Source: Acidobacteriota bacterium
Lineage (GTDB): Bacteria; Acidobacteriota; Terriglobia; Terriglobales; Acidobacteriaceae
Reading direction: 5' to 3'
DNA: 64,000 nt
Assembly (NCBI GenBank): GCA_021806005.1
Contig: JAJZDM010000006.1
Span: 1 to 64,000, forward strand
Part shown: positions 1-64,000 of the stretch, one piece after another
How positions within the stretch are numbered: the first letter of the stretch is position 1
Layout: every line of letters begins with the position of its first letter
Translations under genes and position numbers: made by a program
The notes under the pieces: model-generated
Told to the model about the DNA's origin: nothing
The model's database searches: none
Seen by the model: only the letters and a program-made list of their open reading frames with translations

Positions 1-157
1 TGGTTGCGGCTACCTGAATGTTGCGCAGCTCGCCGCGCTCGGCATCCCACGCCGCGCGAAAGATTCCTTTGCGTGTGTCGGAGCCGAGCAGGATCCATCG
101 CGGCGTGGGCGGGACCTGAGTTGGGGCTGGTCCCGAGCCGGGCATGGAGTCCGCCAT
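1..157 (-). CDS. Lactonase-family (6-phosphogluconolactonase-like) protein, N-terminus only
   Basis: This partial gene is not in the ORF track because only 52 codons lie inside the window; its 3' end is cut at position 1. Reading the minus strand from an ATG at 157 gives a short Pro-rich leader, then a stretch containing LLGSDTRKGIFRAAWDAERG. That matches the start of seven-bladed beta-propeller lactonases (YbhE/Pgl-like), whose first blade typically reads xLxGSxTxxGIYxxxxDxxTG. Family members hydrolyse 6-phosphogluconolactone or act on other lactones, and many acidobacterial homologues are of unknown substrate. A second ATG 12 nt downstream (145) is an alternative start, and no strong ribosome binding site is visible. 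The identification rests on one blade, so the fold is likely but the substrate is not. Confidence 0.6.
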   Translation of the reverse strand, partial: MADSMPGSGPAPTQVPPTPRWILLGSDTRKGIFRAAWDAERGELRNIQVAAT

Positions 158-284
158 CGCCCTCAGTGCAAAGGGAAGCGGGGGAAAAGAGCGGAGCATC
201 TGTCTTCGCGTCGTCCGGGATTGCATCTGGCCTGCACCTCGTGGGTGTACTCCGGAAGAGCCCGGTCCTGCGGCGGGGCCTGGT

Positions 285-863
285 CTACAGGGTTTCCGCC
301 AGCGCTTGTGGTTCCCCGGGAAGCTTGTAGTCGAACTCTTCGGGATGGGTCATGGGTCCGATGACGGGCAAGGTGGGAAGGTTGGCGGTATGGCCAGCCT
401 CCTCGACCACGGCGGCCACCTGATGCAGCACCTCATCGACGCTCATCGTATACATTTCGCGGCCGTTGTCATAGCCGCTCTCGATGGCCTGTTTGAGATA
501 CCGACCCGCGGCCTGCGCGGCAAGGTAGTCCGTAATCACCTTTCCGTTGCGGCGCTTCTGTTCCACCCATGCCTGGTTAGGCATAGCGATCCACAACGGC
601 TTTCCATTTATGGCAAAGCGTATATCTGTCGCATCGGCGTGGCGGGTTGCAATGGCCACCACCGTGCCCTTCCAGACGCAGTGCAGCTTTTCGGAGGTCC
701 AACGGTCGGTTGCTACAAAGTCTTCGTACATGGCTCTTTCAGGGTAGACGCTGGGTCTTGCGTAAGGCAAGCTGCCGGTCTGGAATCCGTCCGGCAAGGG
801 GGCGTTGTGAAACCCCCTCTGCTTTTGATTTATACTCCTGACATCCTGTTCGGAGTCCGCCAT
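285..863 (-). CDS. Conserved hypothetical protein
   Basis: I do not recognise this family. The ORF is open from a TTG at 935. In-frame ATGs lie at 902 and at 863 (MADSEQD...), and I prefer 863, which gives 192 aa, although none has a convincing ribosome binding site. The protein looks soluble, with no signal peptide or membrane segment, and is of mixed composition. It has a central beta-rich part (KLHCVWKGTVVAIATRHADA) and a helical C-terminal half around DYLAAQAAGRYLKQAIESGY. It lies 127 nt downstream of the lactonase gene start on the same strand and is divergent from the DUF481 gene. Both plus-strand ORFs over it are shadows. Confidence 0.5.
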   Translation of the reverse strand: MADSEQDVRSINQKQRGFHNAPLPDGFQTGSLPYARPSVYPERAMYEDFVATDRWTSEKLHCVWKGTVVAIATRHADATDIRFAINGKPLWIAMPNQAWVEQKRRNGKVITDYLAAQAAGRYLKQAIESGYDNGREMYTMSVDEVLHQVAAVVEEAGHTANLPTLPVIGPMTHPEEFDYKLPGEPQALAETL

Positions 864-975
864 CAGGAACGTCCGCGGATGACGCTCACTCCCTTTGTTC
901 ATTCGATCGAAGCGTCCGGTGGCTTGATCTTTCAAAACTCGCTTTCTTTCTTGGCATCCCTACAAGGACTATCCC

Positions 976-2166
976 GTGCGTACACCGCTGCTAACGCTTT
1001 TTCTTCTCCAGCCATTCGTTCTGGCTGTGTTTGTACCGGCTCAAACTCCGGCCAGGCCCGCGGTGAAGCCGGAAGCCGGGAGCCCGCCAGATGTTCTGAT
1101 CTTCGCGAACGGAGATCGCCTTACCGGCAAGCTGGAGGGTGTTACGGCTGGAAACGTCGTTTTCGATAGCGACATGGCGGGTAAACTCACGATCTCGATT
1201 GATAAAATCAAGGAGTTGCGTTCGGGTGCTCAGTTTGCTCTTCTCCGCAAAGGGGTGATCGTCAAGAAGCAGGCGGTTCCGGAGGGTTCTGTGGAGGTAG
1301 CCGGCGGGAGCCTCAAGCTGACCCCGGCACAGGGGCAGGCTCCTGCCGAGGTTCCCGCCAGCCAGGTGAACTACCTGATCGACCGCGCCTCCTTTGACAA
1401 GACGATAAGCCAGAAGCCTGGACTCTTCGGTGGATGGAGCGGCACGCTTACCGGCGGCGCGAGCATAGAGCGCTCCACAACGAGCGGCACCACCATGAAC
1501 GCGAGCGCGGCGCTGGTGCGGGCCATCCCTGGGGTTCCGTGGATGGATCCCAGCAACCGCACGATTGTGAACATCAATGAGAGTTATGGAAAGCTCTCCA
1601 CGCCGGTGATTCCGCCTACCGTTCCAGCCTCACCGCTGAGCGTGGTGGTCACCAGCATCTTTCACGCGGGACTGGAGCGAGACGAGTACTTCAGTCCTCG
1701 ATTGTTTGCCTTGGGACATGTCGCCTTTGACCATAACTTTGGTCAAGGCCTGGAGCTCCAGCAGGTCTACGGAGGCGGTATTGGCTATACGGTGATCAAG
1801 GATTCCAGGCAGGAACTCGATGTCAAGGCAGACATGCAGTACGAAGAGCAGCAGTACTTCTCTTCTACCGTTGGTGGGGTCACCACTACCACACCTTCGG
1901 TGAATATCATCGGCTCTACCTTCTTTGAGGGGTATACCCGTAACCTGCCGCACAAGGTTCTCTTTACGGAGACGGCCAGCGTGCTGCCCGGGTGGAATAA
2001 CCTGAGTGCGTTCTCCGCGGATCTGACGGCCGCACTCACGATGCCGGTCTTCAAGCGCCTGAGCGCGACGGCATCGGTGGATGACGGCTTCCTCAACGAT
2101 CCAGCGCAGTACTACCAGAAGAACTCCTTCCAGTTCATCACCGGGGTTACCTACGTTCTGCCGTAG
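976..2166 (+). CDS. DUF481 family outer-membrane protein with N-terminal SH3/LSm-like domain
   Basis: The predicted 396-aa protein begins with a cleavable signal peptide (residues about 1-22, ending VPAQT). A small beta domain of the type that opens many DUF481 proteins follows (FANGDRLTGKLEGV, about residues 42-95). The C-terminal 250 residues are rich in alternating aromatic/polar strands, with typical DUF481 features such as 'GGGIGYTVIKDSRQELDVKADMQYE', and end in a strand closing with TYVLP. DUF481 proteins are salt- or stress-induced outer-membrane barrels of unknown transport function. The GTG start at 976 is preceded by AAGGAC about 7 nt upstream. The gene stands alone, divergent from the hypothetical gene before it. 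The fold is fairly secure; the role is unknown. Confidence 0.72.
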   Translation: MRTPLLTLFLLQPFVLAVFVPAQTPARPAVKPEAGSPPDVLIFANGDRLTGKLEGVTAGNVVFDSDMAGKLTISIDKIKELRSGAQFALLRKGVIVKKQAVPEGSVEVAGGSLKLTPAQGQAPAEVPASQVNYLIDRASFDKTISQKPGLFGGWSGTLTGGASIERSTTSGTTMNASAALVRAIPGVPWMDPSNRTIVNINESYGKLSTPVIPPTVPASPLSVVVTSIFHAGLERDEYFSPRLFALGHVAFDHNFGQGLELQQVYGGGIGYTVIKDSRQELDVKADMQYEEQQYFSSTVGGVTTTTPSVNIIGSTFFEGYTRNLPHKVLFTETASVLPGWNNLSAFSADLTAALTMPVFKRLSATASVDDGFLNDPAQYYQKNSFQFITGVTYVLP

Positions 2167-2457
2167 GTTCCTGGGCTGGCAAGGGCAGGGGGGAGACTCC
2201 TGGGGGCGAAGCGGGCACCTCGTGAAATGCCTCCCTTTCGTACCCTCCGGGCTGTACCCCGGCTCCCTCCGGGGCTCCGGGATGTTCTAATGGCATTTAG
2301 AGGCAAATAGCCAGCAATGTTCTAATAGATGGATGCATGCCTGCCACCTGGGAGGGCAAAGAGTACTCTCTCCGCCCCACTCGGCAAACAGTGCCTGTTG
2401 GGGACCGCGAAGCGGGGAACCCGGGCCCAGCAGCAGATCTTCAGGAGTTCAGATTCG
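2167..2457. repeat. Intergenic region with short direct repeats
   Basis: This 291-nt gap contains no gene. It holds clustered CCGGGG/CCTCCGG runs near 2240-2285 and two copies of ATGTTCTAAT (2282-2291 and 2317-2326) separated by a TTTAGAGGCAAATAGCC core. The AGGAG at about 2442 serves the next gene. The arrangement looks like a degenerate interspersed repeat, but I cannot test copy number. Confidence 0.35.
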
Positions 2458-3201
2458 ATGTTTGATGTGCGGAGATTGACGGTAAAGTTGGTTTTTTCGA
2501 GTTTGGCGGCGTGCCTGCTGGCAGGAGCGTTTGTTCCGGCGACAGCCCAGACTCAAAACAAAAAGAAAAAGAAGCAGAAGCAGCAGGAGAGCGCCGTCCA
2601 CCACGAGACGAATGCTACCCGGCTTGAGCGCATCCGCCTGGCCACGAAACAGACCTATTCCTATCGCTATGAGATTATCGGCGGGGGCGGTCTGCTGCGC
2701 TTTCGCAGCGGAGAGTACCTGCAGAAGAACAATGAGGTTACCTGGGCTGCGGCGTTCAACTACTATCTGAATCGCAAGTTCGCTCTGGTGGGCGATGCCC
2801 GCGGTTCGTTTGGAAACGCTCGTGCGTACACCGGCATCAGCAACCCCTACGGTGTGTATCGGCCACAGATCAATGAGTACTTCTTTCTGGGCGGTGTGAG
2901 CTATCGCTTTTACACCAGGCAAAAGCTTGCGGTGAGCGTTCAGGGGCTCGGCGGTGACGCCTGGGGTGTCTTCAGCGGCGGCAGCAAAGGGATTCCTTCG
3001 ACGCTTCTTGGGCTGTGGCATAGCGACCAGCGCCCGGCCTTTTCCAGCGGGGTGAGCTTGGACTACAACCTAGCTCCGAATTGGGCGGCGCGGGTTACAC
3101 CCACCTGGATTGGGACCGACTTCATCGGCCCGAATGGAGCGAGCATACAGAATAACTTCGGTATCAACTTTGGCATCCTGTATCGTTTTGGCCAGCGCTA
3201 A
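2458..3201 (+). CDS. Predicted outer-membrane beta-barrel protein
   Basis: The start is set at ATG 2458 because the residues upstream of it in the track are low-complexity and a signal peptide begins here: MFDVRRL, then a hydrophobic core ending in PATAQ. The 247-aa product continues with a very basic Lys/Gln linker (KKKKKQKQQ) directly after the signal peptide. A small barrel follows, with alternating aromatic strands and a C-terminal strand ending LYRFGQR. An OmpA/OmpW-like eight-stranded barrel is plausible. An AGGAG lies about 12 nt before the start. The poly-lysine segment next to the cleavage site is unusual and may touch lipid A or peptidoglycan, which is inference. No enzyme motif is seen. 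Confidence 0.6.
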   Translation: MFDVRRLTVKLVFSSLAACLLAGAFVPATAQTQNKKKKKQKQQESAVHHETNATRLERIRLATKQTYSYRYEIIGGGGLLRFRSGEYLQKNNEVTWAAAFNYYLNRKFALVGDARGSFGNARAYTGISNPYGVYRPQINEYFFLGGVSYRFYTRQKLAVSVQGLGGDAWGVFSGGSKGIPSTLLGLWHSDQRPAFSSGVSLDYNLAPNWAARVTPTWIGTDFIGPNGASIQNNFGINFGILYRFGQR

Positions 3202-3267
3202 GCCATTTTCCCTGTACGTGTAACGGGAGCCGCGACACGCATGGGCGTTATCCTCGGATCTTTGTTG

Positions 3268-3289
3268 CGCTGCAGGTTTGCCTGCAGCG
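3268..3289. other. Hairpin downstream of the barrel gene
   Basis: A perfect 9-bp stem (CGCTGCAGG/CCTGCAGCG) with a TTTG loop lies 67 nt after the barrel gene's stop. There is no T tract, so it may be a weak terminator or processing element. Confidence 0.35.
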
Positions 3290-3368
3290 GAGCAAGGAGA
3301 GCGCTACCGCAAGTCCTCTCCAGGGCGCCCGGCAACAGGAAGATTTTGCCAGGGGGTAGAATATTCCT

Positions 3369-3644
3369 ATGTCCAAAGGCTGGGAATCGAAGGGTGCCGA
3401 GGAGCAGCAGGCGGAGGCTGAGCGCAGGGCCGAATCAACCTCCGGGCAGACTCCCGAGGCCGTGCGGGCCGAGGTAGCCCGCGTCGAGGCGGAGCGCAGG
3501 CGCCGCGTCCAATCACTGGAGCTCCAGCGGGAGCGGGTTTTATCGGAGCGCACCTCAAACGCTCACCGCCGTAGTGCTCTGGAACTGGCTCTGGCCACAA
3601 TCGAGCGGGAGTTGGAGCAACTCGGCTGGTCGATCAAGGTTTGA
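3369..3644 (+). CDS. Small coiled-coil protein, hypothetical
   Basis: This 91-aa, highly charged protein is almost wholly predicted helix, with heptad-like Ala/Glu/Arg/Leu patterning from residue 10 to 85 (for example VRAEVARVEAERRRRVQSLE). It has no signal peptide, membrane segment or cysteine. Its codon use fits the neighbouring genes and it starts with ATG. I do not recognise a named family. Comparable short helical proteins occur as structural or regulatory partners, but the neighbours (a barrel gene upstream and a sigma/anti-sigma pair facing it) do not indicate a job. The minus-strand ORFs over it are shadows. Confidence 0.55.
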   Translation: MSKGWESKGAEEQQAEAERRAESTSGQTPEAVRAEVARVEAERRRRVQSLELQRERVLSERTSNAHRRSALELALATIERELEQLGWSIKV

Positions 3645-3797
3645 CACTCAGACCGGCTCCGGCCGATCGCGACTCGCTGGGATGGGCGCTCTCCTCACCT
3701 TTGAGGCGGAGTGCGTGTCGAGATTGAAGAGTCGCTCCCAAAGCAAAAATGTAGCCGCTGCACGGAGAATCAGCATAACCGGACCCCATTGAGCGTC

Positions 3798-3836
3798 CTG
3801 AGAGGCGGTCTTTTCTCAGGAAAAGGTGCCTCTCAG
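3798..3836. terminator. Nested hairpin, possible terminator
   Basis: An outer 9-bp stem CTGAGAGGC/GCCTCTCAG encloses an inner CTTTTC/GAAAAG stem with a TCAG loop. It sits between convergent genes, 154 nt past the coiled-coil gene and about 210 nt past the anti-sigma-like gene on the other strand. No T tract follows on either strand. Confidence 0.4.
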
Positions 3837-3948
3837 ACCTTTGCTCCGGCAGAGGAGCCCCGTTTCCGTTTTCGAAACGATTCGTTCGGGGATGCAATCG
3901 CCTTCGTCCCGGTTGCCGGATATTCCGACGGGGATGCGCGGCAGAGCC

Positions 3949-3990
3949 TTCCTTCTGCTCCGGCAGGGAAGGCTGCCGGAGCAGAAGGAA
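3949..3990. repeat. 18-bp perfect inverted repeat (large hairpin)
   Basis: The arms TTCCTTCTGCTCCGGCAG and CTGCCGGAGCAGAAGGAA are perfectly complementary around a GGAAGG loop. The stem is much longer than a usual terminator and lacks a T run. It lies 57 nt past the end of the minus-strand anti-sigma-like gene, so it could stabilise or terminate that transcript, or be a REP-like element. Confidence 0.6.
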
Positions 3991-4046
3991 CCAGGAAAGA
4001 CGCCCATGGAGGAGGAAGCTCCGCAGGATGGTGCGGGAAGATGCCG

Positions 4047-4334
4047 CTACCGTTCTTCGTCGTTGCTCGCGTTCTGATCCTTCAGCTTGCTGGCGATGTT
4101 GGACCAGACGGCGTCGCTGGGGTCACCCATGGGCTCAAAGAGACTCTTGGCCTGCTCGGCGATGGTCTCCAGATCGCGCACCAGGGCGGCACAGTTGGCA
4201 TGTTCCCGGAAGAAGTTGGCGAAGCGGGGGTCGGCGCTGATGGAGCCGCCGCTGGCTTCAAAGAGTTCCGGAAGGTACTCTTCAAACTCGGCAGTGGTCA
4301 TCTTGTCGAGGTTGATTGAGGCGAGGTCCTTCAT
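4047..4334 (-). CDS. Small putative anti-sigma-like protein coupled to the ECF sigma factor
   Basis: The 95-aa soluble protein overlaps the upstream sigma gene by ATGA, so the two are translationally coupled. The segment FREHANCAALVRDLETIAEQ resembles the zinc-binding helix of ZAS anti-sigma factors (HxxxCxxC followed by a helix) but keeps only one cysteine, so zinc binding as in RsrA/ChrR is doubtful. There is no membrane segment, so any control would be cytoplasmic. The N-terminal MTTAEFEEYLPELFEASGG is predicted helix. The coupling and the size favour a regulator of the adjacent sigma factor. The sequence itself is too short for a firm family call. Confidence 0.55.
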   Translation of the reverse strand: MKDLASINLDKMTTAEFEEYLPELFEASGGSISADPRFANFFREHANCAALVRDLETIAEQAKSLFEPMGDPSDAVWSNIASKLKDQNASNDEER

Positions 4335-4993
4335 CGCGATGCCTCCATCAGCCGGTTTTCAGGCTGCAGGTTCTGAGGGTCGCGCAGCAGTTCGCGCAGC
4401 CGCAGGCGAGCCTTGTGGAGTTGAGACTTGCTGTTGCCGGTGGAGCACTCCAGCATGGTGGCGATTTCGTTGTGTTCGAAGCCCTCCACGTCATGGAGCA
4501 CGAAGACCATCCGGTACCCGGGAGGGAGCATGGCGACGGCGCGCTCCAGCGTCACGCGGTCCACGGAGCCCGAGAGCAGGGTGTCGCGGGAGCCGAAGTC
4601 ACGCTTGGGCGCATCCTCCTCAGACGGGTTGATGGTCTCTTCCAGAGAGACCAGTTGAAGGCCCTTCTTACGCAGATGCATGAGAACAAGGTTGACCGTG
4701 AGGCGGTGCAGCCAGGTGGAGAAGGCGCTTTCGCCGCGGAAGCTGTCCAGCTTGCGGAAGAGATGAAGAAAGGCCTCCTGGGTCATATCCTCGGCCTCTG
4801 AGACGTTGCCGAGCATGCGCAGGCAGAGCGTATAGACACGCCGTTTGTGGAGGGCGTAGAGTCGCGCAAAGGCATCGGGGTCGCCTTTCTTTGCGCGCTC
4901 AATGGCGTCGGCTTCGCCGGCGATTGGAGCATTCCGCTTGAACAAGCCGGGGTTCGGTTCCGTCTGCATTCTTGGTAGGCCTTGAAGTTCCAT
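4331..4993 (-). CDS. ECF-type RNA polymerase sigma factor (RpoE-like)
   Basis: Sigma-70 region 2 lies at about residues 35-105 (LYALHKRRVYTLCLRMLG, AEDMTQEAFLHLFRKL, STWLHRLTVN). Region 4 lies at about 155-210 (LPPGYRMVFVLHDVEGFEHNEIA, then a helix-turn-helix ending KARLRLRELL). There is no region 1 or 3, as in extracytoplasmic-function sigma factors. The track ORF extends 56 codons upstream, but that part is low-complexity. I place the start at ATG 4993 (220 aa); ATG 4969 is an alternative. The gene overlaps the small anti-sigma-like gene, a common layout for stress-responsive envelope regulons. Its target promoters cannot be inferred here. Confidence 0.9.
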   Translation of the reverse strand: MELQGLPRMQTEPNPGLFKRNAPIAGEADAIERAKKGDPDAFARLYALHKRRVYTLCLRMLGNVSEAEDMTQEAFLHLFRKLDSFRGESAFSTWLHRLTVNLVLMHLRKKGLQLVSLEETINPSEEDAPKRDFGSRDTLLSGSVDRVTLERAVAMLPPGYRMVFVLHDVEGFEHNEIATMLECSTGNSKSQLHKARLRLRELLRDPQNLQPENRLMEASR

Positions 4994-5235
4994 AGATAAG
5001 TCTGTCCGTTCCTGGCCAGATACGGCCCGCTGATCGAACGGCGCAGGGACACTACTGTAACTGTAACTCTCCGCGCTGGATAAAAGTTTCAGATGCTTGG
5101 ACGAAGCAAACCCTCTGCAGGGTTGTCCTCCGGGGGAGGCCGGGCGCGGAGAGAAGGGCAAATCCTAGATTTTACGGTGGATGATGGTTTCTACCGGGAG
5201 GTTCGGCGTCGTACACACGGGTATTTTGTTGGTCT

Positions 5236-6480
5236 TCAGCTTCCCAGGAATCGGGCGTAGAGAGAGCGAGCCAGCCCGACGTCCGTGGTGCCCTGCACGA
5301 GGGCCCGGCCGTCGGGGAAGACGGTGAGGGTGTAGGCACCGTAGCTGAAGCGAAGGAGAAGACCGTTGGCGCGGGCGTCGCGGACCTCTCCGAGACGATC
5401 CAGACGGGTTTTCAACTCGCCAAGGTCGATGGAGTGCTGATGCTGATGGATCTGTACCGAGTTGCGTCCACAAAGGGTGATGTGCGGCCGCTGTTCACCG
5501 GAGAGCGCGCGGAAGTTGCGCTGGTCGCAGACCTCGCATCCGGGCCGGGGGGCGCCGGTGGAGATCTCGGAGCGAAACAGGGTCCCCTGGGGGTTCGGAG
5601 TCCAGAGATCAAAGGAGACAAGGGAGCGGCGCATCAGGTGGGGTTGATGGGTGAGAAACTTCAGGGCCTCTGTCGTCTGAATCGAGGCGGCCAGGTTGAC
5701 GGCCATGGACAGAATGCCGGCGGTGTCGCAGGTCTCCAGGTTGCCGGAGGGCGCCGAAGGGAAGATGCAGGCCAGACAGGCGGTCGGTTCGACAACCGGC
5801 GCTGCTTGGCTGCATGCTGTTGCATCCTTTTCTGCAGGGCCGGATATGGTTTGGCTGGCCGGTCTGGGCAGGATGTTCATGGTGGCCGCGTAGGCGCCGA
5901 CGGCGGCGGCGTAGATCCAGGGGCGGCCGTCACGGACGCAGAGGTCGTTGATCAGGTAGCGGGTCTCGTAGTTGTCCGTGCAATCCAGGACGAGATCTGC
6001 AGCCAGGAACTGGGCGGCGTTCCGGGGGACCAGATCGGCGACGTGCGCTGTGACCTGGACGCTGGAGTTGATGCGCGCCAGATGGCGGCGTGCAGCTTCT
6101 GCCTTGGGCAGAGCCAGGTGGGCATCCGCTTCGTCGAAGAGCATCTGACGCTGCAGGTTGGATGGTTCCACGAAGTCCCTGTCGATGAGGGTGAGGTGAC
6201 CTACGCCGGCTCTTGCGAGCAGGCTGGCGGTGGCGGCTCCCGTGGCGCCTACGCCGACGATGACCACATGGGCGCGGCCGAGCAGGTGCTGGCCGGCTTC
6301 GCCGATGCCGGCAAAGAGAACCTGCCGGGAGTAGCGTTCGCGGTCGGTGATGGCGTGATCCGGGAGGGCGTGCGAGAGGGCTGCGGGATGCTCCGGAGGG
6401 GTCTCCGAATTTGCTTCCGGACCCGCGTCAGGAGCCGGGTTCGCGTCGAGGTTGCCGGGGTCGGAGAGGAACGCGGACAT
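5236..6480 (-). CDS. ThiF/MoeB/HesA-family adenylyltransferase
   Basis: E1-like enzymes of this family adenylate the C-terminal glycine of a ThiS/MoaD-like sulfur carrier during thiamine or molybdopterin synthesis. The chosen ATG at 6480 gives 414 aa, starting with a Pro/Ala-rich leader of about 45 residues. RYSRQVLFAGIGEAGQ precedes the nucleotide-binding GVGATGAATASLLARAGV and the LIDRDFVEPSNLQRQ motif, and DCTDNYETRYLINDLC follows. Two CxxC pairs (TACLACIF and GCEVCDQ) form the usual structural zinc site. A C-terminal domain of about 80 residues ends FPDGRALVQGTTDVGLARSLYARFLG. No sulfur-carrier gene lies nearby, so the pathway cannot be assigned. The 5' end faces the Omp85 operon. Confidence 0.88.
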   Translation of the reverse strand: MSAFLSDPGNLDANPAPDAGPEANSETPPEHPAALSHALPDHAITDRERYSRQVLFAGIGEAGQHLLGRAHVVIVGVGATGAATASLLARAGVGHLTLIDRDFVEPSNLQRQMLFDEADAHLALPKAEAARRHLARINSSVQVTAHVADLVPRNAAQFLAADLVLDCTDNYETRYLINDLCVRDGRPWIYAAAVGAYAATMNILPRPASQTISGPAEKDATACSQAAPVVEPTACLACIFPSAPSGNLETCDTAGILSMAVNLAASIQTTEALKFLTHQPHLMRRSLVSFDLWTPNPQGTLFRSEISTGAPRPGCEVCDQRNFRALSGEQRPHITLCGRNSVQIHQHQHSIDLGELKTRLDRLGEVRDARANGLLLRFSYGAYTLTVFPDGRALVQGTTDVGLARSLYARFLGS

Positions 6481-6780
6481 ATATCTGGAGTATACGTTCG
6501 CGGTGGGGCCTGGAGGGGCTCCTGGAAACGCCTGGGCGGTTCGGCTTTGGCAGGAAGGCAACTGTAAAATGATAGTGATACGGAACCGTGGAAGGGGAGT
6601 GCTTTTGCCGCTTTGCGGTACAGGCCGCCGCAGGATGGAGCATCGCAGAGGACTGGTAGGCGGCATTCCAAATTGAGGGTTGAGAGGAAGGCGGCGTTGG
6701 CGCGGAGCGAGTGGTTGAGCGAGCGCGAGAGAGAGCGACGCCCCGCGCGCCTGCTGGAGGTTGGGGGGCCAGGGGGAACT
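6481..6780. other. Divergent intergenic region between the ThiF-like gene and the Omp85 operon
   Basis: This 300-nt stretch must hold promoters for both directions. A TAAAAT box occurs near 6565 after TTTGGC, but the spacing is not a clean -35/-10 pair. No small gene or strong palindrome was seen. Confidence 0.4.
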
Positions 6781-9700
6781 GTGCAGCAGGCCCGCTGCTG
6801 GCGGATGAGGCATTGGATGCTGGCCCTTGCGCTGCTACCGGTGGCGAGGATGACGAAGGCTTCAACTCTATCGGACGGGACCCCGGTTGCGCAGAGTGTG
6901 CAGCATACGCTGCCGGCACTGCACGTCAGCCTCTGGTCAAAGACCGGCGCGACGGTGACAGCCGTGAGGTTCGCCGGAGTCACTTTTCCCGCGGGAGATG
7001 CGATCTTCTCCCAATTGGAGCAGAGGGTGGGCCAGCCGCTGGACCCGGGCAAGGTGCGCGACGATGAACGGCGGCTTTTTGCGACCGGATTGTACCTGGA
7101 TCTCAGTGTGGATTTAGTGGCGTCTGAGGCTGGCGTCATCCTTGTCTACTCCGGCCAGCCGCGCTACTTCGTAGGCAGAGTGACGATTGTGGGGGTAAAC
7201 GACGGCCGGCTGACATCGCTGCTGGAGTTTTCGACCCGGCTGGATCCGGGTGCTCCGTTCAGTGATGGGGCGCTGGCGACCTCAGTAGAGGCGGTGAAGG
7301 AGGCGTTGGCGGAGAATGGTTTCTTTGTTCCGACCGTAGCCATGCAGACCAGCGTGGATGACCTTGCGCACCAGGTGAACGTTACGTTTACGGTAAGCAC
7401 CGGACCGCAGGCCCATATTGGATCCGTGACGGTGGACGGCCCCGACCCTGGGATGGACATTCCAACCTTTCGCAGCAAGGGGCACATGGACTGCGGCCGA
7501 TTGACAACGCTATGGGATACGGCCTTTCACCGGAGTTGCATTCTGAAGGTGACTCGCGGGACGGTGAGCAACGCACTCTCTGGAGTGCGCGCCTTCTACC
7601 AGAACGAAGACCGCCTGGAGGGAACCATCAGCCTGCAGCGCTCGCTCTATCAACTCCCCACCCGGCAGGTGGACTATGACTTTTATGCCAATCAGGGGCC
7701 GCGGGTGGAGGTAGAGGTGGATGGGGTGAAGCTCTCCCGGTCGCACATCAAGCTGCTGGTTCCCGTCTATGAAGAGGGAGCCGTGGACCGCGACCTGCTC
7801 AACGAGGGCATGTACAACATCAAGGACTATCTGCAGCAGAAGGGCTACTTCAATGTGATGGCGAAGGTGGAGTTGCTGAACAGTGGCAACAGAGACGTGA
7901 AGGTGTTGTATACCGTGCACACCGGCCGCAAGCACAAGGTGACGGCGGTCACCATCCGCGGCAACAAGTACTTCGATCGCAGCACGCTGGAGAAGTTGAT
8001 GCGAGTGAAGAAGGCGGACGCCTACCAGCGCAGCGGGCAGTACAGCGCGCAACTGGTGGCAGAGGATGTGAACTCGATGGAGGCGCTCTACCAGGCCAAC
8101 GGGTTCAGCCAAGTGAAGGTGACGCCGACGATAAAGGCGATCGACACCGGGCCGGGAGGAAAGCCGCTGAAGGTATCTCAGCTCCAGGTACTGTTCACCG
8201 TGGAGGAGGGACCGCAACAGAGGTTTGGCAAGGTGGAGTTGACCGGCGTGGCGGGTGCATACAGGCCGGAGGTGGTGGCGATGCTGAGCTCCAGGACCGG
8301 CCAGCCCTTTTCGCTGAATACACTGTCGAACGACCGTGATGCGATCCTGGGATACTATCTGGCCCATGGCTTTGACCATGCGCGGGTAGAGATTACCGAG
8401 CATGTGGATCCATCGAACGCAGCGCGAACGGATGTGGAGCTCCAGGTGATTCCGGGGCAGCAGGTGAAGGTGCAGAACGTTCTGCTCTCCGGCGTTGTGC
8501 ATACCCGGGTCAAGGATGTGCTGAACCAGATCCGGGTTCATGCGGGCGACCCACTGGATCAGGCTGCGCTGCTGGAGACGCAGCGCAACCTTTACAACAT
8601 GGCTCTGTTCAGCGAGGTGAACGCGGTGGCGCAGAACCCGATGGGGGACTCGCCGGAGAAGAATGTACTGGTGCAGGTGACCGAGGCCAGGCGCTGGGAT
8701 GTGACCTACGGCTTTGGCTTTGAGGCGCAGACGGGTACGCCGGGGGTGGTGACAGGTCTGCCCAAGGGATCCACGACGGCGGCCCAGAACGGAAAGGCGG
8801 GGGTCAGTCCGCGGGTGTCACTGGATGTGGCGCGGATCAATCTGCGGGGTACGCAGGATTCGCTGACCCTGCACTCAGACTATGGACTGCTGGAGGAGAT
8901 TGCGTCGCTCACCTTCAACGTGCCGCTGTTCTTCGGCAAACAGAATCTGACCGGGTCGATCTCCGGTGGGTACTCCAACATTCAGGACATTACCACGTTT
9001 GCTTCTTCCACGCTGCAGGGCGATCTGCGGCTGACCGAGAAGGTGAAGCGTGCCGACACGTTGATCTACGACTTTGAGTATCGGCGGGTGTCGGTGAATC
9101 CAAACTCGCTGGAGATCACGCCAGATCTGATTCCGCTGCTCTCCGAACCGGTGATTGTGGGCGGGCCGCAGGTGACCTGGATCCATGACACACGCGATCC
9201 GGGTCCGCTGAACGCGACGAAGGGGCACTTTCTCTCCTTGCAGGAGTTTGTGGCCAGCTCCAAGTTCGGATCACAGGCCAACTTCAACTCGCTGGATGGC
9301 ACGGAGTCTTCGTATTACAAGCTGGGCAAGGGGTATGTGTTTGCGCGCAGTCTGCGCATTGCCTTTCAAAAATCGTGGGGATTGAACCCGAACGCATTCA
9401 ATGCGGGACAGCAGATAGGGGTGGTCTCCACCGCGTGCGCTGGATCGTTGCTGGAGACCAACCCGACCTGCGACGCGGTACCTCTGCCGGAGCGACTGTA
9501 TGTGGGTGGAACGGACTCTCATCGTGGATTTGGTCTGAATGACGGCGGGCCGCGCGATCTGACCACGGGCTATCCGGTGGGAGGATCGGGCGCGGTGGTG
9601 AACAGTTTTGAGCTGCGTATGCCCCCCTCGACCCTGCCGCTGGTGGGCGACAGCATCTCATTCGTGCTCTTCCATGACATGGGAAATGCGTTCGAATATC

Positions 9701-10014
9701 CGGGGGATATGTTCAAGAGCATCGAGCACTTTCATCAGCCGGACAGGACTGCGTGCAGGGATCTGACGGGACCGCTGGCGGCTGCGGGTGGCGTGGCTTC
9801 CAATGCCGTAGGGAGTTGCAACTTCAACTACTACTCGCATGCGGTCGGCGTCGGGATGCGCTATGGAACGCCGGTGGGGCCCATCCGGCTGGACTTCAGC
9901 TATAACCTCGACCCGCCGATCTATCCGGTCTTCGACGATTTCACCGGTGTCCCGCCGTATGTTGGCGAGGCGAGTCACTTCAACTTCTTTTTCAGTATCG
10001 GACAGGCGTTCTAA
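6781..10014 (+). CDS. Omp85-family outer-membrane assembly protein (BamA/TamA-like)
   Basis: Omp85 proteins insert beta-barrels into the outer membrane. I can divide the periplasmic part into about seven consecutive POTRA-like repeats (for example VTAVRFAGVTFP..., VGRVTIVGVND..., IGSVTVDGPDP..., VTAVTIRGNKYF..., FGKVELTGVAG..., VQNVLLSGVVH...). They are followed by a C-terminal barrel of about 370 residues with RLYVGGTDSHRGFGLNDGG (RGF region) and a terminal strand ending FFSIGQAF, the expected C-terminal Phe. The GTG at 6781 is chosen because AGGGGGAACT precedes it and a signal-peptide-like core follows; ATG 6805 is the alternative. BamA has five POTRAs and TamA three, so this is a distinct acidobacterial variant. 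The following chaperone and tamB genes support a role in outer-membrane assembly. Confidence 0.88.
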   Translation: MQQARCWRMRHWMLALALLPVARMTKASTLSDGTPVAQSVQHTLPALHVSLWSKTGATVTAVRFAGVTFPAGDAIFSQLEQRVGQPLDPGKVRDDERRLFATGLYLDLSVDLVASEAGVILVYSGQPRYFVGRVTIVGVNDGRLTSLLEFSTRLDPGAPFSDGALATSVEAVKEALAENGFFVPTVAMQTSVDDLAHQVNVTFTVSTGPQAHIGSVTVDGPDPGMDIPTFRSKGHMDCGRLTTLWDTAFHRSCILKVTRGTVSNALSGVRAFYQNEDRLEGTISLQRSLYQLPTRQVDYDFYANQGPRVEVEVDGVKLSRSHIKLLVPVYEEGAVDRDLLNEGMYNIKDYLQQKGYFNVMAKVELLNSGNRDVKVLYTVHTGRKHKVTAVTIRGNKYFDRSTLEKLMRVKKADAYQRSGQYSAQLVAEDVNSMEALYQANGFSQVKVTPTIKAIDTGPGGKPLKVSQLQVLFTVEEGPQQRFGKVELTGVAGAYRPEVVAMLSSRTGQPFSLNTLSNDRDAILGYYLAHGFDHARVEITEHVDPSNAARTDVELQVIPGQQVKVQNVLLSGVVHTRVKDVLNQIRVHAGDPLDQAALLETQRNLYNMALFSEVNAVAQNPMGDSPEKNVLVQVTEARRWDVTYGFGFEAQTGTPGVVTGLPKGSTTAAQNGKAGVSPRVSLDVARINLRGTQDSLTLHSDYGLLEEIASLTFNVPLFFGKQNLTGSISGGYSNIQDITTFASSTLQGDLRLTEKVKRADTLIYDFEYRRVSVNPNSLEITPDLIPLLSEPVIVGGPQVTWIHDTRDPGPLNATKGHFLSLQEFVASSKFGSQANFNSLDGTESSYYKLGKGYVFARSLRIAFQKSWGLNPNAFNAGQQIGVVSTACAGSLLETNPTCDAVPLPERLYVGGTDSHRGFGLNDGGPRDLTTGYPVGGSGAVVNSFELRMPPSTLPLVGDSISFVLFHDMGNAFEYPGDMFKSIEHFHQPDRTACRDLTGPLAAAGGVASNAVGSCNFNYYSHAVGVGMRYGTPVGPIRLDFSYNLDPPIYPVFDDFTGVPPYVGEASHFNFFFSIGQAF

Positions 10015-10017
10015 GCG

Positions 10018-10896
10018 ATGAAGCGGCAGGCGCGACAACCCGGAGGCGGACAGAGGCGGAGTGGCGGAGTCCGGCTTTTACTGCTCACCCTGCTAACGGT
10101 AGCCCTTGGGGCTGACCTTGCGGCGAGTGCGTTGCCTGCGCAGAGTCTCTCTGCGCCGCCGCCGGCAGCGACGAAGCCCTCTGTGGCCAAATCGCAGTCG
10201 CCTGCGACGCCGATCATCCTTCCCCGGCTCCCGGCGATGCCGCCTGTCCAGGGAGTTGAGGTGGATCGAGTGGTGGCCATCGTGAACGGAGATCTGATTC
10301 TGGACAGCGATGTGGATCTGGAGCGCAGGTTTGCGGCTCTTCTGCCTTACGGTGAGGCGAGCGGTCCTTATAACCGCGATGCGGCGATCGAGCGTCTGAT
10401 CAATCGGGATCTCATTCTTCAGCAGATGCGTCTGCAGCAGGGAGGAGAGATTACCCAGGAGGCCGCCGTCCTGGATCTGAACGAGGTGCGCAAGTCCATT
10501 CCAGCCTGCAGAGAGTATCACTGCGAGACGAAGGATGGCTGGGAAAGGTTTCTGGCGACCGAAGGATTCACTGCGGAGAGCCTGGCCAGCATGTGGCGTC
10601 AGCGGATGGAGGTGTTGGCATTCATTGAGCTGCGCTTCCGGATGGGGATCATGATCTCACAGGATGAGATTCAGCAGTACTACCAGAAGACACTGCTTCC
10701 CCAGTACGCAGCTCTCCAGGTGACGCCGCCACCGCTGAAGGAGATTGCCAACCGCATCCAGCAGGTGCTGCTGGAAGAACAGGTCTCGAATCTTCTGGAT
10801 GACTGGTTGAAGAGCCTGCGGGCGCAGGGCAATGTGGTGGTGCTGGATCACAACGGTTCCAGGAAGGCGGTCGGGGCTGGAGAGGAGGCGCCATGA
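10018..10896 (+). CDS. SurA-N-like periplasmic chaperone without PPIase domain
   Basis: The 292-aa protein has an N-terminal membrane/signal segment (LLLLTLLTVALGADLA), a Pro/Ala linker, and a SurA N-terminal-like helical domain starting at VDRVVAIVNGDLILDSDVDLE. The domain includes INRDLILQQMRLQQG and a C-terminal helix (IANRIQQVLLEEQVSNLLDDWLKSL) that in SurA packs on the N-domain. No parvulin domain lies between these parts, so the protein should hold clients rather than isomerise prolines. It begins 3 nt after the Omp85 gene and overlaps tamB by four bases (ATGA), so the three genes form one transcript. The likely role is escorting barrel proteins to the Omp85 protein; that is inferred from context. 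Confidence 0.8.
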   Translation: MKRQARQPGGGQRRSGGVRLLLLTLLTVALGADLAASALPAQSLSAPPPAATKPSVAKSQSPATPIILPRLPAMPPVQGVEVDRVVAIVNGDLILDSDVDLERRFAALLPYGEASGPYNRDAAIERLINRDLILQQMRLQQGGEITQEAAVLDLNEVRKSIPACREYHCETKDGWERFLATEGFTAESLASMWRQRMEVLAFIELRFRMGIMISQDEIQQYYQKTLLPQYAALQVTPPPLKEIANRIQQVLLEEQVSNLLDDWLKSLRAQGNVVVLDHNGSRKAVGAGEEAP

Positions 10897-13800
10897 GTGA
10901 AGAAGATCCGGGTATGCCTCCGCCATCCGGGCCTGACATGCCGGCTTTGGATGCGGAGGAGCCAGCCGCGAAGAAAAGTGTTGTGCTCCACTTCTTTGGC
11001 TGGAGTGCCGCATCGCTGGCGGCCTTTTTGATGGCGCTGCTGGTAGCCGTCACGTGGTACTCCGGTACACCAGACTTTGAGCGCCGCCTGCGAGGCGAGG
11101 TGGTGAGCACGCTGGAGAACGCCAGCGGCGGGCGCGTGGAAGTGGAGAAGATTCACTTCAGCCTCTGGCGACTGGCGATTCAGGCCGATGGCCTGGTGAT
11201 CCATGGAACCGAGGGGCCGGGGGAGATGCCGTACCTTGCGGCGTCAAAGATCGTGCTGCGGCTGCAGCTCAACATGGTTTTGACCCACATCCGCGGGTTG
11301 GGACCGCAGTCGCGGATCAGCCTGCGATATCTGCGCATCGAGCAGCCGCGCTTTCATCTGATCGTGTACCCGGATGGACACACCAATGCACCGGTTCCAA
11401 AGCACCCGCAGCGACTCAATCAGTCATTGACGGATACGCTGCTGGATCTGGAGGCCCGCAGGGTGGAGTTGGTGCAGGGGATGGCCGAGCTGAACGATCG
11501 TGTGATTCCCTTCAACCTGACAGCGAGGGATGTGGACGCGCAGATCGCGTACCTACGCAGCACGGACCGGTACGGAGCCACCATCGATCTGGCCGATCTG
11601 CAGACCAGGATGGCCTCACAGCGGGCGGTGCAGTCGAGGTTGCATCTTGAGGCGGAGATGGGACGCAATATGGCGGTGATCTCCGATCTGGAGTTCTGGA
11701 GCGGAGCAGAGTCCGGCCAGGCAGTGGCGCCGGCAGCGAAGAGTGATGCTGCGGGAGGAACAGCCACCCACCTGGTGGCTCATGCAGAGCTGAGCAACTT
11801 TGCGCAGCCGCTGTGGAAGGGAGAGGTCTCCGGCAGCGTAGGACTGCGGCAGTTGAGTGATCTTGCCGATGTGGAGGGCCTCACCGGAGGGACGCTGGAT
11901 GTGAACCTGAGCGGGCATAACTGTGCTGCCGCCCAGAGTGCGGCACCGGTCCGGCATCATCCGCTACGACTGTGGTCCCAGCGCAACGGGAATCAAGCCA
12001 GAAAGAGCGCGGCAGCTACCGGGGGCGCAGAGGAGTGCAATCAGGGATTTATTCTGGCCGGCTCGATGACGATGCACAAGGTGGGATACCGGGACGAGTA
12101 TGTGCGTCTGCACGATGTCGATGGGGGGGCGCATCTGCGCATAACACCGCAGGATCTGCAATTTACTGCGGCGAGTGCCTTCCTGCCGGACGGGGGATCT
12201 GCGAAGGGCGATCTGACGATCGATCACTGGCTGGGACGTCATACCCTGGCCGACCGGTCCCACGCGATGCTGACGGCGACGGTGGATCATATTCCGCTGC
12301 GCTCAGTGATGGATATCGTCGGCCCGGAGCATTATGGCGATCTCGGGTTCGATACGTCCATCACGGGGCCGGCGACGGTGGAGTGGGGCGGTCCGCACCT
12401 GGTCGATATCTCTGACACGGTGCAGGTGCAAGCGGACCTGATGTTTGCCCCGGTGGGCCTGCGGAGAAGGGGTGTCATGTCCAATGTTCCCATCACGGGC
12501 GAGGTGATAGGTCACTATGACGGGCGCCAGGAGGTGGTGAATCTGAGACGGCTTGCGGTCCAGACGCCTTCGAGTTCGCTGCTGGCCGACGGCATGCTGG
12601 GCGTGAATGTCGGCGATCCCTTGACGAATCTGCAGACGAACTTCCATACCCACGACCTAGGCGAGTTTGATCAGTTGTTGCATGCGCTGAAGTTTGAAGC
12701 CAACGGAAGAGAGGGAGTCAAGGCCATTCCATTGGTGTTGCATGGAGATGCGAATTTTACGGGAACGGCTCGCGGCGGGATCAGTAACCTGGAGATGCGA
12801 GGCCATGCAGAGGCCAGAAATGTTGTGCTGCGGCTGGGAGATGTGAGCGGAGGCATGACGGATGTGCTGATAGACTCCGCAGCGGGGAGCGGCGACTTCT
12901 CGCCCAACGGTGGGTTGACGCTCACCTCTTCGACCATCCGGCGCGGAGGTTCGGTACTGAATGTTTCGGGGTCCTTCAAACCGCAACGTGAAGAGTTGCG
13001 CGGCGAGCCAGCCTACATATGGAATCAGGATATGGAGGTTGATGCCACGGTGAAGCTTGCCGATGGTCAGGCTGCCGACCTGCTGCAGATTGTGGGCGAG
13101 CAGAGGAAGATTCCGGTTACAGGCACCGTGAATCTGGATTTGAACGCAAACGGGACGATGCGGAACATGATCGGCGGCGGAGCCGTGACGTTCACCGATG
13201 GTGCGGCCTATGGGGAGAGCTACCAGAAGGTTGCGGTGCGCATCGCCGCTGAGGGACGCCAGGTGACCCTGACCAAGGTGTTGTTGCAGGCGCATGGGCT
13301 GTCAATTACGGGCAGCGCCGGATATAACCTGGGCACCAGGCAGCTCCGCGGCGAGGTGCGTGGAAGCAAGCTGCAACTCTCCCGGTTGGACACGATGCAC
13401 AGAGTCGCGCCGGACGTTGATGGAGTGCTCTCATTTTCGGCGATCGCGAATGGAACTCTGCAGCGGCCCGACCTGCACGCCAGGCTCTCGGTGACCGGGG
13501 TCTCCGTGGATGGGAGGCCTCTGGGTGCGCTCTCTGCCAAGGCCGACAGCATGGGCTCGAATTTGAACTACGAGATGCAGTCCACCCTGGTGGGGGCGCA
13601 GTTGCATGCTGCCGGACAGACCTCCCTGCTGGACCGTTACCAGACGCAGGCGAAGCTGACCATGAGCGGCCTGGATCTTGCGAATGTGATCGCGCTGGTG
13701 GCGCCGGGATCTGTCAAAGGCAGCTCGTCGATGGATGGAACGGTAAGCATTTCGGGACCTGCAGCGAACCCGAGTTTGATGCGCGGCAGTGCTGAGTTCG

Positions 13801-15242
13801 ATCACGTTGATTTCAAGTTGCAAGGGGTGGAACTGCGGGCGGCGCAGCCCCTGCGAGCGAGCCTGAGCGGCGGCGTGGTGCGATTGGATCAGCTTTACAT
13901 CACAGGGCAGGATACGGACCTGCGCGCCTCCGGCACGGCGGCTGTCTTTGGAGACAAGAACCCGCTGGGTGGAAGATTGAACCTGATTGCCAGTGGCAGC
14001 GTCAGTATGGCCCTGGTGGAGACCTTCGAACCAGATCTGATGAGTTCCGGAAAGGTCACCTTCAAGGTAGCGGCCGGAGGCCGGTTGAAGAGGCCTACGG
14101 TGGACGGGGATGTGGAGTTTCGGAGTGTGAACCTGTCGGTAGATGGAGTCGCCAACGGATTGAGCAACCTGAATGGGACGGTTGTGTTCAACCAGGACCG
14201 TCTGGATGTTAAGGATCTTACCGCCATGTCGGGCGGCGGCCAGTTGAAGATCGGCGGCAGCGTTACCTATGAGAAGGGAATCTTTGCCGAGTTGACCGCG
14301 ACCGGGGATGTTGTGCGAGTGCGATACAACGGTTTAAGCGCCACGACCAATGCTCGTTTCCGGCTGCAGGGGACGCCGCAGTCGATGCTGCTCTCGGGCG
14401 ACGTTCTGATGACTCGGTTCGGGGTGGGGCAGGACGTGGACTTCTCCGCGTTCTCCTCCATGGGAGGCTTGCAGGCACCGTCGGACCCGAACTCGGCAGC
14501 GAACAAGATCCGGCTCGACGTCCACATTACGAGTTCGCAGCAGCTTGAGTTCCAGAACTCTTTTGCCGAACTCGCCGGGAGCGTGAATCTGAATCTGCGC
14601 GGTACACTTGCGTCTCCGAGTGTGCTGGGGAGCATCCAGATTACAGATGGCAGCGCCACGTACCTTGGAACCAAATATCAGTTGGAGCGGGGGTTGATCG
14701 ACTTCACCAACCCAGTGCGAATTGATCCCACGATTGACCTGGACGCGAGCGCGCGCGTGGAGAGCTATGACATCACGGTGGGCGTGCATGGGACGGTAAC
14801 CAACCTGAAGCCGACCTATCGCTCCGAGCCGCCGCTGACCGAGGCCGATATCTTCAACCTGCTGGCGCTGGGGCGAACCCAGGAGGAGGCCCAACTCAAC
14901 CAGGAGCAGGTGGGGACGGCGACGAACGCGACCTCGAACGCGCTGCTGGGCGGAGCCCTGAATGCGACCGTCCAGAGCAGGGTAGGCAAACTCTTCGGCG
15001 CTGGTTCTGTGAAGATCGATCCGGCATTTATCGGCACCCTGGGCAACTCATCCGCACGGATCACCGTAACCGAGCCACTCTCGCCGCAGGTGACGGTGGT
15101 CTTTGCCACGAACATCAATGAGACCGCTGAGCAGTTGATCCAGGTGCAGTACCAGTTGAATGATGAGTATGCGATCGTCGCCACCCGCGATGAGAATGAC
15201 GTGTTTTCACTGGTTTTCAAAATCAGGAAACGCTACCGCTGA
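10893..15242 (+). CDS. tamB: TamB-family translocation and assembly module protein
   Basis: This 1,449-aa AsmA/TamB-like protein has one N-terminal membrane anchor (about residues 38-58, FFGWSAASLAAFLMALLVAVTW). A very long beta-helical body follows, built of repeated amphipathic strands, and the C-terminal DUF490 region contains the conserved SEPPLTEADIFNLLALG and a last strand ending FSLVFKIRKRYR. In other bacteria TamB spans the periplasm, partners the Omp85 protein TamA, and has been linked to phospholipid transport and autotransporter assembly. Here it sits in one operon with an Omp85 protein and a SurA-like chaperone, and its ATG overlaps the chaperone stop (ATGA). The family call is firm; which cargo it carries is unknown. 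Confidence 0.92.
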   Translation: MSEEDPGMPPPSGPDMPALDAEEPAAKKSVVLHFFGWSAASLAAFLMALLVAVTWYSGTPDFERRLRGEVVSTLENASGGRVEVEKIHFSLWRLAIQADGLVIHGTEGPGEMPYLAASKIVLRLQLNMVLTHIRGLGPQSRISLRYLRIEQPRFHLIVYPDGHTNAPVPKHPQRLNQSLTDTLLDLEARRVELVQGMAELNDRVIPFNLTARDVDAQIAYLRSTDRYGATIDLADLQTRMASQRAVQSRLHLEAEMGRNMAVISDLEFWSGAESGQAVAPAAKSDAAGGTATHLVAHAELSNFAQPLWKGEVSGSVGLRQLSDLADVEGLTGGTLDVNLSGHNCAAAQSAAPVRHHPLRLWSQRNGNQARKSAAATGGAEECNQGFILAGSMTMHKVGYRDEYVRLHDVDGGAHLRITPQDLQFTAASAFLPDGGSAKGDLTIDHWLGRHTLADRSHAMLTATVDHIPLRSVMDIVGPEHYGDLGFDTSITGPATVEWGGPHLVDISDTVQVQADLMFAPVGLRRRGVMSNVPITGEVIGHYDGRQEVVNLRRLAVQTPSSSLLADGMLGVNVGDPLTNLQTNFHTHDLGEFDQLLHALKFEANGREGVKAIPLVLHGDANFTGTARGGISNLEMRGHAEARNVVLRLGDVSGGMTDVLIDSAAGSGDFSPNGGLTLTSSTIRRGGSVLNVSGSFKPQREELRGEPAYIWNQDMEVDATVKLADGQAADLLQIVGEQRKIPVTGTVNLDLNANGTMRNMIGGGAVTFTDGAAYGESYQKVAVRIAAEGRQVTLTKVLLQAHGLSITGSAGYNLGTRQLRGEVRGSKLQLSRLDTMHRVAPDVDGVLSFSAIANGTLQRPDLHARLSVTGVSVDGRPLGALSAKADSMGSNLNYEMQSTLVGAQLHAAGQTSLLDRYQTQAKLTMSGLDLANVIALVAPGSVKGSSSMDGTVSISGPAANPSLMRGSAEFDHVDFKLQGVELRAAQPLRASLSGGVVRLDQLYITGQDTDLRASGTAAVFGDKNPLGGRLNLIASGSVSMALVETFEPDLMSSGKVTFKVAAGGRLKRPTVDGDVEFRSVNLSVDGVANGLSNLNGTVVFNQDRLDVKDLTAMSGGGQLKIGGSVTYEKGIFAELTATGDVVRVRYNGLSATTNARFRLQGTPQSMLLSGDVLMTRFGVGQDVDFSAFSSMGGLQAPSDPNSAANKIRLDVHITSSQQLEFQNSFAELAGSVNLNLRGTLASPSVLGSIQITDGSATYLGTKYQLERGLIDFTNPVRIDPTIDLDASARVESYDITVGVHGTVTNLKPTYRSEPPLTEADIFNLLALGRTQEEAQLNQEQVGTATNATSNALLGGALNATVQSRVGKLFGAGSVKIDPAFIGTLGNSSARITVTEPLSPQVTVVFATNINETAEQLIQVQYQLNDEYAIVATRDENDVFSLVFKIRKRYR

Positions 15243-15348
15243 AGGCTTGGGCCTGCGCGGTCGTGCGCTTAAGATAGAGAGATCGAGTCCGGTGGTACGA
15301 GGCGGATTCGACCGGCAGCGAAGACGAGGAGCGTTACGGAAGATACCG

Positions 15349-16215
15349 ATGGAGAATGTGCTACGCAGCACGCGCATCACGCTGGAGATGATCAAGTGGG
15401 AGCACTCGATCTTTGCCCTGCCGTTTGCGCTGACGGGTGCGATGCTGGCTGCTGATGGTTGGCCGAAGCTGAGGGTGCTGGGATTGATCCTGGTGTGCAT
15501 GGTGGCGGCGCGGTCGGCGGCGATGGCGTTCAATCGACTGGTGGACGCCAGGCTGGATGCAGGAAATCCGCGCACGGCGATGCGGGCGATTCCGGCGGGA
15601 CAGCTCTCGGCGGGTTTTGTGGGGGTGTTCACCCTGGTGGCGGCCGGCGTGTTTCTGCTGGGAGCGGCGCTGTTGAACCGATTGACCCTGGAGTGCGCTC
15701 CGTTGGCGCTGGCGGTGGTGCTGGCTTACAGCTACATGAAGCGGATCACGCGGTGGTCGCATCTGGTGCTGGGGCTGGCGCTGGGCATCGCTCCTGCGGC
15801 CGCCTGGATTGCAGTGCGCGGAAGCCTGGCGCCGCGCATCCTTCTGCTGACGGCGATTGTGATTCTGTGGGTGGGTGGCTTCGACGTGCTGTATGCGTGC
15901 CAGGATCTGGACTATGACCGAAAGGTGGGCCTGTTCAGTGTGCCGGCCCGGTATGGTCTGGAGGGTGCGTTCTGGATAGCGCGCTCGATGCACCTGATCA
16001 TGGGGGCGTTGCTCTTTGTTCTGTTGCGCATGTTCGGGCTGGGTGAGGTCGCCCTGGTGGGAATGTGTCTGGTGCTTCTGCTGCTGGCCTATGAGCATAT
16101 GATCGTCAGCCCGCGCGATCTGACACGGATGAATGCTGCTTTCTTCACCCTGAATGGCATCATCTCCGTGGTATTTTTTGCCTCTGTGGCTTTGGATATT
16201 CTGCACCGGCGATGA
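15349..16215 (+). CDS. mqnP: UbiA-family prenyltransferase, probable MqnP of the futalosine pathway
   Basis: The 288-aa integral membrane prenyltransferase has about eight or nine transmembrane helices. Its two Asp-rich substrate motifs are NRLVDARLDAGNPRT (an NxxxDxxxD type) and DVLYACQDLDYDRKVG. These bind the Mg-diphosphate of the prenyl donor. The start at ATG 15349 has GGAAG upstream, which trims 63 spurious codons from the track ORF. UbiA-type enzymes of this length and motif set in bacteria lacking ubiquinone prenylate the 1,4-dihydroxy-6-naphthoate or related ring in menaquinone synthesis. The mqnC gene at the far edge of the window supports the futalosine route. The family is firm, and the pathway step is inferred from motifs and the organism. 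Confidence 0.82.
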   Translation: MENVLRSTRITLEMIKWEHSIFALPFALTGAMLAADGWPKLRVLGLILVCMVAARSAAMAFNRLVDARLDAGNPRTAMRAIPAGQLSAGFVGVFTLVAAGVFLLGAALLNRLTLECAPLALAVVLAYSYMKRITRWSHLVLGLALGIAPAAAWIAVRGSLAPRILLLTAIVILWVGGFDVLYACQDLDYDRKVGLFSVPARYGLEGAFWIARSMHLIMGALLFVLLRMFGLGEVALVGMCLVLLLLAYEHMIVSPRDLTRMNAAFFTLNGIISVVFFASVALDILHRR

Positions 16216-16385
16216 GCAGATCCGGAGGAAAGGCCTTCGGGACGCGCCATTCTCCAACCAGGGTGGCCAGCAGGGAGCTGAGATTCTGCGCAAGATTTTC
16301 AAGGTAGCGGCGGGCCGTGTTGGATGGAAGCTGATGAGGCCGGCGTCGGCGTATGGGAGAATTTCAAGCAGGCATCAGGAGACGC

Positions 16386-17261
16386 ATGGAACGAGCAGGA
16401 AGCATCTTTGACGGTTGGGCGAGCGCTGCAACCAACGGTCTGCACCGGATTGCGATTCAGGGAGAGCGCGGATCCAACAGCCATATGGCCGCTCTGGAGA
16501 TGCTGGGAGAGGTGGAGGTAATACCGTGCAGCGTCTCCGCGGAGGTGATCGACGCAGTGCTGATGTCGCGCGTGGACGCCGCCGTCCTGCCGATCGAGAA
16601 CAGCCTGCACGGTTCGGTCGCCGAACACTACGACCTGTTTTTGACCCATCCCGTGCGAATCGACGCCGAGAGTCTGCTGCGTATCCGGCATAACCTGATC
16701 GCCGCGCCGGGGGTGAAGCTGGAGGAGATTCGCAGCGTGTTGTCGCATCCGGTGGCGCTTTCGCAGTGCCGGCGGTTTCTGGCCGAGTTTCAGCAGGCCA
16801 GCGCGGTACCGTTTTACGACACGGCCGGAAGTGTCAAACATGTGATGGAGAAGGGGTTACGTGATGCGGCCGGGGTCGCTCCGGAGTTGGCGGCCCAGGA
16901 GTATGGAGCCGAGGTGCTTCTGGCGGGGATTGAGGACCATGCGCAGAACTTTACCCGCTTCCACCTGCTGCGGCGCTACGCGGACGCGCAGCCGAAGGGG
17001 CTGGCGCCGGCCAACAAGCTGACTCTGGCATTTGCGGTGGAGCATCGTCCGGGAACGCTGGTATCCGCTCTCGAGCGCCTGCGCGATGTGGGTGCGGATC
17101 TGACCAAGATCGAGTCGCGCCCGGTGATGGGGCGACCCTGGGAGTACGTGTTCTACGTCGAGCTCCGGTACGAGGGCGAGGCGATGGCCGATCGCGCGGT
17201 CCGTGTGATCCAGCCGCACTGCACGCTGGTGAAGGAGTTGGGTCGATATGCGGCGGCTTGA
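16386..17261 (+). CDS. pheA: Prephenate dehydratase
   Basis: The 291-aa monofunctional prephenate dehydratase makes phenylpyruvate for phenylalanine synthesis. Visible motifs are IQGERGSNSHMAAL near the N-terminus, LPIENSLHGSVAEHYDLF, the catalytic-region NFTRFHLLRR, and a C-terminal ACT domain starting EHRPGTLVSALERL with the ESRP Phe-binding signature (TKIESRPVMG). There is no chorismate mutase domain. The ATG at 16386 has an AGGAG spaced 5 nt upstream, a strong start signal that supersedes the track's earlier start. The ACT domain implies feedback inhibition by Phe. It follows mqnP after a 170-nt gap. Its transcript probably ends at the hairpin at 17420-17452. Confidence 0.93.
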   Translation: MERAGSIFDGWASAATNGLHRIAIQGERGSNSHMAALEMLGEVEVIPCSVSAEVIDAVLMSRVDAAVLPIENSLHGSVAEHYDLFLTHPVRIDAESLLRIRHNLIAAPGVKLEEIRSVLSHPVALSQCRRFLAEFQQASAVPFYDTAGSVKHVMEKGLRDAAGVAPELAAQEYGAEVLLAGIEDHAQNFTRFHLLRRYADAQPKGLAPANKLTLAFAVEHRPGTLVSALERLRDVGADLTKIESRPVMGRPWEYVFYVELRYEGEAMADRAVRVIQPHCTLVKELGRYAAA

Positions 17262-17419
17262 ATAAGGCTGGGCCCAGGTTGCTGAGGCCCACCAGCGTGC
17301 CGGAGGGTGGCCCGTGTCCGAGCAGCGCGAGGTGAGCGCCGTCTGCAACAGGAGCGGACCTCAGGTTACCCACCAAAGCCGGGCGCAAGGTTTTGAATTT
17401 GTGGCTAAGTGATTGAAAC

Positions 17420-17452
17420 AAAAGAGCCAGCTCGGCTGGAGCAGGCTCTTTT
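17420..17452. terminator. Bidirectional rho-independent terminator
   Basis: AAAAGAGCC and GGCTCTTTT form a perfect 9-bp stem enclosing a second GCTC/GAGC stem with a GGCTG loop. Each strand ends the stem in a run of T/U. It lies between pheA (+) and the convergent small membrane gene (-). Confidence 0.8.
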
Positions 17453-17516
17453 GCGTAGTGGTCGAAATGTTTGTTGTTGTCTTGGGATCACCTGGGTGGT
17501 CAACCGTGGCGCCGGA

Positions 17517-17795
17517 TCAGGAACGCGATCGAGCGACGAGTTGGGCGACCCAGATGCCGAAGACGACGATGGTCATCAGCGAGGCAATCACCCCTGCACC
17601 TGCGCAGAATGGTTGGATGAAATTTACCCGGCGTATGATGCCGTCGTTCTCCTCCTGAGCGTCCGGGAGGGCGCTTTCGCTGAGAAAGAGTTGATCGGTT
17701 TCGTGTTGTGTCAGCGTGCCGCGATAAACCATCAGGGCGACGAACGCGGTGACACAGATGCCCCAAATAACGGCAGCGATATGTAACGTGCTCAT
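17517..17795 (-). CDS. Small membrane protein, conserved hypothetical
   Basis: The start is placed at ATG 17795 because GGGGGACT precedes it closely, giving 92 aa. The protein has two predicted transmembrane segments: residues about 3-22 (LHIAAVIWGICVTAFVALMV) and about 63-86 (FCAGAGVIASLMTIVVFGIWVA). A polar, acidic loop lies between them (QHETDQLFLSESALPDAQEE). It is followed on the minus strand by the bidirectional terminator, and the next small membrane gene is 169 nt upstream in the same orientation. No known family. Codon use matches neighbours, so it is likely real. Confidence 0.65.
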   Translation of the reverse strand: MSTLHIAAVIWGICVTAFVALMVYRGTLTQHETDQLFLSESALPDAQEENDGIIRRVNFIQPFCAGAGVIASLMTIVVFGIWVAQLVARSRS

Positions 17796-17900
17796 AGAGT
17801 CCCCCAGAAACAAGCAATTTTCTGGTCGGCTGTGCCATGCGGCTCCGAGGCGCGAGCAGCGTGGTGGTCGGGGCCTACCTATGCGCCATGATACGCCATA

Positions 17901-17930
17901 ATTATCTCTACGGATGTACCAAATATGGTA
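17901..17930 (-). promoter_or_regulatory. Candidate promoter/operator of the small membrane gene
   Basis: An AT-rich block carries GATAAT (17901-17906 on the minus strand), a -10-like box about 100 nt before the start codon, and a TACCA-AATA-TGGTA inverted repeat (17917-17930) just upstream. No clean -35 at 17 nt was found, so the palindrome could be an activator or repressor site. Confidence 0.3.
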
Positions 17931-17963
17931 ACTTACTTTAGTTCGAAATCGTCACCTGTTGGC

Positions 17964-18128
17964 TTATAAATTGTGGAAAACAAGCAGGGCAACGGCTCCG
18001 AAGGCCGCCAGAATCAGGGTCAGGAGGCTTAGCAGGAACCAGACAGAACGGCGAAGCATCTCCTGGTGAGGCTGGGTGATGCCAAAGGTGCGGTAGAACG
18101 CGATGGCTACAGCCTCAAGGAAGCGCAT
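17964..18128 (-). CDS. 54-aa membrane micro-protein (FGITQ type), not in ORF track
   Basis: Reading the minus strand from ATG 18128 gives MRFLEAVAIAFYRTFGITQP, then HQEMLRRS and a strongly hydrophobic helix (VWFLLSLLTLILAAFGAVALLV) ending FHNL and a TAA at 17964. The amphipathic start followed by one transmembrane helix is typical of single-pass small proteins. It shares the FGITQxxQxxM core with the unrelated-looking 57-aa gene at 27012-27185, which supports a real coding sequence. No strong ribosome binding site is visible, though AGGCC lies about 12 nt upstream. Its function is unknown; the small protein gene at 17517 lies in the same direction. Confidence 0.6.
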   Translation of the reverse strand: MRFLEAVAIAFYRTFGITQPHQEMLRRSVWFLLSLLTLILAAFGAVALLVFHNL

Positions 18129-18134
18129 GGTTTC

Positions 18135-18165
18135 ATGATAGGCCTGCCGTTCGATGATAGGCCTG
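18135..18165. repeat. Direct repeat upstream of the 54-aa gene
   Basis: Two copies of ATGATAGGCCTG (18135-18146 and 18154-18165) are spaced 19 bp apart just before the micro-protein start on the minus strand. Possible regulator half-sites. Confidence 0.3.
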
Positions 18166-18292
18166 GGTTTGATCGTAGACTTTTAGGCCGACGAGCAGCG
18201 GGGCCTGGTACCCGGCTATCTTTGGCCCCGGCTGGGGGATGTTGCAACCGTCGCCGTCCTGGGACATCCAATCTGCAGGTTTGAGCCGAGGC

Positions 18293-18321
18293 TTGCTGGC
18301 GAAGGGGCCCGAGGCTAGACT
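18293..18321 (+). promoter_or_regulatory. Candidate promoter of the Fe-S carrier gene
   Basis: TTGCTG and TAGACT are separated by 17 nt and lie about 60 nt upstream of the erpA-like ATG. The spacing and the box matches are reasonable for a sigma-70-type promoter. Confidence 0.4.
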
Positions 18322-18382
18322 AATGATAAGGGTGCCGGAGGGAGTTGCGGATCCGCCCCTGTATAACCAAGGAGAGCTACCC

Positions 18383-18763
18383 ATGGCCACTGCCCAACCC
18401 ATTCCCGAGGTCGTGAACGCACCCGCAGTTGCGTCGACGCCTATCTCGCTGACACCCGCGGCGATCACCAAGGTGAAGGAGATTATGGCTACGCAGGATC
18501 CGGTTCCGGCTGGATTGAGGATCGGTGTCGCCGGGGGCGGATGCTCCGGATTTCAGTACTCCATGTCCTTTGAGAACTCGGCTGGGATGATGGACAAGAT
18601 TATGCACTTTGATGACCTCAAGGTGTTTGTAGACGCCACCAGCGCGAGCTACCTGAACGGGTGCACGGTGGACTACGTGGAGACCCTGGAGGCGGCGGGA
18701 TTCAAGTTTGATAATCCTCAGGTGAAGTCGACCTGCGGATGCGGATCCAGCTTCAGCGTTTAG
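18383..18763 (+). CDS. erpA: A-type iron-sulfur carrier protein (ErpA/SufA/IscA-like)
   Basis: A-type proteins deliver [4Fe-4S] or [2Fe-2S] clusters to apo-enzymes. The 126-aa product has the family core LTPAAITKVKEIM, the GGGCSGFQYSM segment with the first cysteine, and the C-terminal CGCGSSFSV with the second and third. The acidic MHFDDLKVFVDATSASYLNG strand is also present, with an extra Cys nearby (LNGCTVDYVE). ATG 18383 has AAGGAGAG about 6 nt upstream. About 20 extra residues rich in Pro/Val precede the core. It is monocistronic, with a candidate promoter upstream and a hairpin downstream. I use erpA loosely, since the ErpA/SufA/IscA subtypes cannot be separated by sequence alone. Confidence 0.85.
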   Translation: MATAQPIPEVVNAPAVASTPISLTPAAITKVKEIMATQDPVPAGLRIGVAGGGCSGFQYSMSFENSAGMMDKIMHFDDLKVFVDATSASYLNGCTVDYVETLEAAGFKFDNPQVKSTCGCGSSFSV

Positions 18764-18812
18764 TGCGCGAGCAAAGACAGTCTTTGAAGACGACAAAGAG
18801 CGCTTCCGGCGT

Positions 18813-18836
18813 GACCCCGTTGAAACTGACGGGGTC
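18813..18836 (+). terminator. Terminator-like hairpin after the Fe-S carrier gene
   Basis: GACCCCGT/ACGGGGTC form an 8-bp stem with a TGAAACTG loop, followed by only two T's. A smaller CAAAGAC-A-GTCTTTG palindrome lies at 18772-18786. The T run is weak, so termination may need help. Confidence 0.5.
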
Positions 18837-18935
18837 TTGCCGTATCTGGTTGCCGGGTGCGGGTTTTAAGCGAATCCGCTGGGGTGAGCGTCTAAGATTG
18901 AAGAGAGTCCACCCGCGAAGAGCTGAACCGTCCGC

Positions 18936-20129
18936 ATGAATGAATTCATCGTAAAACTCGCCGACGAACGGGGCCGTGTGCAGGAGCAGACGCACGCAGC
19001 GGCGACAGCGGAGGAATTGCGTTCCCGGTTTACGCAGGCCGGGTATCTGGTTTACTCGGTGAAGCCGCGGTCGACGCTGGGGCGGGGTGCGAAGAAGAAG
19101 ATCAAACTGGATACGTTCCTGATCTTCAATCAGCAGTTTCTGACCCTGATCCGGGCCGGTCTGCCGATCCTGAGCTCGCTGGACCTGCTGGCCAAACGGC
19201 AGAAGGATATCAGCTTCCGGGCGCAACTGGAGGATGTGGGCGGACGGGTAAAGACGGGAGAGTCGATCTCCACCGCGTTTGAGGCACAGGGGACCGTTCC
19301 GTTGATTTACACCACGACGCTGCTGGCCGGAGAACGGTCAGGAAACCTGGAAGAGGTGTTGCAGCGTTACCTGGACTTCCAGCGAGTGTCGCTCACCTTC
19401 CGGAAGAAGCTGAAAGCGGCCCTGATCTACCCTGTGTTTCTGATAGTGATGGTGGCGGGTCTGTTTACCTTTCTGATCACGTTTGTGGTGCCGCGGTTCG
19501 CGGGGCTGTATGCCCAGTTGGGGACCAAGCTGCCCGCGATGACACTGTGGATGCTTGCGATAGGGCAGGATGCGCAACACTACGGACTGTATATGGTGCC
19601 GGTGCTGGCCCTGTCCGGATATCTGCTGGTGCGCTGGAGCCGCAGCGACTCTGGAGCGGATATGATCGACCGGGTGCGGGTGAAGACCCCGATCCTGGGT
19701 TCGGTGTGGCTGAAGTACCAGGTAGGCCTGTTCTCGCGGACACTGGCGACGCTGTTGACCGGCGGCCTGCCGCTGGTGCCGAGCCTGGAGACGGCGGCGC
19801 GCTCGATCGAGTCGCGATCCATCGCCAAGGCGGTACACACTTCGGTGGAGACGGTGCGGGAGGGCAAGGGGCTGGCGACCAGCCTGGATCGGACCGGGGT
19901 ATTCCCAGAGCTGTCCATTGAAATGATTGAGGTTGGCGAGAGCACCGGAGCGCTGCCGCAGATGCTGAACTCCGTGGCTGAGTTCTTTGAGGAGGACGTG
20001 CAGACCTCGCTGGCGGCGATCATGAGCATGATCGAGCCGCTGATTCTGATTGTGATGGGTGCGGTCGTGGTGATTGTGCTGATTGCGCTGTACCTGCCGA
20101 TCCTCAGTTTGAATGGCGTAGGGGGTTGA
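18936..20129 (+). CDS. Type II secretion/type IV pilus inner-membrane platform protein (GspF/PilC)
   Basis: The 397-aa polytopic platform protein has two GspF domains. The first helical domain begins about residue 65 (LIFNQQFLTLIRAGLPILSS), followed by a transmembrane helix (KLKAALIYPVFLIVMVAGLF) and the second domain (LFSRTLATLLTGGLPLVPSLE, SIEMIEVGESTGALPQML). It ends with a transmembrane hairpin (ILIVMGAVVVIVLIALYLPI). Platform proteins turn the ATPase stroke into pilin insertion. Its ATPase partner gene follows after 101 nt. An N-terminal cytoplasmic segment with a basic patch (GRGAKKKIKL) is present as usual. The gene is likely the first of a pilus/T2SS cluster; the pilin, prepilin peptidase and secretin are not in this window. 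Confidence 0.9.
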   Translation: MNEFIVKLADERGRVQEQTHAAATAEELRSRFTQAGYLVYSVKPRSTLGRGAKKKIKLDTFLIFNQQFLTLIRAGLPILSSLDLLAKRQKDISFRAQLEDVGGRVKTGESISTAFEAQGTVPLIYTTTLLAGERSGNLEEVLQRYLDFQRVSLTFRKKLKAALIYPVFLIVMVAGLFTFLITFVVPRFAGLYAQLGTKLPAMTLWMLAIGQDAQHYGLYMVPVLALSGYLLVRWSRSDSGADMIDRVRVKTPILGSVWLKYQVGLFSRTLATLLTGGLPLVPSLETAARSIESRSIAKAVHTSVETVREGKGLATSLDRTGVFPELSIEMIEVGESTGALPQMLNSVAEFFEEDVQTSLAAIMSMIEPLILIVMGAVVVIVLIALYLPILSLNGVGG

Positions 20130-20144
20130 TGCCGATCTCCGCGT

Positions 20145-20160
20145 CCAGGCCGAAGCCTGG
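20145..20160 (+). other. Short hairpin between gspF-like and gspE-like genes
   Basis: CCAGGC and GCCTGG form a 6-bp stem with a CGAA tetraloop in the 101-nt gap. It could be an intercistronic processing or stability element; no T run. Confidence 0.3.
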
Positions 20161-20230
20161 CGATCCGCGACGACCGCCGGCGCGCATTGATTCCGGAGCG
20201 AGTGAAGAGTCTTTGAGAGGTTGAGATCTT

Positions 20231-21868
20231 ATGGCAAGTTCCATTCCAATTGCCGTTCCATACAGCAATGAGCCGTTGAACGAGGTGGAGCGGGCACAGA
20301 TGCTGGCTCGCCGCTATCACGCCGAGTTTGTAGATCTGAAGAACTTCAAGATCCAGGTGGAGTTGTTCAAATCTGTGCCCGTGGACATGATGTTCCGCTA
20401 CAACTTTGTGCCGCTGGAGCAGAGCGAGGGACGGCTGGCGATCGCCGTGGCGGATCCATCGAAGCTGATGGTGATTGACGAGATTGCGGGTCTGCTGGGG
20501 GCCCGGATTGTGACTCGCGTGGCTACGCTGAGCCAGATTACGGATCTGCTGAAGAAGAATGAGCAGTCGCAGCGGGTGCTGGATGAGGCCAGCGAGGGGC
20601 TGGCCTTCGATGTGCTCTCCAACGAGGAGAACTCCGAGGAGAACATCTCGATTGAGAAGCTGACGGCCGATGATGATATCTCGCCGATCATCCGTCTGGT
20701 GGACACGACGATTTTTACGGCGCTTGAACGGCGCGCCTCGGATATTCATCTGGAGACCTATGACGACTCTCTGCTGGTGAAGTACCGCATCGACGGCGTG
20801 CTGCAGCAGGCGATGGCGCCGATTGCGCGCGAGCACCACCAGACGATTCTCTCCCGCATCAAGGTCATGAGCGAGTTGGATATCGCCGAACGGCGCGTGC
20901 CGCAGGATGGTCGCTTCCGGGTGCGTTACAAGGGTCGGCTGATTGACTTCCGCGTGAGTATCATGCCGACGGTGCATGGAGAGAATGCCGTGCTGCGCGT
21001 GCTGGACAAGGAGTCGATGTCGGAGAAGTTCACCCAGCTTTCGCTGGATGTGGTGGGCTTTGCGGAGAAGGATCTTACCCGGTTCCGGCGCTACATCAAG
21101 GAGCCCTACGGGATGGTGCTGGTAACCGGACCGACCGGGTCAGGCAAGACGACCACGCTGTATGCTGCGCTCAATGAGATCAAGAGCGAAGAGGACAAGA
21201 TCATCACCATCGAGGATCCGGTGGAGTATCAGATTCGCGGCATCACGCAGATTCCCGTGAATGAGAAAAAAGGGTTGACCTTTGCCCGCGGGCTGCGTTC
21301 CATCCTGCGTCACGATCCGGACAAGATCCTGGTGGGCGAGATCCGCGATGCCGAGACCGCGCAGATTGCGATCAACTCCGCGCTCACCGGCCATCTGGTG
21401 TTTACCACCGTCCACGCCAATAACGTTGTGGATGTGCTGGGCCGCTTTCTGAACATGGGTGTTGAGCCGTACAACTTTGTCAGCGCCCTGAACTGCATTC
21501 TCGCCCAGCGGCTGGTGCGCCAGGTCTGCGACTTTTGCGTGCACGATGTTCACTACTCGGACGCTGAACTGGAACAGAACGGTCTTCGTCCGGAGGAGTG
21601 GAGGGATGTGACCTTCAAGGAGGGGCCGGGGTGCATTGAGTGCGGCGGTACCGGATATCGAGGCCGGTCTGCGATTCATGAACTGCTGGAGCTGGACGAT
21701 CAGATCCGCGAGATGCTGCTCGAGAAGCGCCCCGGATCAGAGATTCGCAAGGCGGCCAAGGACAAGGGGATGTCGTTCCTGCGGGACTCGGCTCTGGAGC
21801 GGGTGCGGATGGGAATTACCACCCTGCGAGAGATTAACAAGGTCACGTTCATTGAGCAGGGCCGATAG
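20231..21868 (+). CDS. GspE/PilB-family secretion ATPase
   Basis: The 545-aa hexameric ATPase drives pilin assembly. An N-terminal MshEN-type domain (FVDLKNFKIQVELFKSVPVD, LAIAVADPSKLMVIDEIAG) precedes the ATPase core. The core has Walker A GPTGSGKTTTLYAAL, Asp box TIEDPVEYQI, Walker B IRSILRHDPDKILVGEIRD, and the His box HLVFTTVHANNV. A tetracysteine zinc-binding module (VCDFC...CIECGG) follows, as in PilB/GspE. A TTGAGATCTT-flanked ATG starts it. It works with the GspF-like protein directly upstream and the PilM-N-O set downstream, which makes the cluster a type IV pilus or T2SS-like assembly. Confidence 0.93.
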   Translation: MASSIPIAVPYSNEPLNEVERAQMLARRYHAEFVDLKNFKIQVELFKSVPVDMMFRYNFVPLEQSEGRLAIAVADPSKLMVIDEIAGLLGARIVTRVATLSQITDLLKKNEQSQRVLDEASEGLAFDVLSNEENSEENISIEKLTADDDISPIIRLVDTTIFTALERRASDIHLETYDDSLLVKYRIDGVLQQAMAPIAREHHQTILSRIKVMSELDIAERRVPQDGRFRVRYKGRLIDFRVSIMPTVHGENAVLRVLDKESMSEKFTQLSLDVVGFAEKDLTRFRRYIKEPYGMVLVTGPTGSGKTTTLYAALNEIKSEEDKIITIEDPVEYQIRGITQIPVNEKKGLTFARGLRSILRHDPDKILVGEIRDAETAQIAINSALTGHLVFTTVHANNVVDVLGRFLNMGVEPYNFVSALNCILAQRLVRQVCDFCVHDVHYSDAELEQNGLRPEEWRDVTFKEGPGCIECGGTGYRGRSAIHELLELDDQIREMLLEKRPGSEIRKAAKDKGMSFLRDSALERVRMGITTLREINKVTFIEQGR

Positions 21869-22075
21869 GCTTGGGCATTGCCGGTAAGATGGAGGAGCAG
21901 TGCCGTATCCCGAAGCAGGGGATGCTGGCTTTCGGAAGCCGCATTTCCGGGAGATCACAACGGCCGGAGGCCTCCAGCCGCTGTGTGGATGGGACGAAAC
22001 GGAGTGGCGGATCAAACGTCCAACCTTACAGCACTGTCATCCCTATCTCTTGCAAGGTACTCTAGTTAGAGCCCA

Positions 22076-23161
22076 ATGAATATTCTTCCCCAAGCCTCCG
22101 GAATCCGCCCCCGTCTGGCCTGCGAGATTCTGCCGCAGGGTGTGGTGGCAGGCCGTTCGAGCGATGCGAATGCGGCGCTGGAGGCGGTGTCGGTTGCGGC
22201 CCTGACGGCGGGCGCTGTGGCTCCCGGGTTGAAACCCGGCAATCTGCCGGACCGGGCAGCGGTGGTGGATGCGATCCGGGATGCCCTGGAACAACTCGGT
22301 GAGCGCGCCAACGCTCGCGACGGCAATCTGACCCTGGTGATTCCGGACGCCGCGGTGCGGGTGCTGTTGCTGGAGTTTGAGGCCCTGCCGGTGCGGGTGT
22401 CTGAGGCTCTGCCGCTGGTGCGCTTTCGTTTGAAGAAGCTGCTTCCATTCGATGCGGATGAGGCGATGGTGAGCTACCAGACGATGAGCTCCGGCAAGGC
22501 CGGGGTACGGGTGCTGGCGGTGGCGATCCCCCGCGATGTGCTGAGCGAGTATGAGACCGCGGTGCGAGATGCCGGTTTTGAGCCGGGCGCCGTACTGCCG
22601 AGTACGCTGGCCTGCCTGGCGGCGCTGCAGGATACGAACCCGGTGCTACTGGTGAATGCGAATCCACTGGGGGTAACCGCGGCGATTGTACGCGCAGGCA
22701 TCCTGCTGCTGCATCGCAGCGTGGATCTTCAGGAGCATGCCCTGCTTGGGCAGACCCCACAGGATCATCCTTCACGGAACTCCGAGCAGGACAGGGTGGC
22801 AGAAGCTGCCGCCGCCCCTCCGGCCTGGAGGGATGCTGCCGCCGGGGACAGGAGTTCCGGTGACAGCCCGGCAACGTTCGGTCTGGAGCCCATTCCGCTG
22901 GCCAGCGAGATCGCCCAGGCGGTGAGCGTGGCGGCCGCATACTTTGAGGACACGCTGGCGGCGCCTCCGACGGAGGTGCTGAGCGCGGGACCGCTGGGAG
23001 CAGAGCGGCTGAGCCGGATTCTCAAGACCTCCGGTGTGGGGGAAGATGGGGGTTGGAAGGTGCGAGAGTTGGTGGAGAACGCTGCGCTTCTGCCGGGAGC
23101 GGCCAAGTCGACGGCGCCCCGCGCCTGGCTGTCCGGGGTGCTGGGGGCGCTGCGCGGCTGA
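22076..23161 (+). CDS. pilM: PilM-like actin-fold pilus assembly protein
   Basis: This 361-aa protein occupies the pilM position directly after the ATPase gene and before pilN and pilO. PilM is an actin/FtsA-fold cytoplasmic protein that anchors PilN on the inner membrane. Supporting segments are NLTLVIPDAAVRVLLLEFEALPVRVSEALPLVRFRLKKLLP, typical of the PilM 1A/1C subdomain, and LEPIPLASEIAQAVSVAAAYFED in the last third. It is shorter and more divergent than model PilM, and an Ala/Pro-rich insert (residues about 240-280) breaks the fold. Its TGA overlaps the next start (TGATG), so pilM and pilN are coupled. The call is based mostly on synteny. Confidence 0.7.
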   Translation: MNILPQASGIRPRLACEILPQGVVAGRSSDANAALEAVSVAALTAGAVAPGLKPGNLPDRAAVVDAIRDALEQLGERANARDGNLTLVIPDAAVRVLLLEFEALPVRVSEALPLVRFRLKKLLPFDADEAMVSYQTMSSGKAGVRVLAVAIPRDVLSEYETAVRDAGFEPGAVLPSTLACLAALQDTNPVLLVNANPLGVTAAIVRAGILLLHRSVDLQEHALLGQTPQDHPSRNSEQDRVAEAAAAPPAWRDAAAGDRSSGDSPATFGLEPIPLASEIAQAVSVAAAYFEDTLAAPPTEVLSAGPLGAERLSRILKTSGVGEDGGWKVRELVENAALLPGAAKSTAPRAWLSGVLGALRG

Positions 23162-23970
23162 TGCGGATTACGGTCAATCTCGCGACGCGGCCCTATGTTG
23201 AGCTGGGGCCCATTGTTCTGCGGCTGCGGATCCTGATGCTCCTGCTGGTTCTGCTGGCCATGGGCGGACTGGCGGCGACGCATGTGCTGGAGAAGAAGCT
23301 GGCCGTTGAGCAGGCGCGGCTGAATGCAGTGCATGTGAAGGTGGTGGCGGCGCAGAATGAGAGGCTTGGCAACGTGCGGCGGATGCGCGAGCCGGCCAAC
23401 GCCGCGATCCTGACCCGGGCACACTTTCTGAATGCCTTGTTTCTGCGCAAGAGCTTCTCCTGGACGGCCGTGATGATGGATCTGGAGACCGTGCTGCCGG
23501 AGGGCGTGCAGGTGACTTCGATTGAGCCGGAGCCAACCACCAATGGCGATGTGATGATCCATCTGCGAGTCTCCGGCGACCGGGACCGAGCGGTGCAACT
23601 GGTGCGGAACCTGGAGCGGTCCAAGCGGTTCCTGGAGCCGCGGTTGACGGGCGAGGCGACCGAGGCCAAGGATCTGAGCCAGCAGGGCAACCGGATGGGT
23701 GCCGCAGGACCGATGGCGGGTCCGCCTCCGGGGGTAGAGTTCGAGATTCTGGCCAACTACAATCCGCTGCCTCCGGGACAGTCCTACGGCACGGCTAGCT
23801 CCTCGGCCGCCAGGGGCCGCTCTGCTTCGAAGTCGGGAGCAAAGCGACCAGCCACGGCTGCCGCGAAGGGAGCCGCGGGGGGCAAGAAGGTGCGTGAGCC
23901 AGACGGCCGGCGGAGATCCTCTCTCCCAGCGGCTCGGAACCAGCGGTCTGCAAGCGGGGGTGCGCGATGA
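23161..23970 (+). CDS. pilN: PilN-like inner-membrane pilus alignment protein
   Basis: The start at 23161 overlaps the pilM stop (TGATG), giving 269 aa. A short cytoplasmic leader (MRITVNLATRPYVELG, the PilN INLLPxR-like motif) precedes one transmembrane helix (LRILMLLLVLLAMGGLAATHVLE) and a coiled-coil plus ferredoxin-like periplasmic domain (MMDLETVLPEGVQVTSIEPEP, VSGDRDRAVQLVRNLE). The C-terminal 60 residues are disordered, Ala/Lys/Arg-rich and not seen in model PilN (for example SKSGAKRPATAAAKGAAGGKK). They could bind peptidoglycan or nucleic acid; this is inference. It pairs with the PilO-like gene that overlaps its stop by four bases. Confidence 0.78.
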   Translation: MRITVNLATRPYVELGPIVLRLRILMLLLVLLAMGGLAATHVLEKKLAVEQARLNAVHVKVVAAQNERLGNVRRMREPANAAILTRAHFLNALFLRKSFSWTAVMMDLETVLPEGVQVTSIEPEPTTNGDVMIHLRVSGDRDRAVQLVRNLERSKRFLEPRLTGEATEAKDLSQQGNRMGAAGPMAGPPPGVEFEILANYNPLPPGQSYGTASSSAARGRSASKSGAKRPATAAAKGAAGGKKVREPDGRRRSSLPAARNQRSASGGAR

Positions 23971-24869
23971 GCACGGTCTTTATCCCGCCGGGAAGCGAGC
24001 GTCCGTTGGGGACGCCGGCGGGCGCTGTTCGGCCGCCGGAGGAGTCCGCGCCGGAGCGGCCGCTGCCGCGCCTGATCGCACGTGCCCGGAAGTTGCTGAC
24101 CATGCTGAACCTGCATCTGGCCGGTGTGGCAGTTCTGTCGCTGTATGTTCTGTATCTTGTGGCCCATCTGGTCTTTCTCTGGAAGGGATTGAGCGCGAAC
24201 AACGACTCCGCTGTGGACCAGCAGCGAGTGCAATTAATTGCTGCGCAGTTGGCCGCCAGACCGCTGCGCGGGCTGGACAAGAAGCTGATAGCGTCCACGC
24301 GCGATGCGGATGCGTTCTATCAGATCCGGTTGCCCTACGCGGACTCTCAGGTGGCGGCAGAGATCGGGATGCTGGCGCACAAGGCCGGCGTGCGCTGGAC
24401 CCATGCGCAGTATGCATACTTTCCGGTGCTCTCAGCCAGATACGCGCTTACCCAGGTAGGGATCGACGCCAGCGTCTCAGGGGATTACCGGCCGATTGTG
24501 ATGTTCATCAACTCGCTGGAACGGGACAAGGTCTTCTTTGTGATCAATGGCATCGATCTCTCCGGCCAGCAGTCCGGGCAGGTGAATCTGCGCATCCGTT
24601 TGACGACCTATCTGCGGCCACCGAACCCGAATGAACTCTCGGCGGAGATGCCAGCGGCGGAGAACGCTGCGGGAGGTCCAACGACGGGAGATTTGGGAGT
24701 GGCAGGGCCAGCGACGGGGAACCCGACGGAGAACGGAGCTGGAGCCTCCGGCCAGCGGCCCGGTCAGCAGGGACAGAGGATGGGCCCGGGCAATCCGGGG
24801 ATTGGCGGTCGAGGGTTTGGGGGCGCGCGCCCCGGCAGCCAGCCCATTACGACGGGAGGTCGGCTATGA
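23967..24869 (+). CDS. pilO: PilO-like inner-membrane pilus alignment protein
   Basis: The 300-aa product overlaps pilN by ATGA. It has one transmembrane helix (about residues 46-67, NLHLAGVAVLSLYVLYLVAHLVFL), a coiled coil (QQRVQLIAAQLAARPLRGLDKKL) and a PilO-type ferredoxin-like domain (residues about 115-215; VSGDYRPIVMFINSLERDKVFFVINGIDL is characteristic). The last 70 residues are a Gly/Pro/Gln low-complexity tail. PilN and PilO form heterodimers that align the platform to the secretin. The next gene overlaps it by four bases. The assignment is secure by domain layout and position, although similarity to model PilO is low. Confidence 0.78.
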   Translation: MSTVFIPPGSERPLGTPAGAVRPPEESAPERPLPRLIARARKLLTMLNLHLAGVAVLSLYVLYLVAHLVFLWKGLSANNDSAVDQQRVQLIAAQLAARPLRGLDKKLIASTRDADAFYQIRLPYADSQVAAEIGMLAHKAGVRWTHAQYAYFPVLSARYALTQVGIDASVSGDYRPIVMFINSLERDKVFFVINGIDLSGQQSGQVNLRIRLTTYLRPPNPNELSAEMPAAENAAGGPTTGDLGVAGPATGNPTENGAGASGQRPGQQGQRMGPGNPGIGGRGFGGARPGSQPITTGGRL

Positions 24870-25558
24870 GCGCTGCCCCTGCTCAGGACAAGAAGACGCT
24901 GGTGGTGGTCTCCGTGTTTGGAGTGCTTCTGCTGGGATTTGTTCTTTATGCCTACGACAGCTTCTTTGGCGGGTCGCCGAACCCTGCCGCCACGGTTGCG
25001 CCAGCGGCCGAGCCGCAGGCGGCGAACTCAGAGGCTACAGCACAGCCGGAGGAGCCTGCTGAAGCGTCGGCTGCTCCAGCCCGCAACGGTAGAGCGGGAC
25101 TGGGGATTGCGCCTGGAGTCGCCGCCCGGATGCTGGCCAGCACATCGTCGAGTCTCGATCCCACCCTGGACGAAGCGGAGATGCTGCGGACCGAGAGCCT
25201 GGTGTATACCGGAATGGGACGCAACATCTTTTCGCTTGTCTCCGCGCCGCCGCAGCCGGTGCTGGTGATCCCCAAGGGTATGCCGGGAGCGCGGCCGGGC
25301 GGACCGGCGGGTGCGGCTGCGACGGCACCGGCGGGACCACCTCCACCTCCACCGATTCCGCTGAAGTTCTTTGGGACCGCGATGCGGGTGACCGGGAAGA
25401 ATCAGGCGTTTCTGCTCGATGGAGGGAATGTGTACCTGGCCTCGGAGGGCGATATCGTAGCTCGCCGCTACAGGGTGGTGAGCATTGGAGCCACCAGTAT
25501 CCGGGTGGAGGATCTGCTGAACTTGAACACCCAGACCCTGCCACTGCAGAACCGCTGA
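24866..25558 (+). CDS. PilP/GspC-like inner-membrane protein
   Basis: The 230-aa protein overlaps pilO by four bases. It has one N-terminal transmembrane helix (residues about 11-31, LVVVSVFGVLLLGFVLYAYDS), an Ala/Pro-rich linker of about 60 residues, and a small C-terminal beta domain. That domain holds IPLKFFGTAMRVTGKNQAFLLDGGNVYLASEGDIVARRYRVVSI, close to the homology region of GspC and the PilP domain that contacts the secretin. Most model PilP proteins are lipoproteins, but no lipobox is visible here, so GspC is the closer comparison. It completes the MNO-P order. The 196 nt downstream of it hold no gene. Confidence 0.65.
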   Translation: MSAAPAQDKKTLVVVSVFGVLLLGFVLYAYDSFFGGSPNPAATVAPAAEPQAANSEATAQPEEPAEASAAPARNGRAGLGIAPGVAARMLASTSSSLDPTLDEAEMLRTESLVYTGMGRNIFSLVSAPPQPVLVIPKGMPGARPGGPAGAAATAPAGPPPPPPIPLKFFGTAMRVTGKNQAFLLDGGNVYLASEGDIVARRYRVVSIGATSIRVEDLLNLNTQTLPLQNR

Positions 25559-25754
25559 AGAAGTTCGTGGGCGAGCGTGCCGGGCAACGGTTCAGGCTGG
25601 TGCAGAGTCGGCTCGGGGCCCAAGGATGAGGGAGAGACGACGGCAATCACTTGAGCCCGGAGCGGATCTGCTTCGTCCAATCTGTTGTGGGATCGTCCGG
25701 TTGATCTCCGTCCCGCCCGTCTGCGGCGCCTGATACGGTCTTTAGGAGAGTCTC

Positions 25755-26819
25755 TTGAAAAACGCTGCCTCCGCATACCGCCAACCCGAGTTCGGGCAGT
25801 CCGAGCAGGTCGCCTCCGCCCGGCACCCGGCCGAGGAGGGGTTCATGCTGCTGGCCGCGGTAGTGATGGTGGCGTTGCTGGTGATTGCGCTGTCTGTGGC
25901 AGCGCCAATGGTCGCCCGGCAACTGCAGCGGGACAAAGAGGTTGAGAGCCAGCACCGGATGAATGAGTACGTGCGGGCGGTTCAACTTTACTATCGGAGT
26001 TTTGGCAGCTATCCACCCTCCATCAAGGCACTGGAGAACAACAACAACATACGGTTTCTGCGCAAGGTGTACATCGATCCGCTCACGGGGAAGGCAGACT
26101 ACCGGCTGATTCATCAGGGTGAGCAGCGGACGAAGATTCATGTGTTCTTTGGCCAGGAGTTGGACGGTCTGGCGGCGAACCTGGGTTCGGCCGGAGGGAT
26201 GCAGGGAGGCGCAATGGGAGCCATGGGCGCGGGAGGGATGGCCAGCGCCAGCCCTGCCGGTGGGCTCGGCTCCAGCATTGGAGGAACATCGATCGGGGGC
26301 AGTTCCGGAGGTAGTCCGTTTGGAAGCAGTACGAGCGGCTCGACCAGCAGTGGGGACAGCAGCAATGGGAGCAGCAGCGGGAGTTCCGGCAGTGGGAGTT
26401 CGGGCAGTAGTGGAAGTTCCGGGACCAGCGGAAGCAATGGAAGCAGCTCTAGCTCGGAGGACCTGAATGCCGATACGCTCGGCTCGATTGTGGGAGTTGG
26501 AACTTCCAGGTCCGGGACGTCCATCAGCCAGCCCAACGGCCAGACAAGTTATGAGGACTGGGAGTTCTGGTATGACCCGAACATCGATATGCTCAAGCAG
26601 GGGGTGAACGTGAGTGGAGGCGGAGGAATGACCTCTCAGTCGGCCAGCAGCTTTGGGCAGAATGCTGTCACCGGGCAGTCAAACTCAGGTTCGAGTAGCA
26701 GCGGGGCATCCGGCGGTAGCAGCCTGTTCGGAGGGAGTTCGTTTGGTGGCAGTTCGACTGGCAGCAGTGGAACGAATGGGGCGAACTCAAACAGTCCGTT
26801 CTCGAGCAGCCCGTTCTGA
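25755..26819 (+). CDS. Ser/Gly-rich pseudopilin-like protein
   Basis: The TTG at 25755 has TAGGAGAG upstream, giving 354 aa. After 28 residues a prepilin-like segment reads EEGFMLLAAVVMVALLVIALSVA. It has the usual Gly-Phe cut position but lacks Glu at +5 of the mature form (Ala there). A helix and GspG-like stretch follows (YVRAVQLYYRSFGSYPPSIKALE, with the calcium-site region FLRKVYIDPLTGKADY). The last 200 residues are mostly Gly and Ser (SSGSSGSGSSGSSGSSG), interrupted by a conserved-looking core (GQTSYEDWEFWYDPNIDML). A major pseudopilin with an extended disordered domain is the best reading. The missing Glu5 is odd, since it normally docks pilins. Confidence 0.75.
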   Translation: MKNAASAYRQPEFGQSEQVASARHPAEEGFMLLAAVVMVALLVIALSVAAPMVARQLQRDKEVESQHRMNEYVRAVQLYYRSFGSYPPSIKALENNNNIRFLRKVYIDPLTGKADYRLIHQGEQRTKIHVFFGQELDGLAANLGSAGGMQGGAMGAMGAGGMASASPAGGLGSSIGGTSIGGSSGGSPFGSSTSGSTSSGDSSNGSSSGSSGSGSSGSSGSSGTSGSNGSSSSSEDLNADTLGSIVGVGTSRSGTSISQPNGQTSYEDWEFWYDPNIDMLKQGVNVSGGGGMTSQSASSFGQNAVTGQSNSGSSSSGASGGSSLFGGSSFGGSSTGSSGTNGANSNSPFSSSPF

Positions 26820-27011
26820 ATGTGAGAGAACCGTGCCTGTTGTTGCGGGGAGGGTTGGAGGACCCTGCGCTGTTACGGCGCGGACAGATGTGGATACCGC
26901 GTATGGCATCCTGCAAGCCCATATCTCAAAAGGCCCAGATGCGGGGCACCGATTTGTTGGGGGAACCACAAGCGGGGTCGCCCGCGGAGTGGTACTTGCA
27001 GCAAAGGTGCT

Positions 27012-27185
27012 TCAGCGTTTGATCGCCCACATCGCCCAACTGGCGGCGATTACAGCGCCTACGAACAGAAAGAAGCAGAGAGCTCCAAATCGGATCATCA
27101 TCCTGGGCTGCTCGCGCTGCGTGATGCCAAAGACCACCGAGATGCAGAGCGCAAAGATCAGCATGGCGGAGAAGTGAGTGAGCAT
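27012..27185 (-). CDS. 57-aa membrane micro-protein (FGITQ type), not in ORF track
   Basis: This gene is below the track's length cut-off. From ATG 27185 it encodes MLTHFSAMLIFALCISVVFG, then ITQREQPRMMIRF and a second hydrophobic helix (ALCFFLFVGAVIAASWAMWA) ending IKR with a TGA at 27012. It has two short membrane segments separated by a polar FGITQREQ loop. Its start overlaps the stop of the upstream membrane gene by one base (TGATG), so they are translationally coupled. The FGITQ motif is shared with the gene at 17964-18128. The function is unknown; the coupling suggests it works with the 150-aa membrane protein. Confidence 0.65.
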   Translation of the reverse strand: MLTHFSAMLIFALCISVVFGITQREQPRMMIRFGALCFFLFVGAVIAASWAMWAIKR

Positions 27186-27637
27186 CAGAGTGAGGCCTTT
27201 CTGCCGTTGGCGAGCGAGTACGCATCGACGGCGGCGATAACGTTCAGAAGGCCTCCGACAACCAGGAACTTGGTACCGTAGTCCGCCAGGGTATTCACCA
27301 CCGAGGGTGCGCCCCAGTCAAAGAAACGGGCCAGCATGTATGGCAGGCCCATGCCGAGTTGCCCGGCGAAGCCGAGCATATCCATCAGGTCACCTGTGTT
27401 GGGCAGATAGACCTTGCCGGCGAGTTGCAGGCCGACGGTGTACATGGTGAGGATGGCGGCAAAGAGCAGCAGGGCGCGCACCCACTTGCCGATGAGAAAG
27501 TGTCCGGCACCAGGCAGCAGCCATCCGACAACAAGCACCACGACCGGGAACTTGGTGGAGTTCTCGCCGGAGAGCGGTGGCACCGTCTGCGGTTGCCTGG
27601 GCGCATAGCTGGGGGCTTGCTGGTTCGGTGGGGCCAT
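27185..27637 (-). CDS. Small polytopic membrane protein (DUF6677/TM2-like)
   Basis: The 150-aa protein starts at ATG 27637; the upstream track residues are probably untranslated. A Pro/Gln-rich leader of about 25 residues precedes three or four predicted transmembrane helices: FPVVVLVVGWLLPGAGHFLIG, ALLLFAAILTMYTVGLQLA, LGFAGQLGMGLPYMLARFF and FLVVGGLLNVIAAVDAY. The GWLLPGAGHFLIGKW turn is characteristic of TM2-like proteins and, I believe, of the acidobacterial DUF6677 group, though I cannot confirm the number. It is coupled to the micro-protein gene that follows. No enzymatic motif is present. Confidence 0.65.
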   Translation of the reverse strand: MAPPNQQAPSYAPRQPQTVPPLSGENSTKFPVVVLVVGWLLPGAGHFLIGKWVRALLLFAAILTMYTVGLQLAGKVYLPNTGDLMDMLGFAGQLGMGLPYMLARFFDWGAPSVVNTLADYGTKFLVVGGLLNVIAAVDAYSLANGRKASL

Positions 27638-27685
27638 GGCTGTTGATTTTATCAGTAGCATCGGTTGGCGTGCCCCGGCGTGCTC

Positions 27686-28891
27686 TCAGATCTGCAGGAG
27701 TTGGCGCTGCAAGGGGCCGGTGACGATGGCGCTGCCCGGGCGCGTGATCATGTTGATCTCGCTGCGGACGCCGAATTCGCCCGGGAAGTAGATGCCGGGT
27801 TCCACCGAGAAGCAGGTGTTGGGCAGGAGGAGACGTTCGTCATGGGTCTCCAGGTTGTCCAGATGGGCTCCGCTGCCGTGCAGCGCGACCTCGATGTTAT
27901 GGCCGGTTCGATGGGTGAAGAACTCCCCGAAGCCAGCCTCGTGGATCACGGCGCGGGCTGCGTCGTCGGCCTCCCAGCCAGCGATGGCTCGGCCGTCGCC
28001 ATAGGCGCGCTGGATCGTCTCAATGGCGGCGTCGCGCGCATCGCGGACGGTATTGAAGATGAGTTGCTCGCGGTCGGTGGGGGTTCGTCCCAGAACGCCC
28101 GTCCAGGTGATGTCATACCAGATGGCCGAGGGGTCGGGCAGGTCCGGGCTGCCCGGTGCTGCCAGTTTTGCCCAGATGTCGATCAGGATGAAGTCGCCGT
28201 TATGCAGAGTGCGTGAATGCTCCGCCGTTGGCTCATAGTGCGAGTCAGCGGAGTTGGGGCCGGCGCTGCAGTTGGGACCGTGGTCGGTCCAAAGGCCGGC
28301 CCGGCGCATCTCCAGTCGCAGGAACTCGACGACATCGAACTCGGTGATGGAGGCTCCGCCGCGAACGCCCTCACCGATGTACTTCCAGCCAGAGGCAAGG
28401 ACTGCATCCAGACGCCGCTGCGCCTCGAAGTGAGTCAGGATCTGAGCCTCGGTGAGCACTGCCTGAAACAGGCTGACGAGATCCGCGGAGCTGACTACAT
28501 GCTTGCCCAGGGAACGCACCAGTTCCACGGTGCCGGCGTCCACCATGGAGACGTACATGATGGCGTTGCGCGGAGAGTACTGCATGGCGACGGTGGTTGT
28601 GCCCTCCAGAATCTCGTCGAGCTTCTGTTCCAGCTCCTGCCAGGAAGAGTAAGCGTCTTTGCTGCCCGGCAGGGTATCCAGCTTGCCGGATTCGATACGA
28701 TGCACCAGCTTGCGGGGCTCTCCCTCCGCGGGCACAAAGTAGAACCAGCGCCGGGAGACGAAGCTGTTCTCGTCCAGGTCCAGTACCCGGTAGGCGATCG
28801 GGTCACGGTGGTGATGATCGTAGAAGAGCCAGCCATCCAACTGGCGTATCCGGAGCGCGGACTGCAGGGCCGAGAGTTCGAAGTGAGCCAT
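27686..28891 (-). CDS. M24-family metallopeptidase (Xaa-Pro peptidase-like)
   Basis: The 401-aa protein has an N-terminal creatinase/prolidase domain (DGWLFYDHHHRDPIAYRVLD) and a C-terminal pita-bread fold with five metal-ligand positions. Those visible are ILIDIWAKL and WYDITWTGVLG (the two Asp), HRTGHNIEVALHG (His), CFSVEPGIY (Glu) and FGVRSEINM (Glu). M24 enzymes cleave Xaa-Pro bonds or, as creatinase-like members, other amides. I place the start at ATG 28891 (MAHFELS), with GGAG three bases before it; ATG 28900 is nearly as good. It is divergent from the S53 peptidase gene, but the intervening 419 nt rule out simple overlap. The substrate is not predictable. Confidence 0.85.
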   Translation of the reverse strand: MAHFELSALQSALRIRQLDGWLFYDHHHRDPIAYRVLDLDENSFVSRRWFYFVPAEGEPRKLVHRIESGKLDTLPGSKDAYSSWQELEQKLDEILEGTTTVAMQYSPRNAIMYVSMVDAGTVELVRSLGKHVVSSADLVSLFQAVLTEAQILTHFEAQRRLDAVLASGWKYIGEGVRGGASITEFDVVEFLRLEMRRAGLWTDHGPNCSAGPNSADSHYEPTAEHSRTLHNGDFILIDIWAKLAAPGSPDLPDPSAIWYDITWTGVLGRTPTDREQLIFNTVRDARDAAIETIQRAYGDGRAIAGWEADDAARAVIHEAGFGEFFTHRTGHNIEVALHGSGAHLDNLETHDERLLLPNTCFSVEPGIYFPGEFGVRSEINMITRPGSAIVTGPLQRQLLQI

Positions 28892-29310
28892 CGACTCCAT
28901 GATAGGACAGCCAATAGCAGGGCGGAGAATCAAGCGGCAGAGATAACGAAGGATTCTGGGGAGATCACGTTCCGGGGTAGAGCCAATGTGGGCAGATCCG
29001 GACCTGTTAGGTCCAGGGTTGGGAGTTCCGGGAAGATGACGGGGCCGGCAAGAGCTTTGCGTATGCTCATCGGCTCCTGTCCCAGTCGCAGGGGACGTTG
29101 CTGCGATCCATCCCGTGGGTGGGAAGACGCCACGAGGGAGGCATAGAGCCGGACTTTGTGCGAATGGCGGACGCTGATTCAGATTTCATGCGGTATTCGA
29201 ATGAATCCTGATTGCAGTTGCGTAGAGCGTGGCATCTTACCGGCATACTCCCTCAGGCCCAACCCTCCCGATCCAAGGGGAAGAAGCAGAAGAAACTCAA
29301 GGAGAGCTCG
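28892..29310. other. 419-nt divergent intergenic region
   Basis: It lies between the M24 gene (-) and the S53 gene (+). It holds a GGACCT-GTT-AGGTCC hairpin (29000-29014) and AAGGAG for the S53 start near 29300. A 67-codon minus-strand ORF (28930-29133) has no start signal or family features. I see no clean -35/-10 pair. Confidence 0.4.
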
Positions 29311-30966
29311 ATGCCAGCTTCGTTCCGATTTGCATCCCAGCGCCGTGTGCCTCTCGAAAGTAGTGAGAAGGGGCACTATGTTCCTATTGCGGCACCGCTG
29401 ATGTCTGTAGAGGATACCGGCACAAAGATGGGGCGCTTCACCGTCTCCGTGATGGTGGCTGCGAGGAAGCCCTACTCGATCAAGCCAGGACGCCGGCCAG
29501 AGCGACTTGGTCGTGCGGAGTTCGCTCGCCAGCATGGAGCCGATGCAGTGTCATTGCGGATGGTGGAGGCGTTTGCACTGGAGTTTGGACTAAGGGTGCA
29601 GCCGAGCCGCCCAGGTCCGTGTGTGTTGCGTCTGACAGGGAGTGCTGCAGCGTTACAGGAGGCCTTCGGCGTCTCGCTGCGGATGATCAACACCCCGCAG
29701 GGAAGCTTTCGGATACGGGAGGGGGCCATATATATCCCCGAGGAGCTTGTCGGGCATGTTGTGGCGGTACTGGGGCTGGATAACCGGCCGCAGGCGAGGC
29801 CGCATCTTCGCGTGGCGCGGCCCCACAAAGGAAATCTCTCCTACACGCCGCCGCAGGTGGCTGCTCTCTATGGGGTTTCCCAGGGAGCTAAAGCGGGCAA
29901 ACAGACGATTGGGTTGATTGAGTTGGGTGGGGGTTACCGGAACGCTGATCTGGCAGCGTACTTCGAGGAGTTGAACCAGCCAGCGCCGAGGGTCACGGCA
30001 ATTTCTGTGGACGGAGCTCAGAACCGGCCCCGAAGCTCCGATGCAGCCGATTGCGAGGTGATGCTGGATATTGAAGTCTGCGCATCGGTGGCCTGTGGAG
30101 CAAAAGTGGCGGTTTACTTTGCGCCGAATACGGATCAGGGGTTTCTCAACGCCGTTTCGACCGCGGTGCACGATGGGGTCAACAAGCCCAGTGTCATCTG
30201 CATCGGCTGGGGTGGGCCGGAGTCAGCGTGGACGAGGCAGGCCTGCAGGGCGTTGAACCAGGTGTTTCTGGAGGCTGCTGCGCTGGGGGTGACGATTATC
30301 GCCGCCAGCGGAGATGAAGGTTCTACCGACGGGGTGAGCGGAGGGGGCAACCATGTGAACTTTCCAGCTTCGTCACCGTATGTGCTGGGGTGCGGGGGAA
30401 CCAGGCTGTTGGGAAGCGGACAGACGATCACCAGTGAGGTGGTGTGGAATGACCTTGCGTTGGGTGAAGGAGCCACCGGCGGCGGTGTAAGTTCGCTCTT
30501 CCCGCTGCCATCGTGGCAGCAGGGTTGTCACGTTCCTCCTACCATCGTTCCGGGTGGGGGACGAGGCGTTCCGGACGTCGCCGGCAACGCTGATCCTTTG
30601 ACGGGATACAGGGTCCGCGTGGATGGCGTGATGGAGGTGATCGGCGGGACCAGTGCAGTGGCGCCACTGTGGGCCGGGTTGATGGCGCTGGCCAACCAGC
30701 AGAGCGGCACTCCGCTGGGTTTCGTGAACTCATTTCTCTACGCGGCCTCCGCGAAGCGGGCCTTTCGCAGTATTACGCAGGGCAATAATGGAGCGTTCTC
30801 CGCAAGGCCCGGTTGGAGCGCCTGCACCGGGCTGGGCAGCCCGGTGGGAGATGCGGTCATCGAGTTGCTGTGCGCCGCGAGTTCCAGAGCCTCCAGAGCC
30901 TCAAGGGGAGCAAAGCGTCCGGGAGGAAGGGTGCCGGCGACGAGAAAAAGCGCTGCCAGAAAGTAA
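29311..30966 (+). CDS. S53-family pro-kumamolisin serine-carboxyl peptidase
   Basis: Start ATG 29311 with AAGGAG ahead gives 551 aa. The N-terminal part (about residues 10-155) is a pro-kumamolisin activation domain. The peptidase domain has the sedolisin catalytic Glu and Asp (Glu249 and Asp253 in DCEVMLDIEV), the oxyanion Asp335 (AASGDEG) and the nucleophile Ser448 (GGTSAVAPLWAGL), numbering from my start. The calcium-site region near the C-terminus (LGSPVGDAVIELL) is present. Sedolisins act at acid pH and auto-cleave their prodomain. No signal peptide is visible, unlike most secreted members, so export may be by an unusual route or the start may lie upstream. A Lys/Arg/Ala-rich tail ends the protein. 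Confidence 0.9.
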   Translation: MPASFRFASQRRVPLESSEKGHYVPIAAPLMSVEDTGTKMGRFTVSVMVAARKPYSIKPGRRPERLGRAEFARQHGADAVSLRMVEAFALEFGLRVQPSRPGPCVLRLTGSAAALQEAFGVSLRMINTPQGSFRIREGAIYIPEELVGHVVAVLGLDNRPQARPHLRVARPHKGNLSYTPPQVAALYGVSQGAKAGKQTIGLIELGGGYRNADLAAYFEELNQPAPRVTAISVDGAQNRPRSSDAADCEVMLDIEVCASVACGAKVAVYFAPNTDQGFLNAVSTAVHDGVNKPSVICIGWGGPESAWTRQACRALNQVFLEAAALGVTIIAASGDEGSTDGVSGGGNHVNFPASSPYVLGCGGTRLLGSGQTITSEVVWNDLALGEGATGGGVSSLFPLPSWQQGCHVPPTIVPGGGRGVPDVAGNADPLTGYRVRVDGVMEVIGGTSAVAPLWAGLMALANQQSGTPLGFVNSFLYAASAKRAFRSITQGNNGAFSARPGWSACTGLGSPVGDAVIELLCAASSRASRASRGAKRPGGRVPATRKSAARK

Positions 30967-31278
30967 TAGGAGAGATGGCTGGGGATATGGTGAGACTCGA
31001 GGCAGGCTGCCGGAGGGGAGGACGGAGCTTTGCCATCGGCCAAATGGACAGGGTGCACTCCTTTCGGTATTTGTTGCGTTTGGGGTATTGTCCGGTTACG
31101 CTTGTTGCGGTTAGGCTGGTCTGAGCAACGGAACGGTCATCACGGCGGTATCAAGGCGGTGCAGGCCGAGCAGCAGATCTCTCCGCAGTCTGAAAAGGGA
31201 ACCGCCCTGCTCGAGGCGAGATGACAAGGCGCAGCACGGTAAGACGATGCGTTGCCGCATCTCGGAGTGGTTATTTCT
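30967..31278. other. 312-nt intergenic region before the LacI-type gene
   Basis: No gene and no strong palindrome. TTGTCC and TTAGGC are 17 nt apart near 31090, only a poor promoter match. The short ORFs covering it have no family character. Confidence 0.35.
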
Positions 31279-32343
31279 ATGTCTGAAGAACACAAGATCA
31301 GCGCTGTAAGGCAGATGAGCTCCGGGCACAACTTGAAGGAGTTGGCCAGGCATCTTGGAGTATCGCCGACTACGATCTCACGTGTCATCAATAACTCCGG
31401 AAACAAGTACCGCATCTCGGAGGAGACGCAGAAGCGCGTGCTGGCGGCGGCGGCCGAGATGAACTACAAAGCAAGCCCGTTGGCGAGGGGGCTGCGCAGC
31501 AGGCGTTCACAGACGATCGGAGTGATGGTTCCGGAGATCAGCGGTGGCTACTCCGCAGCCGTGCTGAGCGGAATCGAAGATGTGCTTCTGCTGAGCGGGT
31601 TCTTTTACTTTGTTGTCAGCCACCATCATCGGGACGAGTTGCTGCGCGAGTATCCCGCGCTGCTGCTCTCACGCGCGGTGGAGGGGATCATCGCCGTGGA
31701 CTCGGCGATGGATGTGGAGTTGCCGGTTCCAGTCATTCTCGTCTCCGGTCATCGGCGCTCGGCAACGACGGTCAATATTGAATTGGACCAGGATCTTGCG
31801 GCGCGCTTTGCGCTGGAGCATCTGCAGCGCCTGGGGCATCGAAGGATCGCCTTTATCAAAGGCCAGAGCTTCAGTTCCGATACTGAGACTCGCTGGCAGG
31901 CGATTGTGCGGGTGGCCGCCCAGTTGCAAATCTCCATTGATCCACATCTGGTTGTGGCGCTGGAAGGGGACGATCCTTCCTCGACGCCCGGCAGGGTTGC
32001 GACCCACAAGCTGCTGGCGACACAAGTGCCCTTCACCGCCATCTTCGCCTTCAATGATGTCTCTGCGATGGGAGCGATCGTGGCGCTGCGGGAGGCCAGC
32101 GTGGAGGTGCCGGAGAGGGTCTCCGTGGTGGGCTTCGATGATGTGCTGGGAGCCGCGACCAACTACCCTCCCTTGACCACCGTGCGGCAGCCGATGCAGG
32201 AGATGGGGCGGGCGGCGGCGACGGCGCTTCTGGAGCGCATTCGTCATCCCAAGGCGGCAGAGCCGCAGCCGCACTCCGGATCGATTCTGGTGCTGCCTAC
32301 GTTTGTCGAGCGCAAGTCTTCTGGGCCAGCGCCCAAAGAATAG
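31279..32343 (+). CDS. LacI/GalR-family transcriptional regulator
   Basis: The 354-aa regulator starts at ATG 31279. An N-terminal helix-turn-helix of LacI type (NLKELARHLGVSPTTISRVINN) and hinge helix (SPLARGLRSRRSQTIGVMVP) precede a periplasmic-binding-protein-like effector domain (FALEHLQRLGHRRIAFIKG, IFAFNDVSAMGAIVALRE, VSVVGFDDVLGAATNYPPLTTVRQP). Its ligand is likely a sugar or sugar derivative. No obvious operator lies directly upstream, and the target is not evident from neighbours (S53 peptidase upstream, DUF503/rbfA downstream). It may govern one of the secreted polysaccharide enzymes elsewhere in the genome. Confidence 0.93.
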   Translation: MSEEHKISAVRQMSSGHNLKELARHLGVSPTTISRVINNSGNKYRISEETQKRVLAAAAEMNYKASPLARGLRSRRSQTIGVMVPEISGGYSAAVLSGIEDVLLLSGFFYFVVSHHHRDELLREYPALLLSRAVEGIIAVDSAMDVELPVPVILVSGHRRSATTVNIELDQDLAARFALEHLQRLGHRRIAFIKGQSFSSDTETRWQAIVRVAAQLQISIDPHLVVALEGDDPSSTPGRVATHKLLATQVPFTAIFAFNDVSAMGAIVALREASVEVPERVSVVGFDDVLGAATNYPPLTTVRQPMQEMGRAAATALLERIRHPKAAEPQPHSGSILVLPTFVERKSSGPAPKE

Positions 32344-32380
32344 CCCCGTTGATTGCCTGCGCTGCACGGATCTTCCGCCC

Positions 32381-32692
32381 ATGCCGATCGCAACCCTGAC
32401 GCTCGAACTTGCCATGGAACATGCCCAGTCGCTGAAGGATCGGCGCCAGGCGGTCCGTTCGCTGAAGGACAAGCTGCGCCACGGATTCAATATCTCCATC
32501 GCCGAGTTGGACGATGCCTCCCTGTGGAACCGTGCGACCCTGGGGGTGGTGGCTATCTCCAATTCGAGTGCGTACCTGGGAGGTCAGTTGCGAGAGGTGG
32601 AGGCCGCCGCCCGGCGTCTGTGCGTCGGGCTGGGGTGCGAGATTCTGGATAGCTATATCGAGAGCGATATATCGGTTGACGAAGTAAATTAA
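32381..32692 (+). CDS. DUF503 (YlxP-like) protein
   Basis: The 103-aa product starts at ATG 32381 (MPIATLTLELAM), which removes an implausible track extension. It contains AQSLKDRRQAVRSLKDKLRHGFNISIAELDDASLWNRATLG, the hallmark of DUF503 (YlxP), a small alpha-beta protein coded next to rbfA or infB in Firmicutes and many other phyla and thought to assist ribosome maturation. Here it precedes rbfA by 229 nt, agreeing with that order. A 6-bp AGGGAC/GTCCCT hairpin with a CCC loop starts at the stop codon. It has no typical ribosome binding site. Confidence 0.85.
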   Translation: MPIATLTLELAMEHAQSLKDRRQAVRSLKDKLRHGFNISIAELDDASLWNRATLGVVAISNSSAYLGGQLREVEAAARRLCVGLGCEILDSYIESDISVDEVN

Positions 32693-32921
32693 GGGACCCC
32701 GTCCCTGGGGCGGTGATTGAAGATCTCGGGAGAACGCGCGTAGAGGTTGAGTTACTGCAATACGCCTACAGGAAAGGTGCCTCAGCCTCCTGATTTCTTT
32801 CATTTTCAGCCGTAACTTCGCTTTTTGCAGGGTTTATCGCGGTTTCCGGGCTTGCTCCGCCGGAACGCGGCAGGGAGGTGCTCCAAGGGGGCTCAAGGAG
32901 TGCTAACCTGTAGAGTCAGTC
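32693..32921. other. Intergenic region between DUF503 and rbfA
   Basis: This 229-nt stretch holds a stop-proximal hairpin (32692-32706) and otherwise no gene or site I recognise. A T-rich tract (32789-32827) lies about 100 nt before rbfA. Confidence 0.3.
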
Positions 32922-33365
32922 ATGCCCGAGCAACGAGCCAGAACGTATCATCGCGGTCGTGTAGTCAACGCCTTCTCAGAGGAGATCACGGCCATGCTGG
33001 AGGGGGAACTCTCCGACCCGCGCATTGCCCCGTGCCACGTGACGGAGGTCGTCCTGGCGCCGGGCGGAAAGAGTTGCCGCGTCTTTGTGGCGGTGGCGGG
33101 GGACGAGCAGGAGGAGCGCGAGACCCTGACGGGGCTGATGGCTGCCCGGGGCTACGTACGCAGCGAGATACGGCAGCGCATGAATGTTCGCCAGGTTCCA
33201 GAGATTACCTTTGCGATCGACCGGTCAGAAAAGATCAACTCGCGGATGGAGGAGATTCTGAGCCGGATGGACAAGAGACGAAAGAGATCTGCGGAACCGC
33301 GGCCGAAGGAGTTTGCCGAGGAGACGCGGAAGGAGGCGTCGGAATCCAAAGATACGGCCCGCTGA
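32922..33365 (+). CDS. rbfA: Ribosome-binding factor A
   Basis: The 147-aa protein is a KH-type 30S maturation factor. Segments diagnostic of RbfA are YHRGRVVNAFSEEITAMLEGELSDPR, VTEVVLAPGGKSCRVFVAV and LTGLMAARGYVRSEIRQRMNVRQVPEITFAID. The C-terminal tail is Lys/Glu/Arg-rich (RRKRSAEPRPKEFAEET) and longer than in E. coli RbfA. It lies 28 nt ahead of nrnA, an order frequently seen in infB-rbfA-nrnA-truB operons, but infB is not next to it here. RbfA binds the 5' helix of 16S rRNA and is needed for cold growth in other bacteria. Confidence 0.9.
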   Translation: MPEQRARTYHRGRVVNAFSEEITAMLEGELSDPRIAPCHVTEVVLAPGGKSCRVFVAVAGDEQEERETLTGLMAARGYVRSEIRQRMNVRQVPEITFAIDRSEKINSRMEEILSRMDKRRKRSAEPRPKEFAEETRKEASESKDTAR

Positions 33366-33392
33366 AGCTGGTGGGCTGTTTCTTTTCCCGTT

Positions 33393-34418
33393 ATGAATCG
33401 TCAGGTTTCGATTGCGGCGCTCCTTGCTCTTCTCAGGGAGCAGAGTTCATTTGTGATCAGCTCGCACATTCGTCCGGATGGCGATGCGATCGGCTCTGCG
33501 CTGGGACTGATGCATCTGCTGGAGGGGATGGGGAAGCGGGTGTCGGTGGTCTTTGTGGATCCGATTCCCGCGAGCTTTGATTTCATGGTTGGGCGGGAGC
33601 GGGTTTCGCACAGTTTCCCTGCCGCGGATGCCGCAGTTTTTTTGGAGTGCGACTCGATTGAGAGGAGTTGCATTGATCGAGGGGAGTTCGAGGCGTTGCC
33701 TCCCCGGATCACAATCAATATCGATCATCATCGCAGCGGTCGAGAGTTTGCGGACTTCAACTGGATCGATCCGGAGGCGGCGGCGGTGGGGTGCATGATC
33801 TACGACCTGGCGGTTGCGGCCGGCGTCGCCATCACTCCGGCGATGGCGGATTGTCTGTACGCCGCGGTTCTGACCGATACCGGATCCTTCAACTATCCGA
33901 GCACCACGGCTGCGACCTTTGCGATGGCGGAGCACCTGGTGCGCAGTGGAGCGGACCCGCACAGGATCGCGGCGGAGGTCTACTTTTCCAACTCTGCCAG
34001 CAAGGTTCGCCTGCTGGGTGTTGCGCTGAGCAACATCCAGATTGCGGGTGCGGTCTCCTGGAGCCACATTACTCTGGAAGAGATGGAGCGGGTGGGCGCC
34101 AGCGCGGAGGACTGCGAGGGGGTGGCGAATCATCTGATCGGCATCGAAGGGGTGGAGGCCGCGGTGTTTCTCCGCGAGATGCCGGAGCAGGATCAGTTTC
34201 GCCTGAGCCTGCGCAGCCGCCGAAGCCTGGATGTCTCAGTGATCGCGGAGCGCTTTGGCGGTGGGGGGCACAAGACTGCGAGCGGATGCAGTATGGAGGG
34301 CACGCTTGCAGAGGTAACCCGGCGCATCGTGGAGGATCTTCGTCAAGCATGTGTTCCCGGGACGGATGTCACCGAGGCAGTGGAGGCTCCAACGCTGCCT
34401 TCAATTCTGTTAGCCTAA
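33393..34418 (+). CDS. nrnA: Bifunctional oligoribonuclease/pAp phosphatase (NrnA, DHH family)
   Basis: The 341-aa DHH-DHHA1 protein contains HIRPDGDAIGSALGL (motif with two metal ligands), ECDSIERS, the DHH motif NIDHHRSGREFADFN, LTDTGSFNYPSTT, and the DHHA1 substrate site FGGGGHKTASGC. NrnA degrades nanoRNA and dephosphorylates 3'-phosphoadenosine 5'-phosphate in bacteria that lack Orn. Its placement after rbfA matches the conserved ribosome-maturation operon. It is followed within 52 nt by the GT39 gene. Length and motifs are standard for the family. Confidence 0.92.
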   Translation: MNRQVSIAALLALLREQSSFVISSHIRPDGDAIGSALGLMHLLEGMGKRVSVVFVDPIPASFDFMVGRERVSHSFPAADAAVFLECDSIERSCIDRGEFEALPPRITINIDHHRSGREFADFNWIDPEAAAVGCMIYDLAVAAGVAITPAMADCLYAAVLTDTGSFNYPSTTAATFAMAEHLVRSGADPHRIAAEVYFSNSASKVRLLGVALSNIQIAGAVSWSHITLEEMERVGASAEDCEGVANHLIGIEGVEAAVFLREMPEQDQFRLSLRSRRSLDVSVIAERFGGGGHKTASGCSMEGTLAEVTRRIVEDLRQACVPGTDVTEAVEAPTLPSILLA

Positions 34419-34470
34419 GTCTCGCTTCGCGAATCTGCGGTGGCCTAAGAAGGGATACCTTTGACGGACC

Positions 34471-36429
34471 GTGGCCATAGGAGATTTGCGTGAGCGCAAA
34501 GCATTGCATTACGACGGATCTCACGGATTGATCGATTCATCCCAACCCGCATATGGACCCGAATCCGGCTCTGCAGGAGGCTCCGCAGACGGTTCCAGGA
34601 ATGTATCCTCTGGCGAGCTTCCGCCGTCCCGGGGACGGTTGTCTTCAAGCGTATCCCGCACCCGATTCAAGCGCATCCTCTTCTGGCTGCGCCACCATGA
34701 GCCAGGCTATACGGCCACGGAGTTTTTGATCCTCCTGCTGTTTGTAGGATTTTTCCTTTTCTATGGGCTGATTCCGATCTTTGGCGGTGATCAGCTGGGA
34801 CTGGTGGGCGCCGATGAGCCTCGCTACGCCCAGATTGCGCGGGAGATGCTCTCTGCCCATATGGCTGCCTGCCGGGCCGTGAATGCCAGCATTCTGCCCC
34901 ACAGTCTGCGACTCTCTGACCTTCGCGCCTCCTACGCCTGCCTGACCGGAGGCACGGTGACCCCGATCCTGAACGGCAAGCCGTGGCTGGAGAAGCCGGC
35001 GCTGTATTACTGGCGCGCGATGGGGTACTACCGGGAACTTGGAGTGTATGACTGGACAGCGCGGCTGGCCTCGGCCACCGGAGCGCTGGCGCTGATGATC
35101 CTGGCGTTTTTGCACCTGAAGCGATTTCGACCCGGCGGCCATCTGGACGCTGCTCTAATCATGGTCTCCTCGGTGGCGATGTTTGCCTTCTCTCGCGGAG
35201 CTTCCACGGACATGCAACTGGCGGCACCGTTCTGTATCGGCATGCTGGGCTGGTATGCATGGTATGAGACCGGCAAGAAGTTCTGGCTGTTCGACCTCTA
35301 CTTTTTCAACGCCGCTGCCACGCTGGCCAAAGGGCCGATTGCGCCCTTCCTGGCCCTGGGCATTTTGTGCCTGTTTGTGGGGCTACGGCGAGAGTGGTCC
35401 GCCCTGCGGCGAACCATCTGGGTGCCAGGGATTGTGCTCTATCTGGTGATGGTGCTGCCGTGGTACATCGCGGTGCAGCGGCGCAATCCTACGTTCTTCA
35501 ACGAGTTCTTCTGGCAGCACAACCTGGAGCGGTACTCCACCAATCTTTACCACCACCATCAGCCCATCTACTACTATCTGATCGTGCTGCTGGTGGGGAT
35601 GCTGCCCTGGACCGCGCTTTCGCTGCGAGCCCTGGTGGATGGTGTGGGCGCCTCCATCGCGGAGTGGAAGGTGCGCTTCAAGCCGCAGCGCTACGTCGGC
35701 CATGTCCGCGCTGGTGACGCCTTTCCTGAGTTTCTGGTCTTGTGGATGCTGTTCCCGATTGTCTTCTTCTCCTTCTCGGGATCGAAGCTTCCCGGGTATA
35801 TTCTCCCTTCCGTTCCGCCGCTGGCGATTCTTACGGGCGACTACCTCTTCCGGATCCGGCGACCCGGGATTCCGAACTGGTTGCTGTACGCCCACGCCGG
35901 AATGACCGGGATGGTGACCTTTGTTCTGATTCTCTGCCCGCAGTACATGGTCCATCAGCAGTTGATTCCGGCTGCCGGCATCCTGACATGGGCGGCGGTG
36001 CTGGGGGTGGCCGCAGGCGCTTTGGTAGTGCTGGTGACGCGCCGCTACGGCGTGCGGCATCTGCGTCTGGCGACGTTGATTCCCCTGGTAGCGCTGCTCT
36101 ACTTCCTGCTGGGGAGAAATGGGCACCTACTGGACGTGAACTACTCGGCGCGCCCCCTGGCCGACGAGATCCAGCGGGCTGACCCGGATGCGAAGGTGGT
36201 TGCCGAGTTTCAGGTACGGCGTGATCTGGTCTATGGACTTGCGTTCTATGAAGACCATAAGATTCTCAGTTACACCACGGATGGCGTTCCCGCCGGGGAG
36301 CATCTGGTCATTTTTCCTGACGGCGATGCGCCTCTGATGGAGAGTTACTGGAAGGGACGGCGGGTTCAGCCGATCCTGCACTATGGGGTGCGGGGCCTGT
36401 GGGTGTACAAAGTATCTCCGCAGAGTTGA
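34471..36429 (+). CDS. Glycosyltransferase family 39 membrane protein (ArnT-like)
   Basis: The 652-aa GT-C enzyme likely moves sugars from polyprenyl phosphate donors to lipids or proteins on the periplasmic face. It has a disordered Ser/Gly-rich leader (residues 1-65), a first transmembrane helix (LILLLFVGFFLFYGLIPIF), and the catalytic loop with ADEPRYAQIAREM (Asp115), followed by LNGKPWLEKPALYYW as in ArnT/PMT relatives. Many more membrane helices follow, then a soluble end. Compared with the usual loop (GDWVTPxLNG) an extra segment of roughly 30 residues with two Cys (about residues 131-160) sits between the Asp motif and VTPILNG. GTG 34471 is the track start; I see no better one. The acceptor is unknown. 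Confidence 0.82.
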   Translation: MAIGDLRERKALHYDGSHGLIDSSQPAYGPESGSAGGSADGSRNVSSGELPPSRGRLSSSVSRTRFKRILFWLRHHEPGYTATEFLILLLFVGFFLFYGLIPIFGGDQLGLVGADEPRYAQIAREMLSAHMAACRAVNASILPHSLRLSDLRASYACLTGGTVTPILNGKPWLEKPALYYWRAMGYYRELGVYDWTARLASATGALALMILAFLHLKRFRPGGHLDAALIMVSSVAMFAFSRGASTDMQLAAPFCIGMLGWYAWYETGKKFWLFDLYFFNAAATLAKGPIAPFLALGILCLFVGLRREWSALRRTIWVPGIVLYLVMVLPWYIAVQRRNPTFFNEFFWQHNLERYSTNLYHHHQPIYYYLIVLLVGMLPWTALSLRALVDGVGASIAEWKVRFKPQRYVGHVRAGDAFPEFLVLWMLFPIVFFSFSGSKLPGYILPSVPPLAILTGDYLFRIRRPGIPNWLLYAHAGMTGMVTFVLILCPQYMVHQQLIPAAGILTWAAVLGVAAGALVVLVTRRYGVRHLRLATLIPLVALLYFLLGRNGHLLDVNYSARPLADEIQRADPDAKVVAEFQVRRDLVYGLAFYEDHKILSYTTDGVPAGEHLVIFPDGDAPLMESYWKGRRVQPILHYGVRGLWVYKVSPQS

Positions 36430-36459
36430 GCGCGGAAGAGAGTCAGAGGCTGGAAGCCG

Positions 36460-37494
36460 TTGAGCACTTCAGGAAGTCACGAATCGCAACTCGAGATTCT
36501 GGATCTGCGCCACTTCTCCGGAGCACAGTTGCGATCGCTGCTGCGGGATGAGGCGGAGCGCTGGCAGCGCCGCCTGCACTGGGATTACACCCAGGCCTCG
36601 AACATGCTGATGGAGTACCTGGACAGCCGGATTCTGCCGGGCTATGTGGCTCTGCAGGCGGGCCGGATCGCAGGCTACGCCTTCTGCGTCTGCGAGGGGG
36701 CCAAGGCGGTCATTGGCGATGTATACGCCTTTGGCGAGACGGAGTGCAGGGATAATCCCATCTGCAATACGCTGATGAACCATCTGCTGGAGATGGTGGA
36801 GGGAATGCCCGGCATTGAACGGATAGAGTCCCAGTTATTGATGTTTCCCGACGGGGCGCTGTGGGAGACCTTTCATCAGCACGGGTTCAAAGCCTATCGC
36901 CGCTGTTTCATGCTGCGGGATCTGCAGGCTGAGCCGCCACGGATGGACGTGGTTCCAGGTGATCTTTGCATGGGGAAAAGCCTGGTGGTTGAGGCCTGGC
37001 GGCCGGAGTTCTATGATGGCGCGGCGCAGTTGATACATCGCTGCTATGCCGATCATATGGATGCCTGCATCAATGATCAGTACCGCACGCTCCATGGAGC
37101 CCAGCGGTTCCTGCACAACATTATTCGTTTCCCGGGCTGTGGCGTCTTTGACGCGGAGAACTCCTGGGTGGTGCGGGAGCAGAAGGAGCGGACCTCCGTT
37201 GACTTCTCCCGGGAGGCTCACTGGGGTTCCATTGAGGGGGTACTGCTCAGTTCCCGAGTCTGTGCAGGCGTCAACCACATCACCCAGATCTGTGTGACAC
37301 CCTCCCTGCGCGGTAAGGGGCTGGGGCGGATGCTGCTGGAGCACTGCGAGCGTGAGGGGGCCAGGCGAGGGGTTCGTCAGTTATCCCTGACGGTAACCGA
37401 GGCCAATGTTCACGCGCGGATGCTGTACGAGCGCAACGGATTTGAGACGCTGCATCGCTTTGAGGCCATGGTCTGCGATAGCGCGCGCGGCTGA
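36460..37494 (+). CDS. GNAT-family N-acetyltransferase with extended N-terminal domain
   Basis: This 344-aa protein has a C-terminal GNAT fold with the acetyl-CoA pyrophosphate loop VTPSLRGKGLGRMLLEHC and the family's NVHARMLYERNGFET end. An N-terminal region of about 170 residues has its own acetyltransferase-like strand pattern (GYVALQAGRIAGYAFCVCEGAKAVIGDVY), so it may be a tandem GNAT with a degenerate first domain. The TTG start at 36460 has GGAAG just upstream. It begins 30 nt after the GT39 gene, and could share its transcript. Substrate unknown; acylation of a sugar or protein is possible. Confidence 0.8.
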   Translation: MSTSGSHESQLEILDLRHFSGAQLRSLLRDEAERWQRRLHWDYTQASNMLMEYLDSRILPGYVALQAGRIAGYAFCVCEGAKAVIGDVYAFGETECRDNPICNTLMNHLLEMVEGMPGIERIESQLLMFPDGALWETFHQHGFKAYRRCFMLRDLQAEPPRMDVVPGDLCMGKSLVVEAWRPEFYDGAAQLIHRCYADHMDACINDQYRTLHGAQRFLHNIIRFPGCGVFDAENSWVVREQKERTSVDFSREAHWGSIEGVLLSSRVCAGVNHITQICVTPSLRGKGLGRMLLEHCEREGARRGVRQLSLTVTEANVHARMLYERNGFETLHRFEAMVCDSARG

Positions 37495-37519
37495 GTGCGT
37501 TGTTCTTTCCGGCGGCGGG

Positions 37520-39118
37520 CTATTTTGTCCAGTTCACTCCGGGGCGCGCGACAGCATACATCTCCGCTGCAATCTGGTCGAAGAGCCCGTAACGATCCTG
37601 CTCCACCCTATACAGGTCGAAGTGGGATCGACCAGGGATGAAATTGAAGTGGGCATCAGCTCCCAGCCGGGTCAGGCGCGCCTCAAAGAGGCGAGCGGAG
37701 CCGTCCAGGTAGAACGTATCCGCTGTTCCCACGAAGAGGTGGATGCGGTCCTTGAGGAGGGGTCGATCTTTCGGCCACTCTTGCTCTACCAGGTGGGCCA
37801 GGTCAAAGTGATCATGCCAGTAGGCGACCACCACGGGGTTCACATCCCCAGTGGCACGGTCGAACATGGGCATGGGGGCTCCGCCCGGGGAGCGAGGCGA
37901 GAAGACCCAGTCAAAGGAAGTCATCTGCCCACCATAGGGGCCCAGAACCGCCTCTGTTTTGGCGAACTGTTCAATGGTTGCCACTACCTTCCCATCGATG
38001 CGCATGATCGGGTAGGCGGTTCCATCGGGCCGGTGGTAGACGTTCGCATGGGGAGCATAGAGGTCCGGGCCGGTGAAGTTGTGAAAGTCACTGGGATCCG
38101 GTGAGGTGGACCAGGTTCCTCCGAAGATCCCGGGGTAGTCGATCTGGAGTTGCAGTGTCGCCCATCCGCCGCTGGAGTGGCCGTTCAGAAAGCGTCCGTT
38201 GCGGGTAGCGTCCATCCGGTAGGTCTGTTCCAGCATGGGGATGAACTCGGTGGTCAGCGCGGTGCCCCAGGGGCCGTCGTTCACGGAGTCTGCGAATTCA
38301 TGGGTGCCCTCGGGGCAGGACTCGTCCAGCATCACCCAGATCATGGGGGGCATCTTGCCCTGGACCATGCGCTCACGGATCATCTCCCCCATGATGAGGT
38401 TGTAGTCCATGCCCGCGCCAAAGCCATGGGTGAAGTAGACGGTGGGGTAACGTTGCTGCGTGCCCCCAGCGTAGCCCGGCGGCAGGATCACCCAGGCGCG
38501 GATGGAGGTGGCGTTTCCGGAGAAGCGGGTCAGCAGCGGGCTGAGCATCTCCTGCCGTTCGATCTGCCCGGGCTGGACCTGTTGCATGGCCTTGGCAAGC
38601 GCGGCCTGGCGCTGGGGATCTTCCGAGGGGTGTCCGTTCAGGGTGAGCGTTGTCTCCGGGCTTTCAGGAGTCCACTGTGTCAGGGTTGCGACCGGGCTCA
38701 TCCAATCGGAGGGGGTGCGGCCGGAGTAGTTGTAGGTGTGCTCGGTATCCAGCACCGCCTGCACCTCATAGTCCCCCGGCGGCAAAGCGGAGAAGGGGTC
38801 GGGATAGGCGATCTGATCGGCATCAAATTCCACCGTGGAGCCTGGCGCCAGATCGCGGACCTCCTGAGCGGCCACCCATGTCTGCTGATTCTCCTGGCCG
38901 GGATGAAATTCCTGGAGGTTCACCTCCGTGTCTCCCTTACCCGGCTTCAGGAAGACGAGCAGGCGTCCACTGAGCGGCTTGGCGGTAGTGCTCTCCAGGC
39001 GGATGCGAAAGAAGACGTGCGGGGATGTCTGCTGGGCGGCGCAGATGCCAGGGTTTGCGGCAAGGATAGTTGCGATGGCCGCGCAGGCAAGGAGTTGGGC
39101 TGTTTGCTGAAGCCGCAT
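37520..39118 (-). CDS. Secreted alpha/beta-hydrolase esterase (Esterase_D/enterochelin esterase-like)
   Basis: The 532-aa product has a signal peptide (MRLQQTAQLLACAAIATILAANPGICAAQ) and an N-terminal beta-sandwich of about 180 residues with a PAPxTGxVxLxL-like strand pattern. The C-terminal alpha/beta hydrolase domain carries a GHSSGGW nucleophile elbow, an acid region (HLFVGTADTFYLDG) and the catalytic His in GRSHFDLY. Such proteins are often esterases that trim acylated polysaccharides or siderophores. The layout (extra N-domain, export) fits carbohydrate-ester removal, in line with the plant-polymer enzymes in this window, but the substrate is inferred. It is convergent with the GNAT gene and separate from guaB. 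Confidence 0.8.
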   Translation of the reverse strand: MRLQQTAQLLACAAIATILAANPGICAAQQTSPHVFFRIRLESTTAKPLSGRLLVFLKPGKGDTEVNLQEFHPGQENQQTWVAAQEVRDLAPGSTVEFDADQIAYPDPFSALPPGDYEVQAVLDTEHTYNYSGRTPSDWMSPVATLTQWTPESPETTLTLNGHPSEDPQRQAALAKAMQQVQPGQIERQEMLSPLLTRFSGNATSIRAWVILPPGYAGGTQQRYPTVYFTHGFGAGMDYNLIMGEMIRERMVQGKMPPMIWVMLDESCPEGTHEFADSVNDGPWGTALTTEFIPMLEQTYRMDATRNGRFLNGHSSGGWATLQLQIDYPGIFGGTWSTSPDPSDFHNFTGPDLYAPHANVYHRPDGTAYPIMRIDGKVVATIEQFAKTEAVLGPYGGQMTSFDWVFSPRSPGGAPMPMFDRATGDVNPVVVAYWHDHFDLAHLVEQEWPKDRPLLKDRIHLFVGTADTFYLDGSARLFEARLTRLGADAHFNFIPGRSHFDLYRVEQDRYGLFDQIAAEMYAVARPGVNWTK

Positions 39119-39270
39119 CGACGGAGATCCCCCGAAGGAAAGTATTGAGGGATGATATCAGTCCTGGATAGGGTCAATGGACAGGCTGCAGGGCGTACGA
39201 CCGCTGGCAGCCGCACGGCTGCTCAGCCGCGCCACAGAACGCGACGCGTTGCCGGGCAGGCGTTGCACTG

Positions 39271-40788
39271 CTATTCGACGTGATAGTTGGGGGCCTCGCG
39301 GGTGATCACGACATCGTGGACGTGGCTCTCTCGCAGGCCGGCACCGGAGATGCGGATAAAGCGCGCCTTCTCCTGGAGTTCGGCGATGGTTGCACAGCCT
39401 AGGTAGCCCATGCCGGAGCGCAGGCCGCCGATTAGTTGGTAGATCGTATCCTCGATCGGACCGCGATGCGGGACGCGGCCTTCGATGCCCTCGGGAACGA
39501 ACTTGGCCAGGCGGTTGCCGTTCTCCCGGGCGGTGATCGAGGTTCGCGAGGTCTCTTCGCTGGCGATGTCGTCTTTGCTCTGGAAGTAGCGCTCGCCGGA
39601 GCCCTGCGCCATGGCGCTCAGGCTGCCCATGCCGCGATAGGTTTTGAAACTGCGGCCCTGGTAGAGGATGGTCTCTCCGGGGCTCTCATCCACGCCAGCG
39701 AAGAGCGAGCCCAGCATGCAGACGCTGGCTCCGGCTGCGATGGCCTTGGTGATATCACCGGAGTACTTGACGCCGCCATCGCCGATGATGGCCACGCCAC
39801 GTTCTCGGGCGGCACGATAGGATTCAGCGATGGCGGTGATCTGCGGCATGCCCGCGCCGGTTACCATGCGGGTGGTGCAGATGGAGCCGGGGCCGATGCC
39901 CACCTTGACGGCATCCGCGCCGGCGTCGATCAGCGCCATGGTGCCTTCGTAGGTCGCCACGTTGCCAGCGAAGAGGTCCACATCCGGAAATGCTTTCTTC
40001 ACCTGGGAGACGGCCTCCAGGACGCGTGAGGAGTGGCCGTGGGCGGAGTCGATGGCCAGCGCGTCCACCCGGTACTTGATCAACTCGGCGGCCCGCTCCA
40101 GAAAGTCGCCCGTGGCTCCGATGGCGCCGGCGACGCGCAGACGGCCCTGTTCATCCTTGCTGGCGTTGGGGTACTTCAACTTCTTCTGGATGTCCTTGAC
40201 GGTGATCAGGCCTTTCAGTTCGTAGGCATCATTGACCACCAGCAGCTTCTCTACCCGGTGCTGGTGAAGGATATGCTCCGCCTGTTCCAGCGTGGTTCCC
40301 ACCGGAACGGTGATCAGGTTGGTCTTGGTCATCACGTCTCCGATGGGGATATCGGTGCGGGAGACGAAGCGCAGGTCGCGGTTGGTGAGAATGCCGACCA
40401 GCTTGCTGTTCCGGGTGACCGGTACGCCGGAGATCTTGAAGCGGCGCATCACCTCCAGCGCATCGGCGATGGGCCGCTCCGGTTCGATGGTGACCGGGTC
40501 CACAATCATGCCGCTCTCCGAACGCTTCACCTTGTCGATCTCTCCCGCCTGCTGCTCGATGGTGAGATTGCGGTGCACGACGCCCAGGCCACCGAGTTGG
40601 GCGATGGCGATCGCCAGGCGTGACTCGGTGACGGTATCCATTGCAGCCGACATCAGGGGCATGGCCAGCGTGATCTTGGGCGTGAGGCGTACCTGCGTGC
40701 TGACCTGGGTTGGAACGACGTCGGAGTAGGCGGGAACCAGCAGCACGTCGTCGAACGTGAGCGCTTCGGGAATCGAGTTGGGGACCAT
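39271..40788 (-). CDS. guaB: Inosine-5'-monophosphate dehydrogenase
   Basis: The 505-aa IMPDH oxidises IMP to XMP, the committed step to GMP. Visible are [15 protein letters not shown] near the N-terminus, two CBS domains (residues about 95-215, for example [21 protein letters not shown]), the dinucleotide/substrate core with [18 protein letters not shown] containing the catalytic Cys, the flap [16 protein letters not shown], and [19 protein letters not shown] lies upstream of the ATG. The 5' leader holds an unusually strong stem (see the leader feature). The length and motifs are standard for bacteria. It is divergent from the ABC exporter pair. Confidence 0.96.
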
Positions 40789-41115
40789 ACCCTTCTATTG
40801 TTGCACCTGGAGACGCGGGGGAGCGAGGGGCACCGTGCCCGGGCTGCTCTCGGCCGTCTCCAGGACGGTTTCAGGGGTCCCTGGCTACGGGAATGGCCGG
40901 GCTGGGGAGAGTCCTGGTGGGGGAGTACAGGATTTGACGGGCCAGACGGTATGGGTTGAGATGATTATGGGTGCAAAGCATACATTCGCCAGCGACGGGA
41001 CGGGATGGGCTGCGGATCCATGCGAGTCCCGCGCCCGGCCGGGTCCCAATGCGCTGTGAAGGAGTACAGCGGTGCGCTGGTGGGCGGAGGAGACAGCAGA
41101 GGTGAGAGAGCCTGC
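40789..41115. other. 327-nt divergent intergenic region (guaB / ABC exporter)
   Basis: The region contains the guaB leader hairpin (40806-40864), and TTGACG-17nt-TGAGAT at 40934-40962 as a weak candidate promoter for the ABC genes. I see no further gene. Confidence 0.45.
40806..40864 (-). ncRNA. Structured leader hairpin upstream of guaB
   Basis: On the guaB strand CCTGGAGACG (40855-40864) and CGTCTCCAGG (40806-40815) form a perfect 10-bp stem. The 39-nt loop contains a second small stem (GGGCA-CGG-TGCCC). The stem ends 17 nt before the guaB ATG, immediately upstream of the AGAAGGG. This resembles a 5' UTR regulatory element rather than a terminator, and I know no matching riboswitch. Type is tentative. 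Confidence 0.5.
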
Positions 41116-41919
41116 ATGAGCGACATGATTGTGGTGAAGAATCTGGTGAAGAACTACGGCAGTTTCTGCGCTGTGAACCAGATCTCCTTTTCCGTGCCGG
41201 AGGGCAGGATCTTTGCCTTTCTGGGTCCGAATGGAGCGGGCAAAACCACCACCATCAAGATGCTCACCACCATCCTGGAGCCGAGCGCCGGAACCCTGCT
41301 CGTGAACGGTTTCGATCCGGTCTCCCAGCGCAAGCAGGCGCGCCGCTCCTTCGGCATTGTGTTTCAGGATCCGAGCCTGGATGAAGAACTTACCGCGCAG
41401 GAGAATATGGACCTGCATGGAGCCCTCTATGGAGTCCCCCGGAGCGAACGCATGAGCCGCACCCGAACGCTGCTGGAGTTGGTGGGGCTATGGGATCGCC
41501 GCAATGAGTTCGTCAAGCAGTACTCCGGGGGGATGAAGCGCCGCCTGGAGGTCGCCCGGGCGCTGCTGCACAAGCCGCGCATCCTGTTTCTGGACGAGCC
41601 CACCATCGGCCTGGACCCCCAGACCCGCAATCACATCTGGGGCTATATCGCGACGCTGAGCAAGGAGCAGAACGTCACCGTCTTCTTCACCACCCACTAT
41701 ATGGAGGAGGCTGATCGCGTGGCGGGCGAGGTAGCCGTGATCGACCATGGCAGGATCATCGCCCAGGGCACGCCTGCCGCGCTGAAGCAGCAGACCGGGA
41801 CACCTACCCTGGAGGACGCCTTTATCGCTCTTACCGGCCATGACATACGCGACGAGGAGGCCGGAGCAGCCGACCATATGCGCGCGATGCGCAACGTCTG
41901 GAGAGGAGGACGGCGATGA
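41116..41919 (+). CDS. ABC transporter ATP-binding protein (DrrA-like)
   Basis: The 267-aa ATPase begins at ATG 41116 (MSDMIVVKNLVKNYG), which drops 37 spurious codons in the track ORF. Motifs: Walker A GPNGAGKTTTIKML, signature YSGGMKRRLEVARALL, Walker B ILFLDEPTIGLDPQTR, and FFTTHYMEEADRVAGEVAVIDHG with the H loop. It falls in the DrrA/CcmA branch of exporters. The next gene overlaps it by four bases (ATGA) and encodes the matching permease. Typical roles are antibiotic or lipid export. Substrate unknown. Confidence 0.93.
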   Translation: MSDMIVVKNLVKNYGSFCAVNQISFSVPEGRIFAFLGPNGAGKTTTIKMLTTILEPSAGTLLVNGFDPVSQRKQARRSFGIVFQDPSLDEELTAQENMDLHGALYGVPRSERMSRTRTLLELVGLWDRRNEFVKQYSGGMKRRLEVARALLHKPRILFLDEPTIGLDPQTRNHIWGYIATLSKEQNVTVFFTTHYMEEADRVAGEVAVIDHGRIIAQGTPAALKQQTGTPTLEDAFIALTGHDIRDEEAGAADHMRAMRNVWRGGRR

Positions 41920-42662
41920 GAGCCATCCTGATTCTGTGCATACGGCAGTTGAAGCGCTATATGCGTTCCCCGGCCCGGATTGTCGGGTCGCTGGGTCAGC
42001 CGGTGATCTTTCTGCTGGCGCTCGGCTTTGGCATCGGTTCGGTCTTCCAAAGAGCCGGCTCCGGCAACTACTTCAGCTTTCTGGCACCAGGGATCATTGT
42101 GATGGGCATTATGTTCACAGCGGTCTTCTCCGGCATCGAGATCATCTGGGATCGTCAGTTCGGTTTTCTCAAGGAGACCCTGGTAGCGCCGGTCTCGCGG
42201 CTGCAGATCGTTCTGGGGCGTGTTCTGGGCGGAGCGATCGTGGCCGTTCTGCAGGGTTGCGCGGTGTTCCTGGTGTGCGTGGCCTTTGGCTTCCGGGTTC
42301 ACCAGATGACTCTGGTCCCGGTGGCTTTTCTGTTCATGTTCCTGATCGCGATCCTGTTCACCTCCATCGGTACGGCGATCGGCTCCGTACTGCAGGATAT
42401 GCAGGGCTTTCCCCTGGTGATGAACTTTCTGGTGATGCCGCTGTTCTTCTTCTCGGACGCTCTGTTTCCCATCAAGGGCCTGCCCAAGGCTTTGGAGGGG
42501 GCTCTGCGCCTGAACCCGGTGACCTACGGAGTGGATGGTCTGCGCGGCGCGCTGATCGGTGTCTCTTCCTTCCATTACGTGACCGACTTTGGAGTGCTTA
42601 CCGTGTTGAGCGCCGTGCTGCTGGCCATCGGCAGCTACCTGTTTGCGAAGATTCAGTTGTGA
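41916..42662 (+). CDS. ABC-2 type transporter permease (DrrB-like)
   Basis: The 248-aa six-helix permease has the ABC-2 signature region LIVMGIMFTAVFSGIEIIWDRQFGFLKETLVAPVSR and the FVMPLFFFSDALFPIKGLP segment that precedes the last helices. It ends in LLAIGSYLFAKIQL. Its ATG overlaps the ATPase stop (ATGA), showing one coupled exporter operon. The product would form a homodimer with the upstream ATPase. It is convergent with the ClC gene downstream. Confidence 0.92.
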   Translation: MRAILILCIRQLKRYMRSPARIVGSLGQPVIFLLALGFGIGSVFQRAGSGNYFSFLAPGIIVMGIMFTAVFSGIEIIWDRQFGFLKETLVAPVSRLQIVLGRVLGGAIVAVLQGCAVFLVCVAFGFRVHQMTLVPVAFLFMFLIAILFTSIGTAIGSVLQDMQGFPLVMNFLVMPLFFFSDALFPIKGLPKALEGALRLNPVTYGVDGLRGALIGVSSFHYVTDFGVLTVLSAVLLAIGSYLFAKIQL

Positions 42663-42701
42663 GAGCTATGGCGGTTGGGGCGGGGTGTTTGCCGCCCGAC
42701 C

Positions 42702-44129
42702 TTAGAGAGCATCGGCCGGTTGTGATCCACCAGACGATGGCGTGAGGGTTTCCGCGCCGACCGGATGAACCTCGTGAAGGCGCTGTTCGCTCGATGCCGA
42801 AGCGTTGCCTGAGACGGTATAGGCTACCGCGGCAGCGATGATCGCCGGAACGATGAAGGCATGGCCTCCGGTGGCCTCGGCCACGAAGACTACTGCGGCC
42901 AGAGGCGTCTTGTAGCCGGCGGAAAGAAAGGCAGCCATGCCAACTGCGGCATAGAGACCTGGGTTTGTGCTGTGCACGATGGACTGTGCGAAGGCTGTTC
43001 CCAGGGTTCCGCCGGTAAGGAAGAGTGGAACGAACATGGCGCTGACCCCGCCCGTGCCCAGAGTGGCGAGGGTGGCTCCGAGCTTGAGCGCGGCGAAGGA
43101 GAGCAGTTCCTTCGTGGTGTAGTGCTGGTTGAGAATCATTCCCACGGCCTCATAGTTCGGGCCCAGCGGCGTCAGGCGGCCGGGATAGAGCTGCAGAAAG
43201 GCCAGACCGCAGAGACCGGTGAGCAGCCCGCCGATCCCCATCTTGACCCAGTGTGGCCAGCGGGTGCGCACCGCCAGGTGACGTCCGTGGCGGAAGGTGG
43301 TGACAAACAACAGGGCGACCAGGCCGATCAGCAGACCCAGCAGGGCGCTCCAATAGAGATCTTCCCGCGTGTAGGAAGCAGAGCTGGGGAAGCCGAAGAG
43401 CGGCTTTGCTCCGAGGAATGTGCTGAGGGTGACGAAGGCCACCACGGATGCAATGAGCGAGGGCGCCAGTGCTTCGTAGGCCAGGTCGTCACGAAAAGGC
43501 ATCTCCAGTGCAAACACGATTCCGGTGAGCGGGGCGCGGAAGACTGCGGACATCCCAGCCGCAGCTCCGCAGATGAGCATGATGCGGCGCTCGCGTTCCG
43601 AGAGACGAAAGCGGCGCAGTCTGTCCCACAGCCAGAAGCCGATCGCTCCTCCGGCGTAGATACTGGGACCCTCCAGTGCGGCGCTTCCACCAGATCCTAC
43701 GGTGGCGATGGCGGCCGCAATCTTCGCCGGAAAGCTACGCAGATTCATCCGGCTTCCACGTTCGTGATAGGCACGGATGATCTCCTCGGTGGAGTGGTCA
43801 TCGGGATCCGGCGTCAGCCGCTGCATGATGAAGCCAGCCAGCGCAGATCCCAGCACCAAGCCAGGAACAATCGACCAGTGATGAGCGAGATAGAAGCCCA
43901 GAACGGCAGGCCACAACACGCCCAGGAGAACGACCGCGATGGCAGTTATGGCTATGCCTGTGACGACCCCGACGATAGGGGCCAGGACGAACCACTTGCG
44001 CAGATCGCGGGCGTAGGTGTGCAAGAGGTCCTCACGCACCAGAAAGAGCAGGCGGCGGATAAGGTGCTGGAATGGGAATGAACGCCGAGGATCGCTCTGC
44101 GGGAGATCGGATCGCCTGGGAGAAGTCAT
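42702..44129 (-). CDS. ClC-family chloride channel/transporter
   Basis: The 475-aa protein has about ten to twelve membrane helices. ClC motifs seen are GSGGSAALEGPSIYAGG (with the Glu of the gate segment, normally GKEGP), AAAGMSAVFRAPLTGIVFALE and GTGGVSAMFVPLFLTGGTLG. The first motif GSGIP of the selectivity filter is not recognisable; the corresponding position reads around DPDDHSTEEIIRAYHERGSRM. The protein may therefore represent a divergent ClC subgroup without the standard anion site. No CBS domain is present. It is convergent with the ABC permease gene and lies 15 nt upstream of the marR gene end on the minus strand, so marR and clc may be cotranscribed. Confidence 0.82.
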   Translation of the reverse strand: MTSPRRSDLPQSDPRRSFPFQHLIRRLLFLVREDLLHTYARDLRKWFVLAPIVGVVTGIAITAIAVVLLGVLWPAVLGFYLAHHWSIVPGLVLGSALAGFIMQRLTPDPDDHSTEEIIRAYHERGSRMNLRSFPAKIAAAIATVGSGGSAALEGPSIYAGGAIGFWLWDRLRRFRLSERERRIMLICGAAAGMSAVFRAPLTGIVFALEMPFRDDLAYEALAPSLIASVVAFVTLSTFLGAKPLFGFPSSASYTREDLYWSALLGLLIGLVALLFVTTFRHGRHLAVRTRWPHWVKMGIGGLLTGLCGLAFLQLYPGRLTPLGPNYEAVGMILNQHYTTKELLSFAALKLGATLATLGTGGVSAMFVPLFLTGGTLGTAFAQSIVHSTNPGLYAAVGMAAFLSAGYKTPLAAVVFVAEATGGHAFIVPAIIAAAVAYTVSGNASASSEQRLHEVHPVGAETLTPSSGGSQPADAL

Positions 44130-44144
44130 GACACCTTTCTTGTG

Positions 44145-44648
44145 CTATGTGCGGATCCGGCGGCGGGGCTGGCTGCGGACGGATGGTTTTCCTGGAACCT
44201 TCGACTTGCGATTCTTTGGCTTGCTGGGTTCCGATCTGCTGGCTTTCAGGGCTCTGGCGCTCGGGAGAATCTCTGCGCGGACGCGCTCCACCTCTTCGTG
44301 GTGGAGAAGGCTGAGCCGGAAGAGAATCTCCTGGCCGCAGGGGGTAAGCGAAACCAGCACCTGGCGACGGTCGGCAGGGGAACTCTGACGGTGCACCAGT
44401 CCGCTGGTTACCGCCCGTTGTACCAGTCCCACCACGGAGTTGTTCCGCTCTTGCAGAAACTCAGCCAGTTGGGAGATGGTTGCCACGCCGTGTTCTGTGA
44501 ATCCGGCGATGCCCAGCAGGAGCTGATGTTGCTGGGGTGTGACTCCAGCGGCTCGAGCCGCTTTCTCGCTGAAGCGTACAAAGCGCCGCAGCGCGTAGCG
44601 GAACTGCGCCAGATCACGGAGTATCTCTTGTTTTTTCTGCTTGCTCAT
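44145..44648 (-). CDS. MarR-family transcriptional regulator
   Basis: Start ATG 44648 (MSKQKKQE), with GGGAG ahead, gives 167 aa. It has the MarR winged-helix core (LLLGIAGFTEHGVATISQLAEFLQERNNSVVGLVQRAVTSGL) and the wing motif SSPADRRQVLVSLT, then a helix LLHHEEVERVRAEIL. A basic tail (PKNRKSKVPGKPSVRSQPRRRIRT) is unusually long. It lies upstream of the ClC gene on the same strand. Candidate operator palindromes occur in the 340-nt region before it, which also serves DUF488. Target genes are probably clc or DUF488; this is inferred from adjacency. Confidence 0.9.
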   Translation of the reverse strand: MSKQKKQEILRDLAQFRYALRRFVRFSEKAARAAGVTPQQHQLLLGIAGFTEHGVATISQLAEFLQERNNSVVGLVQRAVTSGLVHRQSSPADRRQVLVSLTPCGQEILFRLSLLHHEEVERVRAEILPSARALKASRSEPSKPKNRKSKVPGKPSVRSQPRRRIRT

Positions 44649-44988
44649 CCTGCTGGACTCCCAGACGGCGCGTTCCCTGGAGGCTGCAGCCGTTGCATTG
44701 ATTAGATCGCAATACAACCTTATTTTACATCGCATTGTGATCTTTTTCCCGGACGGGTCCCAGAGTATGGGTGCCGAAGACGCTTCTGCGACGATTCCCG
44801 GACCAGGCGTTCATGGTCTATAGCATCGGTCCTGCTGCCGGGTACCCGGAAGGGGGTGTGGCGGCATCTTCCTGAAGAGAAGCGCTTCTCCATGGCAAAG
44901 CCGCAGTTACTTCTCCACAGAAGATGCTAGCCTGAAGTTCAGGCAGCAGAGAGGCGCTGGGCTTGGCTGCCGGAAGCAGCCTTCTTTG
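44649..44988. promoter_or_regulatory. Divergent marR/DUF488 control region with several palindromes
   Basis: This 340-nt region has no gene. It contains an imperfect inverted repeat GATCGCAAT/ATTGTGATC (44705-44742, 20-nt spacer), CCGGGTACCCGG (44838-44849), GAGAAGCGCTTCTC (44877-44890) and GCCTGAA-G-TTCAGGC (44930-44944). The first lies 57 nt before the marR start, where an auto-repressor would bind; the last lies 45 nt before the DUF488 start. Confidence 0.4.
44705..44742. promoter_or_regulatory. Candidate MarR operator
   Basis: GATCGCAAT pairs with ATTGTGATC (8 of 9 positions) across an AT-rich spacer of 20 nt. MarR proteins bind imperfect inverted repeats near their own promoters. Confidence 0.35.
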
Positions 44989-45375
44989 ATGGGCGATGAT
45001 GAGAGGATGATCAGGATCAAGCGTGTCTATGTTCCAGCAGAGGCCTCTGACGGGGCCCGTTTTCTGGTGGACCGTCTCTGGCCCCGGGGGGTCAGGAAAG
45101 AGGCGCTCGCTCTGCGAGCGTGGCTGAAGGATGCAGCTCCGAGCACGCCGCTGCGTCAGTGGTATCACAGTCATCTGGAGGAGTGGCCGGCGTTCCGACG
45201 GCGCTATCTGACAGAACTGGAAGCGGATCCCGAGGCATGGAAGCCTCTGCTCGAAGAGGCTCGGCAGGGGACCGTGACGCTGCTGTACAGCTCAAGAGAT
45301 AGCGAGCGGAATCATGCCCTCGTCCTGAAGAATCTGCTGGATCAGAGGCTGGGCGAAGAGAGAGACGCAAAGTGA
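44989..45375 (+). CDS. DUF488 family protein
   Basis: The 128-aa protein has the DUF488 signature IRIKRVYVPAEASDGARFLVDRLWPRGVRKE, with the conserved DRLWPRG loop and a C-terminal part that includes VTLLYSSRDSERNHALVLKNLL. The family is widespread, often next to stress-response and resistance genes, and its biochemical role is unsettled. ATG 44989 or the closer ATG 45007 (MIRIKRVY) could start it; the latter has a GAGAGG directly abutting it, too near to act as a ribosome binding site. It is divergent from marR, which may control it. Confidence 0.85.
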   Translation: MGDDERMIRIKRVYVPAEASDGARFLVDRLWPRGVRKEALALRAWLKDAAPSTPLRQWYHSHLEEWPAFRRRYLTELEADPEAWKPLLEEARQGTVTLLYSSRDSERNHALVLKNLLDQRLGEERDAK

Positions 45376-45504
45376 CGCGGGCGGGATGCCTGGTTGTAGG
45401 GGTGCGGTGTCCTGGCAGGTATCTCCGGCTTGCCAGATTTTACCGTGGAGAAGAAAAAACCGGACCAGACCCCCTGCGGAGATCGATAATCTCCTCAGGG
45501 AAGG

Positions 45505-46380
45505 ATGCCGATCATGTTCCTGCGGAAACCCTCTTACTTGATGATGCTCGCCGAGATTGGTGCCTGTATTGGCCTGGCGGTTTTGACCGCCATGGCGGTG
45601 TTCCATGCGGGCCCTGGATGTGTTTCCGTTGGCCGGCCGAGGTGCGATGCCCCGAGCCGGAGGCTGCAGAGGCTCCCTTCAGGAGATGCTGCAGCATTGC
45701 TGCAGGGAGGAGAGCGTGCCGGCCGAAGGAATCCAGGGCTGATCCTGTCTGGGCAGGAAAGGGAGTGGTTCAGCCAGCAAGACCCTTGGCCGTCGTCGCC
45801 CGCGGTTCCAATTCAGTTCCGGGATCCTGCGGAGCTGGGTCCTGGAAAGTTGCTGGTGGCCAGTCGTGGTCTTGGTGATCCGCACTTTGCCAAGACGGTT
45901 ATTCTGCTGGTTCATTATGACGAGAGAGGTGTTGTGGGGTTGGTCCTCAACCGCCGCAGCAATCTTCCGATCTCTCGCGTCTTCGACCTTAAAGCCGCCA
46001 AGGATCGCATGGATCCGGTATATTTTGGCGGTCCGGTGCAGCCTTCGGTTGTGTTTGCCCTGATGCAGTCCAAGGGCGACGTGAAGAAGGCGGAGCAGAT
46101 CTTCGACGGAGTGTACCTGATCTCCGACAAGAGCCTGTTTGAACATACGCTGGCATCTCAGCCGGATCCGAGTGTCTTTCATGTGTATCTGGGGTACGCC
46201 GGGTGGACGACGGATCAACTGCGGAATGAGGTGAAGATGGGCGCATGGTTCATCTTTCCGGCAAAGACCTCCGCCGTATTCAATGCCGATCCGGATGTTT
46301 TGTGGAATCAGATGATCCGCGAGACGCAGTTGGAGATGGCGCAGGTGAGACCCCTGCGGGGAATCTCTCCCCGTCCGTGA
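45505..46380 (+). CDS. YqgE/AlgH (UPF0301)-family protein with N-terminal membrane anchor
   Basis: The 291-aa protein carries a UPF0301 domain from about residue 110: LGPGKLLVASRGLGDPHFAKTVILLVHYDERGVVGLVLNR, YFGGPVQPSVVFALMQ, and VYLISDKSL. Typical YqgE proteins are about 190 aa, begin at that point and are cytosolic. Here a segment of about 100 residues precedes it, with one hydrophobic helix (AEIGACIGLAVLTAMAVFHAG) and a loop of Arg/Gly/Glu. The anchored form may act at the membrane. The AlgH/YqgE role is uncertain (transcriptional control has been suggested in Pseudomonas). It starts 130 nt after the DUF488 stop. Confidence 0.82.
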   Translation: MPIMFLRKPSYLMMLAEIGACIGLAVLTAMAVFHAGPGCVSVGRPRCDAPSRRLQRLPSGDAAALLQGGERAGRRNPGLILSGQEREWFSQQDPWPSSPAVPIQFRDPAELGPGKLLVASRGLGDPHFAKTVILLVHYDERGVVGLVLNRRSNLPISRVFDLKAAKDRMDPVYFGGPVQPSVVFALMQSKGDVKKAEQIFDGVYLISDKSLFEHTLASQPDPSVFHVYLGYAGWTTDQLRNEVKMGAWFIFPAKTSAVFNADPDVLWNQMIRETQLEMAQVRPLRGISPRP

Positions 46381-46641
46381 AGACTTTTCTGTGCAGGTGG
46401 ATCCCGTGCCTCGGCCTTGATGGACGGTTTCCCCATTTCCGAAGTGGGTTGCGAGCGGTGTTCGTGACTGGCCTGCGGGATGATTCAGGGGTCTCCAAGT
46501 ACGGCTCGTCTTGGAGGATGAACACCTCGACTGCGGCGCAGCGGGTAGCAGGCGCCGCTACGTGTCTCTCCGGCGTGTCAGCAGCGGACAAGAATCAGGC
46601 GCTCTTCTGTCCCGATTCCAGCTCCTGCAGCGCAGCAGCGT
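46381..46641. other. Convergent intergenic region
   Basis: This 261-nt region between the YqgE-like gene and the secreted hypothetical gene shows no gene or obvious terminator stem. Confidence 0.3.
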
Positions 46642-47955
46642 TTACTTTGCAGCGGCCACTGCCGGACAACTGCCGCGATGGAAGATCACCTGCGAGGATG
46701 GATTGGGCTGATAGGCGCGAAGTCTCTTCTCGAAATCCTTGAATGGAACCGGCCCCGCATAGTCATACACGTTGCCCTCGCATTCCACCTGACCATCCAG
46801 GGCGAAGAGCGCGTACGTTCCCACCGAGCCGCCGCTGTAGCTGATTCTTGTGCCGAAGATATTGCTGAAGCGCGACACGTCGCCACCGGACTCCAGCGCT
46901 TTGAGCAGCAGCAGGTGCACCTTGGCCGGCGTTGTGAGCGCGCCGCCGGCCTCGAGGTGAATCCCGAGTGCGTCGGCGAGTCCGTCGGCAGCGAGATCGG
47001 AATCAAGATGAGAGGGTATTCCAGTGTTTGCAGTCGCGGAGCCGGCAGCGCTCTTCCCGATGCTCGAATTGCTGTTCCGCGCGGTTGTCTGATCCGCGCC
47101 CATGGTTGAGTTGTCAGAAAGGTTGGAGAGCGAATCGATGAAGCTTTGCATGTTCCGAACGCCAGGATCATCCTTCCCATTTACGCTCAGCAGGCAATCG
47201 TGAACCCGCAGCAGAGCCAGCAGTCGGGTAACAAAGGGCGACTGTGCCGGCTCGATCGGCTGCAAGGAGCCAGGCATATACGAGGACGGCGAGAGTACTG
47301 TCACATTCAGAACGCGCAAGTCCCGCCCGACGTCGTCGATGAATGCCTGGTCTTCAATCGTGCCGCGCACGGGGCTGTTCGAGTATCCGGAGTTGAACAC
47401 GCCCAGAACGGCGGTGGCAAGCTGCACATCGGAACCCGATAACGGCAGAGCAAACTGCGCTTCAGGGCTGGCGCCCGCGCCCAGGTTGAGGCCGGTAATG
47501 TTTCCTTTGCGGCGTGGGTTAACCGGATTTCCTGACAGATCGCAGACGCTCCCGGCGCGGTTCAGCATCTCCGCCATGGTTTGCATATCCGAGCGCCACA
47601 CAGCAAACTCCGGGATGACATTGTTTTCGAAGGGCAGCAAGACAACCTTCTCGGCAGGGTCCTCCACCTGGATGCTGCACCGCCCGCCTGCCGCATCGCT
47701 CGTGAAGCGGGCTGGCTGACCGCTCAGCAGGCCGGCGACCTCGCAGGCAACCGCTTCGCTGTCGGACTCCAGCGCTCGATAGGTGAGCATCTCGGTTTCG
47801 ATGGAAAACCTCGGTGCCGAAGACAGAACCTGTCCGCCGGCCGAATTGGACGGCGAACTCTGCGCCCAGGCGCGCGGCGCGCCTGGGGCCAGGCTCAGCG
47901 CCACGGAGAGGCCGGTAGAGATCAGTGGAGCTGCGGAGTGAGCAGTGACCTTCAT
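46642..47955 (-). CDS. Secreted conserved hypothetical protein
   Basis: Start ATG 47955 (MKVTAHSAAP), with GTGGGGGC close upstream, gives 437 aa. A signal peptide ends about residue 31 (APRAWAQ). The rest contains four cysteines (CEVAGLL, GGRCSIQV, VCDLSG, DCLLSVN, plus ECEGNV and GSCPAV near the end), and several beta-rich stretches (FALPLSGSDVQLATAVLGVFNSGYSNSPV). I do not recognise a family. The presence of paired cysteines, export and no enzymatic motif suggests a periplasmic or secreted structural protein. It is preceded on its own strand by a perfect inverted repeat (47978-48002), so expression may be controlled. It stands alone. Confidence 0.6.
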   Translation of the reverse strand: MKVTAHSAAPLISTGLSVALSLAPGAPRAWAQSSPSNSAGGQVLSSAPRFSIETEMLTYRALESDSEAVACEVAGLLSGQPARFTSDAAGGRCSIQVEDPAEKVVLLPFENNVIPEFAVWRSDMQTMAEMLNRAGSVCDLSGNPVNPRRKGNITGLNLGAGASPEAQFALPLSGSDVQLATAVLGVFNSGYSNSPVRGTIEDQAFIDDVGRDLRVLNVTVLSPSSYMPGSLQPIEPAQSPFVTRLLALLRVHDCLLSVNGKDDPGVRNMQSFIDSLSNLSDNSTMGADQTTARNSNSSIGKSAAGSATANTGIPSHLDSDLAADGLADALGIHLEAGGALTTPAKVHLLLLKALESGGDVSRFSNIFGTRISYSGGSVGTYALFALDGQVECEGNVYDYAGPVPFKDFEKRLRAYQPNPSSQVIFHRGSCPAVAAAK

Positions 47956-47977
47956 GATGTGCCCCCACTCATCGTCA

Positions 47978-48002
47978 GACGTCCACCAGGACGATGGACG
48001 TC
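47978..48002 (-). promoter_or_regulatory. Candidate operator of the secreted hypothetical gene
   Basis: GACGTCCA and TGGACGTC are perfectly complementary around a 9-nt spacer, 23 nt from the ATG. This spacing and symmetry suit a dimeric regulator near the promoter or within the leader. Confidence 0.4.
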
Positions 48003-48279
48003 CAAAGGTAAGGATGATTTTACGAAAGTGTACACGTTTCATCTGATCCAGCGGCTGGTATTTGCTAGCGAGGGAGGCGGATTTGTGGAGCGGAGAGCCC
48101 ATAGGCTGCTGCCAGACGAAAGAAGGGGAGATTTGGAGACGTTGCATGTGAGGAACAACGCTTCTCCAGGCCGAAGGCAGCCAAGGACCGCACGGGTTCT
48201 GCATTTTGGGAAGGACTGGCGCAGCCTTATGGAATTGTCAGTGTAGATGAAGTTGTAGTTGGAAGCCTTGGCCGCGATG

Positions 48280-48303
48280 GGCGCTTTCTCCAACGAAAGC
48301 GCC
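48280..48303. terminator. Hairpin, possible terminator of the GH3 gene region
   Basis: GGCGCTTTC/GAAAGCGCC forms a 9-bp stem with a TCCAAC loop about 300 nt beyond the GH3 stop. No T run follows, so it may be a processing site. Confidence 0.3.
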
Positions 48304-48605
48304 GCTGCAAGCCCTCTCCGGGCACATCCCCTTAGAACCCATGAACACTGGAAGTGCTATAGGCTGCGTCTGCCCTGTTGGAGTCGAAGGTCGAATGGAA
48401 GCCAGCGGAGAACATCTTCAAACGCATGATGTCATCCCGTCGGAAGGTGGGAGCTTCTGACGTCTTTCTGGGATGTTCTGGCATATGTCGGGTGGGTGCG
48501 GGAACAACTGCGGAGCGAGATGCAATTGGTGAAACCTCTCCGGGAAGCTCCCCGCCCACAGGACTGCTTTGAGCGTGTGCCGCCTGTTTGGTGGAGGAGC
48601 CGTGG

Positions 48606-50858
48606 TTACTGGACCTGAAGCGTGGTCTGCAGCGGAAGATCGGCCGATGAGTCTCCGGCCATGAGAACGATAGGTGTGGCCTCCACTTCGAGAGCCTGGG
48701 CGTGGTTGTCCCAGAAGGCCAGGCGCAGTGCGGGCAAGGGGATGTGGACGGTGTGGGTCTGGCCGGCCGCGACGCTGACGCGCTGGAAACCCTCCAGTTC
48801 CTCGCGAGGGCGATCGATGGATGAGTGCGGATAGTGAACGTAGAGTTGCACCACGGCATCTCCGGCTCGCTGGCCGGTGTTGGTCACATCGACGCTGGCA
48901 GTAATCTCGCCATCTTTGGCAAGGTGGGAAGAACTGGTGCGGAGGTTGGAGAATCGAAAGGCTGTGTAGCTGAGCCCGAAGCCGAAGGGGTAGAGCGGCT
49001 GCCCTTTGAAGTACATGTAGGTGTGGCCGTCGCGGATGTTGTAATCCATCAACGGCGGTAGCTGGCCGGCCGAGCTGGGCCAGGTCTCCACCAGATGCCC
49101 GCCGGGGTCTGCGTCGCCAAACAAAACCTTGGCCAGTGCGGTTCCTTCATCCTGAGAGCTTTGCGCCATGTGCAGAATGGCCGGCAGATTCGCCTGGCTC
49201 CAGTTGATGGCGAAGGGGAAGCTGGAGACCAGAATCTCAACCGTGCGCGGGTTTACGTCGAAGATCTGCTTGGCGATCTGCTCCTGGGCGAGGTTGATGC
49301 TCTCGCGGTCGCGTCCTTCACGCCCGTCGCTGGGTGTGGTGCAGGGCAGGGTGTTGCCGCCGTCGGGGGTGTTCACCCAGGCCTGGCCCTGGTCGCCGCA
49401 GGTCGGATCGTTGCCGACGACCACGATGGCGACGTCCGAGTGTCGCGCCGCCTGAACCGCAGCTATTTCATCCTGGGGCGAGTTGTAGGGCACGTAGTTG
49501 ATCTTGACGTAAGGGCCCACCTCGTCGCGAATACCCTCCAGCGGCGTTACGGCATAGGGTGGCGTACCGCCGTACCAGTCTCCGTGCACCACGTCGGCCA
49601 AGGGGCCGATCACCGCGATGGAGTGAATCTTGCTCTTATCCAGGGGAAGGAAGTTGTTCTGGTTCTTGAGCAGGACAACGGATTCGAGCGCCAGCCTTTG
49701 CGAGACCGAGCGATCGCGATCGGTATCCCAGGGCGAGGGCTGATCGCCAGTCTGGCGGATGGCGGTGTAAGGAACCATGCCCGGTGGATCCAGCAGGCCG
49801 AGCTTGATTTCGATGCGGAACTTGCTCCGCAGCGCCTGATCGATCTCGGACTCGGAGATCGAGCCTTGCTTCACCGCTGCGTGCATCGAGTCCTTGTAGT
49901 TATCCAGGAACTGATTGATGCCGGCCTTGAAGGAGGCAACCACCGCTGCATCCTGATTGGGGAAGAGATGGCGGGGGTCCACCAGCAGATGGATCGCGCC
50001 GCCATCGCTGGAGATCACATCCAGGCCCCACTGGTCGATGAGCAGAGAGCGCAGGATGGGGTTGATGGCCATCGGCGTGCCGTTCCAGGCGTTGTAGGAG
50101 GCCATCACGGCTTTGGCTCCGCCCTGCTGAAAGCCCATGCGGAAGGGAACCGAGTAGTACTCCCAGAAGAGGCGCTGGCCGAAGTTGGAGGAGGAACTGG
50201 TGCGGTAGTTTTCGTTCTCATTGGCCAGAAAGTGCTTCAGCAGGGCAGCGGCCTGCCAGTACTTCGGGTTATCGCCCTGCAGGCCGTGGATGAAGGCGGT
50301 CGCCATGGTTCCGTTGAAGAAGGGATCTTCGCCGTAGACCTCCTCGCTGCGTCCCCAGCGGGGATCGCGGTCGAGGTCAGCTTGCGGACCCCAGAGCATG
50401 AGGATCTGGCGGTGATATTTGGGAGTCTGGGTGATATAGCGAGCCTCATATCCCTCGACTGCGGCAGCCTGACGGACCAGATCTGGATCCCAGCTCTCGC
50501 CCATCCCTGGAGGCTGCGGAAACTGGGTGGTGGTGATGGGTTCACGGGTATAACTGGACTGGCGCTGCACAACGCCGTGGATCCCCTCAGAGCTGCCGAT
50601 GTTGGGCACGCCGAGGCGCGGAACGCCGGTCGAGGTGCCCAGGCAGTCAATCTTCTCATCCAGCGTCATGCGCGAGAGAAGGTCGTCGATGCGCTTCTCA
50701 GTCGGCAGCTTCGGGTCGTCGAAGGGATAGTGCTGCAACTGCCACTGCGAGACCTGCTGCGGAGGAGCGATGGGCTGCTTCTGGGCGGCGGCTCCAGCGG
50801 TGAAGGCAAGCTCTGAGCAGAGAGCCAGGAGGACGGGAAGTTTCAGCAAGTACGTCAC
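48606..50858 (-). CDS. Glycoside hydrolase family 3 beta-glucosidase/xylosidase, secreted
   Basis: GTG 50858 (VTYLLKLP) gives 750 aa with an N-terminal signal peptide. The GH3 N-domain shows DLDRDPRWGRSEEVYGEDPF and the nucleophile region WGLDVISSDGGAIHLLV. The C-domain includes IHSIAVIGPLADVVHGDWYGG and an unusually long loop with VVGNDPTCGDQGQAW. A fibronectin type III-like domain follows (residues about 640-740), as in many exo-acting GH3 enzymes. These hydrolyse terminal beta-glucose, xylose or arabinose. It is monocistronic, preceded by a promoter-palindrome overlap (50904-50930) and separated from the ABC genes by 521 nt. Confidence 0.92.
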   Translation of the reverse strand: MTYLLKLPVLLALCSELAFTAGAAAQKQPIAPPQQVSQWQLQHYPFDDPKLPTEKRIDDLLSRMTLDEKIDCLGTSTGVPRLGVPNIGSSEGIHGVVQRQSSYTREPITTTQFPQPPGMGESWDPDLVRQAAAVEGYEARYITQTPKYHRQILMLWGPQADLDRDPRWGRSEEVYGEDPFFNGTMATAFIHGLQGDNPKYWQAAALLKHFLANENENYRTSSSSNFGQRLFWEYYSVPFRMGFQQGGAKAVMASYNAWNGTPMAINPILRSLLIDQWGLDVISSDGGAIHLLVDPRHLFPNQDAAVVASFKAGINQFLDNYKDSMHAAVKQGSISESEIDQALRSKFRIEIKLGLLDPPGMVPYTAIRQTGDQPSPWDTDRDRSVSQRLALESVVLLKNQNNFLPLDKSKIHSIAVIGPLADVVHGDWYGGTPPYAVTPLEGIRDEVGPYVKINYVPYNSPQDEIAAVQAARHSDVAIVVVGNDPTCGDQGQAWVNTPDGGNTLPCTTPSDGREGRDRESINLAQEQIAKQIFDVNPRTVEILVSSFPFAINWSQANLPAILHMAQSSQDEGTALAKVLFGDADPGGHLVETWPSSAGQLPPLMDYNIRDGHTYMYFKGQPLYPFGFGLSYTAFRFSNLRTSSSHLAKDGEITASVDVTNTGQRAGDAVVQLYVHYPHSSIDRPREELEGFQRVSVAAGQTHTVHIPLPALRLAFWDNHAQALEVEATPIVLMAGDSSADLPLQTTLQVQ

Positions 50859-51379
50859 CTTTCTGATCCCGGGAGGCACGGTACACCAACGCGGCGGGAC
50901 GAGAAGATACGAGCGATTAAAGCGTATCAAATAACGGGATCGGAAGAGAGAGAGTTTCTTCGAATGGCCGGTTGCGGATCGGAGCTGGATCTGCCCCCAG
51001 TTCTGCCACGAACGATTGCGCCACCGCTGTCAGAATCAATCCCGGGCGCAGGTGGTCCGCTTCAGCAGCGCTGGCTGCCGTACCTCCGAGCGTCGCCTCT
51101 CTTGCGCAGATAGCTGGACGCGGAACGGCTATCGCCTTCGTGAGGGCCGGGCCGCCAAGCAAGCATCGCCACGCTCGCCATGCGCTCCTCCGCCGACTTC
51201 GATCATTCCAACTGCACTTTAAGGAACCGTTTCCGGACTCTTCGCGTAGTATGAAGTGCACTCGGGCTTTTGATTTCCCTGTAGCCGCTGCTTCCGCGGT
51301 ACGGCTGCCCTTTCATCGTCGCATCCTCACCATCGCGCCCTGCGCCTGTCTGCGCTCGGGCCGTTCAGGAGAATCTTCT
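50859..51379. other. 521-nt divergent region (GH3 / ABC-M1 pair)
   Basis: The region holds a minus-strand promoter candidate overlapping a palindrome and a GGAACCGTTTCC near-palindrome (51223-51234). The track ORF at 50972-52279 extends 136 codons upstream of the real ABC start; that part has no family character and ATG 51251 is the only other plausible start. Confidence 0.4.
50904..50930 (-). promoter_or_regulatory. Candidate GH3 promoter overlapped by an inverted repeat
   Basis: On the GH3 strand TTGATA and TATCTT lie 15 nt apart. The GATACG-11nt-CGTATC palindrome (50906-50928) overlaps both boxes, the arrangement expected for a repressor site. The spacer is two bases short of ideal. Confidence 0.3.
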
Positions 51380-52279
51380 GTGACGGATCACACGGACCCG
51401 CTAGAGCTACGCATTCATAATCTGACCAAAACCTACAAGAACGGTGTCAAGGCGCTCGACGGCGTGTCACTTGTCATTCCGCGCGGCCTCTACGGTCTGT
51501 TGGGGCCAAACGGTGCAGGGAAATCCACCCTGATGCGCACCATCGCCACGCTTCAGGAGCCCGACTCCGGCACGATCCGCTTCGGCTCCATCGACGTGCT
51601 GGCGCAGAAGGAAGAGGTTCGCAAGCTGCTCGGCTATCTGCCCCAGGATTTTGGCGTCTATCCGCGTGTCAGCGCCGAGGAGATGCTCGATCACCTGGCT
51701 TTGCTAAAAGGCGTCACCCATAGCAAAGAGCGTCGCGAGGTCGTCCATGCCATGCTCCATCGCGTCAACCTGTGGGACCATCGCCGCAAGGCGCTCACCG
51801 GATTCTCCGGCGGCATGCGCCAGCGCTTCGGCATCGCCCAGGCCCTGCTGGTGAACCCGCGCCTGCTGATTGTGGACGAGCCAACCGCCGGCCTCGATCC
51901 CGGCGAGCGAAATCGCTTCTACAACCTGCTGGCCGAAATCGGTGAAGATGTCGTCGTCATTCTTTCCACGCACATCGTTCAGGACGTGATGGAGTTGTGC
52001 CGCAACATGGCCATCATCCATCAGGGGCGGGTGCTCTTTGCCGGCTCGCCGGACGCCGCCGTGGCCGCCCTCGCCGACCGCGTCTGGGCGCGCAGTGTTG
52101 CCCGGGAGCAGGTCGAGGAATACCGATCCCGTATGGCCGTCATCTCGCACAAACTCGTCGCCGGCCAACCCCGGATTCATGTCCTCGCCGATGAGGCGCC
52201 AGAGCCGGACTTCTTCGCCGTTTCGCCCGATCTTGAAGACGTCTTTTTCGCCCATATCGCCGGTCTGGGCACCAACTAA
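51380..52279 (+). CDS. ABC transporter ATP-binding protein
   Basis: GTG 51380 with AGGAG eight bases upstream gives 299 aa. Motifs: Walker A LLGPNGAGKSTLMRTI, signature FSGGMRQRFGIAQALL, Walker B LLIVDEPTAGLDPGER, and the switch His in ILSTHIVQDVMELC. A C-terminal extension of about 75 residues (AALADRVWARSVAREQVEEYR) continues past the core. The partner permease gene begins 14 nt downstream. It is the ATPase of the ABC-2/M1 fusion. Its codons end in C more often than those of the adjacent gene clusters. Confidence 0.92.
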   Translation: MTDHTDPLELRIHNLTKTYKNGVKALDGVSLVIPRGLYGLLGPNGAGKSTLMRTIATLQEPDSGTIRFGSIDVLAQKEEVRKLLGYLPQDFGVYPRVSAEEMLDHLALLKGVTHSKERREVVHAMLHRVNLWDHRRKALTGFSGGMRQRFGIAQALLVNPRLLIVDEPTAGLDPGERNRFYNLLAEIGEDVVVILSTHIVQDVMELCRNMAIIHQGRVLFAGSPDAAVAALADRVWARSVAREQVEEYRSRMAVISHKLVAGQPRIHVLADEAPEPDFFAVSPDLEDVFFAHIAGLGTN

Positions 52280-52293
52280 CCCGAGGATCTCCT

Positions 52294-55200
52294 ATGCTGC
52301 GTTTCTTTGCCTTCGAGGTTCGCTACTGGCTGCGTTCGACGATGCTCTGGGTCTTCACCGCCATCGTTGCGTTGCTCGTCCTGCTCGCCCTTAGCACCGA
52401 TCAGGTTACGGTCGGCGGCGCCATCGGCAATACCTTGCGCAATGCGCCCTTCGTCGTCCAGCAGTTTTACTCCATCATGTGGTTCATCACGCTGCTGATG
52501 ACCGTGGCCTTTGTCAACTCCGCGGCCTCGCGCGAATTCGCCGCAAACATGCACCAGATCCTCTTTACCAAGCCGATCCGGCGCATGGACTTCCTGCTTG
52601 GCCGATTCTTCGGCGCCGTCGTGGTCTCCACCATCCCGATGCTGGGCATCAGCGTGGGCGCGCTACTGGCGCCATTGATGCCGTGGGCTGATCACGATCG
52701 CTTTGGACCTGTCTTCTGGGCCGCTCACGGCGTCAGCATCCTGCTCTTCGCACTGCCCAATACGCTCTTCATCGCGGCCATTCTCTTCACCATCGCCGTG
52801 CTCACGCGCTCGACGATCTTCTCCTTCATCGGCGGCATCCTGCTCATCGTTGCCGACGCTGTCGCCGGCGCATTCACCTCGGACATGCGCAATGAAAAGC
52901 TCGCTGCCATGCTCGATCCCTTTGGCAATGACGCCTTCAACTACGCCACCAAATACTGGACCGTGGCGCAACGCAACACCCACGTGCTCAGCCTTGACGG
53001 ACTGCTGCTGTGGAATCGCCTGCTCTGGATCGCCGTCGGTCTTGCCATCTTCGCCTTCGCCTGCTGGCGATTCCGCTTTGAAGAGCGCGCTGAGCGTGTT
53101 TCCAGGAAGAAAGCACCCGTAGCTGCGGAGAATCCTGCCGCACCCGCATCGCGCCCCGTCTTCAGCCTGCACTTCGGGGCCTCGGCGCGGGTGTCCCAAC
53201 TGCTCGCCTCTACACGTATCGAGATGCGCCGTTTGATGAAGACGGTCACCTTCATCGTGCTGACGCTGGCCGCGCTGCTGAACTGCGTGACGGCACTCAT
53301 CTTCAACGCCCGCTCCGGTTATGGATTGACCACCCGCCCGGTCACCTATTCGATGATCGACATCATCAGCGGAACACTGTACATGTTCCTGGTCGCCATG
53401 ATCACCTTCTTTGCCGGAGTTCTGGTCTGGGAGGAGCGCGATGCGCGCGTCGATGAGGTGCAGGACGCATTGCCAGTTCCGGAATGGCCGAGCTTCGTGG
53501 CCAAATTTTTCGCTCTGCTCGCTGCGATTGCCTCCATCCTCGCTCTGGTGCTTTGCGTTTCCGTCATCGTCCAGGCGTTCGACCACTACACGCGCTTTCA
53601 GATCGGCCTCTACGTGGACTCGCTGCTCTTTCACGTCATGGTCAGCTTTGCCTTCTTCACTGCGCTGGCCTTCTTCGTCCATGTGCTCTCGCCAAACAAA
53701 TACTTCGGTTACTTCGCCTTCATCGCTCTGCTGGTGGCCAACGCATTCATGTGGCGTCCGCTGCATGTCGCCTCAGGGATGCTGGAGTTCGGCTCGCTGC
53801 CCACGATGACCTACTCCGATTTCTTCGGCTTCGCGCCGTGGATCGTCTCCTGGCGTTGGTTTGCAGCCTACTGGGGATTCTTCTGCCTGCTGCTCTCCGT
53901 CGTCAGCGTACTGCTCTGGCAGCGCGGGCGCGACACGCGCTGGCGCGCGCGCCTGCACAACGTGCCGCAGCGCTTTCATGGCGTGGTGCGCACCGCTGGC
54001 TACCTCGGTCTCGCTGGCTTCCTGCTCACCGGTGCGTGGGTCTTCTACAACACCGAGATCCTGAACCACTTCGACAGTGAATACCAGGCTCAGCGTCGAC
54101 AGGCCGACTACGAAAAGAACTGGAAGAAGTACCAGAACCTGCCCCAGCCGCGTATCACCGACGTGCACTACAACGTGGCCATCTATCCGCACCATCGCAG
54201 ACTTGTCCTACACGCGGCTGAACAGATACAGAACGAAACTTCGGCGCCGATCACACAGGTCTGGTTTACAACCGATCGCAACTTCACCTCGCACATTACG
54301 CTGCCCGGTGCAAAGCTGGCCACCAACGACGCCGGAACCGGCTTCCGCATCTACAACCTGACGACGCCCATGCAGCCCGGCGAACAGCGTACACTCCAAC
54401 TCGACGTCGAAAGCCATCCGCAGGGCTTTGAAAACCAGACCACCATGACCGGCATCGCAGAGAACGGCACCTTTTTCAATAACACGATCCTGCCGCAGAT
54501 CGGCTATCAGGAGGACAACGAACTCACTGACCCGAATGTCCGCCATCGCTTCGGCCTGAAGGAGAAGGACCTCATGCCGAGGCTGGAGGTCAACTGCACC
54601 GCCGACTGCGGAAATACTTACATCTCGAACAACTCCGACTGGGTCAACGTCGATACCGTCATCAGCACCAACCGCAGCCAGACGGCCATCGCGCCCGGCT
54701 CCCTCATCCGCTCGTGGGTTCAGGACAATCGCAACTACTATGAGTACAAGCTGGATCACATTGCGCTTAACTTCTATTCTTTTCTCTCCGCCGACTACAC
54801 CGTTGCGCGCCGTACCTGGACTGCCCCCAACGGACAGAAAATCCTGATCGAGGTCTATTACCTGCGCGAGCAGCCGTGGAACGTGCCGCGCATGCTCAAC
54901 TCCATCCAGAGATCCTTTGCCTACTACACCGCCAACTTCGGACCGTACTACCAACGCGAGGCGCGAATCGTTGAGTTTCCGCGCGTAGCCAGCTTTGCTC
55001 AGGCCTTCCCTGGAACCATGCCCTACTCGGAGTCGATTGGCTTCATCGCCGACATTGAGAAGCCAGACGACATCGACATGGTCTTTTACGTCGTCGCGCA
55101 TGAGATGGCGCACCAGTGGTGGGCGCACCAGCTCATCGGCGCAAACATGGAAGGCGCAACGTCGCTCTCGGAGACACTCGCCCAGTACTCGGCGCTCATG

Positions 55201-55908
55201 GTCATGGAGAAGGAGTACGGCCAGAATGCGATGCGCAAATTCCTCCAGTACGAGATGGACGCCTATCTGCGCGCGCGCGGAACCGAACGGCTGAAGGAGC
55301 GGCCGCTCATGCGGGTCGAGGCCAGCCAGGGCTACATCCACTACCGCAAAGGCTCGGTCGTCATGTACTACCTGCGCGACATGATCGGCGAGGATCACGT
55401 CAACGCCGCATTGCGCCAGATCCTCGGCGAATTTGGCTACCACGGAGCGCCCTATCCCACCGCCTGGGCCTTGGTCAACGCGCTCTCCGCGCAGACTCCC
55501 GCGCAGTACCAGTACCTGATCCAGGACCTCTTCAAGGACATCACCATCTTCTCCAACCGCGCCCTCAGCGCCACCGCCGTCAAGCGACCCGATGGGAAAT
55601 ATGAGGTCACCGTCGTCATCCAGACGCATAAATACAAGGCCGACGCCAAGGGCAACGAGGTTGAAGTGCCGATGAATGACTGGATCGATGTCGGCGCACT
55701 GGCCGCGCCACCCAAAGGGTTCCACTACGGCGCCGTTCTCGCTCGTGAGCGCGTCCACATCGTGAGCGGAAATACCGGAGCGACCAACACCTACAGCTTC
55801 ATCACGGATACACTTCCGGACAGAGCCGGCGTCGATCCGCTCTTGTTGCTCATCGATCGCATCCCCGACGACAACCTCAAGAAAGTGGACCTTGTCTCGA
55901 AGAAATAA
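52294..55908 (+). CDS. ABC-2 permease fused to an M1-like metallopeptidase
   Basis: The 1,204-aa protein joins a membrane part (residues 1 to about 600, with about 12 predicted helices including GGILLIVADAVAGAF) to a large M1-type domain. The latter has the zinc motif HEMAH (residues 936-940) and a Glu further on in GATSLSETLAQ. I count 19 residues between HEMAH and that Glu, whereas classical M1 has 18. The exopeptidase GAMEN segment is absent (PGTMPYSES instead), while HYRKGSVVMYYLR provides the Tyr region. Similar fused proteins occur elsewhere, usually with an adjacent ABC ATPase. The peptidase may act on a periplasmic polypeptide moved or degraded by the transporter. Translation runs directly after the ATPase. 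Substrate unknown. Confidence 0.9.
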   Translation: MLRFFAFEVRYWLRSTMLWVFTAIVALLVLLALSTDQVTVGGAIGNTLRNAPFVVQQFYSIMWFITLLMTVAFVNSAASREFAANMHQILFTKPIRRMDFLLGRFFGAVVVSTIPMLGISVGALLAPLMPWADHDRFGPVFWAAHGVSILLFALPNTLFIAAILFTIAVLTRSTIFSFIGGILLIVADAVAGAFTSDMRNEKLAAMLDPFGNDAFNYATKYWTVAQRNTHVLSLDGLLLWNRLLWIAVGLAIFAFACWRFRFEERAERVSRKKAPVAAENPAAPASRPVFSLHFGASARVSQLLASTRIEMRRLMKTVTFIVLTLAALLNCVTALIFNARSGYGLTTRPVTYSMIDIISGTLYMFLVAMITFFAGVLVWEERDARVDEVQDALPVPEWPSFVAKFFALLAAIASILALVLCVSVIVQAFDHYTRFQIGLYVDSLLFHVMVSFAFFTALAFFVHVLSPNKYFGYFAFIALLVANAFMWRPLHVASGMLEFGSLPTMTYSDFFGFAPWIVSWRWFAAYWGFFCLLLSVVSVLLWQRGRDTRWRARLHNVPQRFHGVVRTAGYLGLAGFLLTGAWVFYNTEILNHFDSEYQAQRRQADYEKNWKKYQNLPQPRITDVHYNVAIYPHHRRLVLHAAEQIQNETSAPITQVWFTTDRNFTSHITLPGAKLATNDAGTGFRIYNLTTPMQPGEQRTLQLDVESHPQGFENQTTMTGIAENGTFFNNTILPQIGYQEDNELTDPNVRHRFGLKEKDLMPRLEVNCTADCGNTYISNNSDWVNVDTVISTNRSQTAIAPGSLIRSWVQDNRNYYEYKLDHIALNFYSFLSADYTVARRTWTAPNGQKILIEVYYLREQPWNVPRMLNSIQRSFAYYTANFGPYYQREARIVEFPRVASFAQAFPGTMPYSESIGFIADIEKPDDIDMVFYVVAHEMAHQWWAHQLIGANMEGATSLSETLAQYSALMVMEKEYGQNAMRKFLQYEMDAYLRARGTERLKERPLMRVEASQGYIHYRKGSVVMYYLRDMIGEDHVNAALRQILGEFGYHGAPYPTAWALVNALSAQTPAQYQYLIQDLFKDITIFSNRALSATAVKRPDGKYEVTVVIQTHKYKADAKGNEVEVPMNDWIDVGALAAPPKGFHYGAVLARERVHIVSGNTGATNTYSFITDTLPDRAGVDPLLLLIDRIPDDNLKKVDLVSKK

Positions 55909-55928
55909 TCCCGTGCAGCGTCCCCGGT

Positions 55929-55958
55929 GACCCGCGGCGATTCAAACGGCCGCGGGTC
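55929..55958 (+). terminator. Terminator-like hairpin after the ABC-M1 operon
   Basis: GACCCGCGGC and GCCGCGGGTC form a perfect 10-bp stem around a 10-nt loop, 20 nt after the stop, followed by TT then TTG. The gene downstream is convergent. Confidence 0.6.
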
Positions 55959-56128
55959 TTGCGTCCTTGTTACGGATTCGATCCATCGCCCAAGCCGACC
56001 GGTGTCTGCTGGTTCTCGGCAGCCTGCCCGCATAGGCTCACTGGCCCGGCGAGCAATACTGCGCACAGCCGAAGAACAGCTTCTGACCCATCCTTGCCGC
56101 GCTGCTCAGGTTCCTGGGCACAGCGTTT

Positions 56129-58489
56129 CTATGGTTGTTTGCTCAGAGCGGCGGCCGGATCCCAGCCGTCGCTGCCGCGCAGCCAGTTTTCAGGGGCGAA
56201 CTGCGCGGCCTGGTCCGGGGTCAATTGATGCGAGTAAGGTTCCCGCCGGGAGGGGTTGGCGCCGGGTCCGGTGGAGTGAAACTCGGCATAGTAGGCTGTC
56301 TGGAGCGAATGGGTCTCTCCGGGATGCCACTCCATCCAGCCGGCGGGCATGATCTGCGGTCCCATCCAGGTGTTGAGGTAGACGACGCGGGCATAGGGCC
56401 GCCATGGTCGGCCCAGATAGACGTTGCTGACGCCGCGGTCGGCGGTCAGCTTGCAATCGTTGAAGACGTAGCCGGAGTCCTGGTCCGGAAACACACGGCT
56501 CTGTGCGGTGAGCATGCCCTCGGGGTGCTGATTGCTGTGAATCTCGCACTGGTTGAAGACCGCTTTGGCATCGCCGAAGATGAAGTCCACGTTGCCTTCG
56601 ATGTAGCAGTGGTTGAAGTACTGCCGCGCAGCGGGGCAGGAAGAGTCCTTGCACGAGGCCGTGCCCGCGTACAGCGTGTCCTGGTTGCCCAGCAGGCGGA
56701 CGTTGTCGAAGATCTCGCGGTCACCCCGCACCAGCAGCGCCACGGCCTGCGAGCCCTGGGGAAGCTCGGGGTGGGTGGCGTTGAAGTCATTCTGGAAGGT
56801 GATGTTCTGGGCTGTGAAGTCATCGGCCAGAATGTTGACGGTGGAGGAATGGCCGGTGCCGCCGGAGTCTCCAGCACTCTTGTTCGCTACCACCACCGTC
56901 CGGTCAGCCTGCGGGTACGGGCTGCGCAGAGTGATGTGGGGCTTTTTGACCGTAAGGACTTCGTGGTAGATTCCGGGAGCGACGGAGATCAGCCCACCCG
57001 TCTCAGGAACGGCATCGATCGCCTGCTGAATCGAGTAGAAGTCGCCGGTGCCGTCGGCGGCTACATAGAACGTGTGATCCACAGCAGGAGCCTGTTCGTC
57101 GAGGTGGGGCGCTGTTGAGGGGTCCGCAAACGGAACCAGGGCTGCGGAGCAGGAGAGCGGCTCAGCGGAGCCATTGCTGGCCACCGCGCCGGGCGCTGCG
57201 GTGATGCTCACGTCCTGGCCCTGAGGCAGCAGATTGCCACGCTGCGGCCCGATGGTGATGGCGGCGTCCAGCGCCTGAATGCGTGACTGGTCAAGCCCCA
57301 GTGCGGAGACGTTGTCCAACGTCAAACCCAGTGGGTACTGCGCATCCAGTCCGGAGAAGATGTAGTTTCCGGGAGTGAGGACCTCGACGTTGCGCAGGGT
57401 GATCTGCTGATAGATGGGCAGACGGTCGCCGGAGAAGTCCGTGTAATGCGGGGTGATCACGATGGGATTGGTTGCGTTGCGGATGCAGACGTTCTGGTAG
57501 GTGATCTGCTGCACCAGACCTCCGCGGCTGGGATCGGATTTGATGCGGATGCCATTCTGCGTATGGTCGATGGTGAGATTTTTAACCAGCATGTGGTTGA
57601 CCCCGCCGCTGGTGCCGCTGCCGATCGACATGCCATGGCCGGCGTAGAAGTGATTGTCCAGGATGGAGAGGTGAGAGGACGGGATGTCTCCGCCGGAGCC
57701 GACGGCCACCTCATCATCGCCATTCTGGATGTTGCAGTGCGCGATGGTGACGTTGGTGGAGGAACCGGGATCGATGCCGTCGGTGTTGCGGGCCGTGGCC
57801 GGAGTGTCGATGGTGACGCCCCAGGCCGTAAAGCCGTCGGCGTTGTGGGCGCTCACGTGACCTCCGGGAGCGTTGCGCAGAGTAATCCCATACAGGGTGA
57901 AGTTCTTAACCCCGTTGAGGATGATCAGGTGGGGTACCTTCTGATAGAGATCCAGGAGCTTTGCCCGCTGGGCCAACTGCCACCAGGTCACGCTCTCTCC
58001 CAGCAGCAGGGAGCCGCCACGGCCGTCGATGGCTCCCTGACCCATAATGCCGCTGTTGGCGATGCCGTTGCCGCTGATGAAGGGTTTGCAACCTTCTCCG
58101 TGCGGCCCCAGCACACCGCAACTGCCGGGCTCCAGGTCGTAGAGGTGGGGGTTACTGGATGCCGCCAGCAGCGTGCCCTTGTCAACCACCAGTGTGACCC
58201 CGGAGCGCAACGTGAGCGGGCCGGAGAGAAAGACCTGGCCGCTGGCGCTGGATTTGAGGACAACAGCCCGTCCCGCCGGGCAGTGGTCCATGGCCTGCTG
58301 GATGCGCGCGGTGTCCAGGTGGTCTTCAGCGTCGGCTGGCAGATGGCCGTCGCTGGCGGCCAGGTTGGCTTGAAGAACGGTGCAGGTCTGAGGGATCTGG
58401 GGCTCGGTGACGTGGCGCAGGTCCTGCGCGTGCAGCAGGGAGGCCAGAGAGAGAAGCAGCAGGGGATATGACGAGCGAAGGTTGTACAT
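56129..58489 (-). CDS. Secreted GH28 polygalacturonase fused to CE8 pectin methylesterase
   Basis: From ATG 58489 (MYNLRSSYPLLL) the 786-aa protein has a signal peptide, a GH28 right-handed beta-helix and a CE8 domain. The GH28 part shows RNTDGIDPGSS, QNGDDEVAVGS, YAGHGMSIGSGTSGG and IRIKSDPSRGG, all four canonical catalytic motifs. The CE8 part (from about residue 490) shows GSQAVALLVRGD, LGNQDTLYAG, VDFIFGDAKAVF (with the Asp nucleophile region) and YLGRPWRPYARVVYL. The enzyme would demethylate pectin and cleave it in the same chain. The order GH28-CE8 and the fusion make it unusual. A divergent promoter region separates it from the second GH28 gene. Confidence 0.92.
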   Translation of the reverse strand: MYNLRSSYPLLLLSLASLLHAQDLRHVTEPQIPQTCTVLQANLAASDGHLPADAEDHLDTARIQQAMDHCPAGRAVVLKSSASGQVFLSGPLTLRSGVTLVVDKGTLLAASSNPHLYDLEPGSCGVLGPHGEGCKPFISGNGIANSGIMGQGAIDGRGGSLLLGESVTWWQLAQRAKLLDLYQKVPHLIILNGVKNFTLYGITLRNAPGGHVSAHNADGFTAWGVTIDTPATARNTDGIDPGSSTNVTIAHCNIQNGDDEVAVGSGGDIPSSHLSILDNHFYAGHGMSIGSGTSGGVNHMLVKNLTIDHTQNGIRIKSDPSRGGLVQQITYQNVCIRNATNPIVITPHYTDFSGDRLPIYQQITLRNVEVLTPGNYIFSGLDAQYPLGLTLDNVSALGLDQSRIQALDAAITIGPQRGNLLPQGQDVSITAAPGAVASNGSAEPLSCSAALVPFADPSTAPHLDEQAPAVDHTFYVAADGTGDFYSIQQAIDAVPETGGLISVAPGIYHEVLTVKKPHITLRSPYPQADRTVVVANKSAGDSGGTGHSSTVNILADDFTAQNITFQNDFNATHPELPQGSQAVALLVRGDREIFDNVRLLGNQDTLYAGTASCKDSSCPAARQYFNHCYIEGNVDFIFGDAKAVFNQCEIHSNQHPEGMLTAQSRVFPDQDSGYVFNDCKLTADRGVSNVYLGRPWRPYARVVYLNTWMGPQIMPAGWMEWHPGETHSLQTAYYAEFHSTGPGANPSRREPYSHQLTPDQAAQFAPENWLRGSDGWDPAAALSKQP

Positions 58490-58640
58490 GGGCGAGCGCT
58501 GGACTCCTGTGGTGCGGTGGTGGGTGTACCGGGTGACGGCCCTGGCGATGGCCAGGCATAGGCAGCCGAGAGGATAGACCACCGACGCCATGCTATCTTT
58601 CCGCCGACGAATGGGTCAAGAGATCCGACGCGAGCCGAGA

Positions 58641-58669
58641 CTGATAGGAGCGGATGCTGTATTGTTCAA
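58641..58669 (-). promoter_or_regulatory. Candidate promoter of the GH28-CE8 gene
   Basis: On the minus strand TTGAAC and TATCAG are separated by 17 nt, about 145 nt before the chosen start. Confidence 0.35.
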
Positions 58670-58748
58670 GGATAATGAGGTCTTTCGCCAGAGCGGAGAC
58701 GAATGAATCAGAGGCAGACAGCATCTTCCGCAAGTGTCCGCATCCATC

Positions 58749-58778
58749 TTGACATGCGTCAGTTGGGGTTGATAGGGT
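58749..58778 (+). promoter_or_regulatory. Candidate promoter of the Tat GH28 gene
   Basis: A perfect TTGACA -35 box and a TAGGGT -10-like box are 18 nt apart; the start codon lies 140 nt downstream. Confidence 0.45.
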
Positions 58779-58794
58779 CGGGTACGCAGAAGAA

Positions 58795-58828
58795 AGGTCA
58801 GACCTCAAGGATATTCAGGTTATAACCT
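58795..58828. promoter_or_regulatory. Paired palindromic operator candidates
   Basis: AGGTCAGACCT and AGGTTATAACCT share AGGT/ACCT half-sites, with centres about 22 bp apart, roughly two helix turns. Both sit just downstream of the TTGACA promoter, where repressor binding would block transcription. Confidence 0.5.
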
Positions 58829-58917
58829 TTACGGCTCTGGAAGGGCAATACGGAGCCTTCGGGTTGCACCCGGCCAACGGTGCGAACCCACCTGTGCAGG
58901 AGTCCCACTGTTTCGCC

Positions 58918-60291
58918 ATGAAAGATTCTCTATTCAATCGACGCCGTTTTCTTGCCGCGGGAGGTTGCGCGATCGCAACCGCTCCTGTGGTTGCATGGGT
59001 GCCGTCAGCCTTGGCGGTGCAGACCGGTAAGCCAGGATCGGGAACCGAACCGCAGCAGAAGATGACCTTGAACGTGCGCGACTTTGGAGCGGCCGGAGAT
59101 GGCAGCAGCAAAGATACCGCGGCCCTGCAGCAGGCGCTGGACCGCTGTGCCGCGCTGGGAGGTGGGGTGGTTCAGGTTCCCGCGGGAAGGTACCTGACCG
59201 GGTCGATCGCCCTGCGCACCGGGACGGAGTTGCGCCTGGAGAAGGGCGCGACGTTGCAGGGATCACCCGATCCGGCCGACTACGCCGTGACTCAGGTGCG
59301 CTGGGAGGGGAAGTGGATCCAGGGGCACGTCGGACTGGTCTACGCGATCGACGCGGAGCGAGTCTGCATCACCGGGCCCGGCCAGATCGCAGGCGATCTC
59401 GAGATTGGCAGGAGGCCAACAGCGCAGGACCCACTGCGTCGTCCTGCACTGATCGAGTTCATTCGCTGCAGGGACCTGCTCCTGGAGGGCTTCTCCACCA
59501 GCTATCACCACATGTGGTCTATCCATCCGACCGGCTGCGAGAACATCGTTATCCGCGGGTTGACGATCCGCAGCACCGGCGGCAACGGCGATGGCATCGA
59601 TCTGGACTCCTGCCGCCATGTTCGGATTGAAGGCTGCGACATCTCTACGGGCGATGACTGTATCTCACTGAAGTCCGGCCGCGGCGAACAGGGCTACACC
59701 CTGCACCAGCCTACGGAAGATGTTCTGATCACAGACTGCACGCTGGCCGACTCCATCTTTGCCTGCATCGGCATCGGCAGCGAGACCTCCGGCGGCATAC
59801 GCGGGGTCCGCATCGAGCGGTGCCGGTTTACGCACGCGCGCAGTTTTGCCATCTACATCAAATCGCGGGTTGGCCGGGGAGCTTATCTGGAAGATATCTC
59901 CGCTACCGACCTGGACGCTTCCGGAATGGAGGGGGGATTCCTGCGTCTGAATCTGCTGAGTAGCGGTCTGCTGGGAGAGCATCCGGTGCGGGGGGCAGCC
60001 GGAATCCCGAGATGCAGCAACTTCCACTTCTCCAGGGTTCGAGTCCAGGACTGCCCAGTGCTGGTGCAGGCGACCAACATCTCCGCGGAGAAGCCTCTCG
60101 ATGGGTTTGTTCTGGAGAACGTCAGCGGTACGTGCGAGCAGGGGATCTTCCTGGCCAACGTCCGTAACGCGCAGATCCGCAATCTCAGGGTTACCGGCTA
60201 CGCGGGGCCGCTGATCACCGCGGAAAATGTCACGGGGACTGGCCTCGGTGACGCTCGGAGATTGTCGCCCGAGGCAACCCAGAGGCAGTAG
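58918..60291 (+). CDS. Tat-exported glycoside hydrolase family 28 protein
   Basis: ATG 58918 (MKDSLFNRRRF) gives 457 aa with a twin-arginine signal (NRRRFLAAGG). The mature part starts with NVRDFGAAGDGSSKDTAALQQALD, typical of the family's right-handed helix. Catalytic region motifs are GGNGDGIDLDS (replacing NTDGID), STGDDCISLKSG and YIKSRVGRG. The usual GHG motif with its conserved His is not present; that position reads ACIGIGSETSGGIR. It may be a non-classical GH28 (for example rhamnogalacturonan or exo-acting). Its divergent neighbour encodes the GH28-CE8 fusion. The locus is likely under one regulator. Confidence 0.88.
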   Translation: MKDSLFNRRRFLAAGGCAIATAPVVAWVPSALAVQTGKPGSGTEPQQKMTLNVRDFGAAGDGSSKDTAALQQALDRCAALGGGVVQVPAGRYLTGSIALRTGTELRLEKGATLQGSPDPADYAVTQVRWEGKWIQGHVGLVYAIDAERVCITGPGQIAGDLEIGRRPTAQDPLRRPALIEFIRCRDLLLEGFSTSYHHMWSIHPTGCENIVIRGLTIRSTGGNGDGIDLDSCRHVRIEGCDISTGDDCISLKSGRGEQGYTLHQPTEDVLITDCTLADSIFACIGIGSETSGGIRGVRIERCRFTHARSFAIYIKSRVGRGAYLEDISATDLDASGMEGGFLRLNLLSSGLLGEHPVRGAAGIPRCSNFHFSRVRVQDCPVLVQATNISAEKPLDGFVLENVSGTCEQGIFLANVRNAQIRNLRVTGYAGPLITAENVTGTGLGDARRLSPEATQRQ

Positions 60292-60307
60292 GATGGGCTG
60301 CAGCGAA

Positions 60308-60339
60308 CCAAAGGGCGCGGTCGAAGCCGCGCCCTTTGG
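60308..60339. terminator. Bidirectional terminator-like hairpin
   Basis: CCAAAGGGCGCGG and CCGCGCCCTTTGG form a perfect 13-bp stem with a TCGAAG loop between the convergent GH28 and lipoprotein genes. There is no long T run on either side. Confidence 0.6.
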
Positions 60340-60391
60340 CAAAAGCATTGGCTGTACTGAAGGCTCCGAAGCAGTCTCCCGCTTCAGCGGC

Positions 60392-61273
60392 CTATTGCAT
60401 GGGTTGTTGAGGGTATGGGGATTGCTGCTGCTCGGTGATGGCAACGGAGCGTTCCAGGTGGAAGGTCAGGTACGTCCCCTGCGGCAGATAGATCTCCTTG
60501 TTGCCCGTGAAAGCGTCGCCCGCAGTGCCGGCTCCGGCTCCGGCCAGTCCGCCGATCAAGGCTCCTTTGCCGCCGCCGGCCAACCCGCCGATCAGAGCAC
60601 CCAGCCCGGCGCCGCCGCCGGCGAAGAGCCCTGTGCGCATGCCTTTACCCTTCTCCACGCGATCGACGGAGGTGGTGGAGACCGGATAGATACCCCAGCG
60701 CGATTGCACACCATCCAAGCGCACCTCCAGGATGGCAGCGCCCTTGAAGCGGCCGAGCGGATGGGCGTCAACCACCGTACCCTGGGCGCGAGCGCCCTGG
60801 GGAATGACGACCTGGCCGTTCACCACCACATCGTCGACGATCGTAGCGGGGAAGGTCTCGCCGGATTGGCTGATCTTTGAGCCGAGATCCTGATCGAGAC
60901 GAATGCGAAGCCGTGTGCCTGCGGGAAGATCGGCCACGCGCGGCGGTGGAGGCGCCTGCTGCGAATATGGTCCGGATTGCGGTCCGGATGGACCTGACGG
61001 CCCGGATTGCTGCGAGTACGGCCCGGATTGCTGCGAATATGGCCCGGATTGCGGTCCGGATGGACCGCCTTGTCCCGGATAGGCGGAGGGATTTGCGCCA
61101 TTGGAGCCCGGCGCCGGTGCGGCTGGTCCATTCGGCGTGGAGTTGGATCCTGATTGCGCTCCGTTTTCCGGCTGCGACGAGGACTTGCATCCGGCCAGAA
61201 AGAGTGTGCTGAAGATTGCCAGCGACGCGAATGCCGATGCGGCAGGGAAGAGAAAACTGCGACGGAAGTTCAT
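60392..61273 (-). CDS. Glycine-zipper lipoprotein with SGPYSQQ repeats
   Basis: ATG 61273 is preceded by GGAG eight bases away, giving 293 aa. A lipoprotein signal ends LFLAGC, so Cys is probably lipidated. Four or so copies of a SGPYSQQ/QSGP motif form a disordered Gly/Pro/Ser segment. A folded core (LPAGTRLRIRLDQDLGSKISQSGETFPATIVDDVVVNGQVVIPQG) is followed by a glycine zipper (GLFAGGGAGLGALIGGLAGGGKGALIGGLAG). The core resembles TrbI/VirB10-like or conjugation-type envelope proteins, but I cannot be specific. The zipper suggests membrane or amyloid-like packing. Function unknown. Confidence 0.72.
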   Translation of the reverse strand: MNFRRSFLFPAASAFASLAIFSTLFLAGCKSSSQPENGAQSGSNSTPNGPAAPAPGSNGANPSAYPGQGGPSGPQSGPYSQQSGPYSQQSGPSGPSGPQSGPYSQQAPPPPRVADLPAGTRLRIRLDQDLGSKISQSGETFPATIVDDVVVNGQVVIPQGARAQGTVVDAHPLGRFKGAAILEVRLDGVQSRWGIYPVSTTSVDRVEKGKGMRTGLFAGGGAGLGALIGGLAGGGKGALIGGLAGAGAGTAGDAFTGNKEIYLPQGTYLTFHLERSVAITEQQQSPYPQQPMQ

Positions 61274-61889
61274 GAGATTCACTCCAGGAGGAATGTTTTT
61301 GCCAATGGACGACGGAAGGAAACAGTAGTTTCCGGTTCAGGGATCTTCAAGATTATGTCATCGCCAGGCGGCAAACGGTATTGATTCTTTTGATGAGCCG
61401 CTTCCGCGTACATGGCTGAACCCGGATTTGTGCAACCGGCACAGCCGGATCGGGATCCTCGCTGGCGCGCAAGTCGAACGGGCCTCAGGCTTCGGCGGTG
61501 GTCCAAAGGATGGGTTTTTCGCAAAGAACCTGCTTGTGGGCCGTGGCAGCCTTCACCGTAAGCGTAACGTGCAGGCGTTTGGGCAGCGGTTGCAGGCAGC
61601 GGCAAGACACTGATGACCTTTCGCCGCCAGTAGATGTATGCCGGCGAGGAACAGGACTAAGGCTTATGCGGCGACGTTCCAGGGGATAGGGCAGGGCTGG
61701 CAGGGCAATATGGAGCGGCTGGCTGCGTATCAGGAGCAGGCGTGTGGGCGCACGGTACCAGCGTGATCTGGCCTGCCCGGGAGTTTGTACCCCTGCCATC
61801 GTGCTTGTGGCGCAGCGATCAGGAACCTGGTCTTCCTTCACCGACTTCCAGCTTCGTCTTCGCAGGGCAGGTGGGACAAAGAGGTTATT
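61274..61889. other. 616-nt intergenic region with a decayed oxidoreductase remnant
   Basis: Apart from the Gfo/Idh/MocA fragment at 61488-61589, I see no intact gene, no ribosome-binding-site/start pair with a family match and no strong hairpin. Confidence 0.5.
61488..61589 (-). pseudogene. Decayed Gfo/Idh/MocA oxidoreductase fragment
   Basis: The minus-strand frame of track ORF 61485-61841 ends with PLPKRLHVTLTVKAATAHKQ followed by VLCEKPILWTTAEA and a TGA. That is the Gfo/Idh/MocA signature: a PLPNxLHVxLTxKAAEAGKHVLCEKPIAL-like region at the end of the Rossmann fold. Neither the Rossmann start upstream nor the C-terminal domain downstream is readable in any frame. So this 34-residue stretch is a relic of a dehydrogenase gene, not a functional protein. 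It is AT-balanced like the neighbouring region. This family often acts on sugars in polysaccharide loci. Confidence 0.55.
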
Positions 61890-63557
61890 TCAGATGCCGA
61901 CCGGGTAGGGCTTCTCATGCATCTCGCCGCCACTGGCGCTCTTACGCTCAAAGAGCCCCTGGAAGATGCTCAGCAGGCCCGTATACCAGTAGCCCAACAC
62001 GAAGAGCAGGAGAAATGGAACCGTGAAGAAGTTCTCCGTGGAGATGGCGTACCAGACGGTGGCGGCGAAGTAGACGCCGATGGCGAGTTCGATCCAGGGA
62101 ATAATCCCCAGGCGTTTGCGGTACTTCCGGGCCTGGGATCTTTCACCCTTCTTCTGCACGCGGTACTTGGGAGTCCTGGCGAAGGCGCTCTTGATGCCGA
62201 AGAGAGCCTCCAGAACCGCCTTGGTGTTGGTCACGGAAAGGCCCACGCCCAGCGACATCAGGAAGGGCAGATACAGAAAGGTCTTGTACCAGGTACGCGG
62301 AAACAGCTCTCTCTGGCTGACCAGATAGAAGCTGGAGACGCTCATCGTCGAGGCCATGAAGAGCGGGAAGTCGATCAGCATCATCTGAATGGGGCCCTGC
62401 CAGGAGCGAATGATCATGGCGGGCATCAGCAGCACAGAGAGCACGATCATCAGCGGATAGCTGATGTTGGCCGTGAGGTGATACCAGGCTTCCAGCTTGG
62501 TATGAAACGGCGCCTCGGAGCGAAAGACCGAGGGCAGGATCTTCTTGGAGGTCTGGATCAGGCCCTTGGCCCAGCGGGCCTGCTGGGTCTTGAAGGCGGT
62601 CATCTCAATGGGCAGTTCGGCAGGGCACTCGACATCCTGCAGGTACTTGAACTTCCACCCCTTGAGCTGAGCGCGGTAACTCAGGTCAGTGTCTTCGGTG
62701 AGGGTGTCGTGCTGCCAGCCGCCCGCCTCCTCGATGGCCTGGCGGCGCCACATGCCGGCGGTGCCGTTGAAGTTGAAGAAGACCCCGGCGCGGGAGCGGC
62801 CGCCGTGCTCGAGGACGAAGTGGCCATCGAGCAGGATGGCCTCCACCTGGGTGAGGAAGCTGTAGTTGCGGTTCAGGTGCGTCCAGCGGGTCTGCACCAT
62901 GCCTACGCCGGGTTCGGCAAAGTGATGGACGACCTTGCGCAGCCAATCCGGGGGTGGGACGAAGTCGGCGTCGAAGATGGCGACGAGCTCGCCCTTTGCC
63001 GAACGCAGGCCCTCTTCGAGGGCGCCGGCTTTGAAGCCGTGGCGGTTGGTGCGATGCAGGTAGTAGACCGGCTGGGGTGCGAGCCCCTGGGTACCCGCGG
63101 CAAAGCGCGCCACCATCGCTGAGGCGACCTCGACGGTCTCATCGGTGGAGTCATCCAGGAGTTGAATCTCGAAGCGGTCGCGAGGGTAGTCCAGACGGCA
63201 GCAGGCCTCCAGCAGGCGATCGATGACGAACTGTTCGTTGTAGATGGGCAACTGCACGGTGACGAAGGGAAGATTCTCTTCGTCAAAGCGCGCAGGTGGC
63301 TGGCTGGAGCGGGACTGTTTGCGCTTGTTGCGGTAGTAGAGCCAGACCAGCTGGTAGCGGTGGATGCCGTAGAAGGCCAGGATCACCATCACGAGGAAGT
63401 AAGGGATCAGAAGGCTGATGTCGAAGGCGTTCCAGCGATAGACGTTGCGAAAGGTGTGGTCGGCGTAGTGCGTCTTCCAGTAGTGCTGGAAGCCGTGGGA
63501 GGTGACGAGCATGGCGAGCGCATTGAGTTGACTGAACAGAGAGCTCTCCAGTTTCAA
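61890..63557 (-). CDS. Cellulose-synthase-like glycosyltransferase family 2 protein
   Basis: The 555-aa membrane GT2 has an N-terminal membrane helix ([22 protein letters not shown]), then a cytosolic GT-A domain with [56 protein letters not shown] and the QxxRW-type motif [11 protein letters not shown]. Four or five C-terminal helices follow. It is therefore a processive beta-glycosyltransferase of the cellulose/mannan synthase type. The TTG at 63557 and the ATG at 63512 are possible starts and neither has a strong ribosome binding site. No partner bcs genes are nearby, so the product polymer is unknown. Confidence 0.88.
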
Positions 63558-63726
63558 GGGAGTTTGCAGATCGATTTTACGCGAACCTTGGTGGACGGTC
63601 TGCGAGCAGAGCCAGGATTGTTCCGGGGTGGGGCCGCCGGCGCCGCTTGCGCTGGGTCGGCAATCTCCTTCTGGCTGCGCCGACTGAGGTGCGAAGGAAT
63701 CCGGATACAGCCACTCGGGGGCTGGG

Positions 63727-64000
63727 TCAGTTCAGGAACATGGTGTGGTAGGGGATGTCGCGCTCGACGGGTTTGAAGCCGGCCTCGCGGATGATACGTC
63801 GCAACTCCTCTTCGCTGGCCCCGCCCGGTTTGTTGAGGTTCTCATCGAGCAAAACGGAGCCGACATCGTTGCTGCCAAAACGCAGGCCCATCTGGAGCAC
63901 CTTGATTCCCTGGTTAGGCCATGAACCCTGAATATGAGGGATGTTGTCGAGGTAGAGGCGGCAGATGGCCAGGGTGGTAAGGTACTCCACCGCGGTGGGC
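63727..64000 (-). CDS. mqnC: Cyclic dehypoxanthinyl futalosine synthase (MqnC), C-terminus
   Basis: Only the last 90 codons are present; the 5' end lies beyond 64000. The readable part begins around TLAICRLYLDNIPHIQGSWPNQGI, and continues with KVLQMGLRFGSNDVGSVLLDENL, which is the conserved C-terminal half of radical-SAM MqnC-type enzymes (MqnE is the close alternative). The protein then ends EEELRRIIREAGFKPVERDIPYHTMFLN. MqnC closes the ring of dehypoxanthine futalosine in menaquinone synthesis. It belongs to the same route as the mqnP gene. The sequence is not long enough to tell MqnC from MqnE with certainty. Confidence 0.72.
   Translation of the reverse strand, partial: PTAVEYLTTLAICRLYLDNIPHIQGSWPNQGIKVLQMGLRFGSNDVGSVLLDENLNKPGGASEEELRRIIREAGFKPVERDIPYHTMFLN

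Follow-up and report, generated by a model that had tools for sequence, protein, structure and literature searches.

An ABC-2 permease fused to an M1-type zinc peptidase with a 19-residue HExxH-to-Glu spacing and without the GAMEN glutamate

In the window studied here, i.e. the whole 64,000-nucleotide stretch of an Acidobacteriota contig, one gene joins an ABC-2 permease and an M1-type zinc peptidase in a single chain. With slightly better than even confidence, we read it as part of a system that uses ATP to transport a peptide-like compound and couples this transport to hydrolysis in the periplasm, the peptidase being probably no strict aminopeptidase. The kind of fusion itself was already known. 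What we add is the correct register of the sequence motifs, the invariance of the 19-residue spacing in the zinc site, and a link between catalytically degenerate homologues and TonB-dependent receptors: all of these homologues adjoin such a receptor, one of them within a siderophore-type locus. In the mechanism that we propose, the ATPase (51380-52279) would drive a single-chain permease holding both ABC-2 halves, thus forming a two-gene ABC-2 system, and the M1-type zinc peptidase, active and built of three domains, would be anchored by a 13th helix on the periplasmic side. At the inner membrane, the system would move or extract a peptide-like compound, which the tethered peptidase would cut or clear on the periplasmic face. 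The gluzincin chemistry would be normal, with two histidines and a glutamate as zinc ligands, another glutamate as general base, and a catalytic tyrosine.

The two genes of the system are the following:

51380..52279, + strand: ABC ATPase of 299 aa (PF00005, E=4e-31; Walker A GPNGAGKST, signature FSGGM, Walker B LLIVDEP)
52294..55908, + strand: ABC-2 permease/M1 peptidase fusion gene, an uninterrupted ORF of 1,204 aa with Pfam domains for both parts

The single 1,204-aa chain with an M1-like domain that the earlier note had described is confirmed, as the ORF is uninterrupted and PF01433 scores 49.4 bits, above its cut-off of 27.7. An orthologue with 92% identity occurs in another species of the genus, so the fusion is no assembly artefact. 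By inspection, the ATPase starts at the GTG at 51380 behind a GGAG, and its nearest NCBIfam similarity is to the DrrA/GldA type. Only 14 bases separate it from the fusion gene on the same strand, and the permease has in its own operon the partner ATPase expected of an ABC-2 transporter, complete with both Walker motifs and the signature. The fusion gene lies next to genes for a GH3 enzyme and pectin-degrading enzymes (i.e., pectin and beta-glycoside hydrolases), an adjacency that is probably a coincidence. A functional link to these adjoining pectin genes is unsupported: locus L031, whose fusion protein is 89% identical, has the ATPase-fusion block alone in common with the locus studied here, and the flanks differ. 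This suggests that the pair is a self-contained module.

The membrane part contains two ABC-2 domains, PF12679 and PF12730, both above the Pfam cut-off, and is followed by one more helix:

52294..53073, + strand: ABC-2 half 1, residues 1-260, six helices (PF12679; hydropathy peaks 1-6; model helices)
53179..53928, + strand: ABC-2 half 2, residues 296-545, six helices (PF12730; hydropathy peaks 7-12; model helices)
53980..54060, + strand: 13th transmembrane helix, residues 563-589 (positive-inside pattern; model helix 563-589)

The multi-helix permease had thus been recognized correctly from the sequence, and its count of about 12 helices needs correction, as hydropathy averaged over 95 homologues gives 13 peaks, namely six for each ABC-2 half and a single further one. 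The 13th helix comes after a loop rich in Arg and Lys (6 K/R in 22 residues), an arrangement that by the positive-inside rule places the C-terminal M1 peptidase outside, on the predicted periplasmic side.

AlphaFold2 models of residues 1-1200 (pLDDT 90.8, pTM 0.89) and of the peptidase part alone (pLDDT 90.1, pTM 0.89) divide the soluble part into three domains:

54151..54813, + strand: M1 domain I (N-terminal beta domain), residues 620-840 (strands in both models; Foldseek matches to M1 aminopeptidases)
54814..55539, + strand: M1 catalytic, thermolysin-like domain, residues 841-1082 (PF01433 at 868-1058; model; Foldseek)
55540..55833, + strand: C-terminal beta domain, domain III-like, residues 1083-1180 (only strands past residue 1083 in both models)

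With the peptidase model, Foldseek retrieved PepN, IRAP, and ERAP1/2 at a TM-score of about 0.6 over roughly 600-650 alignment columns, and together with the Pfam match this fold assigns the protein to the M1 family. There is no counterpart of the helical domain IV that seals the chamber of PepN and ERAP1, as the chain stops at residue 1204.

Three features make up the zinc site and the catalytic center:

55099..55113, + strand: HEMAH zinc motif, residues 936-940 (H936, E937, and H940 identical in 95/95 homologues)
55171..55173, + strand: E960, third zinc ligand, X19 after HEMAH (Glu in 95/95; local model confidence 95-98)
55342..55344, + strand: Y1017, equivalent of the YxKG catalytic tyrosine (Tyr in 95/95; paired with the YNKG tyrosine of ERAP2 in the alignment)

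The earlier note had counted 19 rather than 18 residues up to the glutamate ligand, and this count is correct: after HEMAH (936-940), the next matching glutamate is E960. The textbook M1 pattern HExxH-X18-E is replaced by HExxH-X19-E throughout the fusion family, with 19 residues in 94 of the 95 aligned homologues and 16 in the remaining one (L018). Realignment, proposed as a way to overturn the claim, did not restore the standard spacing. Both phmmer and a profile search (hmmsearch) against ERAP2 place one extra residue in the fusion protein between HExxH and Glu, and hhalign against the X18 M1 protein of the same genome does so as well, at low probability. That protein (L111), with its textbook X18 spacing and a GMEH motif, provides an internal contrast. 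The site is therefore atypical when held against textbook M1 enzymes and ordinary within its own family, where X19 is the rule; it is a family signature and no peculiarity of this gene.

H936, E937, H940, E960, and Y1017 are identical across all 95 homologues, a set that was partly collected with the pattern HQWW[AG]HQ and hence favors intact sites; in the subset from whole-protein searches, all 30 rows of the first alignment have the same residues and spacing, except for the spacing of L018. The tyrosine expected of a strict M1 aminopeptidase (YxKG) is thus present as Y1017. Given this invariance, the branch to which the fusion protein belongs looks catalytically competent, as far as residue conservation can tell.

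Where M1 aminopeptidases carry GAMEN, on the other hand, the picture is different. Two short segments are involved:

54994..55008, + strand: FAQAF, residues 901-905, the GAMEN place without its Glu (ungapped HMMER register to ERAP2; homologue alignment)
55012..55032, + strand: GTMPYSE, residues 907-913, an edge-strand motif matching GLITYRE of ERAP2 (HMMER register; model strand 908-912)

The region from P896 to E913, EFPRVASFAQAFPGTMPYSE, aligns without gaps to a 20-residue stretch of ERAP2 in both phmmer and the profile search, which equates GAMEN with FAQAF and GTMPYSE with GLITYRE. GAMEN had been said to be replaced by GTMPYSE; its absence is confirmed, and the proposed substitute is ruled out by this register. 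Hhalign to the GMEHQ-type M1 protein of the same genome gives a different register at 8.9% probability, and neither register puts an acid at the place of the GAMEN glutamate. Nearly all homologues read FAQ[A/S]F here, with Ala or Ser at the Glu position. A G[AGS]ME[NHS] motif, the GxMEN hallmark of strict M1 aminopeptidases, occurs in 0/95 homologues, no acidic residue is found within 901-912 in 92/95, and E913 is kept in 93/95. In M1 aminopeptidases, the GAMEN glutamate touches and anchors the free N-terminus of the substrate. Its loss suggests that the cleavage preference probably differs from that of a strict aminopeptidase. The proposal that the enzyme need not be an aminopeptidase thus gains indirect support from the pattern of conservation, in which the N-terminus-contacting glutamate is missing family-wide and the zinc ligands and catalytic Glu and Tyr are invariant.

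The fusion is widespread. It is clearly present in about two dozen of 297 Acidobacteriota genomes and, at E below 1e-60, in 31/200 genomes of the host's own family, and a scan of species genomes gave at least 590 related stretches. The best 80 of these come from Bacteroidota, Planctomycetota, Xanthomonadaceae, Oxalobacteraceae, Acidobacteriota, Gemmatimonadota, Myxococcales, and others, so that this kind of fusion is found in Acidobacteriota, Bacteroidota, Planctomycetota, Pseudomonadota, and further groups. A same-strand ATPase homologue precedes the fusion gene in 75 of the 80 loci; the five remaining ones are truncated by contig ends, and two of these still retain the tail of the ATPase. 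Among the 80 loci, there is no constant neighbor other than the ATPase, and no gene for a precursor, a regulator, or biosynthesis is conserved beside the active copies; LytTR and SDR genes occur in a few loci only. The idea of the earlier note that the enzyme may process a transported peptide or signal finds no pointer in these surroundings. The search for a conserved small ORF or precursor peptide near the fusion genes, a weak test, found none. The larger clusters of neighboring ORFs arise when the ATPase region is read on the opposite strand or out of frame. Where homologous ORFs have long N-terminal extensions that might pass for fused ATPases, these are shadow frames over the ATPase gene.

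Homologues are also found on plasmids, where RefSeq-type annotation names them "M1 family aminopeptidase". That label, together with the M1 fold with domains I-III and the invariant catalytic residues, would suit an ordinary periplasmic aminopeptidase that the fusion merely anchors, transport and cleavage being unrelated. We consider this unlikely, as the GAMEN glutamate is missing family-wide, the fusion and its pairing with the ATPase stay together across very large distances, and relatives retain the fusion even after catalysis has been lost. The same patchy but broad distribution, the occurrence on plasmids, and the absence of dedicated biosynthetic neighbors from the 80 loci are what one might expect of envelope detoxification, whereby the permease clears the membrane of antimicrobial peptides or misfolded small proteins, which the peptidase then destroys. 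However, no resistance phenotype is known and our analysis yields no direct evidence for such a role, which makes it quite unlikely in our eyes.

Searching through the permease part revealed relatives with the same architecture in which the zinc ligands and the catalytic tyrosine are gone. The first, on plasmid pZM39 of Zymomonas mobilis ZM4, has 1,038 aa and the same layout (family profile E=1.4e-124), REMGR in place of HEMAH, and no YxKG tyrosine. Pseudoalteromonas piscicida and Pseudoalteromonas sp. NC201 contain a 1,112-codon ORF (E=1.2e-153 for P. piscicida) with HDAVA at the place of HExxH. Finally, 9/297 genomes, from the Acidobacteriota genera g72 and g128, encode relatives with E below 1e-66 over the permease and domain I; none of the g72/g128 genes read has an HExxH motif, and since the divergence of their catalytic region defeats HMMER alignment, the loss was judged there by colinearity and MAFFT. 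In a tree of the permease part, Zymomonas and Pseudoalteromonas group together (support 0.996) and g72/g128 form a clade of their own (1.0); catalysis may have been lost once or twice.

These relatives raise the thought that the peptidase domain studied here is itself a pseudo-peptidase that binds the substrate and presents it to the permease, X19 being the mark of a dead site. The REMGR, HDAVA, and HExxH-less forms show that such proteins exist in the wider family, and the persistence of homologues without zinc ligands indicates that the domain can serve without cleavage. For the fusion protein, nevertheless, we deem it very unlikely: its branch shows no variation in the three ligands, the general base, or the tyrosine, and in the degenerate forms the loss of the His ligands goes along with that of the tyrosine, which is what an active X19 state would predict. 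A pseudo-enzyme, which the earlier note had named as an outcome that would refute its reading, is thus argued against for the fusion protein, although pseudo-enzymes do occur among the relatives.

The degenerate relatives also differ in their surroundings. In all three lineages examined, a TonB-dependent receptor adjoins the ATPase-fusion pair: the order is AraC, receptor, two ABC_membrane/ABC_tran proteins, ATPase, and fusion in Zymomonas; an A-PCP-reductase NRPS protein, Peripla_BP_2, two FecCD, ATPase, ATPase, fusion, and receptor in Pseudoalteromonas, where an AraC-type regulator is present too; and receptor, ATPase, and fusion in g72/g128. A receptor profile built from four receptors of degenerate loci, which recovers each of them when held out, detected none in 896 kb of flanks around the 80 active loci; these flanks are incomplete, and SusC-like receptors may escape the profile. 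Given the small sample, the contrast between degenerate and active copies is a lead, not a result.

Taken at face value, it would fit a family that handles metallophores as a whole, exporting, recovering, or processing siderophore-like peptides, with the active branch hydrolyzing and the inactive one binding them. The receptors, the NRPS and uptake genes of Pseudoalteromonas, and the AraC and ABC_membrane/ABC_tran genes of Zymomonas all point that way, but the active loci yielded no receptor and the fusion gene is surrounded by carbohydrate enzymes, so this explanation is also unlikely. For the coupled transport and cleavage that we prefer, a peptide-like small molecule would be the most economical class of substrate, given the peptide binding of M1 folds and the siderophore-type locus in which one dead sister lies. 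The degenerate relatives beside TonB receptors and the Pseudoalteromonas NRPS module with its FecCD-type uptake genes weakly suggest the same. Near the fusion gene itself, there is no pointer to a peptide substrate among its pectin and beta-glycoside hydrolases.

A more far-reaching version, which we regard as doubtful, is that a distinct M1-fold branch (X19, no GAMEN, ABC-2-fused) cuts peptide-like natural products in the periplasm during their transport, and that its dead sisters have become binding modules of TonB-linked metallophore uptake loci. As the fusion family is common in several phyla, the X19 signature, the missing aminopeptidase anchor, and the loci of the dead relatives offer a first handle on its substrate and chemistry. 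Zymomonas and Pseudoalteromonas, the hosts of dead relatives, are open to testing, and the TonB link makes the question of function a testable one.

As the earlier note had stated, fusions next to an ABC ATPase were on record. TC 3.A.1.145.1, Q1D520 of M. xanthus, was described in 2013 as a 1,200-aa protein with 13 TMSs, ABC-2, and a C-terminal M1 zinc aminopeptidase domain, and was guessed to export an amino acid or derivative (PMC3924187). Our protein shares the layout of TC 3.A.1.145, a chain of about 1,200 aa with an ABC-2 permease and a C-terminal Peptidase_M1, as well as the 13 transmembrane segments (hydropathy, family average). Q1D520 is likened here by its description; the Myxococcales homologue L109 is full-length, with 1,189 aa and 38% identity. 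The parts of PMC3924187 consulted do not treat zinc spacing, GAMEN, or degenerate relatives, and the literature searched, outside of which most subscription journals lay, yielded PMC3924187 as the only paper on the fusion and no functional study or characterized substrate of the family. NosP, AplP, and EryP, which act in RiPP maturation, are likewise M1 zinc peptidases working on peptide natural products, and NosP has both endo- and aminopeptidase activity (PMC13039773). Unlike the fusion protein, NosP is a separate protein and keeps GAMEN and X18. With the M1 aminopeptidases PepN, ERAP1/2, and IRAP (PF01433), the fusion protein shares the fold of domains I-III, HExxH with a third Glu, and the YxKG tyrosine; it differs from them in having X19 for X18, no GAMEN glutamate, no helical domain IV, and a permease attached. 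Peptidase and ABC exporter are combined in one chain, as here, in C39-exporter fusions and SkfF-type permease-peptidase proteins. C39, however, is a cysteine peptidase located in the cytoplasm and attached to an ABC-1 type exporter, whereas here an M1 zinc peptidase, predicted to be periplasmic, sits on an ABC-2 permease. If the dead branch and the active one deal with the same class of compound, the family would represent another coupling of ABC transport to peptide cleavage beside the C39-exporter fusions.

In the window, the ATPase-fusion pair lies in a pectin-degradation neighbourhood, flanked by three genes:

48606-50930, minus strand: GH3 enzyme
56129-58591, minus strand: polygalacturonase-pectinesterase double-domain protein (GH28 + PF01095, 820 aa)
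58864-60291, plus strand: GH28 protein with a Tat-like N-terminus

Besides the fusion, the only further M1 protein found in the window's genome (G000) is a secreted-looking protein of 589 aa (L111:595-2364, G000:C77), carrying a canonical HExxH-X18-E with GMEH. Among the 95 aligned fusion homologues, the sole spacing exception is a distant, active-looking fusion with HExxH-X16-E, whose Pfam M1 match is poor (L018 1501-5109).

The fusion is also encoded on plasmids, as in the following examples:

L147:5989-9577: fusion, Sphingomonas sp. R1 plasmid pR1a
L144:2817-9567: ATPase-fusion pair region, Hymenobacter swuensis plasmid pHsw1

On pR1a, annotation splits the fusion into two CDS (hypothetical protein and M1 family aminopeptidase), preceded by the ATPase. 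The pair on pHsw1 is directly preceded by genes for a histidine kinase and a LytTR regulator, and a few other Bacteroidota copies also have LytTR-type genes nearby, which may be involved in regulating it.

Two genomes of one genus carry disrupted fusion genes:

L124:1959-5436: genome G368
L125:2966-4740: genome G303

Both share a break near residue 692, and the G303 locus has a large upstream deletion as well. As changes in their M1 part retain a third-position bias (34, 20, and 146 by codon position), the decay looks recent, or else the assemblies are faulty.

Degenerate ABC-2/M1-type fusions, lacking both the zinc ligands and the catalytic Tyr, occur in three lineages:

L142:7989-11105: Zymomonas plasmid pZM39
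L146:8992-12327: Pseudoalteromonas
L148:8992-12327: Pseudoalteromonas
L126, L127, L128, L129: Acidobacteriota
L126:115-3528 and L126:3419-6994: tandem genes, Acidobacteriota genome G206

The two tandem copies are 62-66% identical to the form of genus g72, where it is single-copy. In each lineage a TonB-dependent receptor gene adjoins the degenerate fusion, and both Pseudoalteromonas copies are set in an NRPS/FecCD siderophore-type locus.
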